A stretch of DNA of 64,000 nucleotides from Mariniflexile gromovii (GTDB lineage: Bacteria; Bacteroidota; Bacteroidia; Flavobacteriales; Flavobacteriaceae), in NCBI RefSeq assembly GCF_017814435.1, contig NZ_JAGJCB010000002.1:186001-250000 (forward strand). Reading direction: 5' to 3'. The notes under the pieces were generated by a model that made no database searches, was not told the origin of the DNA, and saw only the letters and a program-made list of their open reading frames with translations. Positions within the stretch are counted from its first letter, which is position 1, and each line of letters starts with the position of its first letter. The position numbers and the translations under genes were made by a program. Of this stretch, positions 1-64,000 are shown in pieces.

Positions 1-70
1 TCTCTTGAATTAGCGCTTTAAACTCGGCTAAATCTTTATCTGGATATCTTACGTTTAAATCTGAACTCAT
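1..70 (-). CDS. TraR/DksA-type zinc finger protein, N-terminal fragment
   Basis: This is the first 23 codons of a gene that runs off the left edge. It starts with ATG at 68-70 and reads MSSDLNVRYPDKDLAEFK, with no stop before the edge. The start lies 4 bp after the ileS stop codon, so the two are probably co-transcribed. In Flavobacteriaceae the gene following ileS is commonly a short TraR/DksA C4 zinc-finger protein, a regulator that binds the RNA polymerase secondary channel. The acidic, helical N-terminus fits, but the zinc finger is outside the window. The identification therefore rests mainly on gene order. Confidence 0.55.
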   Translation of the reverse strand, partial: MSSDLNVRYPDKDLAEFKALIQE

Positions 71-74
71 AATC

Positions 75-3000
75 TTAATGTTTTTGTATAAATAATTTAG
101 TATTTACATCATCAAATGCAATGTCTATACCATTTTCTAATTTATCAATAATTTGAAGGTCTTCAGTTAGTGTTTCTGCTTTAATATACGAAATATTTGT
201 GTTTATAGCTGTAACTATTTGAACATCATTTTGTAATTTAACATCTATTCGGTCTGTTACCTCAAAACCTGAATCTTTTCGTAAATTTTGAATACGATTT
301 ACAAGTTCTCTGGCAACACCTTCCATTTTTAAATCTTCAGAAATGGTTACATCTAAAGCAACGGTTAAATTACCTTCGTTTGCCACCAACCAGCCTTCAA
401 TATCTTGTGACGTAATTTCTACATCTTCTAGGGCTAAAGTTATATTTTTTCCATTAACTTCAATATCCAAAACGCCATTTTGTTCGATTTTGTTAATATC
501 TTCTGCCGAAAAGTTAGTAACTGCTCCAGCAATGGCTTTCATGTCCTTTCCAAAACGTGGCCCCAGGGTTTTAAAGTTCGGTTTTATTTGTTTTACCAAG
601 ATATCTGAAGCTTCTTCTAAAAGTTCAATTTCCTTTACGTTTACTTCATGTTTTATTAAATCGGAAACCGCTAAAATCTCTTCCTTTTGCTGTTTACTAG
701 TTACAGGAATCATTATTTTTTGAAGTGGCTGACGAACTTTAATCTTTTCTTTGGCTCGAAGCGATAATACCAAAGACGAAATGGTTTGTGCCGCTTCCAT
801 TTTGCGCTCCAAACTCTTATCTACAACCGAAGCGTCATATTTTGGAAATTCTGCTAAATGCACACTTTCAAACATTTCTTTTTGGGTGGCTGCATTTAAA
901 TCTAAATACAATCTATCCATAAAGAATGGTGCTATGGGCGCGCCTAACTTCGCAATAGTTACCATACATGTATAAAGTGTTTGGTATGCCGAAATTTTAT
1001 CTTGCCCATAATCGCCCTTCCAAAAACGTCTTCTACATAAACGCACATACCAGTTACTTAGGTAATCTTGTGTGAAATCTGAAATAGCGCGTGCTGCTTT
1101 TGTTGGTTCGTACTCCGCATAAAACGCATCAACTTTTTTAATTAATGTGTTTAATTCTGAAAGGATCCATCTATCAATTTCTGGGCGTTCATTTATAGCA
1201 ATTTCCGCTTCACTATAATTGAAACTATCCAAATTTGCATATAGCTGAAAGAACGAATACGTATTATAAAGTGTTCCGAAGAATTTACGTTTTACTTCTT
1301 CAACACCTTCCAAATCGAATTTTAAATTATCCCAAGGGTTGGCATTCGAAATCATGTACCAACGTGTAGCATCGGCGCCATACGTTGTCAAGGTTTCAAA
1401 AGGATCGATGGCATTCCCTAAACGCTTGGACATTTTTTGTCCGTTTTTATCCAACACCAATCCGTTAGACACCACGTTTTTATAGGCAACCGAATCGAAC
1501 ACCATGGTTGCAATAGCATGCAGTGTATAGAACCAACCACGTGTTTGGTCAACCCCTTCTGCAATAAAATCAGCTGGATAAGATGTGCCTTTATTAATTA
1601 AATCTTTGTTTTCAAACGGGTAATGCCATTGTGCATACGGCATGGAACCGGAATCGAACCAAACATCAATCAAATCACTTTCGCGTTTCATTGGCTTTCC
1701 GGAAGCCGAAACCAACACGATGTCATCCACAATGTTTTTATGCAAATCGATTTTTGCATAGTTCTCTTCAGAATTGTTCCCAACTTCAAAATCTTCAAAA
1801 ATAGCTTTTGAAAGCACACCTGCTGAAACTGCTTTTTGCATCTCCTTTTTCAACTCTTCAACAGAACCGATACAGATTTCCTCTTTACCATCTTCGGTTC
1901 TCCAAATTGGTAATGGAATGCCCCAGTAACGAGACCGCGATAAATTCCAATCGTTGGCATTTGCTAACCAGTTTCCAAAACGACCTGTACCCGTTGCTTT
2001 TGGCTTCCAGTTGATGGTTTCGTTCAATTCGAACATACGCTCTTTAATATCGGTTACTTTAATAAACCAAGAATCTAACGGGTAGTAAAGAATCGGTTTA
2101 TCGGTTCTCCAGCAGTTTGGATAACTGTGTTTGTATTTTTCAACCTTAAAGGCTTTGTTTTCTTCTTTTAATTTGATGGCAATCTCAACATCTACCGAAC
2201 GTTCTGGTGCTTCACCATCGTTATAATATTCATTCTTCACATATTTACCGGCATACTCCCCCATTTCTGGACGGAATTTACCTTGTAAATCTACCAAAGG
2301 CACTAAATTTCCGTTTTCATCTTTTACCAACATAGGTGGCACTTCGGGAGTTGCTTGTTTAGCAACCAAAGCATCATCGGCACCAAAAGTTGGTGCGGTG
2401 TGTACAATTCCTGTTCCATCTTCGGTGGTAACGAAATCTCCCGAAATGACTCTAAATGCATTTTCTGGATTATCGTTTGGAAGTGCGTAAGGCAATAATT
2501 GTTCGTAGGTGATGCCTACTAAATCTTTACCAATAAATTCTTTAACGATGTAAAAAGGGATTTTTTTATCGTTTGCATTATAGCCTGATAATTCCTCTTT
2601 TGTTTCAACTTGATTAAACTTTCCTGCAAATTGATAAGGCACTAATTTTTTTGCCAGAACCACATTGATAGGCTCAAAAGTATATTGGTTGAATGTTTGA
2701 ACCAGTACATATTCAATTTTTGGACCAACGGTTAACGCTGTGTTACTTGGCAATGTCCAAGGTGTGGTGGTCCAAGCTAAAAAGTGAATATCGCCTTCGT
2801 TTTGTAAAAAATCCGGTAACGATGCTGGTTTTGCTTTAAACTGCGCTACAACAGTGGTATCTGTTACATCTTGATAAGTTCCTGGTTGGTTCAGCTCGTG
2901 TGAGCTTAAACCTGTTCCTGCTTTTGGCGAATAGGGCTGAATGGTATAGCCTTTATACAATAAGTTTTTATTGTAAATTTCTTTTAGCAACCACCAAACA

Positions 3001-3479
3001 CTTTCCATATATTTTGGTTCGTAGGTAATGTATGGGTCGTCCATATCTACCCAATAACCCATTTTTTGGGTTAGGTCGTTCCAAACATCGGTGTAACGCA
3101 TTACGGCTTTACGGCAAGCAGCGTTATAATCTTCTACCGAAATGGTTTTGCCAATATCTTCTTTGGTAATGCCCAATTCTTTTTCAACACCCAATTCAAT
3201 AGGTAAACCGTGTGTATCCCAACCTGCTTTACGCTTTACTTGATACCCTTTCATGGTTTTGTAACGCGGAAAAATATCTTTAATGGCACGTGCTAAAACG
3301 TGGTGCACACCCGGTAAACCGTTTGCAGAAGGTGGCCCTTCAAAAAACACAAACGATTCGTTGTTCTCTCTTGTAGAAACACTTTTTTCAAAAATGTTGT
3401 TTTCTTGCCAATAGCTAAGAATCTCTTCTGCTACTTTTGGTAAGTCAAGTCCTTTGTATTCAGGAAATTTCATGCTCAT
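75..3479 (-). CDS. ileS: Isoleucyl-tRNA synthetase, IleRS2 (eukaryote-like) type
   Basis: Class I aminoacyl-tRNA synthetase that charges tRNA-Ile in the cytoplasm. The 1134 residues are full length. The ATP-binding signature KMSKR is near residues 681-685, and an inserted editing (CP1) domain spans about 200-400. The C-terminal anticodon-binding part is long and lacks the C-terminal zinc finger of E. coli-type IleRS, which places it in the IleRS2 clade. The usual HIGH motif is not present: residues 57-60 read GVHH within GLPGVHHVLAR, so the first and third positions of HxGH are exchanged. This swap has been described in some bacterial IleRS2 enzymes and linked to extreme mupirocin resistance. 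A second ATG lies two codons after the chosen one. Confidence 0.97.
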   Translation of the reverse strand: MSMKFPEYKGLDLPKVAEEILSYWQENNIFEKSVSTRENNESFVFFEGPPSANGLPGVHHVLARAIKDIFPRYKTMKGYQVKRKAGWDTHGLPIELGVEKELGITKEDIGKTISVEDYNAACRKAVMRYTDVWNDLTQKMGYWVDMDDPYITYEPKYMESVWWLLKEIYNKNLLYKGYTIQPYSPKAGTGLSSHELNQPGTYQDVTDTTVVAQFKAKPASLPDFLQNEGDIHFLAWTTTPWTLPSNTALTVGPKIEYVLVQTFNQYTFEPINVVLAKKLVPYQFAGKFNQVETKEELSGYNANDKKIPFYIVKEFIGKDLVGITYEQLLPYALPNDNPENAFRVISGDFVTTEDGTGIVHTAPTFGADDALVAKQATPEVPPMLVKDENGNLVPLVDLQGKFRPEMGEYAGKYVKNEYYNDGEAPERSVDVEIAIKLKEENKAFKVEKYKHSYPNCWRTDKPILYYPLDSWFIKVTDIKERMFELNETINWKPKATGTGRFGNWLANANDWNLSRSRYWGIPLPIWRTEDGKEEICIGSVEELKKEMQKAVSAGVLSKAIFEDFEVGNNSEENYAKIDLHKNIVDDIVLVSASGKPMKRESDLIDVWFDSGSMPYAQWHYPFENKDLINKGTSYPADFIAEGVDQTRGWFYTLHAIATMVFDSVAYKNVVSNGLVLDKNGQKMSKRLGNAIDPFETLTTYGADATRWYMISNANPWDNLKFDLEGVEEVKRKFFGTLYNTYSFFQLYANLDSFNYSEAEIAINERPEIDRWILSELNTLIKKVDAFYAEYEPTKAARAISDFTQDYLSNWYVRLCRRRFWKGDYGQDKISAYQTLYTCMVTIAKLGAPIAPFFMDRLYLDLNAATQKEMFESVHLAEFPKYDASVVDKSLERKMEAAQTISSLVLSLRAKEKIKVRQPLQKIMIPVTSKQQKEEILAVSDLIKHEVNVKEIELLEEASDILVKQIKPNFKTLGPRFGKDMKAIAGAVTNFSAEDINKIEQNGVLDIEVNGKNITLALEDVEITSQDIEGWLVANEGNLTVALDVTISEDLKMEGVARELVNRIQNLRKDSGFEVTDRIDVKLQNDVQIVTAINTNISYIKAETLTEDLQIIDKLENGIDIAFDDVNTKLFIQKH

Positions 3480-3573
3480 TATATCAAATTTCTTTTCGAG
3501 GTGCGAAATTAAGGAATTTTACTAAAACAGCATGTCTTAATTCGATTTTTGACAACTTAAAGAAACAAATTTA

Positions 3574-3777
3574 TTAATCTCCATTTCTAAAATTGTTTCT
3601 ATTTAAAATAACTTCAATTGTTTTTGATAATGGAAGTACTTGAAGTAAGGATTTTAAAGCCTTATTAACTTCTCTCATTTTTTTTATTGGCATTATCCAA
3701 TATATCAAAAGAATTATGATAAATGTTGAGCAAAAAATTAAAATTATATATTCCATTGTTAACCATTTTAATAACAC
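3574..3777 (-). CDS. Small single-span membrane protein, unknown
   Basis: A 67-residue reading frame lies 94 bp upstream of ileS on the same strand. Residues 8-30 (MEYIILIFCSTFIIILLIYW) form one strong hydrophobic segment, followed by a basic stretch with KK and R residues and a short amphipathic tail. It therefore looks like a single-pass inner-membrane protein with a small cytoplasmic tail. Met8 is an equally good start because it sits directly before the membrane segment. I do not recognise the family, and the surrounding DNA is very AT-rich, so a chance frame is possible. Confidence 0.4.
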   Translation of the reverse strand: MLLKWLTMEYIILIFCSTFIIILLIYWIMPIKKMREVNKALKSLLQVLPLSKTIEVILNRNNFRNGD

Positions 3778-3943
3778 AAAATTAATTCATTAAAAGTGAA
3801 TTAATTATCTTTTACATGTTTTGATGGTTAACTTGTCTTTAACAAAAAAGTGTTAACAACTCATACTATTATATATAATTACAAAATTAATTTAAAGACT
3901 TTTCAATTTCTTACCTACATCACACCTTAGATCCTATAATCAT

Positions 3944-3977
3944 AAAAAAAGCCCAAACATATATTTGGGCTTTTTTT
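3944..3977. terminator. Bidirectional rho-independent terminator
   Basis: A 7-bp perfect stem (GCCCAAA/TTTGGGC, 3951-3957 with 3964-3970) has a 6-nt loop, with A7 before it and T7 after it. It works in either direction and sits 24 bp past the stop of the large secreted protein on the minus strand. Confidence 0.8.
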
Positions 3978-4001
3978 AAACTAACACAAACTTTTATAAA
4001 A

Positions 4002-7000
4002 CTAATTAACAATTATTTTTTTGGTTATTACTTCTCCCGTTTGCGACCTAAACCAAGCAACATATGCACCTGCGGACAGATTGACCAATTTCAGCCCACT
4101 GTTCAAGGTTTCTTGGGATACATTGCCAAACTCCTGCACTATTTGACCGCGCATATTCACGATGGCCAATTTATCTATGGACGCACTTAGTTTTTTACCA
4201 TACAAGGTATTCGTCGTGTTTTGATAGTAAATAAAGTTTTGGGCGGTTGCAATTTCTTCCGCGCTTAAACTTTGCTGTTTTGATTGGAAAACGATCTCAA
4301 ACCTGGTATTGAACTTTCCCTGTGCCGATGTAAACCTGTAGGCCGTATTCTGCCTTAAATTGAAATAGGTTCCCGTTGTATTGTCCCTTAAATAGACTTC
4401 TTGATCGGCATCCATATTTTCAAACTCGGTGGCACTGATTTCAAAAGTATTGTTCGCTGAAGATTTGAAATTCAGGGAAACCACTTTATCACTTTTTATA
4501 GCTCCGTATGCCTGCATATTCATGTTCTTGCCTTCAAAATTCAGGTTAAAATCATTGGTGCTGCCATCAAAACATTCGGAATCGTACCCGTAATCATATC
4601 CATCACTGGTAGTTTCGCTAAAACCTAAAACGAGCTCTCTTCGCATTTTTGGACCAACTATCGAATTGAATTCCAAGCGTATTTTTTTCATATCACCTGT
4701 TTGTTCTGTTTTAGCTGTTTCTGTACCAGTAGTGCTTTTCGATTTTGAACCGGTTGATTTTAAAAATGTCGAACCCCTACTATAAGTACCATCGGCATCC
4801 GCTTCTTTAATAAAAACACGTTGGCTATTGTTGAACACTACGTTTCCACTTGCGATAATCTCGGTCATGAACGCTTGACCGATTGGAAGGTATCTTGAAG
4901 GCTTTTCGGTACCTTCTTGGTTTCCTGTACTGGCTCCGCTTAAGCCTACAAATTGGGACGCCCTTACCGAACCTAGTTTATTTACTTGGGCATAGCCTCC
5001 TTTATATTGGTCTAAATAATGGGAATCGCCTGCCCATTGTTGCCATATCAATAAAGATCCATCTATAATGCCAGCGTTATCATCAATGAACTTATGGATA
5101 TCCAAGGCGGACGGATATGGGTTCCCTAAAAGATATTCCGTTTTAGATACTGAGGCAACAGAACCCGGGCCACCTTTATCGGTAACACTCACTAGGATGG
5201 TTCCGTTGTTAGGTTTTCCTTCAAATATATACTGCTGTTCCAAACCGGCATTCCCTGTACCTTTTTGGCTGTAACCAACACCCGGATTTAGGTCCGCACT
5301 TGTTGTTAAAGATTTCCAGTCCCAATAGGTCAATCCATTTTTATAGGTATACAACCAAACGGTACTAATTTTACCTACCTGATCATAAGCCGATGTAAAT
5401 TGAAAATTGGTGCCTATTTCGTTTTTTATCATATTTAGTTTGAAAGGTGTATTATTGGCATTGTTGCTTGCCGTATTATTATCTGTTAAACTGGTTGCCT
5501 TTTTGGTACCTATAGGTGAGGACCAATAGTTATACCTGTATTTATTGGATGTCCCTTCTTGACGTCTTAACAACTTACCTTCAGCTGAAGTAACGAGATC
5601 ACTAGTACTTGTTTGTATTAATTGAGAGTCATTCAATAAATCTAAAGTACCATTTAACTCTAAATACCAGCTGTTTCGTATTTCATTATCTCCCGTTACT
5701 GTTAGGGTTTTGTTATTATCAATAATGAGCCCTACTGTTTTTATTGAACTATTAACAGTAATATTATTTGATATTTTAACTATTCCATATTCTTTAGTAG
5801 CGGTGGTATTTTCAATATCCCAAACATCCCCATGTAACCAAATATTGGCACTTTCCCAATTTCCATCAAATCCGGTTATATAGGGCATGGGTGCTGTTTG
5901 CTCCATTACGGTTCCAATATTATACAAGGTAAGGGAACGGTTATTACCAGAATAATCTGTTGTTTTGTTGTTTTTAATACTGGTCATTGGGTAATAAGCT
6001 ATTAAATTCTCCCATAACATTATGCTACCTGTCGCAGTATCAGCAATATCTTTAGCAATTACAGAACCTTTAACATTTCCATTATTGTTTTCAATTTCTT
6101 GATAAATCATTTGTTGAATTTGACTATCGGTTAACTCTTTATTAAATACCCTTACCTCGTCTACTTCTCCTTTGAAGTAATCATTATTTTTGGATTTATT
6201 AGAAAACCTCCCAATTTCAAAAGTATTATTGGCCTCCGAACTTTGAGCAATAGCATACCCATTATATGTACTGTTAGAATCAACCAACTTTCCATCAATA
6301 TAAAGTTTTAAAACCCCTGTTGTGCTGGAAAAACTTCCTGCAATATGATGCCATTCATCAAAGTTAATACTACAACTACTACAATCTCCTACTTTCTTAT
6401 TAGACACTTTAGTTGTACTTATTGTAAACATTGGGATATTTCCATTTTTCAACCAGATTTTACACGCCACATCTTCACCAGCAATAGTCATATCTTTTGA
6501 ATTTCCAGAATCAGACTTTACCCATGCCATAATTGTAACATCGTTTAATCCTTTAATAAAACCGGCTCCAGATAGGTAGTCATCATTACCATCAAAATAC
6601 AAATTAGCAACCTCTGGCACATTAAGCATAGTAAAAACGGCATCTCTAAAATCTACATCACCACCTGAATTGACATCACCGTCTGCATCTGGTAACAAAC
6701 TTGGGTTGTTAATATTTCCATTTACATCCGCATAACCAGAAGTTATATCTGTATTATCATCTAACCCATCAAAATCAGAATCTTTGCCCGCAAGTGTTAA
6801 TCCTGCTTCAATAGTATCATTTCCACCTTCGTTATCTGAATCTAAATCTAAATAATCTGGATTATCTGTTCCATCTGTATTTACAGGAACTAAACCCGTC
6901 GCATAATTAGAGTCGACCCCTTTTGAATCCACAGAACCTGAAGGTGCCACATACCCAATTGTATTTTGAGCTTCAATATTATCGGGAATACCGTCTCCAT

Positions 7001-9005
7001 CACTATCTAAATCTAAATAATTTGGTATATAATCGGCATCATCTAAACTTTCTTTAACTACATAATTCACTGTACCTGAATTAGGAGACGCTTGAACAGC
7101 ATCTGGAATCCCATCGGTACCAACACTTCCATTTACAACGCCGTTTGTATGTGTCTTCCCATGACCCGCTTCTTCAGCATCTAAAATACCATCATTATCA
7201 CTATCTAAGTCATAAATATTAGCTATTCCGTCGCCATCACTATCTAGATTTGAGTTAGAAACCTTTACGGAACCCTCATCGAAGTTTGAGTAATCGGACA
7301 TTGTAACAACATAAGAATAAGTGCCTGGTGATAGTGTTACCGTTCCTTGAACTAAGGTCCAAGGTGTTTTTGCCGATGATCCGTTTTGAACTGGAAGTGC
7401 TATGGTTCCAGTATCTTTAATTAAAGTGGCTCCCATTTTATTATTTCCAACACCTGAATATATTGAAATTTTAGCCGTTGCTGTATTATTATTATCCCTT
7501 GGTGAAAAATAACCAGAGAACGTAATATTGTTAGTAGAAGTAACTGTAAAGGTTTGATATATATCGGCATTACCATTAATATCAAAATAATGCTGATTAA
7601 ATTCAACTGTATTAGTATTTGGGTTAGCATCAAAGGGTGGTCCTCCATTACCATAATTGTAAGCACCACCATTTACTCTAACAACATTAGGCGTTCCACC
7701 CGATCCAAATTCACCTGGAATAAGAATCCAAGGTAAAATAGTGTTAGCATTTACACCTTGGGCTGCTTGATTGTTACCATTACTTGTAACAGGCACATTT
7801 TCAAAGCCACCGTAGCTTAGAATATTATTTTCTTCGCTATCTAAAATACCATCGTTATCATTATCCAAATCTACCGAATCTTCTATTCCATCACCATCAG
7901 TATCTATAATTTTTGGAATGATATTTATTTTATAATCTTCTATTTCACCTGATGCATATCCAAAAAGACATGAGGTATAAGAGTTATTGCTACTGGTCCT
8001 AAAAGCAACACGCATTCTAGACAACCCAATTTCTGCTGTATTAGGAACTGGAATGCTAATAGGCACAACTAGAGTTTTATTACCACTTACATTACTTGTG
8101 CTTTTTGCGCTAAACACAAACCGTTCAGTACTTTCGTTGAAATTATTATGAGTACTTTCATTAAAATTCATCCAGACAATTACGCTATTTGTGTCTGTAT
8201 TCCATCCATTTAAGGTCACGGTAACACTACCCGATATAGTTTCTCCTTGAGTTATATCTGTAGATTGGCTGGATGTATAATCTGAATAAGCACCTGTTGT
8301 CCCTGTAGTTGTCTTATTAATACTTCCAAGGGTTACTTTGGAAATATAATTAACATTAAAATTTCCCATTTCACTTGGAGTACAGTATGTAGCTGCATGA
8401 TCTCCATTTGTAGGTGTTGTTCCTGGCAATGTGTCTGTAGAACTTGTTGTAAGATTAATTTGATAATCTTCAATCTCTCCTGCTACATTTTTAAAGTCAC
8501 AAGAGGTATATGTTCTATTATCGGCCGTTTTAAAACCAATTCTTATTCTTGAAAGTCCTAAATTTGCTGATGCAGGAACTGGAATACTAATAGGTACATT
8601 TATAACTTTGATACCACTTACATTTGTACCATCTTGTACTGTAAATGAAAATTCCTCTCCACTATCTTGAAAATCATCGTCTGTATTTTCATTAAAATTC
8701 ATCCAAACGATCAATTTGTTAGCGTCAGTATTCCATCCATCAATTGTTACACTTACTGTACCTGTAAATGTTTCCCCCACCTTAATATTTGTTGCTGATA
8801 TAGATGAATAATATGTATAGCCTCCTGTAGTACCAGAACTAGCATTATTAATACCCGCAAATTTAACATTTGATATATAATTGGTATTATAAGTATTAAT
8901 CTTAGTTGGGGTACAATATTGAGCAAATATATTACTCGAAGAAAAGAGTCCAAAAAAAAGCAATAATAATATTGCACCACGAGAGTTAACGTAATTTGTT
9001 TTCAT
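4002..9005 (-). CDS. Large secreted GEVED/thrombospondin-3/LamG protein with T9SS sorting domain
   Basis: The 1667-residue protein starts with a signal peptide ending near FAQ at residue 29. Two related GEVED-type domains follow (about 30-180 and 205-360), each ending in the GEIEDY signature. Next come Asp-rich thrombospondin type 3-like repeats such as DSDGDGIPD at about 368-392 and 585-745, split by a jelly-roll-like region. A laminin-G/concanavalin-like domain spans about 800-965. The last 75 residues look like a type A T9SS C-terminal sorting domain, with [11 protein letters not shown] and a terminal KKIIVN. The inferred role is a calcium-binding surface adhesin or polymer binder, exported by Sec and then the type IX system. 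It is monocistronic and followed by a strong terminator. The ligand is unknown. Confidence 0.88.
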
Positions 9006-9429
9006 AGGTTATTCATCATTGTATAGCTTGGGGCTATTTAATATTAACGATACTAACGTAAATTTCAGTAAAATGGATTTAAAAAAATCTTTGAGGGAAG
9101 ATTATTAATTACAAAACACTTTTATTATGCTTATAATCAAATACAATGCAATATTAAAGTATATTTTTTCTTATAAAAAAAAAGACTGTTTTTTTTCGAT
9201 ATAACATATCAAAAAAACCTTTAAATGCACCATTAAAATATTAAGTGCAAAAAAAAAGGTTGAATTACTTTTTAAACTTTCAAAATAAAAAGATACTCAT
9301 AATAATATGTTTTGTAATAATTGAACAATATTAAATAAAAAAACCGACAAAACATAAAAAAAGTACGTTTAAACGCTACTTTTTAAGGATAAAGTGTTTT
9401 TTTAATAAAATATTGGGGTTTCAACGATT
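9006..9429. other. AT-rich gene-less spacer
   Basis: This 424-bp stretch separates radA from the start of the large secreted protein. It is extremely AT-rich, with long A and T runs, and no reading frame of note on either strand. The right part holds the leader of nothing visible on the plus strand; the segment nearest 9000 must contain the minus-strand promoter of the secreted protein, but I see no clear TAnnTTTG. The only definite structure is the radA terminator hairpin at 9356-9384. Confidence 0.6.
9356..9384 (-). terminator. Probable radA terminator
   Basis: A near-perfect palindrome pairs AAAAAGTA with TACTTTTT around a CGTTTAAACG core, with one bulged base. It lies about 45 bp beyond the radA stop and ends in a T run on the minus strand. 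Confidence 0.55.
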
Positions 9430-10788
9430 TTAACTTAATTCTGAAATCAAGTCTTCGATCTTAGAAATCAATTGGATTTTTATCGCTGTATTCTTAAGAG
9501 TAATTTTATTGTACTTTGAAACGAAAATGGTTGAAAACCCTAATTTTTCAGCTTCTAAAATACGTTGTTCCACGCGTTGTACTGGGCGAATTTCACCAGA
9601 AAGTCCAACTTCGGCAGCAAAACAAAAGTCTTTTGGTAAAGCTACATCTTCATTTGACGATAAAATAGACGCCACTACAGCTAGATCTATGGCGGGATCA
9701 TCTACATTAATACCTCCTGTGATATTTAAAAACACATCTTTAGCTCCTAGACGGAAACCTGCACGTTTTTCTAAAACCGCTAACAGCATATTTAATCGCT
9801 TAGCATTAAAACCAGTGGCGCTACGTTGGGGCGTACCATAAACTGCCGTACTAACCAATGCCTGTACCTCAATCATTAAAGGGCGCATGCCCTCTAAAGT
9901 GGCAGCAATGGAGTTACCTGAAAGCTCTTCGTCTTTCTTTGATATTAAAATTTCTGATGGATTGGAAACTTCTCTCAATCCAGAGCCTTGCATCTCATAA
10001 ATACCCAGTTCATTCGTGGAACCAAATCGGTTTTTATGAGCACGCAGAATTCTAAAAACATGGTTACGGTCGCCTTCAAACTGCAAAACCGTATCTACCA
10101 TGTGTTCTAAAATTTTAGGGCCCGCAATGTTACCATCTTTTGTAATATGTCCAATTAACAAAACGGGGGTTGCCGTTTCTTTGGCAAATTTAATAAGCTC
10201 GGTAGTGCATTCTTTTATTTGTGAAATGCTTCCTGAAGATGATTCAATATAATCGCTGTGAAGGGTTTGGATGGAATCGATTATTACAATATCCGGTTCC
10301 AAAGCTTCAATTTGTTTGAAAATATTTTGCGTTTTTGTTTCAGTAAGAATATAACAATTGTTGTTTGTTGGGTTGATGCGTTCTGCACGCATTTTTATTT
10401 GTTTCTGGCTTTCTTCACCTGAAACATATAAGGTTTTATAAGGTAATTTTAATGAAATTTGAAGTAGCAATGTACTCTTTCCTATACCTGGCTCACCCCC
10501 CAAAAGTGTTAAGGACCCTGGCACAATGCCACCTCCAAGCACTCGATTAAATTCACCATCAAAGGTGTCTAATCTGGCTTCGTTTGAAACATCTATGTCT
10601 TTAATTCGTAGTGGCACAGAAGCTTTTTTCACTGAAGCTGTAGGCGATTTCCAATCACTTTTTTCAGGTGTCTGAATTACTTCTTCAACAATAGTATTCC
10701 ATTCTTTACAAGCATTACATTGACCTTGCCATTTGGCATATTGCGAACCGCAGTTCTGACAAAAAAAAGTGGTTTTTACTTTAGCCAT
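9430..10788 (-). CDS. radA: DNA repair protein RadA (Sms)
   Basis: RadA is a RecA-like ATPase that drives branch migration in recombinational repair and transformation. The 452 residues match the usual length. A C4 zinc finger uses Cys10, Cys13, Cys24 and Cys27. The Walker A motif GGEPGIGKST spans residues 97-106, and the RadA-specific KNRFG motif is near residue 253. The C-terminal third is Lon-protease-like, with AEVGLSGEIRPV. It lies 68 bp downstream of the esterase-fold gene on the same strand and may be co-transcribed with it. The order with panC, panD and the flippase-like gene nearby is common in Flavobacteriaceae. Confidence 0.96.
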   Translation of the reverse strand: MAKVKTTFFCQNCGSQYAKWQGQCNACKEWNTIVEEVIQTPEKSDWKSPTASVKKASVPLRIKDIDVSNEARLDTFDGEFNRVLGGGIVPGSLTLLGGEPGIGKSTLLLQISLKLPYKTLYVSGEESQKQIKMRAERINPTNNNCYILTETKTQNIFKQIEALEPDIVIIDSIQTLHSDYIESSSGSISQIKECTTELIKFAKETATPVLLIGHITKDGNIAGPKILEHMVDTVLQFEGDRNHVFRILRAHKNRFGSTNELGIYEMQGSGLREVSNPSEILISKKDEELSGNSIAATLEGMRPLMIEVQALVSTAVYGTPQRSATGFNAKRLNMLLAVLEKRAGFRLGAKDVFLNITGGINVDDPAIDLAVVASILSSNEDVALPKDFCFAAEVGLSGEIRPVQRVEQRILEAEKLGFSTIFVSKYNKITLKNTAIKIQLISKIEDLISELS

Positions 10789-10856
10789 TAATCATTTTGT
10801 AATTTGATGTTTCTATTTAAGAACACCGTTTTTCTTATTCTTTTGGAATTTCACTC

Positions 10857-12005
10857 CTAATATCCAAAATCCGTTTTTATGGCTTCGGCTTTTTGAAACA
10901 TCAAATCTTTGGTAAGACCAGCTATTTCTTCTAATGTAAATGCCGACTCATAGGTTCTCATTGCCTTTTTAGGTTCGCCATTTTCTTCATAAAACCGTGC
11001 TAAATAATAATTTCCTAAAAGTGTTTTAGGGTATTCATCACGCCCTATTTTACCTAAAGCTTCATAATATTCATACCTTTGCGTTTTCTCAATAGCTGCC
11101 GAAATAGCTTTAAAATCGTTGACCAATATTTGTTTTTTTATACCAAATAACTCATAAATGGTTTTATATTTTTCTTGAAGATATTCTACAGGAGAACCTT
11201 CTAATTTTAATATAACATTATTGTACTCATCTTTACTTATAGGCTGAAAAACTTTAAATATCCCTTCTATAGCATTTGGAATGGCATGTGTAGGCACCGA
11301 ATAATGTGAAGGCTTTTCAAAATTATTAAAATTGTAAAAAAGGTTTTTATTATCTAAAGCTGAAATATCAGTATTTAAGGCATCTGTCATTTTCTTAACA
11401 GACCCTGTATCATTATTTGTGTTTGCCAAATAGTAAAAAGTTTTAGACGTTTTTTTACTTAAAACATCTGGAATATAGGTAAGCATTTTTGGTGCTAATT
11501 CTGGACTTATAACAATATAGCCTGTAAATACAGGGTCTGGTTTTAACAAATAATAATTGATGAAATTTGCGGTTTCACCATGCCCTACAGCTATTCTAAA
11601 ATTAGATGCTCTATATTTTTTTTCTAAATGCGGAATTAGCTCCATACCAATAAACTCAAAAAATTTTGCACCCTTATCCATAGGCAGTGAGTTTTGCTCA
11701 GAATATACACAATCGTCATAGCGTTTTCCATATTGATTGATTCCTACAACAATTGCTGCAGGCATATCTTCCCAATAAGTATAATAATCTACGTTTCCGG
11801 CAACCGCTTCAAATAAATAATCACCATCTAAAACAATTAATAATGGGTAAGTTATTTTATCACTTGCACTATAACCTCTTGGAAGTTGAATTTTTAATTC
11901 GCGGGTTTCACCCAGTTTAACTGATTCTAAAGTTTCATACTTTACTTGAGCATCAAAACTATTTATTGAGAAAAGAACGAATAAAACAGAAAATAGGTGT
12001 TTCAT
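10857..12005 (-). CDS. Secreted alpha/beta-hydrolase-fold (esterase D-like) protein, catalytic Ser missing
   Basis: A 382-residue protein with a signal peptide (residues 1-20, ending FDAQ). Residues 25-260 resemble the putative esterase (esterase D/Fes-like) family, with the core strand YPLLIVLDGDYLF and the VVGINQYGKRYDD loop. At the nucleophile elbow, where active members have GxSxGG, this protein reads GHGETA at residues 141-146, so Gly143 stands where the serine should be. The C-terminal 100 residues are helical with a TPR-like stretch (YYLARFYEENGEPKKAMRTYESA). I infer a periplasmic protein that may bind rather than hydrolyse its ligand. Its substrate is unknown. Confidence 0.75.
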   Translation of the reverse strand: MKHLFSVLFVLFSINSFDAQVKYETLESVKLGETRELKIQLPRGYSASDKITYPLLIVLDGDYLFEAVAGNVDYYTYWEDMPAAIVVGINQYGKRYDDCVYSEQNSLPMDKGAKFFEFIGMELIPHLEKKYRASNFRIAVGHGETANFINYYLLKPDPVFTGYIVISPELAPKMLTYIPDVLSKKTSKTFYYLANTNNDTGSVKKMTDALNTDISALDNKNLFYNFNNFEKPSHYSVPTHAIPNAIEGIFKVFQPISKDEYNNVILKLEGSPVEYLQEKYKTIYELFGIKKQILVNDFKAISAAIEKTQRYEYYEALGKIGRDEYPKTLLGNYYLARFYEENGEPKKAMRTYESAFTLEEIAGLTKDLMFQKAEAIKTDFGY

Positions 12006-12554
12006 TTTTAAAAAAAGATTTGAGATTTTAATGCAAGGTATGAAATTAGTTAAAATTATAGAATGTTGATTTTAATTTAATTCAGATGGTTTCCATTTAA
12101 GGATCCAATTAAGGCTCTTCAGCAAATACTTTCATACTTGAAAGCCCCGGCTTCAATAGCGGCAGTGGTTAAGAAAATGTTAGTAGGGTTTGCTAAGCAT
12201 TTTTGCTTTTTGGTTATGTAGGACAGCATTATTAAGAAAGAAAACACATCTAAAAGCTTACAAAAACCGATGAAACGCACCAATTTGAATATACTTTGTT
12301 CGACATTCCTTCGAGGATTGTTCGAGAATCCTTCGTAAAATAAGGCTTTTTACGAAGGATTCTCGAAGGAATCTCGAACAAGTCTCGAAGGAGACTGTAT
12401 TTTGCAGATCGATGAACGGTAAATTTGGGGGAAAAAAGAATGTGTTTTTTGTAAATGTGCTGTGCAATGTGTGGGAATTATTCAGCCCAAAAATTGGTAC
12501 TAAAAAAGAAGAAAAGCGATACGATATGAAAGTTTTTTATAAATACTTTCCCTT
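12006..12554. other. Gene-less spacer with a large hairpin repeat
   Basis: This 549-bp stretch lies between the esterase-fold gene and the panCD operon. No convincing gene is present. On the minus strand around 12100-12235 a 36-codon frame followed by an in-frame stop and further open codons could be a decayed coding remnant, but I cannot name a parent family. The prominent structure is the inverted repeat at 12309-12390. A short frame spanning that hairpin (12258-12467, minus) is judged spurious. Confidence 0.5.
12309..12390. repeat. Long nested inverted repeat (hairpin)
   Basis: A perfect 20-bp inverted repeat (12321-12340 with 12348-12367) encloses a 7-nt loop. A second, imperfect arm pair flanks it (12309-12327 with 12372-12390), so the whole block can fold into one long hairpin. 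The motif TCTCGAAGGA/TCTCGAAC recurs several times inside it. It resembles palindromic intergenic repeats of the REP type rather than a simple terminator, since no T run follows. Confidence 0.75.
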
Positions 12555-13520
12555 TTACTTAACCATTTTAAATTTACTATTATAAATTGGCAAATATATT
12601 AATGATAAACCGCCTAAAATAATAATCATAAGTGTTTGGGACGCCCACATAATCCAACCAAAAGCAATACTGGGTTCTTGGGCAATACCAAATATTGAAA
12701 AAGCAGCATAAACCGCTAAAGGATAGGAGCCAATACCACCATTTGTAGCTGCAATACTAAAGCTTGCAGAAATAAACCCTATTAAAATAGCTCCTGTGGA
12801 AATGCCTTCTAAATCTTCAATAGCAAGCGATGTTACATAAAACATAAGCACATACATGGCCCAAATAAATAAGGTATGAAAAATAAACGCCCATTTCTTT
12901 TTCATTTTGAAAACACTTAAGGCACCTTCAATCAATCCGTTTACAAAGCTTTTAATTTTTACTGCGAATTTAGATTTACTTTTCTTTATAAATCTAAAAA
13001 AAATGATACTTGATAAGGCTAAAATCAGTAACGCCAACATGATTTTTATTGGATTGAATTTTTCGGCAAAAAAACTATAAATAAAATCAAACTGAAGAAA
13101 TAGTGTTATTAAAATAATACCGAACATAACAATGAGGTCGGCAATACGTTCGGCTACAATGGTTCCGAATCCTTTTTCAAAAGGCACATCTTCGTAATTT
13201 GTGAGTATGGATGCTCTGGCAACTTCTCCTGCTCGTGGTATGGTATAGTTTATTAAATAAGTGGCAAAAACTGCCATAACACTATTAGGAAATTTTATAT
13301 TATAACCCATTGGTTCTAATTGAAAACGCCAACGGTAAGCTCTAGACAAATGGCTTAACAACCCTAAAAGTGCACCTAAAAATATCCACCAGTAATCTGA
13401 TTTTTGTAAATAAACCCAAATATCTTCAACAGAAACTTTAGATAGCGAATACCAGACTAAAAAAACTCCCAGTAATAATGGGAGTATAATTTTTAGTGCT
13501 TTTTTTATATGTTGGTTCAA
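12555..13520 (-). CDS. YbhN/AglD-type integral membrane protein (lysylphosphatidylglycerol synthase TM-region family)
   Basis: The 321 residues are made of about eight hydrophobic segments and match the lysylphosphatidylglycerol synthase transmembrane-region (UPF0104) family. Characteristic stretches are the N-terminal YLQKSDYWWIFLGALLGLLS segment, the conserved RAGEVARASIL motif near residue 100, and TNGGIGSYPLAVYA near residue 260. Family members act in lipid or glycolipid transfer at the inner membrane, often as flippase-like proteins. The substrate here cannot be told. The start lies 4 bp after the panD stop, so it is the third gene of a panC-panD operon. The link to pantothenate synthesis is probably only transcriptional. 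Confidence 0.85.
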   Translation of the reverse strand: MNQHIKKALKIILPLLLGVFLVWYSLSKVSVEDIWVYLQKSDYWWIFLGALLGLLSHLSRAYRWRFQLEPMGYNIKFPNSVMAVFATYLINYTIPRAGEVARASILTNYEDVPFEKGFGTIVAERIADLIVMFGIILITLFLQFDFIYSFFAEKFNPIKIMLALLILALSSIIFFRFIKKSKSKFAVKIKSFVNGLIEGALSVFKMKKKWAFIFHTLFIWAMYVLMFYVTSLAIEDLEGISTGAILIGFISASFSIAATNGGIGSYPLAVYAAFSIFGIAQEPSIAFGWIMWASQTLMIIILGGLSLIYLPIYNSKFKMVK

Positions 13521-13524
13521 ACGG

Positions 13525-13875
13525 TTATTTTAACAAGTTTGTAGCTTCATCAGGAAACACCAATGACGGTTTAAAAACTTTAGCCTCTTCAATATCCATA
13601 AAAGCATAAGTGATAAGAATAAGTGTATCGCCCACCGCAACTTTTCTGGCAGCGGCACCATTCAGTGTTATTTCACCAGTATTTCTGGGTCCTGGAATAC
13701 AATATGTTTCCAAACGTTCACCGTTATCATTGTTTACAATTTGAACTTTTTCTCCTTGAATGATATTGGCAGCCTCCATTAAATCTTCATCAATAGTGAT
13801 ACTACCAATGTAGTTAAGTTCTGCACCGGTACATTTAACTCTGTGGATTTTAGATTTTACTACTTGTATTTGCAT
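13525..13875 (-). CDS. panD: Aspartate 1-decarboxylase proenzyme
   Basis: PanD makes beta-alanine from L-aspartate for pantothenate synthesis. It is made as a proenzyme that cuts itself between Gly24 and Ser25 to create the pyruvoyl cofactor; this site is visible in [12 protein letters not shown]. Lys9, His11 and the NGAAAR motif near residue 72 are also present. The length of 116 residues is normal. It follows panC by 13 bp and precedes the membrane protein by 4 bp, so all three form an operon. Confidence 0.96.
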
Positions 13876-13888
13876 GTGGCAAAGATAA

Positions 13889-14740
13889 TTAATTTAAAGC
13901 GATATTATCTATTAGTCTAATATCATCTGCATATACGGCTATAAAGGCTCGATACGCTTTTTTATTTGATTTACGTTTTACTGTTTTTAAGGTTGATGCA
14001 TCAGCAATAATAAAGTATTCTAACTTTAATAAACTATGGCTTTCAAACTGTTTTTCAACCCATTGCGATACTTTATTAGCACTTTTTGTGCCAAAAAGTG
14101 TTTTGGCAGTTTCCAATGTTTTATAAATAAAAGGTGCCGCTTCTTTATACGCTGGTTTTAACCTGGTATTGCGCGAACTCATGGCCAACCCAGATGGCTC
14201 TCTATATATAGGACATGGCACAATAGTGACAGGAATATGGTGTTTTTCTACCAATTTTTTTATAATAGCCAATTGCTGAAAATCTTTTTCGCCAAAATAG
14301 GCCTTGTCAGGTTTTATAATATCAAATAATCGCTTTACAATGGTACCAACACCATCAAAATGTCCTATTCTAAATTTACCTTCCATTTCAAACTCTAAGC
14401 CATCAAAATCAAAAGTTTCAGAAACTGTATTTCCTGCGTAAACATCTTCAACAGTTGGTGCATAAACTAAAATAGCATCTTCGCTTACAGAACGCAGCAA
14501 TGCAACATCTTGCTCTAAAGTTCTTGGGTATTTTACTAAATCTTCTTTGTTGTCAAATTGTGTTGGATTCACAAAAATACTAACAACAACTTTGTCATTA
14601 TTTTTCAAGGCTTTCTTCACCAAAGCAAGGTGTCCTTTATGCAATGCACCCATGGTTGGAACCAATCCTAAAGTTTGCTTTTTCTCTTTAAAAGCATCAA
14701 TGGCCTTTACCATTTGTTGTTTTTCTGTGTAAACCTTCAC
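13889..14740 (-). CDS. panC: Pantothenate synthetase
   Basis: PanC joins pantoate and beta-alanine with ATP to give pantothenate, the precursor of coenzyme A. The 283-residue protein has the HIGH-like ATP-binding motif MGALHKGH at residues 30-37, the pantoate-binding IFVNPTQF segment, the [10 protein letters not shown] motif, and the KMSKS-like AMSSRN near residue 187. It is the first gene of the panC-panD-membrane protein operon. A TAnnTTTG box (TAAGTTTG on the minus strand, 14765-14772) lies 25 bp upstream of the start. panB is not in this window. Confidence 0.96.
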
Positions 14741-14764
14741 TTTTTAATATAAAATTAACGGGTG

Positions 14765-14772
14765 CAAACTTA
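14765..14772 (-). promoter_or_regulatory. Candidate -7 element for panC
   Basis: The minus strand reads TAAGTTTG, matching the Bacteroidota -7 consensus TAnnTTTG, 25 bp before the panC start. I do not see an equally clear -33 TTG at the right spacing. Confidence 0.45.
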
Positions 14773-14813
14773 AGATTTTACAACCAATCTGCATAAATTT
14801 TTGTACTTTTGCG

Positions 14814-14821
14814 TGTTTTTT
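14814..14821 (+). promoter_or_regulatory. Candidate -7 element for the GT5-like gene
   Basis: TACTTTTG matches TAnnTTTG. It lies about 200 bp before the start at 15025, so if used it gives a long untranslated leader. The pair of elements at 14765 and 14814 would make this a divergent promoter region. Confidence 0.45.
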
Positions 14822-15024
14822 ATTTCGATTTTCCGAAAGAAACACATGTATACAGCAGGTATTTTCAATTTTTTACATAAGAATTGACACCTATTTTGCT
14901 ATATAAAACATACAAAAAGCTATAAATACGAACACATGAACCTTCCATAACGAGATTTTAATACTTTGAAAAATGATTATATGGAAGCAACTTGTGACCA
15001 ATAAAGAACAAATAAAATAAACAC

Positions 15025-15834
15025 ATGAAAGATAAGAGGATATTATATGTATCATCTGAAGTAGTGCCCTATTTACCAGAAACCGAAATTTCTTCAATGT
15101 CATTTGAGGCACCAAGATTGGTAAATCAACAAGGTGGTCAAATAAGGATTTTTATGCCTAGATACGGCAATATAAACGAACGAAGACACCAATTACACGA
15201 AGTTATCAGACTTTCTGGAATAAATTTAGTGATAAACGATTTAGATATGCCACTTATTATTAAGGTAGCATCTATTCCAAAAGAACGCATTCAAGTTTAT
15301 TTTATTGATAACGATGAATACTTTAAAAGGAAAGCAACATTAACGGATGAAGATGGCAATCTATTTGCCGATAACGATGAGCGTGCTATTTTTTTTGCAA
15401 AAGGGGTTATTGAAACGGTTAAAAAATTAAATTGGTCGCCCGATATTATTCATGTTCATGGTTGGCTAGCTTCTTTGCTACCTATTTATCTTAAAGAATA
15501 CTATAAAGACGAGCCGTTATTTAACGAAAGTAAAATAGTAACATCTGTATACAATCAAAGTTTTGATAATACGTTAAATAAAGATATGTTTAATAAAGTT
15601 AAATTTGACAATCTTGATGAAGGAGCTATTCAAGTACTTGAAGAACCATCGTATGTAAACTTAATGAAAATTGCTATAGACTATTCAGATGCTTTAATAG
15701 TAGGATCGGAATCTATTCCAAAAGAATTAGAAACCTATTTGGAAGCATCAAACAAACCCGTTTTAGAATATAAAAGTAAAGATGAATTTGGTGAAGCTTA
15801 CAAAACATTTTTTAACACTAGCGTTTTAAGCTAA
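15025..15834 (+). CDS. Glycogen/starch synthase-like protein, N-terminal domain only
   Basis: The 269 residues match the N-terminal half of GT5 glycogen synthases: ILYVSSEVVPYLP at 6-18, RIFMPRYGNINERRHQL at about 41-57, and DIIHVHGW near 139-146. Full enzymes are about 480 residues with two Rossmann-like domains. The C-terminal nucleotide-sugar-binding domain is absent here, and the KTGGL ADP-glucose loop is replaced by LPETEISSMSF. It is therefore unlikely to be a working glycogen synthase. Genes of this kind lie between panC and DUF4270/glmS in many Flavobacteriaceae, so it is probably a conserved protein with another, perhaps regulatory, role. The next gene starts 27 bp later. Confidence 0.85.
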   Translation: MKDKRILYVSSEVVPYLPETEISSMSFEAPRLVNQQGGQIRIFMPRYGNINERRHQLHEVIRLSGINLVINDLDMPLIIKVASIPKERIQVYFIDNDEYFKRKATLTDEDGNLFADNDERAIFFAKGVIETVKKLNWSPDIIHVHGWLASLLPIYLKEYYKDEPLFNESKIVTSVYNQSFDNTLNKDMFNKVKFDNLDEGAIQVLEEPSYVNLMKIAIDYSDALIVGSESIPKELETYLEASNKPVLEYKSKDEFGEAYKTFFNTSVLS

Positions 15835-15861
15835 ATCTATTACATTCATTTCAATATATAT

Positions 15862-17580
15862 ATGAAGAAGACCATTAAAGCCCTTAAATTTCCCGTTGTT
15901 TTTTTATTAGTTTTATCATCTTTCATTGCTTGCGATAAAGATTTTTCGGTTGTTGAAAGTGATGTACTTGGGGAACAAAATTTGAATTTTAAAACCGATA
16001 CGCTTAGCTTTCAAATTGCGGCGTACAACAAAAAACTAGAAGCCTTGCAGATTAACGGTTTGTCTTCAAACCTATTGGGCGTTTATAACGACCCAGCTTA
16101 TGGGCAAACTATAGCAAGTATTATAACGCAATTAACACCTACCACATACAGTCCAGATTTTGGAGATAATACTGTAATCGATTCTGTTGTAATGAGCATC
16201 CCTTACTTCAGTAGAAGTACAGGTACAGATGCTAATGGCAATACTACTTACACAATTTCAGATTCTCTATATGGGAAAAAATCAGACGGAACCATCAAGC
16301 CTTTTAATTTAACCATTTATCAAAATAATTATTTCTTAAGAAGTTTTGACCCAAATGCTGGTTTAGATGAAACTCAAAAATATTACTCTAAAGCAGATGG
16401 CAGTATTAATACTACCGATAATTTTGCTTCAAATGGTAGCTCGGTTATAAATTTTGACAACAATAAAGGAGCTGCCATATATACAAACGCTTCATTTATT
16501 CCTAGTAGCAACCCCATTAAAACTAGTGTAGGCGAAGGTACAGAAAAAGTCACAACCTCATCTGCCCCCGCCTTTAGAACAAAATTGGATGCCGCTTTTT
16601 GGAAAGCCGCCATTATAGATAAAGAAGGTGATGCTGTTTTAAGCAATGACGATAATTTTAAAAACTATTTTAGAGGCTTATACTTTAAAGCCGAAGCAGT
16701 TGCCGGTGATGGCAGTATGGTTTTATTAAACTTAGCATCTACAAATGCTAACATTACCATTCATTATTCAAAAGATTCCACTGTAGAAGGCGAAAGAACA
16801 CAATCCACCTATGTGTTAAATTTTACCGGCAATATTTTAAACACCTTTATAAATAACTACAGTTCTGTAACATTGCAAGACGGCGATAAAACTTTAGGTG
16901 ATGAAAAACTTTACTTAAAAGGCGCCGAAGGCTCCATGGCTGTGGTTGATTTATTTAGTGGCATGGTAGATTATACCGACAAGAATGGGGTTACCACATC
17001 TATTCCTGCATTAGAGGCCTTTAAAAAAACCTATAGAACACTGCTTGAAAATGGCGATTACAAAAAAGACGATAACGACAACTATATATTAAAACGTTTT
17101 ATAAACGACGCCCAGTTAATTGTTTATGAAGATGTTGATCTTGATACAGATGGCAATTCAGACTTACATAAATACGACAGAATTTATGCATACGATCTAG
17201 AAAACAATACGCAACTTATAGATTACAACTACGACCCTACAGTAGCAAATACAACAACACCCTATTTCTCAACGTATTTTCATTTAGGCCTACGTTCCAC
17301 TAATGCAGGTATTTCAAAATATAAAATTCATTTAACCGAGCATTTGAATAATATTTTACTTAGTGACTCAACAAACACAAAAATAGGTTTGGTTTTATCT
17401 AGTAATGTCAACAAACTTAATAGTGCTAAAATTATGAATAGCAGTACCTCAGATGAAGTTACTTCCGTTCCAGCAGTATCTATTATAACCCCAAGAGGTA
17501 CTATTTTGTATGGAACTAATTCAAGTGTGCCGGCCAATAGAAAAATGAAACTAAAGGTATTTTTTACTGAACCGAAATAA
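15862..17580 (+). CDS. DUF4270 domain-containing outer-membrane lipoprotein
   Basis: A 572-residue protein with a lipoprotein signal peptide: the segment [13 protein letters not shown] ends in the lipid-anchored Cys24. The rest matches the DUF4270 family, which is widespread in Bacteroidota. Family traits seen here are the N-terminal [14 protein letters not shown] region, the [17 protein letters not shown] motif, and the tail RGTILYGTN. The function of the family is unknown. It lies 27 bp after the GT5-like gene, so the two are likely co-transcribed, and glmS follows after 156 bp. Confidence 0.88.
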
Positions 17581-17736
17581 TTTAATATCAAAAAATTCAC
17601 ATCACAAAGTCATTTCTTAAGAATGAAAAGTGAATTTTGTCGTATAAAACAAGAACTTTATATGATATTTTTCATTGAATAGTATTTTATTATACATATT
17701 TGTTTCAATTAAAAACCAAAAACTAAATTTAAGATT

Positions 17737-19584
17737 ATGTGTGGAATTGTAGGATACATTGGAACCCGGGAAGCTTATCCAATTATAATTGAAGGACTTA
17801 AACGATTAGAATACAGAGGTTATGATAGTGCTGGTATTGCAATTTTTGATGGCACAGACCTTAAGGTTTCAAAAACAAAAGGTAAAGTTTCAGACTTAGA
17901 AGAACGTGCTGAAAAAGAAATAACAAAACACGGTAATATTGGAATTGGCCACACCAGATGGGCAACCCATGGTGTTCCAAATGATGTTAACTCCCACCCA
18001 CATCTTTCAAATTCTGGCGATTTGGTTATTATTCATAATGGTATTATTGAAAATTATGAATCTCTAAAACAAGAATTAATTTCTAGAGGATACACTTTCA
18101 AATCAGATACGGATACAGAAGTTTTAATAAATTTAATTGAAGACGTAAAGATTCAAGAAAACGTCAAATTAGGTCAAGCGGTTCAAATTGCACTAAATCA
18201 GGTTATTGGAGCTTACGCCATTGCTGTTTTTGATAAAACAAAACCAGAAGAAATTGTTATTGCCCGATTAGGAAGCCCTCTAGCTGTTGGTGTTGGTGAA
18301 AACGAGTTTTTTATAGCCAGTGATGCTTCTCCCTTTTTAGAATACACAAAAAATGCCATTTATTTGGAAGATGAAGAAATGGCAATAATTAGGTTCCATA
18401 AAGGTATAAAAGTAAGAAAAATTAAAGATGATTCTATAGTACCAGCCTATGTTCAAGAGCTTCAAATGAACTTAGAGCAAATTGAAAAAGGCGGTTACGA
18501 TCATTTTATGCTAAAAGAAATTCACGAACAGCCAAAAGCCATTACTGATACCTACAGAGGCCGATTATTAAGAAACGAAGCTATTATAAAAATGGCTGGA
18601 GTTGAAGATAATATGAAAAAATTCCTCAATGCCAACCGCATTATTATAGTGGCCTGTGGTACTTCATGGCATGCTGGTTTAGTAGCAGAATACATCTTTG
18701 AGGAATTGGCAAGAATACCTGTTGAAGTTGAATATGCATCGGAGTTTAGATACAGAAACCCAATTATTGGTGAGAATGATGTTGTAATTGCTATTTCACA
18801 ATCTGGTGAAACTGCCGATACTTTAGCGGCTATAAAATTAGCCAAATCTAAAGGTGCGTTTGTTTTCGGCGTTTGTAATGTAGTAGGTTCATCAATTGCA
18901 AGAGAAACCCATGCGGGTGCATACACCCACGCTGGTCCTGAAATTGGAGTCGCTTCAACTAAAGCTTTTACAACTCAAATTACCGTTTTAACCCTAATAG
19001 CATTACGCTTAGCAAGAGCTAAAGGCACTATTAGCAGTTCAGGCTTCAGGCAACATTTATTGGAATTGGAATTAATTCCTAAAAAAGTAGAAGAAGCTTT
19101 AGAATCGGATGCGCATATCAAAATGATTGCAGATGTTTATAAAAATTCTCGCAATTGTTTGTATTTAGGAAGAGGTTTTAATTTCCCGGTAGCATTAGAA
19201 GGCGCTTTAAAATTAAAAGAGATTTCTTATATACACGCTGAAGGTTACCCAGCTGCCGAAATGAAACATGGCCCTATTGCTTTAATTGACGAAAACATGC
19301 CAATTATTGTAATAGCTACCAAAAAAGGTCATTACGAAAAAGTAGTAAGTAACATTCAAGAAATTAAATCGAGAAAAGGAAAAATTATAGGAATTGTAAC
19401 TAAAGGCGACACCCAAGTTAGGGAACTAGCGGATCACATTATTGAAGTACCGGATACTTTAGAATCGTTGTCTCCATTATTAACTACCATTCCACTTCAA
19501 TTACTATCATACCATATAGCAGTATTGTTAGATAAGAATGTAGATCAACCACGTAACTTAGCAAAATCTGTTACTGTAGAATAA
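17737..19584 (+). CDS. glmS: Glutamine--fructose-6-phosphate aminotransferase (isomerizing)
   Basis: GlmS converts fructose-6-phosphate and glutamine to glucosamine-6-phosphate, the entry step to peptidoglycan and LPS amino sugars. The 615 residues are full length. The class II glutamine amidotransferase domain begins with the catalytic Cys2 in MCGIVGYIG, with GIGHTRWATHG near residue 68. Two SIS sugar-isomerase domains follow at about 285-425 and 455-600, with ACGTSWHAG and SQSGETADT visible. The C-terminus ends in the typical LAKSVTVE. A very stable terminator follows. No glmS ribozyme-like structure was noticed in the 156-bp leader. Confidence 0.98.
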   Translation: MCGIVGYIGTREAYPIIIEGLKRLEYRGYDSAGIAIFDGTDLKVSKTKGKVSDLEERAEKEITKHGNIGIGHTRWATHGVPNDVNSHPHLSNSGDLVIIHNGIIENYESLKQELISRGYTFKSDTDTEVLINLIEDVKIQENVKLGQAVQIALNQVIGAYAIAVFDKTKPEEIVIARLGSPLAVGVGENEFFIASDASPFLEYTKNAIYLEDEEMAIIRFHKGIKVRKIKDDSIVPAYVQELQMNLEQIEKGGYDHFMLKEIHEQPKAITDTYRGRLLRNEAIIKMAGVEDNMKKFLNANRIIIVACGTSWHAGLVAEYIFEELARIPVEVEYASEFRYRNPIIGENDVVIAISQSGETADTLAAIKLAKSKGAFVFGVCNVVGSSIARETHAGAYTHAGPEIGVASTKAFTTQITVLTLIALRLARAKGTISSSGFRQHLLELELIPKKVEEALESDAHIKMIADVYKNSRNCLYLGRGFNFPVALEGALKLKEISYIHAEGYPAAEMKHGPIALIDENMPIIVIATKKGHYEKVVSNIQEIKSRKGKIIGIVTKGDTQVRELADHIIEVPDTLESLSPLLTTIPLQLLSYHIAVLLDKNVDQPRNLAKSVTVE

Positions 19585-19611
19585 TCTTTAATTCAAAATT
19601 TATATTCCTTA

Positions 19612-19659
19612 CAAAGAATAGTCCTGTTTTAGACATCAAACAGGACTATTCTTTGTTTA
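19612..19659 (+). terminator. Strong glmS terminator
   Basis: A perfect 18-bp stem (19612-19629 with 19638-19655) closes an 8-nt loop and is followed by a short T-rich tail. It is unusually long for a terminator and begins about 28 bp after the glmS stop. Confidence 0.8.
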
Positions 19660-19806
19660 TACCCCTATTTTTTACCAAAAAACCAATTTTAGGCGCTGTT
19701 TTTTGTTAAATTTTACTATGCGTGCATAATTTTTTGTACTTTTATTCTTAAATAAAATATAATATATTTATATTGCTTATCTCAAACTAAAACTAATTAA
19801 AACTAA

Positions 19807-22560
19807 ATGAAAACAATTCTCCCCTTCTTTCTGTTGTTTATTTGCGGCATAGCATACTCGCAGACAACAATTTCAGGTTCAGTTGTAGATGATAATAACC
19901 AGCCCATTCCTGGTGCAAATATTATTATTACTGGAACCTCAACAGGTACCGTTACAGATTTTGACGGTAATTTCGCTTTAACCTATAGTCAAAAACCACC
20001 TTTTAATGTAAAGGCTAGTAGTGTAGGTTTTGAAACAATGACCATTCAGGTTACTTCCAATAATCAAAAATTAAATTTCATCCTTAAAGAAGGAACGTCT
20101 TTAGATGAAGTAGTTATTTCTGCTTCAAGAACACCCGAACGCATTTTTGAATCGCCTGTAACCGTAGAACGTTTAGGAATTAAAGAAATTAAAAATACAG
20201 CTTCTGCCGATTTTTATGATGGTTTAGAAAACTTAAAAGGTGTGGATGTTAACACCAATAGTTTAACCTTTAAATCTGTTAACACGCGTGGTTTTGCAAC
20301 ATTTGCCAACAATCGTTTTATGCAATTGGTAGATGGTATGGACAACTCCTCACCTGCCTTAAACTTCCCAATTGGTAATTTGGTGGGGATGACAGAAACA
20401 GATGTTTTAAGTGTTGAGCTTTTGCCGGGCGCATCATCTGCTCTTTATGGGGCCAATGCTTTTAACGGTATATTATTCATGCGTAGTAAAAACCCTTTCG
20501 ATCATCAAGGTATAAGTGCATCTTTCAAAAGAGGATTAACATCTCAAAAAGCCGCAGGCGATAATCCATATACCGATGTAAGCTTTCGTGCAGCACATAA
20601 ATTCAGCAATAAATTTGCTGGAAAAGTGAACTTTGGTTATTTAAAAGGAACCGATTGGGCTGCAAACAGTAAAGAAGACAAAAATATGGTTGGTGGTACG
20701 AGAGCGAACAATGTAAACTACAACGGTCTAAACGTATATGGTGATATTGTTTCCACTAATATAAGAGCTGCTTCTGGCGGACTTGGTATTGTACCCAATG
20801 TGTCTGTTAGTAGAACAGGTTATGACGAAAGTGACTTAACCGATTACAACGCTGAGAGTGTTAAAGCAGATTGGGGTTTATATTACAGACCTTTTGAAAA
20901 CGACTTTGAAATATCGTATGTAGGTAAAGTAGGTACGGGTTCAACCATTTATCAAGGAACCAATAGGTATTACATAAATGACTTTTTTCAAGAACAACAC
21001 AAATTTGAAATAAAAAATAATAATTTCTTTTTAAGAGGCTATGTTGTAGGTGATAATGCTGGAGACTCTTACGATATGGTTGCTACAGCAATTCAAATCA
21101 ATAGAACTTGGAAAAGTGATGCCCAATGGTTTGGAGACTATATTAACACTTATGTTGGAGCTGCTTTTGGAGGGGCTACAGAAGAACAAGCCCATGCAGC
21201 TGCCAGATTAGCAGCAGAAAATGGCCGTTTTGAACCGGGTTCTCCTGAATTTATAGCAGCATTTAATAAAAGTATTAGCGACCCAGATATATTAACAGGG
21301 TCTAAATTTCAAGATGCATCAAAATACTATCATGCCGATGGTAATTACAATTTTAGTCATTTAACGGATGTAGCCGACATTCAAATTGGTGGCTCATACA
21401 GAAAATACAGTTTAAACTCTTCAGGAACCATTTATACCGATAAAGATGGTCCAATAGATTATTCAGAATTTGGAATATATACACAAATCCAGAAAAACTT
21501 AGAATTAAATGATGACCTAGAATTAAAGCTTACAGGCTCTATCAGATATGACAAATCAGAATTTTTTGATGGCTTCTTTTCACCAAGAATTTCAGCAGGT
21601 TTAACTGTAAATCGAAATCATAATATTAGAGCGTCCGTGCAAACAGGATTTAGAAATCCAACAACGCAAGACTTATTCATTGGTCTAGATACAGGCGCCT
21701 ATGTTTTAGCAGGTTCTGCACCAGATAACTTAGATCGATATTCAAGAACCTATAACATTAGTGCCTCTGGTCAGCTATTAGGGCAACCTGCAACTGTAGT
21801 ACAAACAGGTCGCGCTGGTTATACTAATTCTTATTCGGCAGCCTCTGCTTTAGCAGCTGCAGCCACTGGAAACGCAGCTCTTTTAGAAATCGCAAATCCA
21901 AGCATTGTAAAACCAGAGCAAGTAAGTTCTGCTGAAATTGGTTATAGAGGTAAATTTAACAGCTTAATTATTGATTTTAGTACCTATTACAATAAGTACA
22001 AAGATTTTATTTCACAGGGCCGTGTTATATCTCCACTATATGGCGATGTAGTTAGCGACAGTTCTACAGCTTTTGAAGCAATAAAAAATGGAGATTATCA
22101 AATTTATGGTACTTATACAAATGCTCAAGCCGATGTTAAATCTTATGGTGCTTCATTAGGATTGTCTACAAAGGTATTGGGTAATTTTGATTTAAGCGGC
22201 AGCTATACCTATGCGAAACTAGACTTTGATCAAGCAAAATACCCAAGTTTTGTAACCAACTTTAATACGCCAGAACATAAATTTAAAGCGTCATTTGGCA
22301 ATACCGAGTTGTTTAAAAACTTCGGATTTAATGTGTCATACAGATTTAGTGATGATTACTTTTGGGAAGCTACATTTGGAGATGGTGCCATACCAGAATT
22401 CCATGTTGTTGATGCCCAAATTAACTTAACAGTACCTAGTGTGAAGTCTATTTTCAAAGTAGGAGCTACAAACCTTACAGGAAAAGAATATTACACCGCC
22501 TACGGAACAGGATATATAGGTTCTATGTATTATGTATCATGGACAATTAACAACTTATAA
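19807..22560 (+). CDS. TonB-dependent outer-membrane receptor with N-terminal carboxypeptidase-like domain
   Basis: The 917-residue protein has a signal peptide (MKTILPFFLLFICGIAYSQ). A carboxypeptidase-regulatory-like beta domain follows (about 20-95, ISGSVVDDNNQPIPGANIII), then the plug (about 105-230, with DEVVISASRTPERI and ELLPGASSALYGANAFNGIL), then a 22-strand-type barrel to the end. The C-terminus YYVSWTINNL ends in the expected aromatic-rich strand. It imports an unknown substrate using TonB-ExbBD energy. The SGNH-hydrolase lipoprotein gene starts only 1 bp after its stop, so they form a pair in which the lipoprotein probably works at the surface on the same substrate. Confidence 0.93.
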   Translation: MKTILPFFLLFICGIAYSQTTISGSVVDDNNQPIPGANIIITGTSTGTVTDFDGNFALTYSQKPPFNVKASSVGFETMTIQVTSNNQKLNFILKEGTSLDEVVISASRTPERIFESPVTVERLGIKEIKNTASADFYDGLENLKGVDVNTNSLTFKSVNTRGFATFANNRFMQLVDGMDNSSPALNFPIGNLVGMTETDVLSVELLPGASSALYGANAFNGILFMRSKNPFDHQGISASFKRGLTSQKAAGDNPYTDVSFRAAHKFSNKFAGKVNFGYLKGTDWAANSKEDKNMVGGTRANNVNYNGLNVYGDIVSTNIRAASGGLGIVPNVSVSRTGYDESDLTDYNAESVKADWGLYYRPFENDFEISYVGKVGTGSTIYQGTNRYYINDFFQEQHKFEIKNNNFFLRGYVVGDNAGDSYDMVATAIQINRTWKSDAQWFGDYINTYVGAAFGGATEEQAHAAARLAAENGRFEPGSPEFIAAFNKSISDPDILTGSKFQDASKYYHADGNYNFSHLTDVADIQIGGSYRKYSLNSSGTIYTDKDGPIDYSEFGIYTQIQKNLELNDDLELKLTGSIRYDKSEFFDGFFSPRISAGLTVNRNHNIRASVQTGFRNPTTQDLFIGLDTGAYVLAGSAPDNLDRYSRTYNISASGQLLGQPATVVQTGRAGYTNSYSAASALAAAATGNAALLEIANPSIVKPEQVSSAEIGYRGKFNSLIIDFSTYYNKYKDFISQGRVISPLYGDVVSDSSTAFEAIKNGDYQIYGTYTNAQADVKSYGASLGLSTKVLGNFDLSGSYTYAKLDFDQAKYPSFVTNFNTPEHKFKASFGNTELFKNFGFNVSYRFSDDYFWEATFGDGAIPEFHVVDAQINLTVPSVKSIFKVGATNLTGKEYYTAYGTGYIGSMYYVSWTINNL

Positions 22561-22561
22561 A

Positions 22562-24241
22562 ATGAAAACTAAGCTAATAATGAAAACAAAATATATATTG
22601 CTGTCACTTATCCTGTTAGGATTTACAGCGTGCAATGACATTGAGGATGTAGATAGAATGGATCCTGTAGCAGATTTGCCTGAGCTAACTTCTGGAAGTG
22701 TAGATTTTTCTAGCTATGTTGCAGTAGGTGCTTCTTTCTCTGCAGGATTTACTGATAGTGCCTTATTTAAAGCTTCACAAGAAAATTCATTTCCAAACAT
22801 ATTATCCAAACAATTTGCAAAAGTTGGCGGTGGCGCCTTTACACAGCCTTTAATGAATGATAATTATGGAGGCATTGCATTAGGCGGTGTTCAACTTCCT
22901 GGCGCAACTTTAGCGCCAAGATTGGTTTTCGGTGGTGCAGGACCCGTACCTCTATCTTCCATTATAGGTCCAGTTGTTTCAACTACAGATTTAGCAGTAA
23001 ACAACTTAAAAGGTCCTTTCAATAATATGGGGGTACCAGGTGCTAAAAGTTATCATTTACTGTTTAATGGCTATGGAAACATTGCAAACTTAGCAACCAA
23101 AACAGCCAATCCATATTTTATAAGAATGGCATCAAGTTCAACGGCTACCGTATTAGGTGATGCCATGACGAAAAACCCAACATTCTTTACATTATCAGAA
23201 ATTGGAGGGAACGATGTATTAGGATATGCCTTATCTGGTGGCGATGATACAGACCCTATTACGCCAAGTGCAGGAGCCGTTGGTGTAGGCTTTGATGCCA
23301 CTTTTGGTTACTTGGTGACTACCTTAACTTCAGGAGGGGCAAAAGGAGTGGTAACAAATGTTCCGTATATAACCGATTTACCACATTTTACTACCGTTCC
23401 GTTCAAACCTTTAAGTCCTACCAACCCTAGTTTTGGTCCATTAATACCTACACTAAATGGTGTTTTTGGGCAACTAAATCAAGTTTATGCTTATTTACAA
23501 TCGCAAAACGCAATTAATAATGCGGCAGCTCGCTCTATTGTTTTTTCAAGTACTGCAGCAAGTGCCGTAGTTATACATGATGAAAATCTAGCCAATATAT
23601 CTACTCAAATTGAAGGCGTGTTAAATGCGAGTCCAACATTTCCTGCTTTTGTTCAAAGTTTTGGATTACCAGTTCAAGCGGCACCTATAGTAGCAAAATT
23701 ATTAGGAACACTATATGGTCAAACAAGACAAGCTACAGCATCCGATTTACTTGTATTACCAAGCAGTTATATAATTGGTACTGTAAATACAGCAACATAT
23801 ACTTATTTGATAGGCCAAGGATTATCGCCTGCTCTAGCAGGGCAATTTTCGGTAGAAGGCATTACAAATCCATTGGCTGATAAATGGGTGTTACTACCAA
23901 GCGAACAATTGGCTATAAAAAACGCTACCGATGCTTACAACACAACCATTTCTTCAATAGCAACCTCCAATCCTAACGTAGCGTTGGTAGATTTAAATGC
24001 TATTCTTAGTAACGCAAAAACAAATGGAATTCCTTTTGATAATTTTATTTTAAAAACAAATTTAGCAACAGGTGGTGCTATTGGATTAGACGGTATTCAC
24101 CTTACCGCTAGGGGCTATGCTTATATGGCAAATAAATTTTTAGAAGCCATTGATGCGAAATTTGGCTCCAATTTTGTAGCCTCCGGAAATGTAGCAAAAG
24201 CAGGAGATTATCCAACAAATTACTCCCCAACGCTAAACTAA
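22562..24241 (+). CDS. SGNH/GDSL-like hydrolase lipoprotein
   Basis: The chosen start, ATG at 22562, avoids overlap with the receptor; ATG 22580 is an equally good alternative. The lipobox GFTAC puts the anchored Cys at residue 24. SGNH blocks are visible: block I as YVAVGASFSAGFTD (residues 52-65, with Ser58 as probable nucleophile and Ala in place of the usual Asp), block III as EIGGNDVLGY near 212-221, and block V as DGIHLTARGY near 510 with Asp and His. It is longer than a minimal GDSL hydrolase (about 200 residues) because of inserted segments. It is likely an outer-membrane esterase or lipase working with the adjacent TonB receptor. Confidence 0.85.
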   Translation: MKTKLIMKTKYILLSLILLGFTACNDIEDVDRMDPVADLPELTSGSVDFSSYVAVGASFSAGFTDSALFKASQENSFPNILSKQFAKVGGGAFTQPLMNDNYGGIALGGVQLPGATLAPRLVFGGAGPVPLSSIIGPVVSTTDLAVNNLKGPFNNMGVPGAKSYHLLFNGYGNIANLATKTANPYFIRMASSSTATVLGDAMTKNPTFFTLSEIGGNDVLGYALSGGDDTDPITPSAGAVGVGFDATFGYLVTTLTSGGAKGVVTNVPYITDLPHFTTVPFKPLSPTNPSFGPLIPTLNGVFGQLNQVYAYLQSQNAINNAAARSIVFSSTAASAVVIHDENLANISTQIEGVLNASPTFPAFVQSFGLPVQAAPIVAKLLGTLYGQTRQATASDLLVLPSSYIIGTVNTATYTYLIGQGLSPALAGQFSVEGITNPLADKWVLLPSEQLAIKNATDAYNTTISSIATSNPNVALVDLNAILSNAKTNGIPFDNFILKTNLATGGAIGLDGIHLTARGYAYMANKFLEAIDAKFGSNFVASGNVAKAGDYPTNYSPTLN

Positions 24242-24256
24242 ATTTGAAAACGCTAT

Positions 24257-24287
24257 AAAACACCTTGAATTTCAAGGTGTTTTTTTA
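24257..24287 (+). terminator. Terminator after the receptor-hydrolase operon
   Basis: CACCTTGA pairs with TCAAGGTG around a 3-nt loop, with A4 before and T7 after, about 15 bp past the stop. Confidence 0.8.
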
Positions 24288-24333
24288 TTATAAAAAAGCT
24301 TTAAAAACAACTTTCATTTTAAATTAAAAAAAT

Positions 24334-24341
24334 TATCTTTG
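24334..24341 (+). promoter_or_regulatory. Candidate -7 element for atpD
   Basis: TATCTTTG matches TAnnTTTG and lies 60 bp before the atpD start, between the upstream terminator and the gene. Confidence 0.55.
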
Positions 24342-24398
24342 CACGCGGAAACTAAAAGTGTTTTCATTCAATTAAAACGCATAATATTAAACACATAA

Positions 24399-25910
<1,512 letters not shown>

Positions 25911-25913
25911 TCA

Positions 25914-25977
25914 AGTTCAGAGTTCAGAGTTCAGAGTTCAGAATGAAACTCATAACTTATAACTCATAACTCATAAC
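25914..25977. repeat. Two adjacent 7-bp tandem arrays in the atpD-atpC spacer
   Basis: AGTTCAG is repeated four times without error at 25914-25941. A different unit, AACTCAT, is repeated four times at 25947-25974 with one mismatch (AACTTAT) in the second copy. The arrays fill almost the whole 77-bp spacer. Both are of the kind that changes copy number by slippage. Confidence 0.9.
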
Positions 25978-25987
25978 CAAAAGAGAT

Positions 25988-26275
25988 ATGTATTTAGAAA
26001 TTGTATCACCAGAAGCTACTTTATTCGGTTCAGAAATAGAATCTGTTGTGCTTCCTGGCGTAAATGGTGAATTTCAAATTTTAAAAGACCACGCTTCTAT
26101 TGTGTCGCTTTTAAAAGAAGGAACCATTAAAATTCATACACAAAACAACTTAGTTTTGGATGGCCTGCACCCAGAAATATTACCAAGTAAAGGTGATGCC
26201 AAAGTGTTGACTTTAAAAATCAATTCTGGAACTATTGAAATGAAAGACAATAAAGTAATTGTTTTAGTAGACTAA
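25988..26275 (+). CDS. atpC: F1F0 ATP synthase subunit epsilon, short form
   Basis: Central-stalk subunit that couples F1 to the c-ring. The 95 residues cover the N-terminal beta-sandwich (MYLEIVSPEATLFGSEIESV, VNGEFQILKDHASIVSLL) only. The C-terminal two-helix domain present in the ~135-residue E. coli protein, which inhibits ATP hydrolysis, is missing. Short epsilon subunits are common in this phylum, so this is unlikely to be a truncation. It follows atpD after 77 bp and ends at a strong terminator. Confidence 0.93.
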   Translation: MYLEIVSPEATLFGSEIESVVLPGVNGEFQILKDHASIVSLLKEGTIKIHTQNNLVLDGLHPEILPSKGDAKVLTLKINSGTIEMKDNKVIVLVD

Positions 26276-26293
26276 ACTTTAACTTTATTTAAA

Positions 26294-26327
26294 ATAAAAA
26301 AACGCGAAGCTTTTGCTTCGCGTTTTT
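26294..26327 (+). terminator. atpC terminator
   Basis: AAAACGCGAAGC pairs with GCTTCGCGTTTT around a short TTTT-type loop and ends in a T run, starting about 20 bp after the atpC stop. Confidence 0.88.
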
Positions 26328-26373
26328 TGTTAATATAACGTAAGGTTATAATCTAGTTTTTATCAATCCATTT

Positions 26374-26415
26374 GATTTTTCAGGGTCGAGCGCAGTCGAG
26401 ACCTCATTGAAAATC
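26374..26415. repeat. Palindromic repeat containing GTCGAGCGCAGTCGAGAC
   Basis: An inverted repeat built of GTCGAG and its near-complement around CGCA, nested within GATTTT/AAAATC outer arms. It lies just 3' of the umuD-like gene. Related cores occur inside metG (45079-45103) and in front of metG (46653-46742), so it belongs to a dispersed family. Confidence 0.75.
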
Positions 26416-26424
26416 GAACCCAAA

Positions 26425-26868
26425 CTAATATACTTTTTTAATAACGTTAGTAACAATGCCCCAAATAACAAAATCATTTTCGTTGGTGATTTTTATAATG
26501 GGATAATTGGGGTTTTCTGGCTGCAACCAAACACCTTCTTTATCTACTTTTAGACGCTTTACGGTAAATTCGCCATCTAGAAAACAAACGGCTATTTTGT
26601 TGTTTGCAGGCTCTAAACTTCGGTCTATTACCAACAAATCACTATCATCTAGTCCTGCATCAATCATCGATTGTCCACTTACGCGTGCAAAAAACGTAGC
26701 CTCTTTGTTTTTTATAAGTTCTTTATCTAAAGACAAGCGTTGTTCCTTAAAATCTTCGGCTGGCGAAGGGAAACCTGCTGAAATACCTGCATCATAAAAA
26801 AGCGCTCCGAGACTGTCGGACTCCGCCGGCGTAAAAAATGTTAGGTTATTGGATTGATGTAGTATCAT
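26425..26868 (-). CDS. umuD: UmuD/LexA-type S24 autoprotease
   Basis: Self-cleaving subunit of a Pol V-like translesion polymerase. The 147 residues fit UmuD. The cleavage site is the Ala31-Gly32 bond in GISAGFPSPAEDF. The catalytic dyad is Ser67 (SGQSMID) and Lys104 (DGEFTVKRL). There is no N-terminal DNA-binding domain, so it is UmuD rather than LexA. Unusually it lies downstream of the polymerase gene, after a 208-bp spacer with repeat sequences, instead of upstream and overlapping. Confidence 0.93.
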   Translation of the reverse strand: MILHQSNNLTFFTPAESDSLGALFYDAGISAGFPSPAEDFKEQRLSLDKELIKNKEATFFARVSGQSMIDAGLDDSDLLVIDRSLEPANNKIAVCFLDGEFTVKRLKVDKEGVWLQPENPNYPIIKITNENDFVIWGIVTNVIKKVY

Positions 26869-26889
26869 TTTATTTTGTGCTTTTTGTTT

Positions 26890-26993
26890 GCGTTAGGGAT
26901 TACTCATCTATTTTATTTTTAAATCAATGAAATCGTGAATGCTGCGCATTTGAAGCGGAAAGCCCGACCTGGTTCCTGAACTTGTTTCAGGAT
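26890..26993. repeat. Degenerate intergenic repeat between umuC and umuD
   Basis: GCGTTAGGGAT at 26890-26900 and AGCGGAAAGCCCGACC near 26954-26969 match, in the opposite orientation, the two ends of the GC-rich element at 30811-30895, with a different middle. Directly next to it is the hairpin CCTGAA-CTTGT-TTCAGG (26975-26991). From memory, similar blocks recur in intergenic DNA of flavobacterial genomes. Confidence 0.55.
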
Positions 26994-27076
26994 AAAGGTA
27001 TCTCCCAAATAGTAATTACTGATTCCGTTTTTAAATTTAGTTCTAATTTATGAAATTATTGCCTTTGTTGGATAAA

Positions 27077-28333
27077 TCATTTCACTTTAATAATATCATT
27101 GATATTGGTAGTGTACCGTGGCGATAGGCGTTCTTGACGCATTTTCCAAGTGCGTTTTAAATCTTGGTTGGCTATTTTTACTTTATAATCGGCGTATTTT
27201 CGGTTCAACCCATCTATGGCTTGCATGAGTGGTTTGTGCTTTGGGTTTTCGTGTTCGAATAACTGTAATTGGTGGTTATGGGTTGGCACCAAGCCCATAA
27301 CAATAACCCCTGCCCTTTTATATTTGATTCCTTTTTTGAAAATTTGTGTAACGGCCTGTACTGCTTGCTGACTGATGATTAAACTAGAGTCGGTAGGGTA
27401 AGACAAAGTTATTAATCTACTTGCCCGGTGTTGTTCTAAGTCCTTTTTATGCCTATCACTACTCAACATCACGTAAATAACATGGCAACTGAAACCTTGT
27501 TTACGCAACTTTTCAGCACAACTTGTGGCAAAGGTTGAAATGCGTTCTTTGATGTTTTCAATATCTGAAAACGTGTATTCAAAACTTCGCGTGGTAGCAA
27601 TAGCTTGTTTGGTTTTAACTTCGTCTAGCTGCAAAGTGGGAATGCCTTCTAAATCTTTTTTAAGCTTCCATTCGGTAATCGAAAAATTTTTACGCACCCA
27701 ATCATCAGGGAGCTGAACAAAATCGAATGCTGTATGGCAGTGTTTAGCTTTCAACCGTTTTGTTAAACCGCGTCCAATGCCCCAAACATCTTCAATCTTC
27801 ATCCATTTTAAGGCTTTTAGGCGTTTTTCTTCTGAGTCGATTACATAAACCCCCTGGGTTTGGTTAGGAAATTTACGTGCTATTTTATTGGCTACCTTAC
27901 TCAAAGCTTTTGTTGGCGCTATGCCTACGCAGGTTGGAATGCCTGTCCATTTTAAAATTCGGGTTCTTATTTGACTTCCGTAATCAATAAAATTATAGTT
28001 TTCAAAGCCTTTAAACTGAATAAAAGCTTCGTCTATGCTATATACCTCCACATCGGGTGTGAACTGTTCTAGAATGGCCATAACGCGACTGCTCATATCA
28101 CCATACAGTGGATAGTTGGACGAGAATACCTGTATGTTGTTTTCTTTACAAAACCCTTCCCATTTAAAAATGGGTGCTCCCATAGGAAGTTTTAAAACTT
28201 TGGTTTCATCGCTTCGCGAGATCACACAGCCATCGTTATTGCTTAAAATAGCAATGGGCTTGTTGCACAAATTGGGGTTGAAGGCACGTTCGCAAGACGC
28301 ATAAAAATTGTTACAATCTACTAAGGCGTACAT
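27077..28333 (-). CDS. umuC: Y-family DNA polymerase, UmuC type
   Basis: Catalytic subunit of error-prone translesion synthesis. The 418 residues match UmuC. Metal-binding Asp6 is in YALVDCNNFYAS, and Asp101-Glu102 are in YSIDEAFIQF. The finger motif NNDGCVISRSDETK is at 32-45, and the helix-hairpin-helix thumb region (IEDVWGIGRGLTKRL) near 180. The C-terminus has the little-finger and the UmuC-specific tail. It is the upstream gene of a umuC-umuD pair. A MITE-like repeat lies just upstream of it at 28384-28501. SOS control is expected but no operator was recognised. Confidence 0.95.
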   Translation of the reverse strand: MYALVDCNNFYASCERAFNPNLCNKPIAILSNNDGCVISRSDETKVLKLPMGAPIFKWEGFCKENNIQVFSSNYPLYGDMSSRVMAILEQFTPDVEVYSIDEAFIQFKGFENYNFIDYGSQIRTRILKWTGIPTCVGIAPTKALSKVANKIARKFPNQTQGVYVIDSEEKRLKALKWMKIEDVWGIGRGLTKRLKAKHCHTAFDFVQLPDDWVRKNFSITEWKLKKDLEGIPTLQLDEVKTKQAIATTRSFEYTFSDIENIKERISTFATSCAEKLRKQGFSCHVIYVMLSSDRHKKDLEQHRASRLITLSYPTDSSLIISQQAVQAVTQIFKKGIKYKRAGVIVMGLVPTHNHQLQLFEHENPKHKPLMQAIDGLNRKYADYKVKIANQDLKRTWKMRQERLSPRYTTNINDIIKVK

Positions 28334-28383
28334 GATAGTAAAGATACGATTTTTGCTTATCTGTTTGTTCTATTTACGAAGCT

Positions 28384-28501
28384 CTTTAAAAAGTGTTTAA
28401 AGTTTTATTTGTCAGGAGCTTGTCGAAACCGATAATGATTATTGGGAAGTTATAATATTTCAACAAGCTCAATATGACATACAACTACACTTTTTAGACA
28501 A
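28384..28501. repeat. MITE-like palindromic element, copy A
   Basis: About 118 bp with terminal inverted repeats (TAAAAAGTGT... with ...ACACTTTTTAGACA) and an inner pair AGCTTGTCGAAA / TTTCAACAAGCT. The core GTCAGG-AGCTTGTCGAAACCGATA is shared with copies at 37816-37953 (reverse orientation) and 63074-63204. No coding capacity. It sits 27 bp beyond the stop of the lipoprotein gene at 28528. Confidence 0.85.
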
Positions 28502-28527
28502 CCAATTTTTATTGAAACCAATATCCT

Positions 28528-29046
28528 TTAAGGCTTTTCAATAATAATGTTATCATTTTCTATTTTCTTATTCATTTGTAAGTTGAAATTAGAAAACGCC
28601 ACCAAAAAATCTTGAATATTATTAAGCAGTTCTTCTTTGCTTGTAGTAGTTAAATTTGTTAAACTTTCCAATTTTAAAAGTTTGGTTTCTAAGGCCGTAA
28701 TTCTTGATAAAATAGATGAACTATTTACCTCCAATGGAATGTCTTGTTTTAAGTTTAGCAATAATTCTTTAACTTCTTTGCTATTGTTGCGTAAAAAACC
28801 TAAATCACCTCTTTTTACTTCTTCAACAATTTTTTGTACTTGCCTATAAGCTTCCCAATGTATAATAGCTTGTTGTGCTCTGCTATCTAAAATATAATCG
28901 GTGTATCTAATTTTCGAAATGTCTTTTTGTTTAATTTCTAAACTATCTGTGTTCTTATTATTGGCTAGCTCACTTAAATCTTGTTTTTTTTTACAAGAAA
29001 TTGAAATAACCAAAACACATAAAATACTTAAAAACTTCGTTTTCAT
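28528..29046 (-). CDS. Small helical lipoprotein, unknown function
   Basis: The 172-residue protein has a lipoprotein signal (LSILCVLVISISC) with the anchored Cys at residue 18, followed by KKKQ. The mature part is mainly predicted helix with heptad-like Leu spacing (SRITALETKLLKLESL near residues 112-130), suggesting a coiled-coil bundle. I do not recognise the family. A TAnnTTTG-type box is 24 bp upstream on the minus strand. Location is probably the periplasmic face of a membrane. Confidence 0.75.
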   Translation of the reverse strand: MKTKFLSILCVLVISISCKKKQDLSELANNKNTDSLEIKQKDISKIRYTDYILDSRAQQAIIHWEAYRQVQKIVEEVKRGDLGFLRNNSKEVKELLLNLKQDIPLEVNSSSILSRITALETKLLKLESLTNLTTTSKEELLNNIQDFLVAFSNFNLQMNKKIENDNIIIEKP

Positions 29047-29070
29047 AACTAAAAGGTATCATATAAAAAG

Positions 29071-29078
29071 CAAAGATA
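29071..29078 (-). promoter_or_regulatory. Candidate -7 element for the helical lipoprotein gene
   Basis: The minus strand reads TATCTTTG, a match to TAnnTTTG, 24 bp before the start at 29046. Confidence 0.45.
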
Positions 29079-29167
29079 TAAGATTCGTTTATTATTTTCT
29101 CAGATAGTTTGTAATCGTATTCGTGATATTTCGTTTTTAAAATACGATATTATCAATAAAAACTTAT

Positions 29168-29175
29168 TATTTTTG
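29168..29175 (+). promoter_or_regulatory. Candidate -7 element for the threonine dehydrogenase gene
   Basis: TATTTTTG matches TAnnTTTG and lies 26 bp before the ATG at 29202. No clear -33 TTG is seen. Confidence 0.4.
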
Positions 29176-29201
29176 ATAAATCTTTATAATTACAACATTA
29201 A

Positions 29202-30173
29202 ATGAAGTCTAAAATATTAATAATTGGTGCTTGTGGGCAAATAGGGTCTGAGTTAACATTCAAACTTAGGGAATTGTATGGTGCCGAAAATGTAATTGCA
29301 AGCGACATAAGTTACAGTAATTTAGATATTGTTAATTCGGGTATTTTCGAAATTGTTGATGCAAAAAACTACGCCAGCGTAAAAGTGTGTGTGGAAAAAT
29401 ATAAAATTGATACCGTTTATTTAATGGCTGCCATTTTGAGTGCCACTGGCGAAAAATACCCCATGAAAGCTTGGGATTTAAATATGGAATCCCTCTTCCA
29501 CGTATTAAACTTAGCCCGAGCAAAATTTATAAAAAAAGTATTTTGGCCATCAAGTATTGCCGTTTTTGGCAGCACAACACCCAAAGAATATACACCACAA
29601 TATACTATTATGGAGCCATCTACCGTTTATGGTATTACCAAACAAGTTGGCGAACGCTGGTGTGAATATTACCATAACAAATACGGTGTAGATGTGCGTA
29701 GTTTACGTTACCCAGGTATTATTAGTTGGAAAACACTGCCAGGTGGTGGCACTACCGATTATGCGGTAGAAATTTATCATAAAGCCATAACCGACGGTTT
29801 TTATGATTGCTTTTTAAAAGAAGACACCATGTTGCCCATGATGTTTATGGACGATGCCATAAAAGCGACGGTTGATATTATGGCTACCAAAAAAGATAAT
29901 GTAAAAATACGTTCATCATACAATTTAGCAGCTATTAGTTTTACACCTAAAGAAGTTGCCGACTCTATAAAACAACACATGCCAGATTTTAAAATGACAT
30001 ACCATCCTGATTACAGACAAGAAATTGCCAATAGTTGGCCTAAAAGCATCAACGATTCCTATGCACGGCAAGATTGGAAATGGAAGCATCAATTCAACCT
30101 AAAAGACATCACCCAAGAAATGCTTTTTCAGCTTAATAAAAAATATAAGGCATCGATAAACGAATCCAAATAA
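29202..30173 (+). CDS. L-threonine 3-dehydrogenase, UDP-galactose epimerase-like type
   Basis: An NAD-dependent extended short-chain dehydrogenase of 323 residues. The Rossmann motif is GACGQIGS at residues 8-15 and the catalytic pair Tyr/Lys is in STVYGITK near 143-147. The long conserved stretches IIGACGQIGSELT, AWDLNMESLFHVLNLA, KKVFWPSSIAVFG and GGGTTDYAVE closely resemble the epimerase-fold threonine dehydrogenase known from Flavobacterium. That enzyme oxidises threonine to 2-amino-3-ketobutyrate, for breakdown to glycine and acetyl-CoA. A HupE-like gene begins 37 bp downstream and may share the transcript. Confidence 0.9.
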   Translation: MKSKILIIGACGQIGSELTFKLRELYGAENVIASDISYSNLDIVNSGIFEIVDAKNYASVKVCVEKYKIDTVYLMAAILSATGEKYPMKAWDLNMESLFHVLNLARAKFIKKVFWPSSIAVFGSTTPKEYTPQYTIMEPSTVYGITKQVGERWCEYYHNKYGVDVRSLRYPGIISWKTLPGGGTTDYAVEIYHKAITDGFYDCFLKEDTMLPMMFMDDAIKATVDIMATKKDNVKIRSSYNLAAISFTPKEVADSIKQHMPDFKMTYHPDYRQEIANSWPKSINDSYARQDWKWKHQFNLKDITQEMLFQLNKKYKASINESK

Positions 30174-30210
30174 TTGTATCTTTGGTTTTTCCCTAAATCC
30201 TAATAGTATT

Positions 30211-30801
30211 ATGTTCGATAATTTTTGGTTCAACGTTCAATATGGCATCAACCACGTACTTGATATAAAAGCCTACGACCACGTATTATTTCTAATTGTA
30301 CTTACTGTTCCGTATTTATTCAAAGACTGGAAACGTGTGTTTTTATTAGTTACCATGTTCACCTTAGGGCACACGCTGTCTCTTATTTTAGCCGTCTATA
30401 ACATCATTAGCGTAAAAGCAACCATGGTGGAATTTTTAATACCCATAACCATATTAGTTGTAGCGCTATTTAATGTATTCACTTCAGGTAAAGGTGCTCA
30501 AAAGGAAAAAGTAGGCGTCTTATTTCTATCAACCTTATTCTTCGGTTTAATACACGGTTTAGGTTTTGCGCGCGAATTTAAAATGTTACTAGGCGATACC
30601 GATAACAAAATAGTGCTGTTGTTGGAGTTTGCTTTAGGCATCGAATTAGCTCAAATAATCATTGTATTTGCCGTTTTACTCTTGGGGTACATCATGCAAA
30701 CCATATTCAGGTTTAATAAACGCGATTGGATAATGGTTATTTCTGCCATTGTAGTAGGGTTAGTAATCCCAATGATAATCAATAGCGAATTTTTAGCATA
30801 G
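30211..30801 (+). CDS. HupE/UreJ-like integral membrane protein
   Basis: 196 residues with about six hydrophobic segments. The N-terminal GINHVLDIKAYDHVLFLI corresponds to the HupE/UreJ family's conserved GxxHxxxxxDHxLF motif, and LGHTLSLILA and GLIHGLGFAREF are further family signatures with conserved His residues. Family members are thought to carry nickel or cobalt for hydrogenase or urease. No such enzyme is encoded nearby, so the metal or substrate is uncertain. It is 37 bp after the threonine dehydrogenase gene. Confidence 0.85.
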   Translation: MFDNFWFNVQYGINHVLDIKAYDHVLFLIVLTVPYLFKDWKRVFLLVTMFTLGHTLSLILAVYNIISVKATMVEFLIPITILVVALFNVFTSGKGAQKEKVGVLFLSTLFFGLIHGLGFAREFKMLLGDTDNKIVLLLEFALGIELAQIIIVFAVLLLGYIMQTIFRFNKRDWIMVISAIVVGLVIPMIINSEFLA

Positions 30802-30810
30802 TTAAAATTT

Positions 30811-30895
30811 GGGCGTTCCCCTATCGGGTCTGGCTATTCGCTGCAAGTCCTCGCTCCTGCGTCGCTGTGGGCTTTCCGCTACTATCCATAACGCA
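30811..30895. repeat. GC-rich intergenic repeat element
   Basis: An 85-bp block, clearly richer in GC than its surroundings, starts GGGCGTTCCCC and ends ACTATCCATAACGCA. Its ends recur in reverse orientation between umuC and umuD (26890-26970). It fills the space between the convergent HupE-like and hypothetical genes and has no reading frame of note. From memory, related sequences are common between genes in flavobacteria. Confidence 0.6.
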
Positions 30896-30936
30896 GTTCA
30901 GAACTTCCAATAATATACACAACTAAATTTAATGAG

Positions 30937-30960
30937 ATTCCTGCCTTCGCAGGAATTTTA
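30937..30960. terminator. Terminator-like hairpin between convergent genes
   Basis: ATTCCTGC pairs perfectly with GCAGGAAT around a CTTC tetraloop, followed by TTTA. It lies just 3' of the hypothetical gene at 30958 (overlapping its stop) and may serve both convergent genes. Confidence 0.55.
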
Positions 30961-31353
30961 CTTTACCAAAACACCTTTAGCTTCCATTAAAGGAATCGCT
31001 TGTAACGCCTTTAAGTTGATGGTGTTCTTTCTAAATAAAAAGGTTTTATCAAACATTTTGTTTCCCTCAAAAAACGATACTTTAAAAGTGTTGTTCAATG
31101 CAAATAATTCCTCTTGCATCAACTCTATTTTAGCGTAACTTTTTTTAGGAAGCGTGTCCAGTTTTTTTCTAAACGTAGAGGTTATTTTTTCTTCCGAATA
31201 ACCAGAGGTTACAATCAAAACCATTTCTAAATCAATGGCTTTATCGTTTATTATATAGGCGTTCCAATCTTGGGTTTTATAAATGTCGTTATACTCGTTT
31301 ACAATGGCAACGTAAACGCCTTCAACTTTAGGGATTTCAATATCTTTCTTCAT
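30958..31353 (-). CDS. Conserved hypothetical protein
   Basis: A 131-residue soluble protein with mixed alpha/beta character and no signal peptide or membrane segment. Segments such as VEGVYVAIVNEYNDIYKTQDWNAYIIN and VLIVTSGY resemble a conserved flavobacterial hypothetical family without known function. A TAnnTTTG-like box (TATTTTTG on the minus strand, 31358-31365) lies only 5 bp before the ATG, which would give a nearly leaderless mRNA. It faces the HupE-like gene and is separated from the efflux operon by a terminator. Confidence 0.75.
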   Translation of the reverse strand: MKKDIEIPKVEGVYVAIVNEYNDIYKTQDWNAYIINDKAIDLEMVLIVTSGYSEEKITSTFRKKLDTLPKKSYAKIELMQEELFALNNTFKVSFFEGNKMFDKTFLFRKNTINLKALQAIPLMEAKGVLVK

Positions 31354-31402
31354 CTTGCAAAAATAGCAAACTATTCAAAATAATTATTTTTATAATTTAA
31401 CA

Positions 31403-31450
31403 GCAAAAAATCCTTATTAACAAACTTTATGGCGTTCGCTAATAAGGATT
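31403..31450 (-). terminator. Terminator of the RND efflux operon
   Basis: AATCCTTATTA (31409-31419) pairs with TAATAAGGATT (31440-31450) around a 20-nt loop; on the minus strand the hairpin is followed by a T run. It lies 29 bp past the last gene of the operon. Confidence 0.7.
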
Positions 31451-31478
31451 ACAAAAATTATTAATCATTTAAATTACG

Positions 31479-32891
31479 TTACTTCCAGCCACCACCAAGC
31501 GCTTCGTATAAATTAACCACCGTTAGCAATTGCTGTAATTTGCTATCAATCACATTCAGCTCAGCACTTAAAGCACTTTGTCTGGCGGTCAACAAATCCA
31601 AATAATTAGCATACCCGTTATTTAAAAGGGTTTCCGAATTGTTTTCCGCTTGTCGTAAAGCCTCCACTTCTTTTTGTCTGTAAGTATACTTTCTGGTTTC
31701 AGCATTGTAAGCAAACAGCGCATTCGACACTTCATTACCTGCTACCAAAAGCGACTTTTTAAACTTTAAAAGCGCTTGCTCTTGTTGTGCTTTGGCTACT
31801 TCATATTGGGTTTTAATTTTTCGTTGATTGAAGATAGGTTGTGCCAACCCACCAACTACAGTTGCAAATAAGGAATTGGCATTAAAAAACGTATCAAAAT
31901 CCAAACTTTGCAAACCAGCAGATGCGGTTAATGTTAATGATGGATAAAAATTACTACGCGCTACATTGCTTAATTCAAACGATTGGATAAGCGCAAATTC
32001 TGCAGCCATGACATCGGGACGGTTGCTTAACAAGGTGGCTGGTACACCAAGTTTCATATTGGTTTCAATGGCTTGTATGTCTAAACTGTTGCGCTCAAAA
32101 TTTCGAGGCGATACCCCTAATAAAATACTTAAGGCATTTTCGGTTTTAAAAATAGCCGTTTCCAAATCTACTTCCAATGCTTTGGCATTGTTGAATTGCG
32201 CAATGTTTTGATCCACCGCCACTTGGGTTACCTGTCCTGCATCTTTTAAAGCTTGAATGGTTTCCACACCTTTTTCGCGCGTTGCTATCGTTTCTTTGGT
32301 AATGGCCAATTGCGCATCCAAGGCCAATAACTGATAGTATGTAGAAGCTATACTAGAAACCAATTGCGTTTTTACGGTTTGGTGTGCTGCCACTGTTTGC
32401 AAATAGCTGGCTTGGTAGGCACGCTTGTTGCTTCTAATTTTTCCCCAAATATCGGCTTCCCAAGATACATTGGCAGCTAACTCGTAAGAGTCTATCGATG
32501 GAAAAGCGCTTCCAAATTGGCTGTTTTCAGAATTTTCCTGGTGTGTATATTTGGCACTTCCGCTTAGCGTAGGGAAATAGCCCGCTTTTCCTTGTTTTAA
32601 ATAAGCTTCGGCAGCTACTATTTGTTGAATAGCAATGCGAACATCCATGTTATTTTGAAGGCCTTCTTCAATATATTGGTTCAAATAAGGGTCTGTAAAC
32701 AAGGTTTTCCACGATACATCTGCCATCGATACACTATCGGCTGGCAAATTATCGGTTCTATATAAATTTTGGGTTTCTACCAACTCGGGTTGTTGATATT
32801 CCTTCGCAACAAAACAGCTTTGTAATGTTACCGAAACCACCACCAAAAGGATGGTTTTATTAAACAAGGTATGTTTTATAATAGATATCAT
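31479..32891 (-). CDS. RND efflux outer-membrane channel lipoprotein (TolC/NodT family)
   Basis: 470 residues with a lipoprotein signal ending in SVTLQSC (Cys26). Two repeated outer-membrane efflux domains (about 60-255 and 280-460) hold the long periplasmic helices, with YLQTVAAHQTVKTQLVSSIA and the NRPDVMAAEFALIQSF motif typical of NodT proteins. It forms the trimeric exit duct for the pump. It starts 5 bp after the RND gene and is the last gene of the regulator-MFP-RND-OMF operon. Confidence 0.94.
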   Translation of the reverse strand: MISIIKHTLFNKTILLVVVSVTLQSCFVAKEYQQPELVETQNLYRTDNLPADSVSMADVSWKTLFTDPYLNQYIEEGLQNNMDVRIAIQQIVAAEAYLKQGKAGYFPTLSGSAKYTHQENSENSQFGSAFPSIDSYELAANVSWEADIWGKIRSNKRAYQASYLQTVAAHQTVKTQLVSSIASTYYQLLALDAQLAITKETIATREKGVETIQALKDAGQVTQVAVDQNIAQFNNAKALEVDLETAIFKTENALSILLGVSPRNFERNSLDIQAIETNMKLGVPATLLSNRPDVMAAEFALIQSFELSNVARSNFYPSLTLTASAGLQSLDFDTFFNANSLFATVVGGLAQPIFNQRKIKTQYEVAKAQQEQALLKFKKSLLVAGNEVSNALFAYNAETRKYTYRQKEVEALRQAENNSETLLNNGYANYLDLLTARQSALSAELNVIDSKLQQLLTVVNLYEALGGGWK

Positions 32892-32896
32892 AAGCT

Positions 32897-35800
32897 TTAA
32901 TCTTCAATAGTTTGTATTGCTGGTTTACTTGAAACTTTTTCTTGTAACCACTGGAATAATATAAATAGGACAGGAATTACAAACACCCCTAAAATAGTAC
33001 CAATAAGCATCCCTCCGGCAGCACCAGTACCAATCGAGTTGTTTCCTTCAGCTCCTACACCTCTAGCCAACACCAGAGGCATCAATCCTAAAATAAAGGC
33101 AAACGAGGTCATTAAAATAGGGCGCAAACGTGCTTTGGCTCCATGAATGGCGGCATTCACTATACTTTCTCCCTTTATTCGTCTTTGGAGCGCAAACTCC
33201 ACAATTAATATGGCATTTTTGGCAAGTAAGCCAATAAGCATGATTAAGGCTATTTGGAAATAAATATTGTTTTCCAAACCGAAAAGCTTCGTGCTTATGT
33301 AGGCTCCAAATACACCAAACGGAATGGAGAACACCACGGCTAAAGGCAATAAATAACTTTCGTATTGAGCACTTAACAAAAAGTACACAAACAGAATACT
33401 TAATATAAAAATAAAGGTGGTTTGGTTGCCTGCATTTACTTCTTCACGGGTTAAACCAGAATAAGCCACTGTATAATTACTTGGGAGTTTTGCAACCTCT
33501 TCTTCAATAACCCTAATGGCATCACCGGTACTAAATCCGTCGTTTGTTGCTCCTGTGATACTTGTTGAGTTAAACAAGTTGAAACGGGTTACCGATTGCG
33601 GACCGTACACACGTTTTAAGCTAACAAACTGGGTAATGGGCGTCATTTCTCCAGTATCCGTTCTTACATACATACTATTCAAAGCACTTTCATTGGCTCT
33701 ATCTTCTGGCAATGATTGGATGTATACCCTAAACTGTTTTCCAAAACGCGAGAAATCTGAAGCATAAACACCTCCAATATACCCTTGTAGCGTGGAGAAA
33801 ATACTATTAATTTGCACGCCTTTTTCTTTTGCTAAAGGCACATTAATTTCCATTTCGTATTGTGGATAATTCGTGTTGAAAGAAGACGTGGCATATTTTA
33901 TCTCTGGATGTGCCATAAGCGCCATAGAGAATTCCTTATTCACTTTGTCCAAATCGGTAAATTCACCGCCAAATTTATCCAACAAATTCACTTCAAAACC
34001 GGCAGAGTTACCAAAACCACGGATACTTGGTGGCGAAAAGAAAATAATATTAGCTTCGGGAATAGAAGCGGCCAAACCAAATAATTTACCTGTAATGGCT
34101 TGTACTGAAAGGGATTCGTCTTCACGTGCACTCCAATCTTCAAGTTTTATAATTCCAAAACCGTAATTACTACCAGAGCCACTAATTAAACTTCTACCTT
34201 TAATAAAGTTTACCCCCACAATACCTTCCATACCATCTATTTTATCATACAGATCTTTGGCTACGGCATTTGTTCTGTCTAAAGATGCGCCTGCAGGTAA
34301 TTCAATATTAGCAAAAATGATACCTCTATCTTCATTGGGAACAAATCCTGTTGGTGTTGTTTGTGAAGCGTAGAAAATACCCGCCACAGCTAAAACCAAT
34401 AACAATACAGGCACCCATTTTTTTCTGTATAAAAACTGAAGTGATTTTCCGTATTTATCTACCGTGGCATTAAACCCACGATTGAATAGTGCGTAAAAAC
34501 GCTGTAACGGATTTTTACCTTTTAGGTCTTCATCATCTTTATGCGTTTTTAATAATAAAGCACATAAGGCAGGACTTAAAGTTAAAGCGTTTACTGCCGA
34601 AATAAGAATGGCAATAATAAGCGTAACCCCAAATTGTTCATAGAACACCCCTGTAGGCCCCGTTACAAAGGTTACAGGAATAAATACAGCCGCCATTACC
34701 AACGTAATAGATACAATGGCTCCCGATATTTCGGTCATGGCCGTTAATGTGGCCGTTTTAGGGTTCTTTTCACCTTGATCCATTTTGGAGTGAACCGCTT
34801 CTACCACCACAATGGCATCATCTACCACAATACCAATGGCAAGCACCAATGCGAATAACGTTAAAAGGTTGATGGAATACCCAAAAATATTAAGAAAAAA
34901 GAACGTACCTATAATGGAAACCGGAACCGCTATTGCCGGAATTAACGTAGAACGGAAATCTTGCAAAAAGATAAACACCACTAAAAACACCAGTAAAAAA
35001 GCTTCCAATAAAGTGTTAACCACCTTATCGATAGAGGCGTTTAGGAATAAACTAGTATCATAAGGCACAAATATTTTCAACCCCTTAGGCAGGTCCTTTT
35101 CTACCGCTTCCAAAGTAGACTTAATGTTTTCTATAATTTCCTGTGCGTTCGATCCTTTCGTTTGAAAGATTCCCATAAAAACCGCTGGGTGCCCTAAACT
35201 CATGGCATTTGCCGAATAGGATTGCGCATCCAATTCAATGGTTGCCACATCACTTAAACGCAAAAACTGCCCATTTCCTAATGCTTTTACAACAATATCA
35301 GCATATTGTTTTTCCTCTTTGAAACGTCCGCTATACGTTAAGGTATACGAGAAAGCTTCACCACTATTTTCACCCAAAGAACCAGCGGCAGCTTCCAAAT
35401 TTTGCTCTGCCAAAGCTGCTGTAATATCTGAAGGTATTAAATTATAAGCTGCTAATTTTTCTGGTTGCAACCAAATACGCATGGCATAATCTTGTTGCGA
35501 AAATAAACTAACATCGCCCACACCACTAATACGTTGCATGGCAGGAATAACGTTAATTTTTAAGTAATTCTGAATGAACGTAGCATCATATTCTTCTTCA
35601 TTTTCAGAATACATAGACACAAACATTAAAGCACTTGTTTGTTGCTTTTGAGTGGTTACACCCGTTTGAATGACTTCTTGAGGTAATAACGGATTTGCTC
35701 TTGCCACACGGTTTTGAACGTTTACGGCAGCAATATCTGCATCTACTTCTTGATCAAAATATACCGTTATAGAGGCGGTACCATTATTTGAAGCTGTAGA

Positions 35801-36037
35801 AGTAATGTACGTCATCCCTTCTACACCATTAATTTGTTCTTCAATAGGAATGATCACACTTTCTAAAACCGTTTCTGCATTAGCACCAGGGTACGATGCC
35901 GATACTTGAATGGTTGGTGGAGCAATATCAGGGTATTCCTCTATAGGTAAACTGGATATACTGATGATACCTAGTACAACTATGATAATAGATATGACTG
36001 TTGAAAGTACGGGTCTTTCAATAAATGTTTTTAACAT
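32897..36037 (-). CDS. RND multidrug efflux pump, inner-membrane subunit (AcrB/HAE1 type)
   Basis: Proton-driven drug exporter. The 1046 residues have the classic layout: TM1 at 10-30, a large periplasmic loop to about 330, TM2-6 at 335-500, TM7 near 540, a second loop, and TM8-12 at 870-1030. Motifs include the N-terminal FIERPVLSTVISIIIVVLG, GIVVDDAIVVVEAV in TM4 with the proton-relay acidic pair, and ARLRPILMTSFAFILGLMPL near the C-terminus. It is 21 bp downstream of the adaptor gene and 5 bp upstream of the channel gene. The substrate range cannot be read from sequence. Confidence 0.97.
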   Translation of the reverse strand: MLKTFIERPVLSTVISIIIVVLGIISISSLPIEEYPDIAPPTIQVSASYPGANAETVLESVIIPIEEQINGVEGMTYITSTASNNGTASITVYFDQEVDADIAAVNVQNRVARANPLLPQEVIQTGVTTQKQQTSALMFVSMYSENEEEYDATFIQNYLKINVIPAMQRISGVGDVSLFSQQDYAMRIWLQPEKLAAYNLIPSDITAALAEQNLEAAAGSLGENSGEAFSYTLTYSGRFKEEKQYADIVVKALGNGQFLRLSDVATIELDAQSYSANAMSLGHPAVFMGIFQTKGSNAQEIIENIKSTLEAVEKDLPKGLKIFVPYDTSLFLNASIDKVVNTLLEAFLLVFLVVFIFLQDFRSTLIPAIAVPVSIIGTFFFLNIFGYSINLLTLFALVLAIGIVVDDAIVVVEAVHSKMDQGEKNPKTATLTAMTEISGAIVSITLVMAAVFIPVTFVTGPTGVFYEQFGVTLIIAILISAVNALTLSPALCALLLKTHKDDEDLKGKNPLQRFYALFNRGFNATVDKYGKSLQFLYRKKWVPVLLLVLAVAGIFYASQTTPTGFVPNEDRGIIFANIELPAGASLDRTNAVAKDLYDKIDGMEGIVGVNFIKGRSLISGSGSNYGFGIIKLEDWSAREDESLSVQAITGKLFGLAASIPEANIIFFSPPSIRGFGNSAGFEVNLLDKFGGEFTDLDKVNKEFSMALMAHPEIKYATSSFNTNYPQYEMEINVPLAKEKGVQINSIFSTLQGYIGGVYASDFSRFGKQFRVYIQSLPEDRANESALNSMYVRTDTGEMTPITQFVSLKRVYGPQSVTRFNLFNSTSITGATNDGFSTGDAIRVIEEEVAKLPSNYTVAYSGLTREEVNAGNQTTFIFILSILFVYFLLSAQYESYLLPLAVVFSIPFGVFGAYISTKLFGLENNIYFQIALIMLIGLLAKNAILIVEFALQRRIKGESIVNAAIHGAKARLRPILMTSFAFILGLMPLVLARGVGAEGNNSIGTGAAGGMLIGTILGVFVIPVLFILFQWLQEKVSSKPAIQTIED

Positions 36038-36058
36038 AACGAATACGTTTTGGGATTG

Positions 36059-37186
36059 TTAGTTTTTGAATAAAGTAGCTACGGGCTTCATGGCTTCATC
36101 TAAAGAGGCGTCTTGTGGTGCTATTACCGTACCATCTCTTAACTTACCTACACCAGACAGCAAAATTTTATCGCTTGTATCTAGGCCCGATTCTACAACA
36201 TAAACATTATCTACTGTAGCTTTCACTTTTATAATAGAGGTTTCTACTTTATTGCCCTCGCCCAACTTAAATATCTGGATGTTTCCTTGTTGTTCAAAAG
36301 TTGCTTGTTGCGGCACTACTATGGCGTTCTCGTAAACGACGGGGATTTGTATTTTCCCACTGTTACCATTGGTAATTAACTGATTTGGGTTATCAAAAAT
36401 AGCCCTGATGCTTACCGTTCCTGTATTTGGGTTAATTTGGCCCGTACTGGTTTGTATTTTTCCTTTTTCTGTATACATGTTTCCGTTAGCCAGTATCAGG
36501 TTAACCTCTGAAAAACTAGCGAGCTTTTCTTCTAAATTTTTACCTTCAGCATGTTGCAGGAAATCTAAATATTGTGTTTCGTTCAAACTGAAAAAAGCAT
36601 ACACTTGTTTAATATCACTTACTGTAGTAAGCGGCGATGCATCACTAGGGCTTACTAAGGAGCCTTCTCTAAAATTAATAGCACCTACATAGCCATCAAC
36701 CGGACTTTTTACCGTGGCATAATCTATACTTGCGGCAATGCTGCTGTAGTTTGCTTTTGCTTGGGCTAAATTTGCTTTGGCGGTTTCCAATTGCACTGGG
36801 CTAATTATGTTTTTTTCTACTAAAGGCACCAACTTATCCACTTCAACTTGAGCCACATTAATACGTGCTTTTGCTGCACCTGCATCTTGACTTAAGGTTT
36901 GGGTTTCCAGTTTAAATAGCACTTGCCCTTTGCGTACTTTTTGCCCCTCATCTACCAATACTTTTTGAATGTAACCCGATGTTTTTGCTCTTACATCACT
37001 ATTTACAACCCCTTCAATTGTGGTTGGATATTCTTGGTATCCTGTTACTGTTTTATGCTGAATTTGAGCTACTGGAAAAGAGGCTGGAGGTGCTTGTGCA
37101 ACCTGTTGGTTCCCTTTATTATCGGCACAACCTAAAACAACTAACAAGGTTAGTAATGGTACTATATATAATTTATTGGTTTTCAT
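36059..37186 (-). CDS. RND efflux periplasmic adaptor (AcrA/MFP family) lipoprotein
   Basis: 375 residues with a lipoprotein signal peptide (LLTLLVVLGC, Cys20). The lipoyl half-motifs (RAKTSGYIQKVLVDEGQKVRKGQVLF and VKSPVDGYVG) flank a short helical hairpin at about 100-155. The beta-barrel and membrane-proximal domains follow. It links the RND pump to the outer-membrane channel. It begins 10 bp after the regulator gene. Confidence 0.95.
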   Translation of the reverse strand: MKTNKLYIVPLLTLLVVLGCADNKGNQQVAQAPPASFPVAQIQHKTVTGYQEYPTTIEGVVNSDVRAKTSGYIQKVLVDEGQKVRKGQVLFKLETQTLSQDAGAAKARINVAQVEVDKLVPLVEKNIISPVQLETAKANLAQAKANYSSIAASIDYATVKSPVDGYVGAINFREGSLVSPSDASPLTTVSDIKQVYAFFSLNETQYLDFLQHAEGKNLEEKLASFSEVNLILANGNMYTEKGKIQTSTGQINPNTGTVSIRAIFDNPNQLITNGNSGKIQIPVVYENAIVVPQQATFEQQGNIQIFKLGEGNKVETSIIKVKATVDNVYVVESGLDTSDKILLSGVGKLRDGTVIAPQDASLDEAMKPVATLFKN

Positions 37187-37196
37187 TTTTATTATT

Positions 37197-37700
37197 TTAA
37201 ATTTTGAATGAATTGTTGATTAATTTTGCTCTTAATTCTTCTATAGAAGCTGTGGCACCATCTATAAATTTGATATAATCGTTATGAAAGTTTAAATCGA
37301 ATTTTTCATCTTCGTTTTTAACTTTATGGGTGTTAATGGTTTCTTTATAGGCTTTAATTTCTAAATGAAGTTCTTTTACTTCGCGCCATTCCTCAATCAT
37401 AGTATCTATGTGTTGCAAAACCATATCCCTGTTAATCACAAAATACTTTTTTCGGTCGCCCGTTTTTGTGAAATACACAATCTTGTTTAAATCCTGTAAA
37501 TGGTTTAAATGTGTAGAAATGGTGCTTTTGCTGGCACATAAAATGTGTACCATATCTTCAAACGTGGCACCACTTTTCCCGGTAAGAATAATGTAGGATA
37601 GAATGCGTGCAGCCACGGGTGCTAACTGTTCCCTTTTTTCTAAATGGACTCCTAGTTTTTCAACTAAGGCCATTTTCTCTTTACAAATGTTAACTTCCAT
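37197..37700 (-). CDS. GbsR/MarR-family transcriptional regulator of the efflux operon
   Basis: 167 residues with a winged-helix domain at about 20-105 (LSYIILTGKSGATFEDMVHIL and SKSTISTHLNHLQDLNKIVYF as recognition region) and a helical C-terminal part for dimerisation. It matches the GbsR/MarR group that in Flavobacteriaceae heads RND operons. The adaptor gene follows after 10 bp. A perfect GTTCGG/CCGAAC inverted repeat at 37774-37791, next to a TAnnTTTG box, is a likely self-operator, so I infer a repressor relieved by pump substrates. Confidence 0.88.
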   Translation of the reverse strand: MEVNICKEKMALVEKLGVHLEKREQLAPVAARILSYIILTGKSGATFEDMVHILCASKSTISTHLNHLQDLNKIVYFTKTGDRKKYFVINRDMVLQHIDTMIEEWREVKELHLEIKAYKETINTHKVKNEDEKFDLNFHNDYIKFIDGATASIEELRAKLINNSFKI

Positions 37701-37759
37701 TTTAATGTTTTTGCGACTGCTTTATTTAGAAAAGAAAATAATGGCAGTAAAATAAAGTG

Positions 37760-37767
37760 CAAATATA
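37760..37767 (-). promoter_or_regulatory. Candidate -7 element of the efflux operon
   Basis: The minus strand reads TATATTTG, an exact match to TAnnTTTG, 59 bp before the regulator's start and 6 bp downstream (minus direction) of the palindromic operator. Confidence 0.6.
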
Positions 37768-37773
37768 AATTAG

Positions 37774-37791
37774 GTTCGGTTTATTCCGAAC
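37774..37791. promoter_or_regulatory. Candidate operator of the GbsR-type regulator
   Basis: A perfect inverted repeat GTTCGG-TTTATT-CCGAAC, with partial extension to TTAGGTTCGG / CCGAACTAAA. It occupies the spacer upstream of the -7 box, where bound repressor would block polymerase. Confidence 0.55.
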
Positions 37792-37815
37792 TAAACGAAG
37801 TTAAAAATTTGTTAA

Positions 37816-37953
37816 ATAAAAAAGGCTGTCTTAAAAGTGTTTTATGTCATTTTAAGCTTGTTGAAATATATCAACTTACTTATAATTAATATCGGTTTTG
37901 AAAAGCTACCTGACAAAGTAAATATAAAACACTTTTAAGACAGCCTTTTTTAT
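37816..37953. repeat. MITE-like palindromic element, copy B (reverse orientation)
   Basis: 138 bp bounded by perfect 29-bp terminal inverted repeats (37816-37844 and 37925-37953). The core, read on the minus strand, matches copies A and C (TTTGTCAGG, AAAACCGATATTAATTAT, TTTCAACAAGCTT). The left end of the minus-strand reading overlaps the stop codon of tex at 37950, so this copy supplies the gene's 3' end. Its outer stem ending in a T run can act as a terminator in both directions. Confidence 0.92.
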
Positions 37954-40079
37954 TTATGCAATTTTAATTGAATACGCTTTCGCGGAACATCAACATCTAA
38001 AACCTTTACAATAACCTGTTGGTGCAGGCTTACATGCTCGTTAACATCTTTCACAAAACTATCGGATAGATTTGAAACGTGAATAAGGCCGCTTTCTTTG
38101 ATGCCCACATCTACAAAACAGCCAAAATTGGTAATATTGTTTACAATACCCGGAAGTAATTGCCCTTCTCTTAAATCGTTAATGGTTTTAATATTTTGAT
38201 TAAAGGTGAATACTTTAGCCTGCTCTCGGATGTCTAAACCTGGTTTTTCCAATTCGTTTATAATATCTTGAAGCGTAGGCAGCCCAACGGTTTCCGTACA
38301 ATATTTTTTTAAATCTATATTTTGAAGTTGGTCCTTGTTTCCTATTAAATCTGTTACATGCTTGCCTAAATCTTTCGCCATTTTTTCAACAATAGCATAA
38401 CTTTCAGGATGCACTGCCGAATCATCTAAAGGGTTTTTAGCCTCTTTAATTCTTAAAAAAGCGGCTCCTTGCTCAAACGCTTTGCCACCCAAACGCGGCA
38501 CTTTTTTAACCTCATTTCTAGAAGTAAATGCACCATTTTCATCGCGATATGCTACAATATTTTCGGCTAGTTTTGGTCCAATACCCGACACATAACTTAA
38601 CAAACTTGTACTTGCCGTGTTTAGGTTAACACCAACGGCATTTACGCAACTTTCAACCACTACATCCAATTCTTTTTTAAGTTTGGTTTGATCAACATCG
38701 TGCTGATACTGACCAACACCAATGGATTTGGCATCAATTTTAACCAATTCTGCTAAGGGATCTTGCAAGCGTCTGCCAATAGATACCGAACCACGAACTG
38801 TGACATCGTAATTAGGGAATTCATCGCGTGCTATTTTTGATGCCGAATAAATACTAGCGCCCGCCTCACTTACCACAAATACTTGTATATCATTCTTAAA
38901 ATGAATTTTTCTAATAACCGCTTCGGTTTCTCGCGATGCCGTTCCGTTTCCAATGGCAATAGCTTCAATTTGATACGCTTCTGTTAAGGAGCTTATTTTT
39001 TTCATAGCACCAATCGTATCGCTCTTGGGCGGATGCGGATAAATGGTTTCATTATACAACAAACCACCTTGTGCATCTAAACACACCACTTTACAGCCGG
39101 TCCGAAACCCTGGATCAATTGCCAAAACACGTTTTTCTCCTAATGGCGACCCTAACAATAGTTGCTTTAAATTTTTTGCAAAAACTGAAATAGCAGCTTC
39201 ATCGGCTTTGGTTTTTGCATTTTGCAGGGCCTCGTTTGAAAGTGACGGCAACAATAAACGTTTGTAGGCATCTTGTATCGCTATTTGAATTTGCTCTGTA
39301 CAATCATTATTAGAACGCATGATGCGGTCTTCAATTTTTGTTAAGGCTTTTTCATCGTCAATTTCAATTTTCACTTTTATAAAACCTTCAGATTCGGCGC
39401 GTAATATAGCCAATAATCGGTGTGATGGTATTCTGCTTAAAGCTTCCTCCCATTCAAAATAATCTCTAAATTTTTGGGCATTTTCATCATCTGCTTTCGC
39501 CTTTACCACTTTCGTGGAAATCATAGCAAAACGTTCCAATTGTTGTCGGATGTTGTTTCGAATATCAGTAAGTTCGTTAATCCATTCTGAAATAATATGG
39601 CGTGCGCCTTCTAACGCATCTTCAACCGACTTAATTTCACCTTTTACATACTTATACGCTACCGATTCTACATCATTCACATTTTGGCTCATAATTATTT
39701 TTGCCAAAGGTTCCAATCCGTTTTGTCTTGCTGTTTCAGCCTTTGTTTTTCGGCTTTTCTTAAATGGTAGATATAAATCTTCAAGTGTTGTTAAATCTTG
39801 CGTGGCTTCAATTTTTTGTTTTAATTCTGAAGTTAAAGCATCTTGCTCTTCCAAAGCTTTTAAAATAGCTGCTTTTCGTTTTTCTAAAGTTTCAAATTGC
39901 TCCTTGAACTTTACAATATCGCCTATTTGAACCTCATCTAAATTACCAGTTCTTTCTTTTCTGTAACGGGATATGAATGGAATGGTGCAATCTTCATTTA
40001 ATAATTCAACCGTATTTTTAATGGAAACTTCGGGAAGTTTTGTGTGGGAAACAATATAATTTAATAATGGGGTCATCAA
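37950..40079 (-). CDS. Tex-family RNA-binding transcriptional accessory protein
   Basis: 709 residues with the Tex architecture: helical N-terminal region with SRYRKERTGNLDEVQI at about 37-52, a YqgF/RNase H-like domain (VLAIDPGFRTGCKVV near 318), helix-hairpin-helix motifs at about 500-560 (NTASTSLLSYVSGIGPKLAENI), and a C-terminal S1 domain at about 635-705 (LLPGIVNNITNFGCFVDVG). Tex binds nucleic acid in the cytoplasm and affects transcription. Its stop codon lies inside the terminal repeat of the element 37816-37953. Confidence 0.94.
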   Translation of the reverse strand: MMTPLLNYIVSHTKLPEVSIKNTVELLNEDCTIPFISRYRKERTGNLDEVQIGDIVKFKEQFETLEKRKAAILKALEEQDALTSELKQKIEATQDLTTLEDLYLPFKKSRKTKAETARQNGLEPLAKIIMSQNVNDVESVAYKYVKGEIKSVEDALEGARHIISEWINELTDIRNNIRQQLERFAMISTKVVKAKADDENAQKFRDYFEWEEALSRIPSHRLLAILRAESEGFIKVKIEIDDEKALTKIEDRIMRSNNDCTEQIQIAIQDAYKRLLLPSLSNEALQNAKTKADEAAISVFAKNLKQLLLGSPLGEKRVLAIDPGFRTGCKVVCLDAQGGLLYNETIYPHPPKSDTIGAMKKISSLTEAYQIEAIAIGNGTASRETEAVIRKIHFKNDIQVFVVSEAGASIYSASKIARDEFPNYDVTVRGSVSIGRRLQDPLAELVKIDAKSIGVGQYQHDVDQTKLKKELDVVVESCVNAVGVNLNTASTSLLSYVSGIGPKLAENIVAYRDENGAFTSRNEVKKVPRLGGKAFEQGAAFLRIKEAKNPLDDSAVHPESYAIVEKMAKDLGKHVTDLIGNKDQLQNIDLKKYCTETVGLPTLQDIINELEKPGLDIREQAKVFTFNQNIKTINDLREGQLLPGIVNNITNFGCFVDVGIKESGLIHVSNLSDSFVKDVNEHVSLHQQVIVKVLDVDVPRKRIQLKLHK

Positions 40080-40093
40080 TCTTGTTTTAAATG

Positions 40094-40136
40094 AAAAAAT
40101 CTCGCTTTCAAAGTAACATTGAAAACGAGATTTTTA
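40094..40136 (-). terminator. Terminator of the lipocalin-OmpA gene pair
   Basis: AAAAATCTCG pairs with CGAGATTTTT; the stem continues inward with TTTCAA/TTGAAA apart from one mismatch. It lies 20 bp past the OmpA-like stop on the minus strand. Confidence 0.65.
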
Positions 40137-40156
40137 CAAATTTATATTGAAAATAA

Positions 40157-40861
40157 TTAATTCCCAGCTTGGGTTTTTGCGTCTTGAATCATTTTTTCAT
40201 TTGGCAAAATAGCCACATTTACACGTCTGTTTTTTGCACGTCCTGCAGCAGTTGCATTATCGTGTAACGGTTGTGTTTCTCCAAACCAATTGGTAGTTAA
40301 CCTTCCTGAAGAAATCCCATTACTTGACAAATAATTAGTTACCGCATATGCTCTATTTTTAGAAAGCGTCATGTTATACTCTTCTGAACCTTGGCTATCG
40401 GTATGCCCAACTACTAAAATATTAGTGTCTGGATATTCTTTAAAAACATTTATCAGCTTGTTTAAGTTTTGTTGAGAAGCAGCATTAATGTTATACTTAT
40501 TAGTATCAAAGTACACACCGCTACCTTCATCAAAAGTCACTACAATACCATCATCTACGCGCTCTACTTGTGCTCCTGGTATTTCTTCTTCAATTTTTTG
40601 TGCCTGTTTATCCATTTTGTTTCCAATAAGGATACCTGCACCACCACCTACAACACCACCAATAACAGCTCCTAATTCACCATTACCGCCCTTGCCAACA
40701 TTGTTTCCTATAATGGCTCCTAAAATAGCACCACCGGTAGCACCAATAACGGCACCTTTTTGTTTATTATTTGCATTTTGTACTGATTTACAGTTTGTTA
40801 AACTTATTGCCACAACAAGTGTAAAAAGTAAAATTCCTGCTTTATTTATAATTGTTTTCAT
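40157..40861 (-). CDS. OmpA-family lipoprotein with glycine zipper
   Basis: The start is set at ATG 40859-40861, because upstream codons would overlap the preceding gene and the signal peptide begins MKTIINKAGILLF. The 234-residue product has a lipobox near TNC (residue 24). A glycine-zipper segment follows (GATGGAILGAIIGNNVGKG and GAVIGGVVGGGAGILIGNKM, about 38-85). The C-terminal OmpA peptidoglycan-binding domain spans about 110-220, with VVGHTDSQGSEEYN and NRAYAVTNYL. It probably anchors the outer membrane to the cell wall. It is 13 bp downstream of the lipocalin-like gene. Confidence 0.92.
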   Translation of the reverse strand: MKTIINKAGILLFTLVVAISLTNCKSVQNANNKQKGAVIGATGGAILGAIIGNNVGKGGNGELGAVIGGVVGGGAGILIGNKMDKQAQKIEEEIPGAQVERVDDGIVVTFDEGSGVYFDTNKYNINAASQQNLNKLINVFKEYPDTNILVVGHTDSQGSEEYNMTLSKNRAYAVTNYLSSNGISSGRLTTNWFGETQPLHDNATAAGRAKNRRVNVAILPNEKMIQDAKTQAGN

Positions 40862-40874
40862 CTTCGATCCGTTT

Positions 40875-41345
40875 TTATTGTTTTGAAAAACCCATATTAA
40901 TAGTAAGTGTACTGCCATTCACATTTACTGTTTGCTGCCATTGCATAGCATTATCGGACAATGCTGCGAGTTTTAACCTAAACCCTTGATTGGTTTCCGA
41001 TTTATGCTTTTCATTTGTAGGTTTCAGTAAAAAATCATACAATCCAGTTTCAGCATCTACTTCTTGAATGGTGAATACAAAATATCTTTCCCCTGTGGCA
41101 CAATTAGTACCGTTAATAGTATAAACTCCTGTATTGTTGTTAGGTACAAATTGCCATATACTACCTTCAAAACAAGCTTTTGATGCGTCGTTAAGTAACG
41201 TAGCATTGTACGTTCCCGCTTGGTTATAGGTTATTGAATTTAAAACCCAATCACCTTTAATCACTTTTTTTGATACTCTTACGGTTTTAGAAGTACCGCA
41301 ACTTACTAAACTAATAGCTAAGCATAATAATATTAACTTTTTCAT
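40875..41345 (-). CDS. Lipocalin-like lipoprotein
   Basis: 156 residues with a lipoprotein signal (ILLCLAISLVSC, Cys16). The mature part begins near KVIKGDWVLNSITYNQAG, the lipocalin-like start, and has beta-rich segments (GSIWQFVPNNNTGVYTING). Paired genes for a lipocalin-like protein and an OmpA lipoprotein are common in Flavobacteriaceae. The ligand is unknown. It is the upstream gene of the pair. Confidence 0.8.
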   Translation of the reverse strand: MKKLILLCLAISLVSCGTSKTVRVSKKVIKGDWVLNSITYNQAGTYNATLLNDASKACFEGSIWQFVPNNNTGVYTINGTNCATGERYFVFTIQEVDAETGLYDFLLKPTNEKHKSETNQGFRLKLAALSDNAMQWQQTVNVNGSTLTINMGFSKQ

Positions 41346-41521
41346 AAAAATTTTACATTAAATTACGATACAAAGATGCAATTCTGTTCTCATATTTATG
41401 TTATAAGATTGCCAATTTTGATTATAAAATTTCCATTTAAAGTAGTTTGTCGATTTAGGCAAACCAACTAAATGAAAAACGAAGATTCTTTGACTTATTT
41501 AAGTATGTAAGAATTAGAAGT

Positions 41522-41956
41522 TTACTCTTTTTCAGCAGCTTCAAAAACAGCTAAAGGTGCCATTCTTGCCTTGTTTAAAGTCATATTATTTCCGTTTAAA
41601 GAATAGTTGTCTGCTCTCTCTAAAACTACCATAAATTGATTTTCAACTGCCATATCCATACACGCCATTAAAGTGGCTACCATTTTAGACAATGTTATTT
41701 GGTTGCCTTCTTTTAGTTGATAGGTTCCGCTAAAATTATTGCAACTGCCATTGCCATAAACTTTATCATCATCTTTGGAGAATGTGATGAACGCATTTTT
41801 ATCACTTACATCCTTACCCATTAATGTTACCAGTTTCCATTTAACATTTTCAATAGACGTGGTTTCTTTTGATGTCGTAGAAGTTGCTGTTTTTGAAGTA
41901 TGACAACTTGTGAATAGTATAAGTGTTACAAAAATGTTTAAAGTAATTAATTTCAT
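41522..41956 (-). CDS. META-domain lipoprotein
   Basis: 144 residues with a signal peptide and lipobox ending FTSC near residue 18. The META domain covers about 35-140: NVKWKLVTLMGK, then GNGSCNNFSGTYQL and LSKMVATLMACM, which are typical of the HslJ/META family. HslJ-like proteins have been tied to stress and antibiotic tolerance in the envelope, though the mechanism is unknown. It stands alone between two unrelated genes. Confidence 0.88.
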   Translation of the reverse strand: MKLITLNIFVTLILFTSCHTSKTATSTTSKETTSIENVKWKLVTLMGKDVSDKNAFITFSKDDDKVYGNGSCNNFSGTYQLKEGNQITLSKMVATLMACMDMAVENQFMVVLERADNYSLNGNNMTLNKARMAPLAVFEAAEKE

Positions 41957-42042
41957 AATGTTTTTGATTTATAGTTTTTCTGAATAAAGCAAAAAGCAGA
42001 CCATTTTTTGAAATGTGAGCCATTTGAACTTCATTTAATCTT

Positions 42043-43629
42043 TTAATTTTTTGTTGTCTTTAAAGGTGTATTTAACCAATACTTTGAAACAGCATCGTTT
42101 TTATTTAGGTGAGCTTTGGATAAAGGTGATAATTTATCAATATATTCTAAATTCTTTGATGGTTTCTTGTTGGGAAAAACCTCTTGCACAAATATTTCCC
42201 TAAACTGATTCACATCTAAAAAAAGAAGTTGTCCCAATGTTCTATTTGAGGTATCTAAAACATTTTTAGTTTCAAAATCAACCTTCGAACTCGCATTCAT
42301 TTCAAACTTCTTAAATGTGTTTTCTTTTATATGAATTTTAATTTGATTCGCTTTACCTTCAACCAATTCAACAGCCTTAATAGGCAGTTCTACATTGGCA
42401 TAATACAATTTAAAGTTATTCTTTTTTAATGTGCTTTCATTTATTGGATTATTGAAACTTACATATACAACATCTAACAAATCATTTAAGTTAAGCGATG
42501 TTGTTGTAAAGCTATTGTCATCTTTTACTTTAAATGTATTATTGAATGAAAGGTAATTTAAATACATACGATTGTTTTTAGGCACGTACTCTAAATTAAT
42601 AGCATAGGTAGAATTTTTAGAGTCACCCTCATAAACCGCATATACTATTTTATGGATAGCAAAATTGCCTTTGGATATATAAATAGTGCCTTCTGCTCTA
42701 AAGTTATCTTCAAACTTCATATTGCCTTTAACATATAGAAAACGTGTATTAATGGAAGTGTTTTTTGGGACTTTCTTCTTTATACTAATTTCATAAATGG
42801 GTCTATCATTTAAAAAGGTCGTTCCAACGAGTTCAAAATCGTGATTTTTTATAAAATCTGCCTCCCAATTATAAATAAAGGCCAGATTTTTCATTTCATA
42901 ATTTCTAATAGGGTCGTGCATTTGTAAAATACTCAATTCGTTCCCACCTATGGGAGGTAATTCTGCATTCTCAATGTACTTAGATTTCTTATTATCGTAA
43001 GGAATAGAAAATTTTGAATTTTGTTCAAACCCTTTATTTAATATATAAGAATAAAGGGCTGTTTTGTTTTCTTTATTTAAAAATGAATGGGTGCTAAAAC
43101 CTGCATCAAAGACTTCAAGTAGACCTTCGTTTAAATTAAAATATTCATTTTCGAAAACTTGATAGTCTCGATAATAGGCTAAATAAGAAAACGGTTCTTT
43201 AGGGTAGTGAATCTTTATATTCTTTATGGCATTTGTTATAATTTGTTCAGCTATTAAAACACCAGATGCTTCCTTTTTTACTCTACTTTTAGTAATAGTT
43301 ACCGTTTCCAAAACCTCAACTTTTGCTGCTATTTTAAGAATATTGAGGGAGGCTTTATCTAAAGTTTCAATACTTACATAATTAGTTTTAAAACCAATGG
43401 AAGATATAATTAAAGTATCGTTTTGAGTTAGATGTTCTTGTGGTAACCTGAAGTTCCCTTCTTCATCGGCAATTAAACCTCTGTTGGTATTATTTATTCT
43501 GATGGTGGCAAAACTTATTGGCTCGAAAGAAACGCTATCTACAACCTTTACTGAAAAAAAGTTGCTTTCTTGGGCTATAATGAATGATAAAGAAAAGAAA
43601 AAAAGAAGCGTGGTTAGTGTGTTTTTCAT
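42043..43629 (-). CDS. Secreted protein with N-terminal carboxypeptidase-like regulatory domain
   Basis: The start is placed at ATG 43627-43629, since the signal peptide MKNTLTTLLFFFSLSFIIAQ begins there. The 528-residue protein has a carboxypeptidase-D-like beta domain at about 25-105 (KVVDSVSFEPISFATIRIN, DTLIISSIGFKT). The remaining 400 residues are beta-rich and resemble the DUF5686-like/large TonB-box-free family members, but have no plug or barrel I can define. It is probably an outer-membrane or periplasmic protein of unknown role. Confidence 0.72.
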   Translation of the reverse strand: MKNTLTTLLFFFSLSFIIAQESNFFSVKVVDSVSFEPISFATIRINNTNRGLIADEEGNFRLPQEHLTQNDTLIISSIGFKTNYVSIETLDKASLNILKIAAKVEVLETVTITKSRVKKEASGVLIAEQIITNAIKNIKIHYPKEPFSYLAYYRDYQVFENEYFNLNEGLLEVFDAGFSTHSFLNKENKTALYSYILNKGFEQNSKFSIPYDNKKSKYIENAELPPIGGNELSILQMHDPIRNYEMKNLAFIYNWEADFIKNHDFELVGTTFLNDRPIYEISIKKKVPKNTSINTRFLYVKGNMKFEDNFRAEGTIYISKGNFAIHKIVYAVYEGDSKNSTYAINLEYVPKNNRMYLNYLSFNNTFKVKDDNSFTTTSLNLNDLLDVVYVSFNNPINESTLKKNNFKLYYANVELPIKAVELVEGKANQIKIHIKENTFKKFEMNASSKVDFETKNVLDTSNRTLGQLLFLDVNQFREIFVQEVFPNKKPSKNLEYIDKLSPLSKAHLNKNDAVSKYWLNTPLKTTKN

Positions 43630-43707
43630 AAAGCATGGTTGTACGAAAAACACTCACAAAAACGATGCCATATCATTCATTTAAGGAAAAACAGAATTCC
43701 TTAAAAC

Positions 43708-43869
43708 TTAAGCTACTTTTTTAAGTAAATCGAAGCAAGGGCATTTTCCACAACGCTTGTTCTCACTTTTCTTATATTTTTCGCAACAGCTGCTTTTTAC
43801 TTTACTAGGAAATTTTATCCCAGCTTTTTCAAGTTTTTTAAGCGCCTTTTTTTGTTTCTTCTTGCCCAA
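43708..43869 (-). CDS. Small Cys-rich, Lys-rich protein
   Basis: A 53-residue frame starting at TTG (43867-43869); an in-frame stop lies four codons upstream and no ATG is available. The N-terminal half is strongly basic (GKKKQKKALKKLEKAG). The C-terminal half holds five cysteines in the pattern CC-x10-C-x2-C-x1-C (KSSCCEKYKK ... RCGKCPCFDLL), which suits zinc or iron-sulfur binding. The stop and codon pattern are clean. It follows ferritin by 74 bp on the same strand, so a metal-related role is possible but not shown. Confidence 0.65.
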   Translation of the reverse strand: MGKKKQKKALKKLEKAGIKFPSKVKSSCCEKYKKSENKRCGKCPCFDLLKKVA

Positions 43870-43943
43870 GAGACTTATTTATAAATAAATGATGGGCAAA
43901 AATAGTTATTTTAATTAAATCTAAATAAGATTAAATGTTAAAA

Positions 43944-44462
43944 TTATTGTGGCGTTGTTGAAGCCGCTGTACTAACCGTTAAGTTTTGTATATCCCTGTC
44001 AAACAGATATAAACCACCTTTATCGTCACCTATTAGGTTAATCTTATCTAAAATAGTACGTGCCATGGCTTCTTCTTCTATTTGTTCAGCAACATACCAT
44101 TGTAAAAAGTTATGTGTAGAATAATCTTTTTCTTGTAGACTGATGTGTACCAACTCGTTGATGCTTTCTGAAACAAAAACCTCATGCTTATAAAGTTCTT
44201 CAAACATCTCTTTAAACGATTTAAACGTTACGTTGGGTGCTGAAAGTGCTGAAACTTGCGCATGCCCCCCACGTTCGTTTACATATTTAACCAATTTAAG
44301 CATGTGGTCGCGCTCTTCTTGCGATTGTTTGTACATAAACCCTGCAACACCTTCCAGTCCTTTCACTTCGGCCCAACATGCCATAGCTAAGTAAATTTGT
44401 GATGATTGCGCTTCTATTTTCACTTGATTGTTAAGTGCTTTTTCTATATTTTTTGATAACAT
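43944..44462 (-). CDS. Ferritin (FtnA type)
   Basis: Non-haem iron-storage protein that oxidises Fe(II) and stores it in a 24-mer cage. The 172 residues form the four-helix bundle. The ferroxidase residues sit at the same numbers as in E. coli FtnA: Glu17, Glu50, His53, Glu94, Gln127 and Glu130. There is no haem-ligand pattern of bacterioferritin. The Cys-rich small gene lies 74 bp downstream. Confidence 0.95.
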   Translation of the reverse strand: MLSKNIEKALNNQVKIEAQSSQIYLAMACWAEVKGLEGVAGFMYKQSQEERDHMLKLVKYVNERGGHAQVSALSAPNVTFKSFKEMFEELYKHEVFVSESINELVHISLQEKDYSTHNFLQWYVAEQIEEEAMARTILDKINLIGDDKGGLYLFDRDIQNLTVSTAASTTPQ

Positions 44463-44572
44463 AATTTTGCGTTTTTTGTAAAGTTAATGAATTCTTTAAG
44501 GTCTTCAAAGTTGGCCTAACACAATAATTTTATGCAAATCAAATTTTTAATAAGATTAAGTCTATTTAAAAC

Positions 44573-46639
44573 TTAACTTATATGCAACCCATTTGGCACG
44601 TTGGCATCATCAGGATTTACAAATACCAATTTGCCTTCAGTGCTTTCCGTCATTAAAATCATGCCTTGGCTTTCTACACCACGCAATGCTCTAGGAGCTA
44701 GATTTACTAAAACCGTTACCTTTTTTCCAACCACTTCTTCGGGTGTAAAGCTTTCTGCAATGCCCGAAACAATGGTGCGCACATCCAAACCTGTATCTAC
44801 CTTTAAAACCAACAGTTTTTTAGCTTTTGGCATTTTTTCAGCTTCCAAAATAGTACCCACACGCATGTCAAGTTTTGTAAAATCATCAAACGTAATGGTC
44901 GGTTTTTGGGGTTCTACAGCTTTATTTGCAGCTTCGTTAGCTTTTTTGCTGGCTTCTAATTTATCCAATTGAAATTGAATGGTTTCATCTTCAATTTTTG
45001 AAAATAACAATTCGGCTTCTCCTATTTGGTGCCCGACTGGGAGCAATACATCTTTAGTACTTACTTCATTCCAAGACGTCTCGACTGCGCTCGACGTGAC
45101 ATTTAAAATACTTTTAAGTTTTGTTGAAGTAAACGGCAAAAACGGTTCGCTTAAAGTGGCTAGAGCAGATGCTATTTGAAGCGCTACATACATAATGGTT
45201 TGTGTACGTGCTTCATCTACTTTTATTACTTTCCAAGGTTCTTCATCGGCTAGATACTTGTTTCCAAGTCGAGCCAAATTCATTAGTTCTGTTTGGGCTT
45301 CTCTAAAGCGGTAACGTTCAATAGAACTTGAAATCACTTCTGGATACGCTTTTAAAGCTGCCAAAGTTTCTTCATCTACTTGTGAAAAAGCACCTGGAGC
45401 AGGCACAATGCCGTTGTAATATTTATTGGTTAGCACCACAACACGGTTGATGAAATTACCAAAAATAGCTACCAATTCGTTATTATTTCTAGCTTGAAAA
45501 TCTTTCCATGTAAAATCGTTATCCTTAGTTTCTGGAGCATTGGCGGTTAACGCATAACGCAATACATCTTGCTGGTTTGGAAATTCTTTTAAATATTCTG
45601 GTAACCAAACCGCCCAATTTTTTGAGGTAGACAATTTATTCCCTTCTAAATTTAAAAACTCGTTTGCTGGCACATTTTCAGGTAAAATATAAGACCCCTC
45701 TGCTTTTAACATCGCTGGGAAAATAATGCAATGGAACACAATATTGTCCTTTCCTATAAAGTGCACCAACTTTGTGTCGTTGCTTTTCCAATAGGGTTCC
45801 CAATCTTTACCTTCGCGTTGTGCCCATTCTTTTGTTGATGAAATATAACCAATTGGCGCATCAAACCACACATACAGCACTTTGCCTTCGCCACCTGGCA
45901 CCGGTACTGGAATACCCCAGTCTAAATCGCGGGTTACGGCACGCGGACGCAAACCATCATCTATCCACGATTTTACTTGTCCGTACACATTTGGTTTCCA
46001 ATCTTTTTTATGGCCTTCTAAAATCCATTCACGTAAAAAGGCTTCGTGTTTATCTAAAGGTAAAAACCAGTGTTTTGTTTCTTTTAGTGTTGGCACATTG
46101 CCTGTTAAAGCTGATTTTGGATTGATTAAATCGGTAGCATTTAAACTGGTACCACATTTTTCACATTGGTCGCCATAAGCTTCTTCATTACCACATTTTG
46201 GGCAGGTTCCCGTTACAAATCTGTCGGCTAAAAATTGGTTTGCTTTTTCGTCGTATAACTGCTCGGTAGTTTCTTCAATAAAATCGCCTTTATCGTATAA
46301 AGTTTTGAAAAATTCCGAAGCTGTTTCATGATGAATTTTAGCCGAAGTACGCGAATAATTATCAAACGAAATACCAAATTCTTCAAATGATTGCTTGATG
46401 ATTGTATGGTATTTATCAACCACATCTTGCGGTGTAACACCTTCGTTTTTTGCTTTTATGGTAATGGGTACACCGTGTTCATCACTACCACCAATAAAAA
46501 CCACATCGTTTCCTGTTAAACGTAAATAGCGAGCATAAATATCGGCTGGAACATAAACACCTGCTAAATGCCCAATATGTATGGGACCATTGGTATAAGG
46601 TAATGCAGAGGTTATGGTGTATCTTTTTGGTTTGTTCAT
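44573..46639 (-). CDS. metG: Methionyl-tRNA synthetase with C-terminal tRNA-binding domain
   Basis: Charges initiator and elongator tRNA-Met. The 688 residues include HIGH at 21-24, a zinc knuckle with two CxxC pairs (CPKCG and CEKCG near 148-162), the KMSKS-equivalent KLSTS near 335, and a C-terminal Trbp111/EMAP-like domain from about 585 ([17 protein letters not shown]). At about 512-521 the sequence [10 protein letters not shown] is encoded by a palindromic repeat core (45079-45103) otherwise found between genes, so this loop seems to come from an inserted repeat. The reading frame is intact. Confidence 0.97.
45079..45103. repeat. Palindromic repeat core inside metG
   Basis: TCTCGACTGCGCTCGACGTGACA matches the repeat core at 26384-26403 (reverse complement) and at 46719-46738. 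It lies inside an intact reading frame, in the linker between the anticodon-binding and C-terminal domains of the enzyme. Confidence 0.75.
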
Positions 46640-46652
46640 CTCAATTATTATT

Positions 46653-46742
46653 GTGTCAGGTCGAGCGCTCCCGATAGTTATTGGGACTAAACCTTGTTTA
46701 ATATTTATACTTTAAAACCTCTCGACTGCGCTCGAGGGGACA
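46653..46742. repeat. Palindromic repeat upstream of metG
   Basis: GTCAGGTCGAGCGCT at the left and CTCTCGACTGCGCTCGAGGGGAC at the right form inverted arms of about 20 bp. A second small palindrome, CCCGATAGTTATTGGG, lies inside the left arm. The element is in the metG 5' region, between the gene and its candidate promoter, so it would be part of the mRNA leader. Confidence 0.7.
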
Positions 46743-46773
46743 AAAGTATGTTAGACTGCTTTATTTAAAGCCG

Positions 46774-46781
46774 CAAAAGTA
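46774..46781 (-). promoter_or_regulatory. Candidate -7 element for metG
   Basis: The minus strand reads TACTTTTG, matching TAnnTTTG, about 135 bp before the metG start. A second match (46741-46748) is nearer. Confidence 0.4.
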
Positions 46782-46809
46782 CACAATTTGACTGCGATTT
46801 AGAAAAAAA

Positions 46810-47841
46810 ATGTACATTTACATTATGTCTAGAATCACATTATTTACAATCCTACTTTGTGCTGTTTTTTTCTGCGGAAAAACAACTGTTTCGGCACAAA
46901 ACACAACCTTTAATAAAACTACTACTTTGATACGTCCACCTTATTTGAAAACTGGCGATACTGTTGCCATTGTTGCACCATCGGGCATTTTAAGAAACCG
47001 AACTGCTGAAGTTGAACAAGCAAAAAACCTGCTTAAAAGTTGGGGCTTGCACGCGGTAGTTGGTAAAAACGTGTTTAACCAAAACAACCACTTTGCCGGA
47101 ACAGACGCTGAACGTGCCGAAGATTTTCAAAAAGCGATGGACGACCCAAAAATCAGCGCCATTTGGTGTGCACGTGGTGGTTATGGAGCGGTGCGTATTT
47201 TAGATAAATTGAACTACACTAAATTTAGAAAACAACCCAAATGGATTATTGGTTATTCTGATATTACGGCAATTCACAATCAAGTTCATAATGAAGGTTT
47301 TGAAAGTTTGCATGCCATGATGTGTACCAGTTTGCAAGATAATAATGAAACCATCAAAGAAACGATTTCTACCTTTAAGGATGCCCTTTTTGGCAATCCG
47401 TTATCGTACACCTTACAAGGTTCAAAACACAACAAAACAGGCACTACTTCGGGATTATTGGTTGGTGGCAACTTAAGTATTTTGTACAGTATGTTGGGAT
47501 CTAAAACCAGTATTGACACTAAGAATAAAATTTTATTTATTGAAGAAATTGGCGAATACGAATACCATATAGATCGCATGTTACAAAGTTTAAAACGTGC
47601 CGGTTATTTTGAACATTGCAAGGGTGTTATTGTTGGCGATATCACTAAAGTAAGAAGGAATACCACCCAATGGGGAAGCTCTGTGGAGCAACTTATTCTG
47701 GATGTTTTGACAGATTATAACATACCTGTAGCTTTTAATATGCCCGCAGGACATGAAAAAGATAATCGTGCCATGATTTTTGGTAGAGCGGTTCAGCTAA
47801 ACGTGAGCCAAGACCAGTCTACAGTTGTTTTTCAAAACTAA
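46810..47841 (+). CDS. LD-carboxypeptidase (peptidase S66)
   Basis: Removes the terminal D-alanine from tetrapeptides in murein recycling. 343 residues with an N-terminal hydrophobic signal (ITLFTILLCAVFF) that directs it to the envelope. The nucleophile Ser is in IIGYSDITAIH (about residue 146). The other catalytic residues are Glu in LFIEEIGEYEYHIDRM and His in AGHEKDN near the C-terminus. The RGGYGAVRILDKL motif is also typical. ATG 46825 (MSRITLF) is a possible alternative start. The next gene begins 10 bp after. Confidence 0.92.
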   Translation: MYIYIMSRITLFTILLCAVFFCGKTTVSAQNTTFNKTTTLIRPPYLKTGDTVAIVAPSGILRNRTAEVEQAKNLLKSWGLHAVVGKNVFNQNNHFAGTDAERAEDFQKAMDDPKISAIWCARGGYGAVRILDKLNYTKFRKQPKWIIGYSDITAIHNQVHNEGFESLHAMMCTSLQDNNETIKETISTFKDALFGNPLSYTLQGSKHNKTGTTSGLLVGGNLSILYSMLGSKTSIDTKNKILFIEEIGEYEYHIDRMLQSLKRAGYFEHCKGVIVGDITKVRRNTTQWGSSVEQLILDVLTDYNIPVAFNMPAGHEKDNRAMIFGRAVQLNVSQDQSTVVFQN

Positions 47842-47851
47842 TATTGTTAAC

Positions 47852-48262
47852 ATGAATGATGCTCTAAAAATATTAGAATCAAATGAGTTGATGAGACATA
47901 TCATATTATTTAAATTATATGTTGAAAGTAAAGGAGAAGCTTTAAAACAAATATTTGATATAAAAACTGATATTATAAATCTTTATGAAGACAATTTCAA
48001 TAATGAACTATACTTAATTAATATTAAATATCTTCATGTAAATAAAAATTACATCAATAGAAATGCCACTTACTTAACTTTTGAAGGCATCAATTACTTT
48101 GAGAACTGGATTAAATCATTTGAAAAATTATCTGAAGAAGAAAAACTCATATTAGATAAAAAACTACCAGAAAAAATATTTGATTTTTTTAAATTCAGTA
48201 AAGAAATGACCAACACACTTAGCTTTTTAAATCAAATTTTGAAATTAGCCGAAAGGCTCTAA
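47852..48262 (+). CDS. Hypothetical protein, possible winged-helix fold
   Basis: ATG 47852 is preferred because it avoids overlap with the peptidase gene; 136 residues result. The protein is soluble and highly charged, and the segment NATYLTFEGINYFENWIKSFEKLS looks like the wing and last helix of a winged-helix domain, but no family is recognised. The gene is more AT-rich than its neighbours. It is 10 bp downstream of the LD-carboxypeptidase gene and could share its transcript. Confidence 0.6.
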   Translation: MNDALKILESNELMRHIILFKLYVESKGEALKQIFDIKTDIINLYEDNFNNELYLINIKYLHVNKNYINRNATYLTFEGINYFENWIKSFEKLSEEEKLILDKKLPEKIFDFFKFSKEMTNTLSFLNQILKLAERL

Positions 48263-48330
48263 TAAAACAATAGCCAGTTTCTTTCCACAAATGGAAATTT
48301 TATAATTCATCCAAAAAATATTATAACACG

Positions 48331-48356
48331 TTTGGATAATTACAACCGCATCTTTG
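48331..48356 (+). promoter_or_regulatory. Candidate promoter of the beta-barrel gene
   Basis: TTTGG (-33-like) and ATCTTTG (-7-like, one base off TAnnTTTG) are separated by about 14-15 bp of DNA, 30 bp before the start at 48386. Confidence 0.4.
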
Positions 48357-48385
48357 TATTGTAAAATTTTAAAAACAGAAAAATC

Positions 48386-49036
48386 ATGAAAAACATAGGA
48401 AAATTTTCGGTTGCGGTTATTTTATTATTTGGATTAACCTCAACAGCAAATGCACAAGTTACGGATGCACCAAGCCCTCAAATTGGTATAAAAGGTGGTG
48501 CTAACTTTTCAAATTTATATACCGATGATGTAGACGATAACAATGTGTTAACCAGTTTTAATGCTGGTATTTACACCACGTTTCCTTTAACAGATTTCAT
48601 TGCCATTCAGCCCGAACTCTTGTATTCCAGAAAAGGTTCTGAATTGGTTTATGATAACGCTTTTGCTTCGGGAACGGCAAAATTCAAACTAAATTATATC
48701 GAATTACCTGTACTATTGAAGATTAATTTGGCAAAAAACCTTAACGTTCATGCAGGTCCTTATTTTGCTTATTTGGTAGATGCCCAAATTACTAATGAAT
48801 CGGATAGTGGAAGTTTTAATTTTGAAGAGAATTATGACAACGACGATTTCAATAAATTTGATACGGGTATAGCTGCCGGTGTTGGGATTGATTTGGATAA
48901 AGTTGGTATTGGCCTAAGATATAATTACGGACTATCCACCGTTGGAAAAGAACGCACCGTTGGGGGACAAACTTACACCATTCCTGATGGAAAAAACAGT
49001 AACCTTAGTTTGTACTTGACCTTGCAATTGAACTAA
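48386..49036 (+). CDS. Outer-membrane beta-barrel protein (PorT-like family)
   Basis: 216 residues with a signal peptide ending NAQ (residue 24). The mature chain alternates short strands and acidic loops: IGIKGGANFSNLYTDD, FNAGIYTTFPLTDFIAIQPELLYSRKG, and a C-terminal LSLYLTLQLN strand. This is the pattern of the 8-strand PorT/outer-membrane beta-barrel domain family. The function is not known. A terminator follows. Confidence 0.87.
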   Translation: MKNIGKFSVAVILLFGLTSTANAQVTDAPSPQIGIKGGANFSNLYTDDVDDNNVLTSFNAGIYTTFPLTDFIAIQPELLYSRKGSELVYDNAFASGTAKFKLNYIELPVLLKINLAKNLNVHAGPYFAYLVDAQITNESDSGSFNFEENYDNDDFNKFDTGIAAGVGIDLDKVGIGLRYNYGLSTVGKERTVGGQTYTIPDGKNSNLSLYLTLQLN

Positions 49037-49064
49037 TTGCAGATAAAAAATAGAAAATATATGG

Positions 49065-49100
49065 TTAGTGCTCGTTAAGAAACGGGCACTAATTTTTTTT
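49065..49100 (+). terminator. Terminator of the beta-barrel gene
   Basis: TTAGTGCTCGTT pairs with AACGGGCACTAA (one wobble) around AAGA, followed by T8. Confidence 0.85.
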
Positions 49101-49117
49101 AACGAGAAAAAATAAAC

Positions 49118-49144
49118 AGATTGCTTCACTGCGTTCGCAATGAC
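49118..49144. repeat. Short repeat-like sequence between convergent genes
   Basis: GATTGCTTCACTGCGTTCGCAATGACG contains the short inverted pair ATTGC/GCAAT around CTTCACTGCGTTC. From memory this resembles repeat sequence common between genes in many bacteria. It ends 4 bp before the stop of the DUF4403 gene. Confidence 0.45.
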
Positions 49145-49147
49145 GCT

Positions 49148-50557
49148 TTACTTCAAACCATCTACAGTAACACTAATATTACCTTTTACCTTTAAAAACG
49201 CCAAAATAGCAGTGTTGGTTAATTGTACTCTTTGGAAATCGATATCTTCCATAGTACCGTTTACAAAAACCCCAGGCATTGGCGAATAGTTATTTAAATA
49301 GTTTAGCATGGTTTTTTTGCCTTCATCTAGATTAGGTTGAATGGAATATCTGCAATTTTCTTGTATGCGTTTTAAAATCGTGCCTTTTGCCAGCCAATTT
49401 GCGGTTTTTAACAATCGGCTTTTTGTATCTAAAACGTAATCTAAATTATCAAAAAACAATTCTTTGGTTACATTATTATAAAACGGTACACCTTCTAAAT
49501 AAATCGTGCCATTTACCGATCCTTGAAGATCTAAAGCAATTACCATTTTTCCTTGTTTATGCCAAATATCAACCTTTTTTACAGTTACTTTTTTTGAACC
49601 AGAACCAAATTCTTCACCTGAAAAATTCTTGGTCATTATTTTAGAAGCATCTTGGTAAGTAGATATGGCAACAATATTGGATGTTACATGGTTTGGCATT
49701 TTAGCAACTGGCTTTAACACTATTTTTTTAGCATCAAATTTAGATTGGGGTTGCTGCCCAATAACGGTTTCCATATCGCATTTCATTCCCATGTCGAGCA
49801 AAACCTTATCGTTTTTTAGTTGGGCATCGGTACTATAAATTTCAATAGGCACAATCCTTAACCAACTTTCGTAATCATCATTCATTTTAAAAGGCACGGT
49901 CAACTTTTCTATGGCTTCCAGAACGTTTGGTTTAAAATCCATTGATGCTTCAATGGCAGCATCGATACTTTTTTCTATATCGGCTCTAAATATTTTTATA
50001 GCAGGATTTACAAGGTAGGTTACAGGTAAATTTTTTCCGTAAACAACCATGGAGGGGCTTTCTTTCCAAACCAAATCTGTAATACGTGTTTTAGATTTTA
50101 GTTGCCAGTTGGTTAAACCAATATCGCTGCTTAAAGTAACCACACCATTAAGGTTGAATTCGCTGGTTTTATATAGATTGACACCCAATGTTTGTGTACC
50201 AATTCGGTATTTTATAATGGCTTTTAAAGGAAGCGTGGTTTTAATTTTATTGCCCGAAGAAGCATCGTGTTGAATCGTGATAGGGGCTTGTTTCCAAACT
50301 TTTATTTCAATATCATCGTCTTCAATGGTTTTATCTTCATAAATCAAACCTTTCAATATACTATTGATTTGATTTTCAATATCTTTCAATTTAACACTTA
50401 CAGGAACATTTATAAACGACGGAACATTATCGTACACCAATGGCGAAACAGCTTCTTCAGGTTCTGGTTTCAGTGTCATGAGCTGTTGTTTGGAAGCGCA
50501 GGAAATATTAAAAACAATTAGTATGAATAAAGTAAAAAACAAAGCACATTTAGCCAT
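49148..50557 (-). CDS. DUF4403 family envelope protein
   Basis: 469 residues with a signal peptide and a lipobox-like VFNISC (Cys20). The mature part shows the DUF4403 pattern: SFINVPVSVKLKDIENQINSIL at the N-terminus, a repeated LPVTYLVNPAIK and DIEKSIDAAIEAS segment in the middle, and VQLTNTAILAFLKVKGNISV at the end. The layout suggests two tubular lipid-binding-like halves. Function is unknown, presumably in the periplasm or outer membrane. A DUF1569 gene lies 70 bp upstream. Confidence 0.85.
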   Translation of the reverse strand: MAKCALFFTLFILIVFNISCASKQQLMTLKPEPEEAVSPLVYDNVPSFINVPVSVKLKDIENQINSILKGLIYEDKTIEDDDIEIKVWKQAPITIQHDASSGNKIKTTLPLKAIIKYRIGTQTLGVNLYKTSEFNLNGVVTLSSDIGLTNWQLKSKTRITDLVWKESPSMVVYGKNLPVTYLVNPAIKIFRADIEKSIDAAIEASMDFKPNVLEAIEKLTVPFKMNDDYESWLRIVPIEIYSTDAQLKNDKVLLDMGMKCDMETVIGQQPQSKFDAKKIVLKPVAKMPNHVTSNIVAISTYQDASKIMTKNFSGEEFGSGSKKVTVKKVDIWHKQGKMVIALDLQGSVNGTIYLEGVPFYNNVTKELFFDNLDYVLDTKSRLLKTANWLAKGTILKRIQENCRYSIQPNLDEGKKTMLNYLNNYSPMPGVFVNGTMEDIDFQRVQLTNTAILAFLKVKGNISVTVDGLK

Positions 50558-50627
50558 TCAAAATATATTAGAGTTCAGAAATAATTAAAGGATTTTGATA
50601 TTTATATAATTAATGAACTTTGATGAT

Positions 50628-51080
50628 TTAAACACCAAATTGGTTTAAATGATGATCTAAGTGTTTGTAAAACATCGTATTCCATTCGGTTTTGGTAAGT
50701 TTTCCAAAAGAATGGGATTCACGATTATCAAAATAATCTTCACCCAAAGTAATGGTTTTCAAAATGTAATTGATGAGTCTTACTTTCTCCAATTCAAAAT
50801 TTTTGGAATCTGTAATTAAAAATTCTGGCGCTGTTCTACTATTTCGCTTATATGGTTTTTTGCCTACAACAATGGGTTTTACAAATAGTTTAAGCATGGT
50901 TTTTTTTAAACCTGTTGGTTTAGGGTGGGTGTCTTCCAGAGCCATTTCATAAGCAACATTACAATGTGCCAACATTTTATCAACACTCATTTTGCCCCAT
51001 AATGCTGGCGAATCTGGTTTAAGACTATTAATTCGTTGGATAACCGCATTGGTTTCGTTCATATCAAACATGTTTATCAT
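50628..51080 (-). CDS. DUF1569 (DinB-like) protein
   Basis: 150 residues, soluble, mainly helical. The stretch NSLKPDSPALWGKMSVDKMLAHCNVAYEMAL matches the DUF1569 family of the DinB/YfiT four-helix metalloenzyme superfamily, with His at the metal site in LAHC and HLDHHLNQFG at the C-terminus. The substrate is unknown; related proteins are thiol-transferases. Internal Met4 or Met7 could be the real start. Confidence 0.82.
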   Translation of the reverse strand: MINMFDMNETNAVIQRINSLKPDSPALWGKMSVDKMLAHCNVAYEMALEDTHPKPTGLKKTMLKLFVKPIVVGKKPYKRNSRTAPEFLITDSKNFELEKVRLINYILKTITLGEDYFDNRESHSFGKLTKTEWNTMFYKHLDHHLNQFGV

Positions 51081-51272
51081 GATAAATTCTTTTAATTTAA
51101 ACTAATCGCAATTTATTTATTTTAATTTTATTCTTGAAACTTCTTCAATATTAAATATTTGGATATTTTCTTAATCCGATTCCTTCCAAATGAAAATAGT
51201 ATAAGAAAACATAAAAATGTTGTAAAGCATATGAGCCTAATCTACATCATCTTTGTATAAATAAACTTTATT

Positions 51273-51443
51273 ATGGAAAAGAAACAAGGCAAAGAAGATT
51301 TTGAAGTTGTAAAAAACCCCGAAAACAACAAAAGGAATTATATTTTTCAAAAAGACGGCATTACAAAAAAAACGAGCGCGTTCGTGATTATTGTTTTAGT
51401 TTTATTAATAATTGCTGTTATATTATCAGGAATTTTCCTTTAA
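51273..51443 (+). CDS. Small tail-anchored membrane protein
   Basis: A 56-codon frame from ATG to TAA. The first 34 residues are charged and soluble (MEKKQGKEDFEVVKNPENNK). The last 20 (FVIIVLVLLIIAVILSGIFL) form one uninterrupted membrane helix ending at the C-terminus. The separation into two domains and the clean frame support a real gene. The family is not recognised. It stands alone, facing the DnaJ-domain gene. Confidence 0.6.
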   Translation: MEKKQGKEDFEVVKNPENNKRNYIFQKDGITKKTSAFVIIVLVLLIIAVILSGIFL

Positions 51444-51472
51444 TATTATTAATTAGAAATATCTAAATACCT

Positions 51473-52207
51473 TTAAAATCCACGCTCCTTCTGCAGTTGA
51501 TCATAAGCATCTTGCACCTTTTTAAATTTTTCTTCAGCACCTTTTTGGTGCTCTGGCCCTAAGTGGATCACTTTATCAGGATGATATTTTTTAGCCATGG
51601 TTCTGTAGGCTTTTTTAATCTCATCATTAGTCGCAGTTTTGTCAATTTCCAATATTTTATAAGCGCTATCGCTACTTTTGTAAAACATGGCTTTAATACT
51701 TTCATAATCGTTATGGCTAATCCCTAAATAGCCCGCCATAGTATGTATTTGTACAACCTCGTCTTCAGTAACAACACCGTCAGCATTAGCTATTCCAAAC
51801 AAAAAGTGAATAAGTTGCAAACGTGATGCATGTTGCATCATTTGTCTAATTTGCAAACACACCTGCCTTGTAGAGATATTTTGCTGTTTATTTATTTCCT
51901 TAAACAACTTAAAAGCATGGTTTGCACGCTCTTTACCGTACATGTTTACAAACTGCAGGCGTACAAAATCCAATTCGCGTTGGTCTTGTTTTCCATCGGC
52001 CTTTATAACGATAGATGCTAAAATGAGCAAACTTACTTCAAAATCGCCCGGTTGTGTTTGCGGACGTTGTTGTGGGTTATTGGTATAAACCACTGTTCCA
52101 TTGGACATCCCATCAATAACACTTCCTAATGCCAACCCTAAAATGGCACCAATTGGCCCACCAAATGACCAGCCTATGGCTGCCCCAATCCATTTTGAAA
52201 AACTCAT
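51473..52207 (-). CDS. DjlA-like TerB/DnaJ-domain protein
   Basis: 244 residues. The N-terminus holds a Gly-rich membrane segment ([20 protein letters not shown], about 7-28). A TerB-like domain follows (about 55-155, [20 protein letters not shown] and [14 protein letters not shown]). A C-terminal J domain at about 178-242 has the HPD triad in KKYHPDKV. This is the layout of the membrane co-chaperone DjlA, which stimulates DnaK, although the cytoplasmic order and topology may differ. No partner genes are nearby. Confidence 0.88.
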
Positions 52208-52392
52208 GTAATCTTCTTTTTTTTTAAAATACGCTTCAAATATACTACTGTTAGTTGGGTTTTTTAATGATTTGTTACTTTGATGTGTTTAGATAAGCGT
52301 TTGATGCTTATTTGAAAACTAATTTGAAATATTTCGAAAACGATTTGTAAACTGTGCCTGCAAACTGCGACTACATAGTCAATACTTTTGTG

Positions 52393-52400
52393 TATCTTTG
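52393..52400 (+). promoter_or_regulatory. Candidate -7 element for bacilliredoxin
   Basis: TATCTTTG matches TAnnTTTG 38 bp before the start. A second match, TACTTTTG, lies 10 bp upstream at 52383-52390. Confidence 0.5.
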
Positions 52401-52438
52401 CAGTCTAAAAAGTTGTTAATTATTAAAATTTAAAAAAT

Positions 52439-52849
52439 ATGTATCCAGCAGAATTAGTAAAACCAATGCGCGAAGATTTAACCAAGGTTGGTTTTGAAGA
52501 ATTACATACTGCCGAGGCTGTTGATGCTGCTTTAGCAAAAGAAGGAACGACACTGGTTGTAGTTAATTCGGTTTGTGGTTGTGCAGCTGCAAATGCACGC
52601 CCAGGTGCTAGAATGAGCTTACAAAATGCAAAAAGACCTGACCATATTGTAACGGTTTTTGCAGGAGTTGATAAAGAGGCTGTTGATGCAGCTCGTGGTT
52701 ATATGGTTCCATTCCCTCCAAGCTCACCAAGTATGGCTTTGTTTAAAGATGGCGAATTGGTACACATGTTAGAGCGTCACCACATTGAAGGCAGACCTGC
52801 ACAATTAATTGCAGAAAACCTTACTGATGCTTATAATGAGTATTGTTAA
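52439..52849 (+). CDS. Bacilliredoxin (BrxA/BrxB family)
   Basis: 136-residue thioredoxin-fold protein. The active site is the CGC motif at Cys46-Gly47-Cys48 in VVNSVCGCAAANARPG. The family removes bacillithiol from mixed disulfides. That implies a bacillithiol-type thiol system in this organism, although no other bacillithiol genes are in the window. It is monocistronic with its own terminator. Confidence 0.93.
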   Translation: MYPAELVKPMREDLTKVGFEELHTAEAVDAALAKEGTTLVVVNSVCGCAAANARPGARMSLQNAKRPDHIVTVFAGVDKEAVDAARGYMVPFPPSSPSMALFKDGELVHMLERHHIEGRPAQLIAENLTDAYNEYC

Positions 52850-52884
52850 AAAAGACGGAAGACCGAAGGTCAATGACTGAAGCA

Positions 52885-52919
52885 TAAAAAAACCCATGAT
52901 ATAATCGTGGGTTTTTTTG
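52885..52919 (+). terminator. Bacilliredoxin terminator
   Basis: AACCCATGAT pairs with ATCGTGGGTT (one G-T wobble) around a 3-nt loop, flanked by A and T runs. Confidence 0.82.
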
Positions 52920-52972
52920 TTTTAATAACGCAACCTTTTAGATAAACGTTCATCTAACAATAAAATAAACAA

Positions 52973-53362
52973 ATGAAAAAGTTACTCCCATTTTTATTTA
53001 TTACTTGCTTGTTTTTTATGGCATTTCAATGTGAAGATGATAACATTTCAACACAAGAAAGTGAGCAAAAAGCTTTAAATGCATCTAAAAAAGCGATTGA
53101 AGATTTAGCCGCTACTTCTATTTGTAACGACACGTATGAATGCCATTTTATTGCCTTAGGCAGCAAACCTTGTGGTGGCCCGTGGGGTTACGTGGTGTAT
53201 TCAACTTCAATAGATACTGAAAAACTTGAAAAAATGGTTGAAACACATAATAAAAAAGAAACCGATTATAATAAAAAATGGGGAGTTGCATCAGATTGTA
53301 TGTTCGTAATGCCTCCAACAAGCGTAAATTGCGAAAATAACAACTGCATCGCTGTTTATTAA
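52973..53362 (+). CDS. Secreted Cys-rich lipoprotein-like protein, unknown
   Basis: 129 residues with a signal peptide; the lipobox-like FMAFQC puts a possible anchor at Cys20, followed by EDDN. Six more cysteines in the mature part (CNDTYEC, PCGGPWG, DCMF, NCENNNC) may form disulfides in the periplasm. Tyr/Trp-rich segments such as GGPWGYVVYS look conserved, but I do not recognise the family. It ends 26 bp before the acyltransferase gene. Confidence 0.7.
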   Translation: MKKLLPFLFITCLFFMAFQCEDDNISTQESEQKALNASKKAIEDLAATSICNDTYECHFIALGSKPCGGPWGYVVYSTSIDTEKLEKMVETHNKKETDYNKKWGVASDCMFVMPPTSVNCENNNCIAVY

Positions 53363-53388
53363 AACCTGTTTTTGTTTATTTTTGGGGT

Positions 53389-54126
53389 ATGCAAAAACTA
53401 ATATCATACCCTTTAAGTGTTATTTATTATCTGTGTTTTTTTTTAACACTTGTTGTATTTCATCCCATTCAATGGTTTTGTTTTAATGTATTTGGTTATC
53501 AAGCACATAAAAAAAGTGTGGATGTTTTACAGTTTTGTCTCATGCGTTGTGCCAACATATTAGGCACGCGTTTTACATTTACCAATCCACATAAAATAGA
53601 CACCAATCAACCTTTAATAATTGTTGCCAATCACCAAAGTTTGCACGACATCTACCCTATTACTTGGTACATGCGTAAACATCATCCTAAATTTATTAGT
53701 AAAATAGAATTAGGAAAAGGTATACCTAGCGTATCTTATAATTTACGCCATGGTGGTGCCGCTTTAATTGATAGAAAAAACCCAAGACAATCGCTACCTG
53801 CATTAATGAAATTTGGCGAATACATTGAAACAAACAAACGAGCAGCCGTTATTTTCCCAGAAGGTACCAGAAGCAAAAACGGAGAGCCTAAGCCATTTCA
53901 AACCAAAGGTTTAGACGTATTGTTTAAAAAAATTCCATCGGCTCTTGTGGTACCCATTACCATAAACAATTCATGGAAAATGTTAAAATATGGTAAATTT
54001 CCAATGGGTTTAGGTACACATATAACTTTTACCGTGCATAAGCCTTTAAAAGTTAGTACCTTTGTAAACAAAGAAGAACTTATTAATAGTATCGAAAAAA
54101 CTATTACAGACAATATAAATCATTAA
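53389..54126 (+). CDS. 1-acyl-sn-glycerol-3-phosphate acyltransferase (PlsC family)
   Basis: 245 residues. A hydrophobic N-terminal segment is followed by the PlsC domain with block I NHQSLHD (HX4D, near residue 81-87), block III FPEGTRSKNG near 155, and LVVPITINNSW as block IV. The enzyme transfers an acyl chain to lysophosphatidic acid in phospholipid synthesis. It lies 10 bp before the acyl-ACP desaturase gene, so synthesis and desaturation of acyl chains are probably coordinated. Confidence 0.92.
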   Translation: MQKLISYPLSVIYYLCFFLTLVVFHPIQWFCFNVFGYQAHKKSVDVLQFCLMRCANILGTRFTFTNPHKIDTNQPLIIVANHQSLHDIYPITWYMRKHHPKFISKIELGKGIPSVSYNLRHGGAALIDRKNPRQSLPALMKFGEYIETNKRAAVIFPEGTRSKNGEPKPFQTKGLDVLFKKIPSALVVPITINNSWKMLKYGKFPMGLGTHITFTVHKPLKVSTFVNKEELINSIEKTITDNINH

Positions 54127-54136
54127 AAATATAAAG

Positions 54137-55135
54137 ATGTCGTTAAAAAATGTAAGATTAGAAGTAATGCAGTTTTTGGAAAAAGACGTAGAATCTTTAA
54201 TACAGAAATACTTAATTCCTGTTGATAAAATATGGCAACCAACCGATTTTTTACCAAATTCTGAAAAAGATACTTTTTTTGAAGAAGTACGCGAAATAAG
54301 AGAACTTTCAAAAGAACTGCCTTATGATTTTTGGGTGGTTTTAGTAGGTGATATGATTACTGAAGAAGCATTGCCAACCTACGAATCGTGGTTAATGGAT
54401 GTTGAAGGTGTTGACCAAATAGATAGAGAAAAAGAAAATAGTTGGGCCAAATGGGTACGCCATTGGACAGGTGAAGAAAACCGCCACGGCGATGTGCTTA
54501 ATAAATATCTATACCTTTCTGGGCGCGTAAATATGCGAGAAATTGAAATAACAACGCAATATTTAATTGCCGATGGCTTTGATATTGGAACCGATAGAGA
54601 CCCATACAAAAACTTTGTTTATACCAGTTTCCAAGAGTTGGCAACCTATATTTCACATAACCGTGTTGCTAAAATTGCGAGTCAAAACGGCAATAAGCAA
54701 CTTGGTAAAATGTGTAAGATTATTTCTGGAGATGAAATGAGGCACCACCACGCCTATTCAGAGTTTGTGGAGCGCATTTTTAAAGTAGATCCAAGCCAAA
54801 TGATGATGGCGTTTCACGATATGATGAAGCAAAAAATCACGATGCCTGCACATTTTTTAAGAGAATCGGGCAATAAAATCAGTACTGCTTTTGAAGAGTT
54901 TTCTAATACAGCGCAACGTATAGGTGTTTACACATCCAACGATTATGTTGATATTTTAGATAAATTAATCAACCGTTGGGAAATAGATAAAATTACAGGA
55001 CTTACGGATGAAGCTGAAAAAGCCCGAGACTACCTAATGAAGCTACCTGCTAGAATGTATCGTTTATCAGAACGCATGAAAATACCTCAAAACTCTTTTC
55101 AGTTTAAATGGGTAGAACCTGCTGTTACTAAATAA
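54137..55135 (+). CDS. Acyl-ACP desaturase (soluble di-iron, plant type)
   Basis: 332 residues of the stearoyl-ACP delta-9 desaturase family. Two EXXR-H-type iron motifs are seen: EENRHGD near 112-118 and DEMRHHHA near 199-206. WVRHWTGEEN and FEEFSNTAQRIGVYTSNDY are typical. It inserts a double bond into ACP-bound acyl chains, giving unsaturated fatty acids for membrane fluidity. This soluble type is known from plants and some bacteria. It follows the acyltransferase gene by 10 bp. Confidence 0.94.
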   Translation: MSLKNVRLEVMQFLEKDVESLIQKYLIPVDKIWQPTDFLPNSEKDTFFEEVREIRELSKELPYDFWVVLVGDMITEEALPTYESWLMDVEGVDQIDREKENSWAKWVRHWTGEENRHGDVLNKYLYLSGRVNMREIEITTQYLIADGFDIGTDRDPYKNFVYTSFQELATYISHNRVAKIASQNGNKQLGKMCKIISGDEMRHHHAYSEFVERIFKVDPSQMMMAFHDMMKQKITMPAHFLRESGNKISTAFEEFSNTAQRIGVYTSNDYVDILDKLINRWEIDKITGLTDEAEKARDYLMKLPARMYRLSERMKIPQNSFQFKWVEPAVTK

Positions 55136-55158
55136 TAAAACAATTAAAATATCATTAT

Positions 55159-55192
55159 AAAATTCCTTTCTAAACTGAGAGGAATTTTTATT
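55159..55192 (+). terminator. Terminator of the acyltransferase-desaturase operon
   Basis: AAAATTCCT pairs with AGGAATTTT around a 12-nt region that can extend the stem, followed by T-rich DNA. Confidence 0.7.
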
Positions 55193-55203
55193 TTTATACG
55201 CTT

Positions 55204-55857
55204 ATGACTTCAGAAGAAATAATCAATAAAACCATCGATTTTGTAAAAGAAACCCTTGCAGATGCTGAAGGCGGACACGATTGGTTTCACATAGAACGTG
55301 TTTACAAAAACGCTTTACTGATAGCTAAAAATGAAAAGGTAGATCACTTTACCGTATCCCTTGGTGCGTTATTACACGATATTGCCGATAGTAAATTTCA
55401 TAATGGCGATGAAACTGTGGGCCCAAACAAAGCCCGGAAATTTTTGTTCAACCTAAATGTAGATTCAAAAGTTATTGAACATGTGGTGAATATTATTGAA
55501 AATATCTCTTTTAAAGGTGGAAATGAGGCACAAAAATTTAAATCGGCCGAATTGGATGTAATTCAAGATGCGGATAGACTAGATGCTATTGGAGCTATTG
55601 GGATTGCACGTTGTTTTAATTATGGCGGATTTAAAAACAGAGCGCTTTATAATCCTGATATAAAACCGAATCTGAATATGACAAAAGAGGAATATAAATC
55701 ATCAAACGCCCCAACCATCAACCATTTTTATGAGAAATTATTGCTTCTAAAAGATAAGATGAATACTAAAACGGGAAAAGATATAGCTACACAAAGACAT
55801 GACTTTATGAAACTATATCTTACTCAATTTTATAAAGAATGGAATGGAGAGGCTTAA
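55204..55857 (+). CDS. HD-domain metal-dependent phosphohydrolase
   Basis: 217 residues with the HD signature: His in GGHDWFHIERVYKNAL, the HD pair in LLHDIADSKFH near residue 60, and Asp in QDADRLDAIGAIGIARCF near 125. It resembles the YedJ-type family that cleaves nucleotides or other phosphate esters. The substrate is unknown. Its stop is directly abutted by the stop of the convergent AraC gene. Confidence 0.9.
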   Translation: MTSEEIINKTIDFVKETLADAEGGHDWFHIERVYKNALLIAKNEKVDHFTVSLGALLHDIADSKFHNGDETVGPNKARKFLFNLNVDSKVIEHVVNIIENISFKGGNEAQKFKSAELDVIQDADRLDAIGAIGIARCFNYGGFKNRALYNPDIKPNLNMTKEEYKSSNAPTINHFYEKLLLLKDKMNTKTGKDIATQRHDFMKLYLTQFYKEWNGEA

Positions 55858-56730
55858 TTATTGGATAATAAGCTTAATTTCCTTTCTATAGTTTGAGGCA
55901 CTTTTACCGGTAATTTCGTTAAACTGCTTGTTAAAATGTGAAAAATTATTAAATCCACATTCAAAACAAATATCAGCAATACTTTTTTGGCTTTCATTAA
56001 GCAATTTGGTAGCATGCACCACCCTATATTCATTTACTAATTGTGTAAATGTTTTACCGGTAGCTTTTTTAAAGTATCTACAAAATGCTGGCACTGTCAT
56101 ACTTACCTCATCTGCTATTTCATCTAAAGTAATATGATTTTGAAAATTCTTATTAACGTATTTAAAAATGATATCAATTTTAGAACTATCCTGTGGTTCT
56201 GTTTCAAAAGCAAAACCATCAGCATTTAACAATGTATAATCTTCCGTGGTTGCTAAATAGTTTAAAATATCTAAAAATTTTAAAACACGTTTTAAGCCTT
56301 GGTGCTCTAATAGTTTGTCAATTTTTGGTCCAATTACCTTTTTGGTTTCAACCTTAAAACGAATACCTTGTTTAGCTCTTTCAAACAACGATACAATAGG
56401 CGCCATTTCTGGAACGTTTAAAAAATCGTCTCCTAAAAAGTTCGATTTAAACTGTACTGCAGTTTCTGTACCATTCGCTGTTAACCTATCAGTAAATCCA
56501 TTGTGTGGCAAATTAGATCCAATAAGTATTAATTGACTGTTATTAAAATAGGATAAATGATTTCCTATGTGAGTTTTACCTTGTCCTTTATTTATATAAA
56601 TAAGCTCTAATTCTGGATGAAAATGCCAGTAAGCGCCATCTTTATCTATCGTTTCTACATGTTGTTTAACTAATATAGAACTTCCGAAACTTGGGGTAAC
56701 TTTTCTAAAAGTTGGTTTTTTATTAATCAT
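55858..56730 (-). CDS. AraC-family transcriptional regulator
   Basis: 290 residues. An N-terminal cupin-like sensor domain (about 25-120, GAYWHFHPELELIYINKGQG) is followed by the AraC HTH domain at about 188-285, with FQNHITLDEIADEVSMTVPAFCRYFKKATGKTF and the second helix pair CFECGFNNFSHFNKQF. The cupin suggests a small sugar or metabolite ligand. It is divergent from the tandem secreted paralogs downstream (57.4-58.9 kb), whose promoters carry a shared 17-bp box. Control of those genes by this regulator is a guess from position only. Confidence 0.9.
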   Translation of the reverse strand: MINKKPTFRKVTPSFGSSILVKQHVETIDKDGAYWHFHPELELIYINKGQGKTHIGNHLSYFNNSQLILIGSNLPHNGFTDRLTANGTETAVQFKSNFLGDDFLNVPEMAPIVSLFERAKQGIRFKVETKKVIGPKIDKLLEHQGLKRVLKFLDILNYLATTEDYTLLNADGFAFETEPQDSSKIDIIFKYVNKNFQNHITLDEIADEVSMTVPAFCRYFKKATGKTFTQLVNEYRVVHATKLLNESQKSIADICFECGFNNFSHFNKQFNEITGKSASNYRKEIKLIIQ

Positions 56731-56833
56731 ACAAATTTATTTAAAGCAAAATTACAATATATTATTATGCAAACATAACTTTAATTACCCCTATTGTATG
56801 TTATATTAACATTACATCCATTTAACATTAAAT

Positions 56834-56850
56834 TAACAGTTAATATAGCA
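56834..56850 (+). promoter_or_regulatory. Conserved 17-bp box, copy 1
   Basis: TAACAGTTAATATAGCA. It matches the boxes at 57329 and 58203 at 14 or more of 17 positions and ends exactly 45 nt before the TAnnTTTG element at 56896. Confidence 0.7.
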
Positions 56851-56895
56851 TATAAAGTGGTCAAATCTGTTGTTTTTAAATAAATACATCCAGTG

Positions 56896-56903
56896 TATAT
56901 TTG
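56896..56903 (+). promoter_or_regulatory. -7 element of the gene-less copy
   Basis: TATATTTG, a match to TAnnTTTG, at the same distance from the 17-bp box as in the two gene-bearing copies. Confidence 0.6.
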
Positions 56904-56909
56904 TACTGT

Positions 56910-57078
56910 TGATATTTAGTAAATATAATTACTGATTAAGCAACCAAAAATAGAAAAGTAAAATACTATATAATATAACTCGAACAACAAAGAGTTTACA
57001 GAAATTCATTAATAATTAGTTTAATGTCTTATTTAGTTTAGTTGGTAAAGTGAGCTGTGGTGGCTCACTTTTTTTTTG
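56910..57078 (+). ncRNA. Candidate small RNA from a gene-less paralog copy
   Basis: The segment runs from just after a good -7 element to a strong terminator, about 170 nt, and has no ATG-started frame of note. Its last part, from 57002 to 57052, is identical over 51 nt to the 3' end and 3'-untranslated region of the gene at 57429-58025. The last codons are present but with a one-base insertion (frameshifted). It is either a decayed gene whose body was deleted or a transcribed small RNA. Confidence 0.4.
57047..57078 (+). terminator. Terminator, copy 1
   Basis: AAAGTGAGC pairs with GCTCACTTT around a 7-nt loop and is followed by a T run. The second copy has AAAGTGGGC/GCCCACTTT, a compensatory change that keeps the pairing. 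Confidence 0.85.
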
Positions 57079-57328
57079 CCTAAACTTTATCTTTTTCTAT
57101 TGAAGTACACATCTTACTCCTTAATATATAGAATATCATATTTATTCTTTTCTTATCTAAGGTATTACGTTTTCAATCTAATCGATTTACTAATAATCAT
57201 GTTCTATCTCTATTTTGAACATCGTTTTCATTTTCAATTTTAAAAAAATTCTGAGGCTTTTTTGCAGAACTATTCAAATTTAACACAGACATATGCTATA
57301 TTAACTTTACATAATGTTAATATTTTAT

Positions 57329-57345
57329 TAACAGATAATTTAGCA
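57329..57345 (+). promoter_or_regulatory. Conserved 17-bp box, copy 2
   Basis: TAACAGATAATTTAGCA, ending exactly 45 nt before the -7 element at 57391 of the first paralog gene. Confidence 0.7.
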
Positions 57346-57390
57346 CACATTTCGGTCAAGATGAATGTTTTTTCAGATGAAATACCAGCA

Positions 57391-57398
57391 TATATTTG
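57391..57398 (+). promoter_or_regulatory. -7 element of the first paralog
   Basis: TATATTTG, 30 bp before the ATG at 57429. Confidence 0.65.
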
Positions 57399-57428
57399 CC
57401 ATGTATTAACGTTATAAAAAAACGAATT

Positions 57429-58025
57429 ATGAAAAACGTAATAAACAACTCAAAAAAAGGATTCTTAATGGTAACATTATTTGCTACCTTGTTAAGTTTC
57501 GCAAATGAAGGATCATTCTCAACAATTAAAGATGACGCTAAAAAAACGGCTCTAACATTAACTAATGTAAAAGCAGGTAACCAATTATATATAAAGGATG
57601 CCAATGGTGTTATATTATATAATGAACTTATCCAGAAATCTGGTATATATGCTAAAGGTTTCGATTTAACATCTTTACCTGAAGGAGAATATGTTTTTGA
57701 ATTGGATAAAGATTTAGAAACTACAACAATTCCATTTACAGTAAGTTTTAAAAACATTGTAATAAATAGAAACAAAGAAACTACAAGTTACAAGCCTTAC
57801 ATGTCTCAAAAAGGAAACTTACTATTTGTTAGTAAATTGTCTCCAAACTTAGGAGCAGTAAAAATTAGCGTTTATGCCGATAACAACAATGATTACGAAT
57901 TACTTCACTCAGAAAAAATTGAAGGTTTACAATCTGTAGAAAGAGCTTATAAATTAGAAAAAGGAAATTATAAAATAGTAATTAACTCTGATAATAAAGA
58001 GTTCACAAAATTCATTAATAATTAG
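57429..58025 (+). CDS. Secreted beta-rich paralog 1, unknown function
   Basis: ATG 57429 is chosen because the identical start MKNV(I/L)NNSKKG(F/I)LMVT is kept in the next paralog. The 198-residue protein has a signal peptide ending SFANEGSF. It then has two beta-rich domains: residues about 30-115 (NVKAGNQLYIKDANGVILYN, LPEGEYVFELDKDLETTTIPFTV) and about 120-198 (NLGAVKISVYADNNND). The first resembles the Ig-like fold of T9SS-associated or DUF3244-like domains, but there is no sorting signal. It is about 50% identical by eye to the next gene. Its mRNA ends in a terminator shared with the gene-less copy upstream. Confidence 0.85.
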   Translation: MKNVINNSKKGFLMVTLFATLLSFANEGSFSTIKDDAKKTALTLTNVKAGNQLYIKDANGVILYNELIQKSGIYAKGFDLTSLPEGEYVFELDKDLETTTIPFTVSFKNIVINRNKETTSYKPYMSQKGNLLFVSKLSPNLGAVKISVYADNNNDYELLHSEKIEGLQSVERAYKLEKGNYKIVINSDNKEFTKFINN

Positions 58026-58052
58026 TTTAATGTCTTATTTAGTTTAGTTGGT

Positions 58053-58083
58053 AAAGTGGGCTGTGGTGGCCCACTTTTTTTTG
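58053..58083 (+). terminator. Terminator, copy 2
   Basis: AAAGTGGGC pairs with GCCCACTTT around the same 7-nt loop as the copy at 57047, followed by T8. Confidence 0.88.
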
Positions 58084-58202
58084 CTCTAATTTAATTATAG
58101 AGTATCATTTATTTATTATCCATTTCCTAAAGTATTTTCTTAAATATACATATTTAACCCCAATATATTCTATTTTAATTTAACACAAAATTGATGTAAA
58201 AA

Positions 58203-58219
58203 TAACAGATAAAATAGCA
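58203..58219 (+). promoter_or_regulatory. Conserved 17-bp box, copy 3
   Basis: TAACAGATAAAATAGCA, ending exactly 45 nt before the -7 element at 58265 of the second paralog gene. Confidence 0.7.
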
Positions 58220-58264
58220 TATAAATACATCAATATCAGTGTTTTAATAACTAAAAAGCGGTTG

Positions 58265-58272
58265 TACATTTG
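58265..58272 (+). promoter_or_regulatory. -7 element of the second paralog
   Basis: TACATTTG, a match to TAnnTTTG, 28 bp before the ATG at 58301. Confidence 0.62.
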
Positions 58273-58300
58273 TATTGTAAAACGTTAAAAAACCCAAATT

Positions 58301-58915
58301 ATGAAAAACGTATTAAACAACTCAAAAAAAGGAATCTTAATGGTAACAATGTTTGCTACCTTGTTAAGTTTCGCAAATGAAGTATCATTATTTAAAATTG
58401 AAAATGATGCTGAAAAGACCTCCATTACTTTAAACAATGTAAAGCAAGGAAACCTATTATCTATTAAGGATAATAATGGTGTTGTACTATATAAAGAACT
58501 CATTCAAGAATCTGGAACCTACACGAATGGTTTCGATTTAACCACACTTCCAAATGGTGGTTACATTTTTGAACTTGATAAAGATGTAGAAATACAAACA
58601 ATCCCTTTTACAGTATCAGTAAACACAGTTACTTTTAACAAAGAAATGGAAGCTACCATTTTTAAACCAGTAACAAGAGTTAAAGGCGATGTAGTTTATG
58701 TATCAAGATTGTCGTTAAACAAAGCTCCAATGGAAATAGCTATTTACCGTACAGACACTAATAACACTTTTAGCAACGAAGAACTTATTTATTCTGAAAC
58801 TATTGAAAATACAGAAAACACTAGCAGAATTTATAAGCTAACAGGCAGAAACCATGGTAATTACAAAATTGTTTTTACTACTGAAGAGCGTGTTTTTACT
58901 ACAGAAATTAACTAA
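58301..58915 (+). CDS. Secreted beta-rich paralog 2, unknown function
   Basis: 204 residues, with the same signal peptide (MVTMFATLLSFANE) and the same two-domain layout as the preceding gene: SITLNNVKQGNLLSIKDNNG and LPNGGYIFELDKDVEIQTIPFTV, then a second beta domain with an extra loop (YRTDTNNTFSNEELIYSE). Similar proteins occur as tandem families in Flavobacteriaceae. No catalytic motif is visible, so a binding or structural periplasmic role is likely. It ends at a bidirectional terminator shared with the radical SAM gene. Confidence 0.85.
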   Translation: MKNVLNNSKKGILMVTMFATLLSFANEVSLFKIENDAEKTSITLNNVKQGNLLSIKDNNGVVLYKELIQESGTYTNGFDLTTLPNGGYIFELDKDVEIQTIPFTVSVNTVTFNKEMEATIFKPVTRVKGDVVYVSRLSLNKAPMEIAIYRTDTNNTFSNEELIYSETIENTENTSRIYKLTGRNHGNYKIVFTTEERVFTTEIN

Positions 58916-58933
58916 CCAACCCTAATTACTATT

Positions 58934-58965
58934 AAAAAGAGTGGGCATTTTGCTCACTCTTTTTA
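58934..58965. terminator. Bidirectional terminator
   Basis: AAAAAGAGTGGGC pairs with GCTCACTCTTTTT (one G-T wobble) around a 5-nt ATTTT loop. The A and T runs on both sides let it serve both convergent genes. Confidence 0.82.
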
Positions 58966-58967
58966 AT

Positions 58968-60041
58968 TTAAAATAGTTTTAGCTGACCATCTTTAAACTG
59001 CTCATGCAATGGGGTGTTTAACTTAGGCATCACCTTATCTTTAAAATATTTTTGTCTCGCCAATTTTACAAGATTATTGATTTGTTCGGCAATTTTTCCT
59101 TCACCGCACATTCTGGTTCCGTAACGACTATCGTTTAAAGTTCCGCCGTGGCAACTTTCAATTTGATGCAGCACTTTTTCTGCTCTATCGGGCATGGTTT
59201 TGTGAATCCAATCGGAAAAAATTTCTCCAATGGCACCATTAAGTCTTACGATAGTATGTGCTATTCCTAAGGCACCATTTTCAGAAGCTGCTTTTGCTAA
59301 AGGCAATATTTCATGACTGTTTATAGATGGAATAATGGGTGCCAACATCACATTTACAGGAATACCATTATCACTTAAAGTTTTTACAGTTTCCAAACGC
59401 CGTTTTATGGTAGCAGTTCTAGGTTCTAAAACACGTCTGGTTTCTTCTGATAGCGAAGTAATTGATACATTTACCCCTATTAAATTGTCTTTTGAAAGCT
59501 CTTTTAAAACATCCAAATCCCTCAAAATCAAAGCATTCTTTGTAATAATGGCAACGGGGTGTTTGTATTTTAAAAACACTTCCAAACATTGTCTGGTAAT
59601 TTCAAATTGCTTTTCGGCAGGTTGGTAACAATCGGTATTACCAGACATTACTATGGGATGCGCTTGCCAACTTTTCTTTTTCAATAAGGCTTCCAAAAGT
59701 TTTGGCGCATCTTTTTTTACCATAATGCGACGCTCAAAATCCAAACCAGCACTATAACCCCAAAATTCATGACTGTTTCTCGCATAACAATAAATACACC
59801 CATGTTCGCAACCTTGGTAGGCATTCATGGAATAGGCCATACCAATATCCGGACTTTCAACTTTATTGACGATGGTTTTTGGAAACACCTCTAGATAAAG
59901 TGTTTTGTTTTTATCGCTTTCTTCTCCTTCTTTATGGCAGAATTCTAAAAAATCATCACGCATGTCGTGGCTTAATTCGAAGAATTTATTGGGTACATTA
60001 AGCTGAGCACCACGGCCTTTTATGGTAGATTTTGAATCCAT
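58968..60041 (-). CDS. PA0069-family radical SAM protein (SplB-like)
   Basis: 357 residues. The radical-SAM cluster-binding CxxxCxxC motif is in CEHGCIYCYARNSHEF near residues 76-84. This family is marked by the preceding SPDIGMAYSMNAYQG and the following GLDFERRIMVK. Its members resemble spore photoproduct lyase but are found in non-sporulating bacteria, and the reaction is unknown. It is monocistronic, with its stop just past the shared terminator. Confidence 0.92.
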   Translation of the reverse strand: MDSKSTIKGRGAQLNVPNKFFELSHDMRDDFLEFCHKEGEESDKNKTLYLEVFPKTIVNKVESPDIGMAYSMNAYQGCEHGCIYCYARNSHEFWGYSAGLDFERRIMVKKDAPKLLEALLKKKSWQAHPIVMSGNTDCYQPAEKQFEITRQCLEVFLKYKHPVAIITKNALILRDLDVLKELSKDNLIGVNVSITSLSEETRRVLEPRTATIKRRLETVKTLSDNGIPVNVMLAPIIPSINSHEILPLAKAASENGALGIAHTIVRLNGAIGEIFSDWIHKTMPDRAEKVLHQIESCHGGTLNDSRYGTRMCGEGKIAEQINNLVKLARQKYFKDKVMPKLNTPLHEQFKDGQLKLF

Positions 60042-60338
60042 TTTTAATAAAAATAAAGATTGTATGCAGAAAGTAGCACTTTAAAATTACTTATAATTTC
60101 CAGTGAAAACTGTTAAAAGAACAATGGGTTATTAACAAAGTAAGGTATTGAAAGAAAAATTATCTTTATAAAAGAAAAAAATCCATTTAGTTTATAAGCA
60201 CAAATTCGATCTTAAAAACAGATTCCTTAATGTTTTATCAAATATGTGTTAAATTGTCTGTGGAGTTAAAAAAATCCATATTTTAGACTTGTTCAAATTT
60301 TTTAAACTTTATTAAAGGATTTTAAGAAACAAACCGTT
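60042..60338. other. AT-rich spacer between divergent genes
   Basis: A 297-bp divergent intergenic region between the radical SAM gene and the membrane protein at 60339. I see no reading frame, hairpin or clear promoter box on either strand. Confidence 0.5.
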
Positions 60339-61022
60339 ATGAAAAAGCTTTATATATTACTTTTCGTTTTAATTACCAGCACTTTAACCGCACAAAACAG
60401 AGAGATGCTCTCGTATAAATTAGATGACGTGGTTAGTTTGGATGTTCCAAAAAATTTCGTGGAATCGGACACTATTGTAGATGGTGTACAAATACGCCAA
60501 ATTAGATTTAAAACCGATACTTACAATTTTATTGCCCAAAGAGTGCTTTTTGAAAATGAAGACCAAAAAACAAGTCTTTCTAGGCTGCCTTACGATTACG
60601 CCAGTTTAATTGATGAATATGAACGAGTTATAGCCAGAATGCGCTATAGAGTGCCTTATTACTTAAAAAACACGACACTTGTAAAAAAAGATGGTTTTAC
60701 AGGTTATAATTTGAAATTTGAAAACGATTTAGGAACCCCTACTTACGAGGCTGAATTTTACTTATTAAACAAAAATTTATACACGTTTTTCTATGCTAGC
60801 GACACGCAGTTTAATGCCGACGTTAAAACCGAGCTTTTCAACTCCGTTAAAATAAATACCGAGAACGATATTAGCCAATATTTAGGGAAAGCACCAAAAT
60901 ACAGATATGGCTACGTGTTGGCTACTTACTTCTTTTTAAGTTTATTTATTATTTGGGTTATTATTATTTCGATTAAAATTTACAGAAAGAAAAAAGGGAA
61001 GTCTAGTATTTTTCATGAGTAG
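60339..61022 (+). CDS. Exported protein with C-terminal membrane anchor, unknown
   Basis: 227 residues with a signal peptide (LYILLFVLITSTLTAQ). A soluble domain spans about 20-185, and a membrane helix near 190-213 (YVLATYFFLSLFIIWVIIISIK) is followed by a basic tail (KIYRKKKGKSS). The topology suggests a periplasmic domain anchored to the inner membrane. I do not recognise the family. The next small gene starts 43 bp downstream. Confidence 0.75.
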   Translation: MKKLYILLFVLITSTLTAQNREMLSYKLDDVVSLDVPKNFVESDTIVDGVQIRQIRFKTDTYNFIAQRVLFENEDQKTSLSRLPYDYASLIDEYERVIARMRYRVPYYLKNTTLVKKDGFTGYNLKFENDLGTPTYEAEFYLLNKNLYTFFYASDTQFNADVKTELFNSVKINTENDISQYLGKAPKYRYGYVLATYFFLSLFIIWVIIISIKIYRKKKGKSSIFHE

Positions 61023-61065
61023 GATTGGGGTTATATCCTTATTGTTTTCATTTTAAAAAGTAATT

Positions 61066-61269
61066 GTGAATCTTTATAAAATATCTATAACATTATTTAT
61101 TACAGTCGCAATAATGTTTTTTGTTGCGGTTGATCAGTTTACCACAACAAGTAATATCAATCCTATTATGAGTACAATTGGAGAGATTTGTTTTATATTA
61201 TGGCTTCCTACTTTTGTGATTTCAGTCATTTTAATTTTTCTACATAATTGTAGAAAATCAAAAAAGTAA
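61066..61269 (+). CDS. Small two-span membrane protein, unknown
   Basis: 67 residues from a GTG start. Two hydrophobic segments (about 5-24 and 39-60: ICFILWLPTFVISVILIFLH) flank a short polar loop, and a basic tail ends the protein. No ATG is available in the frame nearby. The gene is very AT-rich and its family is unknown. It sits between two unknown genes on the same strand, 31 bp before the DUF3800 gene. Confidence 0.5.
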   Translation: MNLYKISITLFITVAIMFFVAVDQFTTTSNINPIMSTIGEICFILWLPTFVISVILIFLHNCRKSKK

Positions 61270-61300
61270 TGTAATACTAAATAAAGGAAAAAACACTAAT

Positions 61301-62032
61301 TTGAAATACTATTTATTTCTTGATGAAAGTGGAGACCACGGATTAAAAACAATCGACAAAAGTTTTCCGATTTTTTTGTTGTGTGGAATTCTGATTTCTG
61401 AAGAAAATTACAGATTAATTAGGGCTGATATTAATCAAATTAAAATTGAATTTTGGAATAATAAAAATGTGATTTTCCATTCAAGAGATATTAGAAAATG
61501 TAATAATGAATTTCAAATATTATTTGATTTAGATATTAAAAAGAAATTTTATAATTCTATTAATAGTCTAGTAGAAAAACCTCTATATCATATTATTGCT
61601 GCTGCAATAAATAAAACAGAGTTCATAAAAAAATATGGAAAACTAGAAAACGATGTTTACGAAATATCTCTTTCTTTTATACTTGAAAGAACTGTTTTTT
61701 GTTTAGATAACCTTGGAAATTGTAATGAATTAGAGATAATTATTGAAAGAAGAGGGAAAAAAGAAGATACTAAACTTGGGGAACATATACAGAAAGTCAG
61801 GCAAATTGGGACATATTACGTTGACGCTGAAAGAATTCAAAATTATGGCTTCAAACCAAAGTTTAGTTGGAAAAATGAAAATATTAATGGACTTCAACTA
61901 TCCGATTTAATTGCTTATCCAATTGCAAGGAAAATTCTAAATCCCCAAGGCGTTAATTTATCTTTTGACAAATTAAAACATAATATTTACACAAAAAACG
62001 GTAAGGTTTACGGACTTAAGAAATTTCCATAA
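61301..62032 (+). CDS. DUF3800 domain protein
   Basis: 243 residues from a TTG start that lies directly before the conserved N-terminal motif YYLFLDESGDHG; no ATG is available upstream in frame. DUF3800 proteins have an RNase H-like fold, and the two acidic residues in DESGD are the expected metal ligands. Further conserved parts are WNNKNVIFHSRDIRK and GLQLSDLIAYPIARKIL. Members are often found in variable or mobile regions, including phage-defence islands, but the function is unproven. The gene is more AT-rich than its neighbours, which fits recent acquisition. Confidence 0.85.
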   Translation: MKYYLFLDESGDHGLKTIDKSFPIFLLCGILISEENYRLIRADINQIKIEFWNNKNVIFHSRDIRKCNNEFQILFDLDIKKKFYNSINSLVEKPLYHIIAAAINKTEFIKKYGKLENDVYEISLSFILERTVFCLDNLGNCNELEIIIERRGKKEDTKLGEHIQKVRQIGTYYVDAERIQNYGFKPKFSWKNENINGLQLSDLIAYPIARKILNPQGVNLSFDKLKHNIYTKNGKVYGLKKFP

Positions 62033-62270
62033 AAACAAAAAGGCTGAGAAAACCCAACCTTTTACGCCGACCGGGGACACCCCAATCCTAATATTTTTTA
62101 ACAACCTATTGTCGTTATACTCTGCAAAGGTAACAAAAATAAATAACCTCACCCAACAGAGTATTTAAAAACAACTAAATTTATCCCAAATTATATCTCA
62201 TCTATATCTTAATTACTCTTTTTAGTCGGAAAAACATACATAAACTAACATTATTATTTAACCCCAAAAC

Positions 62271-63053
62271 CTACTTCCCAGGAAAATTAGCCTTCCGCTT
62301 TTGTAAAAAAGCGGTAGTACCCTCCGTAAAATCATCGGTACCAAAACAATTTCCAAATTCCTCTATTTCAACATCATAACCATTAACACCATCTTCAAAA
62401 TTAGCGTTAATAGCTCGAATGGCCGAACTTATGGCAACCAATGAATTGTTTGAGATTTTATTGGCTATTTTTTCGCAAAGTGGAAGCAATTCTTCTTGTG
62501 GCACTACATGGTTTACCAAACCATAATTTAAGGCTTGGTTGGCATCAATCATATTTGCGGTCATAATCATTTCCATAGCGCGCCCTTTACCAATTAATTG
62601 AGGCAAACGTTGTGTGCCTCCATACCCGGGAATCACCCCAAGCGACACTTCTGGAAGTCCCATTTTAGCATTATCGCTCGCTACCCTAAAATGGCATGCC
62701 ATGGCTAATTCCAAGCCACCACCAAGCGCAAAACCATTAACAGCAGCAATTACGGGTTTTGATAGGTTTTCAACAAAATCAAACAGCATTTCTTGACCTT
62801 TAGCTGCCAGTTTTGTGCCTTCATTTACATTAAAATCGGCAAATTCGCTAATATCGGCACCGGCAACAAAGGCTTTTTCGCCACTTCCGGTTAAAATAAT
62901 AACTTTAGTGTCGTCATCTTCTTCCTCATCGTTAAAAGCTTCGTGCAATTCTTCAATCGTTTCTTTGTTTAAAGCATTTAATTTGTTTGGTCGGTTAATG
63001 GTTATGGTAGTGATACCATTGTTTTCTTCTACTAAAATATTTTTGTATGCCAT
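62271..63053 (-). CDS. Enoyl-CoA hydratase/isomerase (crotonase family)
   Basis: 260 residues of the crotonase fold. The oxyanion-hole region is AVNGFALGGGLELAMACHF near 100-118, and the catalytic Glu lies in GLPEVSLGVIPGYGGTQRL near 132-150. GSGEKAFVAGADISEF is the CoA-binding motif. It hydrates trans-2-enoyl-CoA to 3-hydroxyacyl-CoA, in fatty acid or short-chain acyl-CoA metabolism. It has a MITE-like element directly upstream (63074-63204), so its promoter must lie within or right beside that repeat. Confidence 0.95.
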   Translation of the reverse strand: MAYKNILVEENNGITTITINRPNKLNALNKETIEELHEAFNDEEEDDDTKVIILTGSGEKAFVAGADISEFADFNVNEGTKLAAKGQEMLFDFVENLSKPVIAAVNGFALGGGLELAMACHFRVASDNAKMGLPEVSLGVIPGYGGTQRLPQLIGKGRAMEMIMTANMIDANQALNYGLVNHVVPQEELLPLCEKIANKISNNSLVAISSAIRAINANFEDGVNGYDVEIEEFGNCFGTDDFTEGTTAFLQKRKANFPGK

Positions 63054-63073
63054 TGTTTTATTATTATTTAGAT

Positions 63074-63204
63074 GAGGCTGTCTGAAAAGTGTTTAATGTT
63101 TTATTTGTCAGGTTGAGCTTGTCGAAACCGATATTGATTATCAGTAAGTTGAAATATTTCGACAAGCTCAATATGACATAGAACTGCACTTTTCAGACAG
63201 ACTC
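63074..63204. repeat. MITE-like palindromic element, copy C
   Basis: 131 bp with 18-bp terminal inverted repeats carrying one mismatch (63074-63091 and 63187-63204; the inner 14 bp are perfect). Inside are AGCTTGTCGAAA and TTTCGACAAGCT, a perfect inner inverted pair. The core is shared with copies at 28384 and 37816. It begins 3 bp after the histidine kinase stop codon (reading the minus strand). Confidence 0.9.
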
Positions 63205-63207
63205 ATT

Positions 63208-64000
63208 TTATTCCTTGGGAAACGTTACCCTAAATATAGTGCCTTTATCTTTTTCGGTTGTAAATGTAATGGTGCCTTTATAGGTTTCTACCATGTTTTT
63301 AACCATGGCTAAACCAAGCCCCATACCACTGGTTTTGGTGGTGAATTTGGGTTCGAAAACCTTATCCACATTTTCTTCTAAAATACCCGAACCATTGTCT
63401 GCCACCGTAATAATCACATCTTTGGCATCGGTAGATACATTGATGCTTATTTTTGGGGTTATAGTATCTGGTATGGATTGAATAGCATTTTTAACCAAAT
63501 TGGTAACCACACGTATTAATTGGGTTCGGTCTAATTTAGCTATAATTTCTTCTTTCTCCGCCGAAAAATCGATATAATCTTCATTAAATATTTCTAAAGC
63601 GAGCCTTACAATATTCACCACATTTAAAGTTTCGTTTTGTTGCGCTGGCATATTTGCAAAATTTGAAAATGCAGATGCTATAGAACTCATGGTATCTATT
63701 TGCTGAATTAAGGTTTTGCTATATTCATCTAATTTGGAATGGATATTTTCATCTTGAGGATTAAATTTTCGTTGGAAGTTTTGAACTGTTAATCGCATGG
63801 GAGTTAAGGGGTTTTTAATTTCGTGCGCTACTTGTTTTGCCATTTCCCTCCAAGCCTGTTCGCGCTCGCTTCGTGCCAATTGTATGGCACTTTCCTCCAG
63901 TTCGTCAATCATGCTGTTATACGAACTCACTAGTGTTGATATTTCTTCACTGGTATCATTCACAATAATTTTTTGGTTGCGTTTTTCCAATCGGGTGGTA
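63208..64000 (-). CDS. Sensor histidine kinase (NtrY-like), C-terminal part
   Basis: The reading frame is open to the right edge, so the N-terminal sensor and membrane part are missing; the codons before the TTG at 63988-63990 (TTR) continue the frame. Visible are the end of a HAMP domain (SEEISTLVSSYNSMIDELEES), the HisKA H-box with the phosphorylated His in QVAHEIKNPLTPMRL, and the ATPase domain with N-box LVKNAIQSIPD, G1 DNGSGI, and G2 SGMGLGLAMV. The H-box type resembles NtrY-like kinases. The partner response regulator is not in the window. Confidence 0.93.
   Translation of the reverse strand, partial: TTRLEKRNQKIIVNDTSEEISTLVSSYNSMIDELEESAIQLARSEREQAWREMAKQVAHEIKNPLTPMRLTVQNFQRKFNPQDENIHSKLDEYSKTLIQQIDTMSSIASAFSNFANMPAQQNETLNVVNIVRLALEIFNEDYIDFSAEKEEIIAKLDRTQLIRVVTNLVKNAIQSIPDTITPKISINVSTDAKDVIITVADNGSGILEENVDKVFEPKFTTKTSGMGLGLAMVKNMVETYKGTITFTTEKDKGTIFRVTFPKE

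Follow-up and report, generated by a model that had tools for sequence, protein, structure and literature searches.

A conserved, probable AraC-type operator system and a likely small RNA at a locus of small paralogous proteins in Flavobacteriaceae

Introduction

Within the 64,000-nt stretch of Mariniflexile gromovii DNA analysed here (the window; the host genome comprises 4.28 Mb in 52 contigs), three consecutive units are oriented divergently from a gene of the AraC family. Two of them contain paralogous genes, termed paralog A and paralog B, while the one next to the regulator gene, unit 1, had been described as gene-less. According to a preliminary description, the same 17-bp box stands at a fixed distance from the -7 element in all three units. 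This raises the question of what the box is, and why it should be present in front of a unit that contains no gene. To our knowledge, the regulators, operators and small RNAs of Flavobacteriaceae have been little studied. Neither the element nor the RNA reported below appeared among the titles and abstract openings listed in our literature search, most subscription papers lying outside its scope. We find that more than a shared activator site is likely to be present here: an AraC-linked operator system that is conserved, together with a likely small RNA that shares its promoter type and its 3' end with a protein-coding partner. Beyond what the preliminary description contained, we observed an inverted upstream arm, a conserved stretch reaching to TGTTTT and a module of about 80 nt that is shared by two of the units. 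The features are collected in Table 1.

Table 1. Features of the locus (window positions). The start of the small RNA was inferred at about 7 nt past the -7 element and its end was set at the T-run.
Feature	Position	Strand	Remarks
AraC-family regulator gene	55858..56730	-	divergent from the three units; HTH_18 in C-terminal part
Predicted -7 element of AraC gene	56747..56754	-	TAATTTTG
Inverted operator arm, unit 1	56797..56810	-	core 56799-56810, 44 nt from AraC -7 element
17-bp box, unit 1	56834..56850	+	operator arm 56839-56852; present in 6/6 genus genomes
Conserved stretch ending TGTTTT	56851..56876	+	at the place of the -33 element; based on consensus and matched strings
-7 element, unit 1	56896..56903	+	TATATTTG
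Predicted small RNA of unit 1	56910..57077	+	about 168 nt
Conserved RNA module and terminator hairpin, unit 1	56997..57077	+	
Inverted operator arm, paralog A	57292..57305	-	
17-bp box, paralog A	57329..57345	+	
-7 element, paralog A	57391..57398	+	
Paralog A	57429..58025	+	signal-peptide-like N-terminus and two beta-sandwich domains (model)
RNA module at paralog A mRNA 3' end	57981..58082	+	overlaps last codons and TAG stop
Inverted operator arm, paralog B	58166..58179	-	
17-bp box, paralog B	58203..58219	+	
-7 element, paralog B	58265..58272	+	
Paralog B	58301..58915	+	terminator-like hairpin at 3' end, without module sequence

Results and Discussion

A promoter element of fixed geometry

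When the gaps were re-measured, all three boxes were found to end 45 nt ahead of a TAnnTTTG motif, as had been claimed, and the positions of the two paralogs downstream of the second and third promoter were confirmed, as was that of the divergent AraC-family gene. The box is not a chance occurrence: its exact sequence, TAACAGNTAANNTAGCA, is found three times in the window and not once in 100 shuffles. TAnnTTTG alone occurs at chance level (115 seen in the window against 114.66 expected), and it is therefore the combination of box and TAnnTTTG that constitutes the evidence. Lack of the box in related species had been named as one outcome that would refute the proposal; instead, box and spacing turned out to be kept there. 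Our sample consisted of 199 Flavobacteriaceae genomes, nearly all from different genera. The box followed after 42-48 nt by TAnnTTTG was present at 33 sites in 23 of these genomes (22 of 198 genera), and the gap was exactly 45 nt at every one of the 33 sites; the reversed-pattern control gave none. Each of these sites stands in front of either a paralog-family gene or a gene-less unit, and two of the paralog copies (genomes G077 and G173) stand apart from the AraC gene. A looser collection, in which TAnnTTTG was allowed to deviate by up to 3 nt from its predicted position, comprised 115 sites, or 111 without near-copies, and the exact gap was retained in 101 of the 111.

Promoters of the primary sigma factor of Bacteroidota are composed of TAnnTTTG at -7 and TTTG at -33. 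The collected sites possess the former. At -33 TTTG is absent and the consensus reads TGTTTT, placed 19 nt ahead of the -7 element within a conserved region that spans approximately -37 to the -7 element. Because an operator arm (see below) lies at about -60 and TGTTTT takes the place of TTTG at -33, the AraC protein would be expected to activate rather than to repress these promoters. The conservation of box and spacing supports the earlier reading of the boxes as a shared activator site.

The regulon does not seem to extend beyond the locus type described here. When six genomes of this genus were searched with up to three mismatches allowed, the full element was found at 17 sites, all of them in the three expected units and none elsewhere; the control gave no site. 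Every genome contributed three sites except G003, which had two and in which the second paralog was not found. The element looks like a closed set and not like a wide regulon.

Inverted arms and the divergent regulator

When the collected sites were compared with their own reverse complements, the box emerged as one of two inverted arms. Counted from the first position of the box, the best-scoring 14-bp arms occupy -37..-24 and +5..+18; their score of 5.4 exceeds the highest value, 4.7, among 100 column-permuted controls. In the divergent region, measured from the 12-bp arm cores, 45 nt separate the box core from the unit 1 -7 element, and 44 nt separate the opposite core from the -7 element of AraC. 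This layout is widespread among 57 AraC loci, which represent 53 different AraC sequences (a few genomes were entered twice). A box is located 95-130 nt from the AraC start codon in 55 of the 57 (101-107 nt in 50 of the 55), and in 52 of these 55 loci CAAANNTA, which is TAnnTTTG on the AraC strand, precedes the first box by exactly 87 nt. The two loci without a box in this range belong to one genome. With one arm of the shared divergent operator lying 44 nt from the AraC gene's own -7 element, autoregulation of this gene is likely.

The AraC-family protein contains the helix-turn-helix of the AraC/XylS type (HTH_18, 77.5 bits; cut-off 33.6). Its N-terminal part is cupin-like by weak matches, Cupin_2 scoring 16.9 bits and thus under its cut-off of 27.2. 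NCBIfam returned partial matches only, the best being AryK and RhaS, far under the cut-offs. Orthologs were present in all six genus genomes and, at E ≤1e-100, in 93 of the 199 family genomes, including all 23 that carry the exact element. Only 23 of the 93 possess this exact element; the others that were read have diverged boxes. For this reading, 40 further AraC loci with 52-78% identity were chosen. A paralog-family gene is divergent from the AraC gene in 36 of them (own profile, E ≤1e-3), and a box-like stretch lies 88-124 nt off in 35, by a lenient test without a computed chance rate that allowed up to nine substitutions and TAnnTTTG within 3 nt of its place. In these 40 loci, some of the paralog profile scores are weak and some of the proteins are short. 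In two of the four paralog-less loci (L253 and L273), a gene-less stretch comes after the box or its arm and contains TTAGTTAGTTTG or AAGTTTAGTTTAG ahead of a terminator-like hairpin; these stretches look like distant versions of unit 1. The AraC-family gene had previously been named as the nearest candidate regulator. As a conserved divergent neighbour, with an ortholog in every genome that carries the exact element, it has gained in standing, and the candidacy is well supported because the arrangement of arm and -7 element is kept in distant relatives. The case for this protein as the regulator acting on the boxes is strong but indirect.

The arrangement recalls araC-araBAD and rhaSR-rhaBAD of Escherichia coli, where a protein with cupin-like and helix-turn-helix parts is likewise encoded divergently from its supposed targets and where a shared operator region contains paired half-sites of about 17 bp. 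Activators of the AraC family use direct repeats more often than inverted ones; RhaS and RhaR, whose half-sites are inverted, are exceptions. The present locus differs from the E. coli systems in that the supposed targets are small uncharacterised proteins and a small RNA, and in its Bacteroidota -7 element.

The paralogs and the module at the end of the paralog A message

Paralogs A and B are 57% identical. The N-terminus of paralog A reads as a signal peptide by eye, and the structure models of the paralogs (mean pLDDT 78) show a signal-like N-terminal stretch of low confidence and two beta-sandwich domains. They are probably small secreted two-domain proteins. For paralog A, no sequence relative was found in the PDB at E ≤1, and the fold search gave a best TM-score of 0.33 with generic beta-sandwich matches, among them the C-terminal domain of RgpB. 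DUF3244 (PF11589) was rejected, since the paralogs reached 18.6 and 19.3 bits, under the curated 25. A weak match of paralog B to the type 9 sorting domain (16.3 bits; cut-off 23) is no more than a lead.

The mRNA of paralog A ends with the same module of about 80 nt as unit 1, including its own terminator. Codon usage was counted in the module-bearing and module-less paralog ORFs that passed a filter. TAG served as the stop codon in 22 of 25 module-bearing ORFs and in 4 of 43 without the module (Fisher p 7e-11, kinship ignored). In the module-bearing ORFs, phenylalanine was encoded by TTC at 22 of 22 positions in the last five codons, compared with 74 of 229 in the body (Fisher p 1e-10, kinship ignored). 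Because the TAG stop and the TTC bias are tied to the module, the final codons of module-bearing paralogs seem to be under selection at the nucleotide level.

The gene-less unit and its RNA module

The description of unit 1 as gene-less stands insofar as no ORF of at least eight codons is common to the six genus genomes, but the unit is not merely gene-less, since it contains a conserved RNA module: its last 80 nt or so consist of ATTCATTAATAATTAGTTTAATGTCTTATTTAGTTTAGTTGGTAAAG and a terminator hairpin. Unit 1 adjoins the AraC gene in all six genus genomes, and the promoter element is kept in each of these gene-less units. Two of the six have their paralogs about 50-55 kb away, with promoter and module of unit 1 intact beside the AraC gene. 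G137 is similar: unit 1 is beside AraC, and the single detected paralog, whose box has one mismatch, is about 110 kb away.

Conservation is distributed very unevenly. Among the six genus units, mean pairwise identity was 0.94 in the module, 0.80 in the promoter, 0.52 in the leader and 0.36 downstream, compared with 0.86 in the AraC gene; in 28/29 loci with distinct AraC sequences the corresponding values were 0.87, 0.71, 0.29 and 0.29, with 0.77 for AraC. As the last 80 nt or so are better conserved than AraC coding DNA while leader and downstream flank decay, a small-RNA gene is the most fitting reading of the gene-less unit. Three pairs of the terminator stem have changes on both sides. The internal stem of the RNA found no covariation support, and the number of UUUAG repeats in the module differs between species.

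A covariance model was built from 52 modules (23 from gene-less units, 29 following a paralog), excluding four further copies without a recognised terminator. The two copies in the window, both members of the model, scored 126 bits (that of paralog A) and 116 bits (unit 1, 56974-57076).

The source of the module in different genomes

With this model the module was detected in 34 of the 199 family genomes (33 of 198 genera), under strict filters and with 19 candidates scored per genome, so that second copies could be missed. In 31 of the 34, the match lies at a locus of the AraC/paralog type. The matches elsewhere (G068, G172 and G181) are weak, with E-values of 1e-4 to 0.009, and are probably due to chance.

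At the 57 AraC loci, the first unit lacked a gene in 33 cases; in 13 others it was a module-bearing paralog, and in 11 a paralog devoid of the module. The stand-alone gene is dispensable, since a paralog takes the first place instead in the latter two groups. In eight genomes the gene-less copy is the sole detected module (G041, G054, G056, G075, G129, G137, G144 and G179), of which G144 (75%) and G056 (88%) are incomplete; a ninth, G174, stops at a contig end. In G024, G039 and G130, the single module follows a paralog. The source of the module is interchangeable between gene-less unit and paralog mRNA. Mapping the gene-less label on the AraC tree gave seven changes, of which well supported branches force at least five, and the tree does not separate gain from loss of gene-less units, that is, one origin from several.

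Relation to known RNAs and search for partners

Neither the part of the window that was searched nor 16 other loci gave an Rfam match at or above the gathering score of the family concerned. BTnc049 (RF04179) could be aligned weakly over its full length with unit 1 (25.6 bits, E 0.15; gathering score 81.9) and was rejected; it had no match in the 16 other loci, and unit 1 was not one of the hits when 150 of 1300 whole-genome candidates were scored. The L20 leader (RF00558; curated score 58.7 bits) was likewise dismissed, with 24.7 bits for the paralog A module, 20.8 for unit 1 and 30.3 for the module of locus L044.

The UUUAG repeats suggested an RRM protein as a partner. Of 17 candidates scored in the host genome, none matched RRM_1 at E 0.001; the same search was positive in the controls Bacteroides ihuae and Synechococcus elongatus. 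An antisense search with a 17-mer (up to two mismatches) in six genomes returned 62 matches, 12 of which were the module itself; the remaining 50 compare with 44 for the reversed control. One site is common to five genomes; in the three copies read, it lies on the coding strand of a gene that we take to be pgk and has the RNA's own sense. A second, found in two genomes just before what is presumably rplA, was treated as chance level. Pairing with the 5' regions of AraC and the paralogs was not supported: duplex energies resembled those of control genes, the mean z being 0.28 to 0.87 against 0.54 and -0.29 in the controls.

GibS and FopS of Bacteroides, which are described together with RbpB (PMC11697453), are likewise small RNAs of Bacteroidota that occur in several copies. 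The present RNA differs from them in that no RRM protein was found in its genome and no Rfam family was matched at its gathering score. As in 3'-end-derived small RNAs (a class reviewed in PMC9438474), constraint at the nucleotide level bears on roughly the final 80 nt of the paralog A mRNA, a conserved 3' end with its own terminator. In contrast to such RNAs, the module is in addition present in a stand-alone gene with the same promoter element, and this gene is the sole detected source in eight genomes.

A possible mechanism and its alternatives

We consider it probable that the locus is a dedicated local module of Flavobacteriaceae, made up of an AraC-type regulator, inverted arms, secreted proteins and a trans-acting RNA of about 80 nt. 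The divergent AraC-family protein would bind the inverted arms of the GnTAAnnTAGCA type in each promoter and thereby activate two outputs, the small, probably secreted two-domain proteins and the RNA module, and it would likely control its own gene through the shared divergent operator. The RNA would come either from the stand-alone unit 1 or from the terminal part of the paralog A transcript, and it may act in trans. Such an RNA fits best because either source serves, and because there is no detected donor and no mRNA to protect in the genomes with a gene-less copy alone.

The absence of a detected donor bears on the idea that unit 1 is a decaying paralog without function, whose 3' end is kept alike by gene conversion from paralog A. 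Something of this kind is suggested by the gene-less unit L044 of G163, in which ATGAAAAAC is retained where a paralog would begin, with a stop after six codons; moreover, both module copies of G163 have an unusual GCGGGC terminator, and the repeated changes of the gene-less label on the AraC tree are in line with it. Gene conversion is nevertheless difficult to reconcile with the eight genomes mentioned, and in the two genus genomes with distant paralogs the possible donor is about 50-55 kb off although promoter and module are intact. Neither does decay agree with a promoter element kept in the gene-less units of all six genus genomes, and we think this explanation unlikely. Equally improbable, in our view, is that the module is a mere terminator or stabiliser of mRNA 3' ends and that unit 1 insulates the AraC promoter from the paralogs. 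The module does close with a strong, covarying terminator hairpin, its best Rfam E-values belong to sub-threshold matches with models of AU-rich, hairpin-ended RNAs such as the L20 leader, and paralog B in the same array ends with a plain terminator-like hairpin. The near-invariant part, however, extends over the AU-rich stretch ahead of the hairpin and the final coding bases, neither of which is needed for termination. In addition, unit 1 possesses a full promoter of its own and persists in places without a closely following paralog.

It might also be thought that the boxes are bound by another conserved regulator and that the adjacency of the AraC gene is incidental. The inverted arms would be in keeping with this, given the commoner direct repeats of AraC-family activators (RhaS and RhaR aside). 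A global regulator, on the other hand, would be expected to have further sites in the six genus genomes, where none was found; moreover, the spacing to the AraC gene and to the -7 element is fixed in most loci, and the neighbourhood is kept down to 52% AraC identity. We give this possibility little weight. Finally, by serving as a decoy, the RNA could titrate some factor that targets the 3'-terminal part of the paralog A mRNA. Unit 1 and this mRNA have the same module and the same promoter type, and UUUAG repeats whose number varies among species are reminiscent of binding arrays. Yet a decoy would have nothing to protect in the eight genomes without a detected module-bearing paralog, and the first-suspected factor, an RRM protein, was found in the B. 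ihuae control but not in the own genome; this role is quite improbable. A trans-acting RNA under the control of the AraC-type regulator is thus the reading that we prefer.

Significance

We put forward more tentatively, and with rather less than even confidence, that this is a small RNA of many Flavobacteriaceae genera whose source toggles between the 3' end of an mRNA for a secreted protein and a stand-alone gene, both under one dedicated AraC-type regulator, the stand-alone gene having derived from the mRNA gene by loss of the coding part. If this is true, the toggling source would provide a natural series for the birth of small-RNA genes from mRNAs. Genomes with mRNA-borne copies, stand-alone copies or both make the origin of small RNAs from mRNA 3' ends testable. 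One locus yields a regulator, its likely operator, the geometry of which is exact in dozens of loci, and a conserved RNA that has no Rfam match. It further provides a compact, self-contained promoter system for these bacteria.

Variation of the array among relatives

At locus L204 (genome G177) the module, a conserved RNA stretch of about 80 nt with its terminator hairpin, occurred three times behind the AraC gene, and no paralog was present up to the end of the contig. A paralog located away from the locus in this genome carried an internal stop. At L251 (G011) a degenerate version of the beginning of the module (ATTCATTAATTAGTTAATGTCTTAATC) lay behind the box; it lacked the usual terminator and was succeeded by other sequence. 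This is perhaps a lost unit.

Read by eye, the first unit of L259 (G158) seemed to contain a short paralog-like frame with a GTG start, and it ended with TAGTTAGTTAG and a terminator-like hairpin. On this reading, it resembles a transitional form linking paralogs and gene-less units.

In G004, one of the genomes from the genus, about 3 kb of other sequence (L023, positions 615-3697) separated the gene-less unit 1 from paralog A. The boxes of both were intact. In relatives, the array often had a PA0069-family radical SAM gene as its far neighbour.

Feature at the far flank of the array in M. gromovii
Feature	Position	Score (bits)	Cut-off (bits)
PA0069-family radical SAM protein	58968-60041	475	360

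At L187 (G089) six matches to the paralog family, one of them weak, formed an array behind a single AraC gene. Thus the copy number of these putative secreted proteins differs among species.
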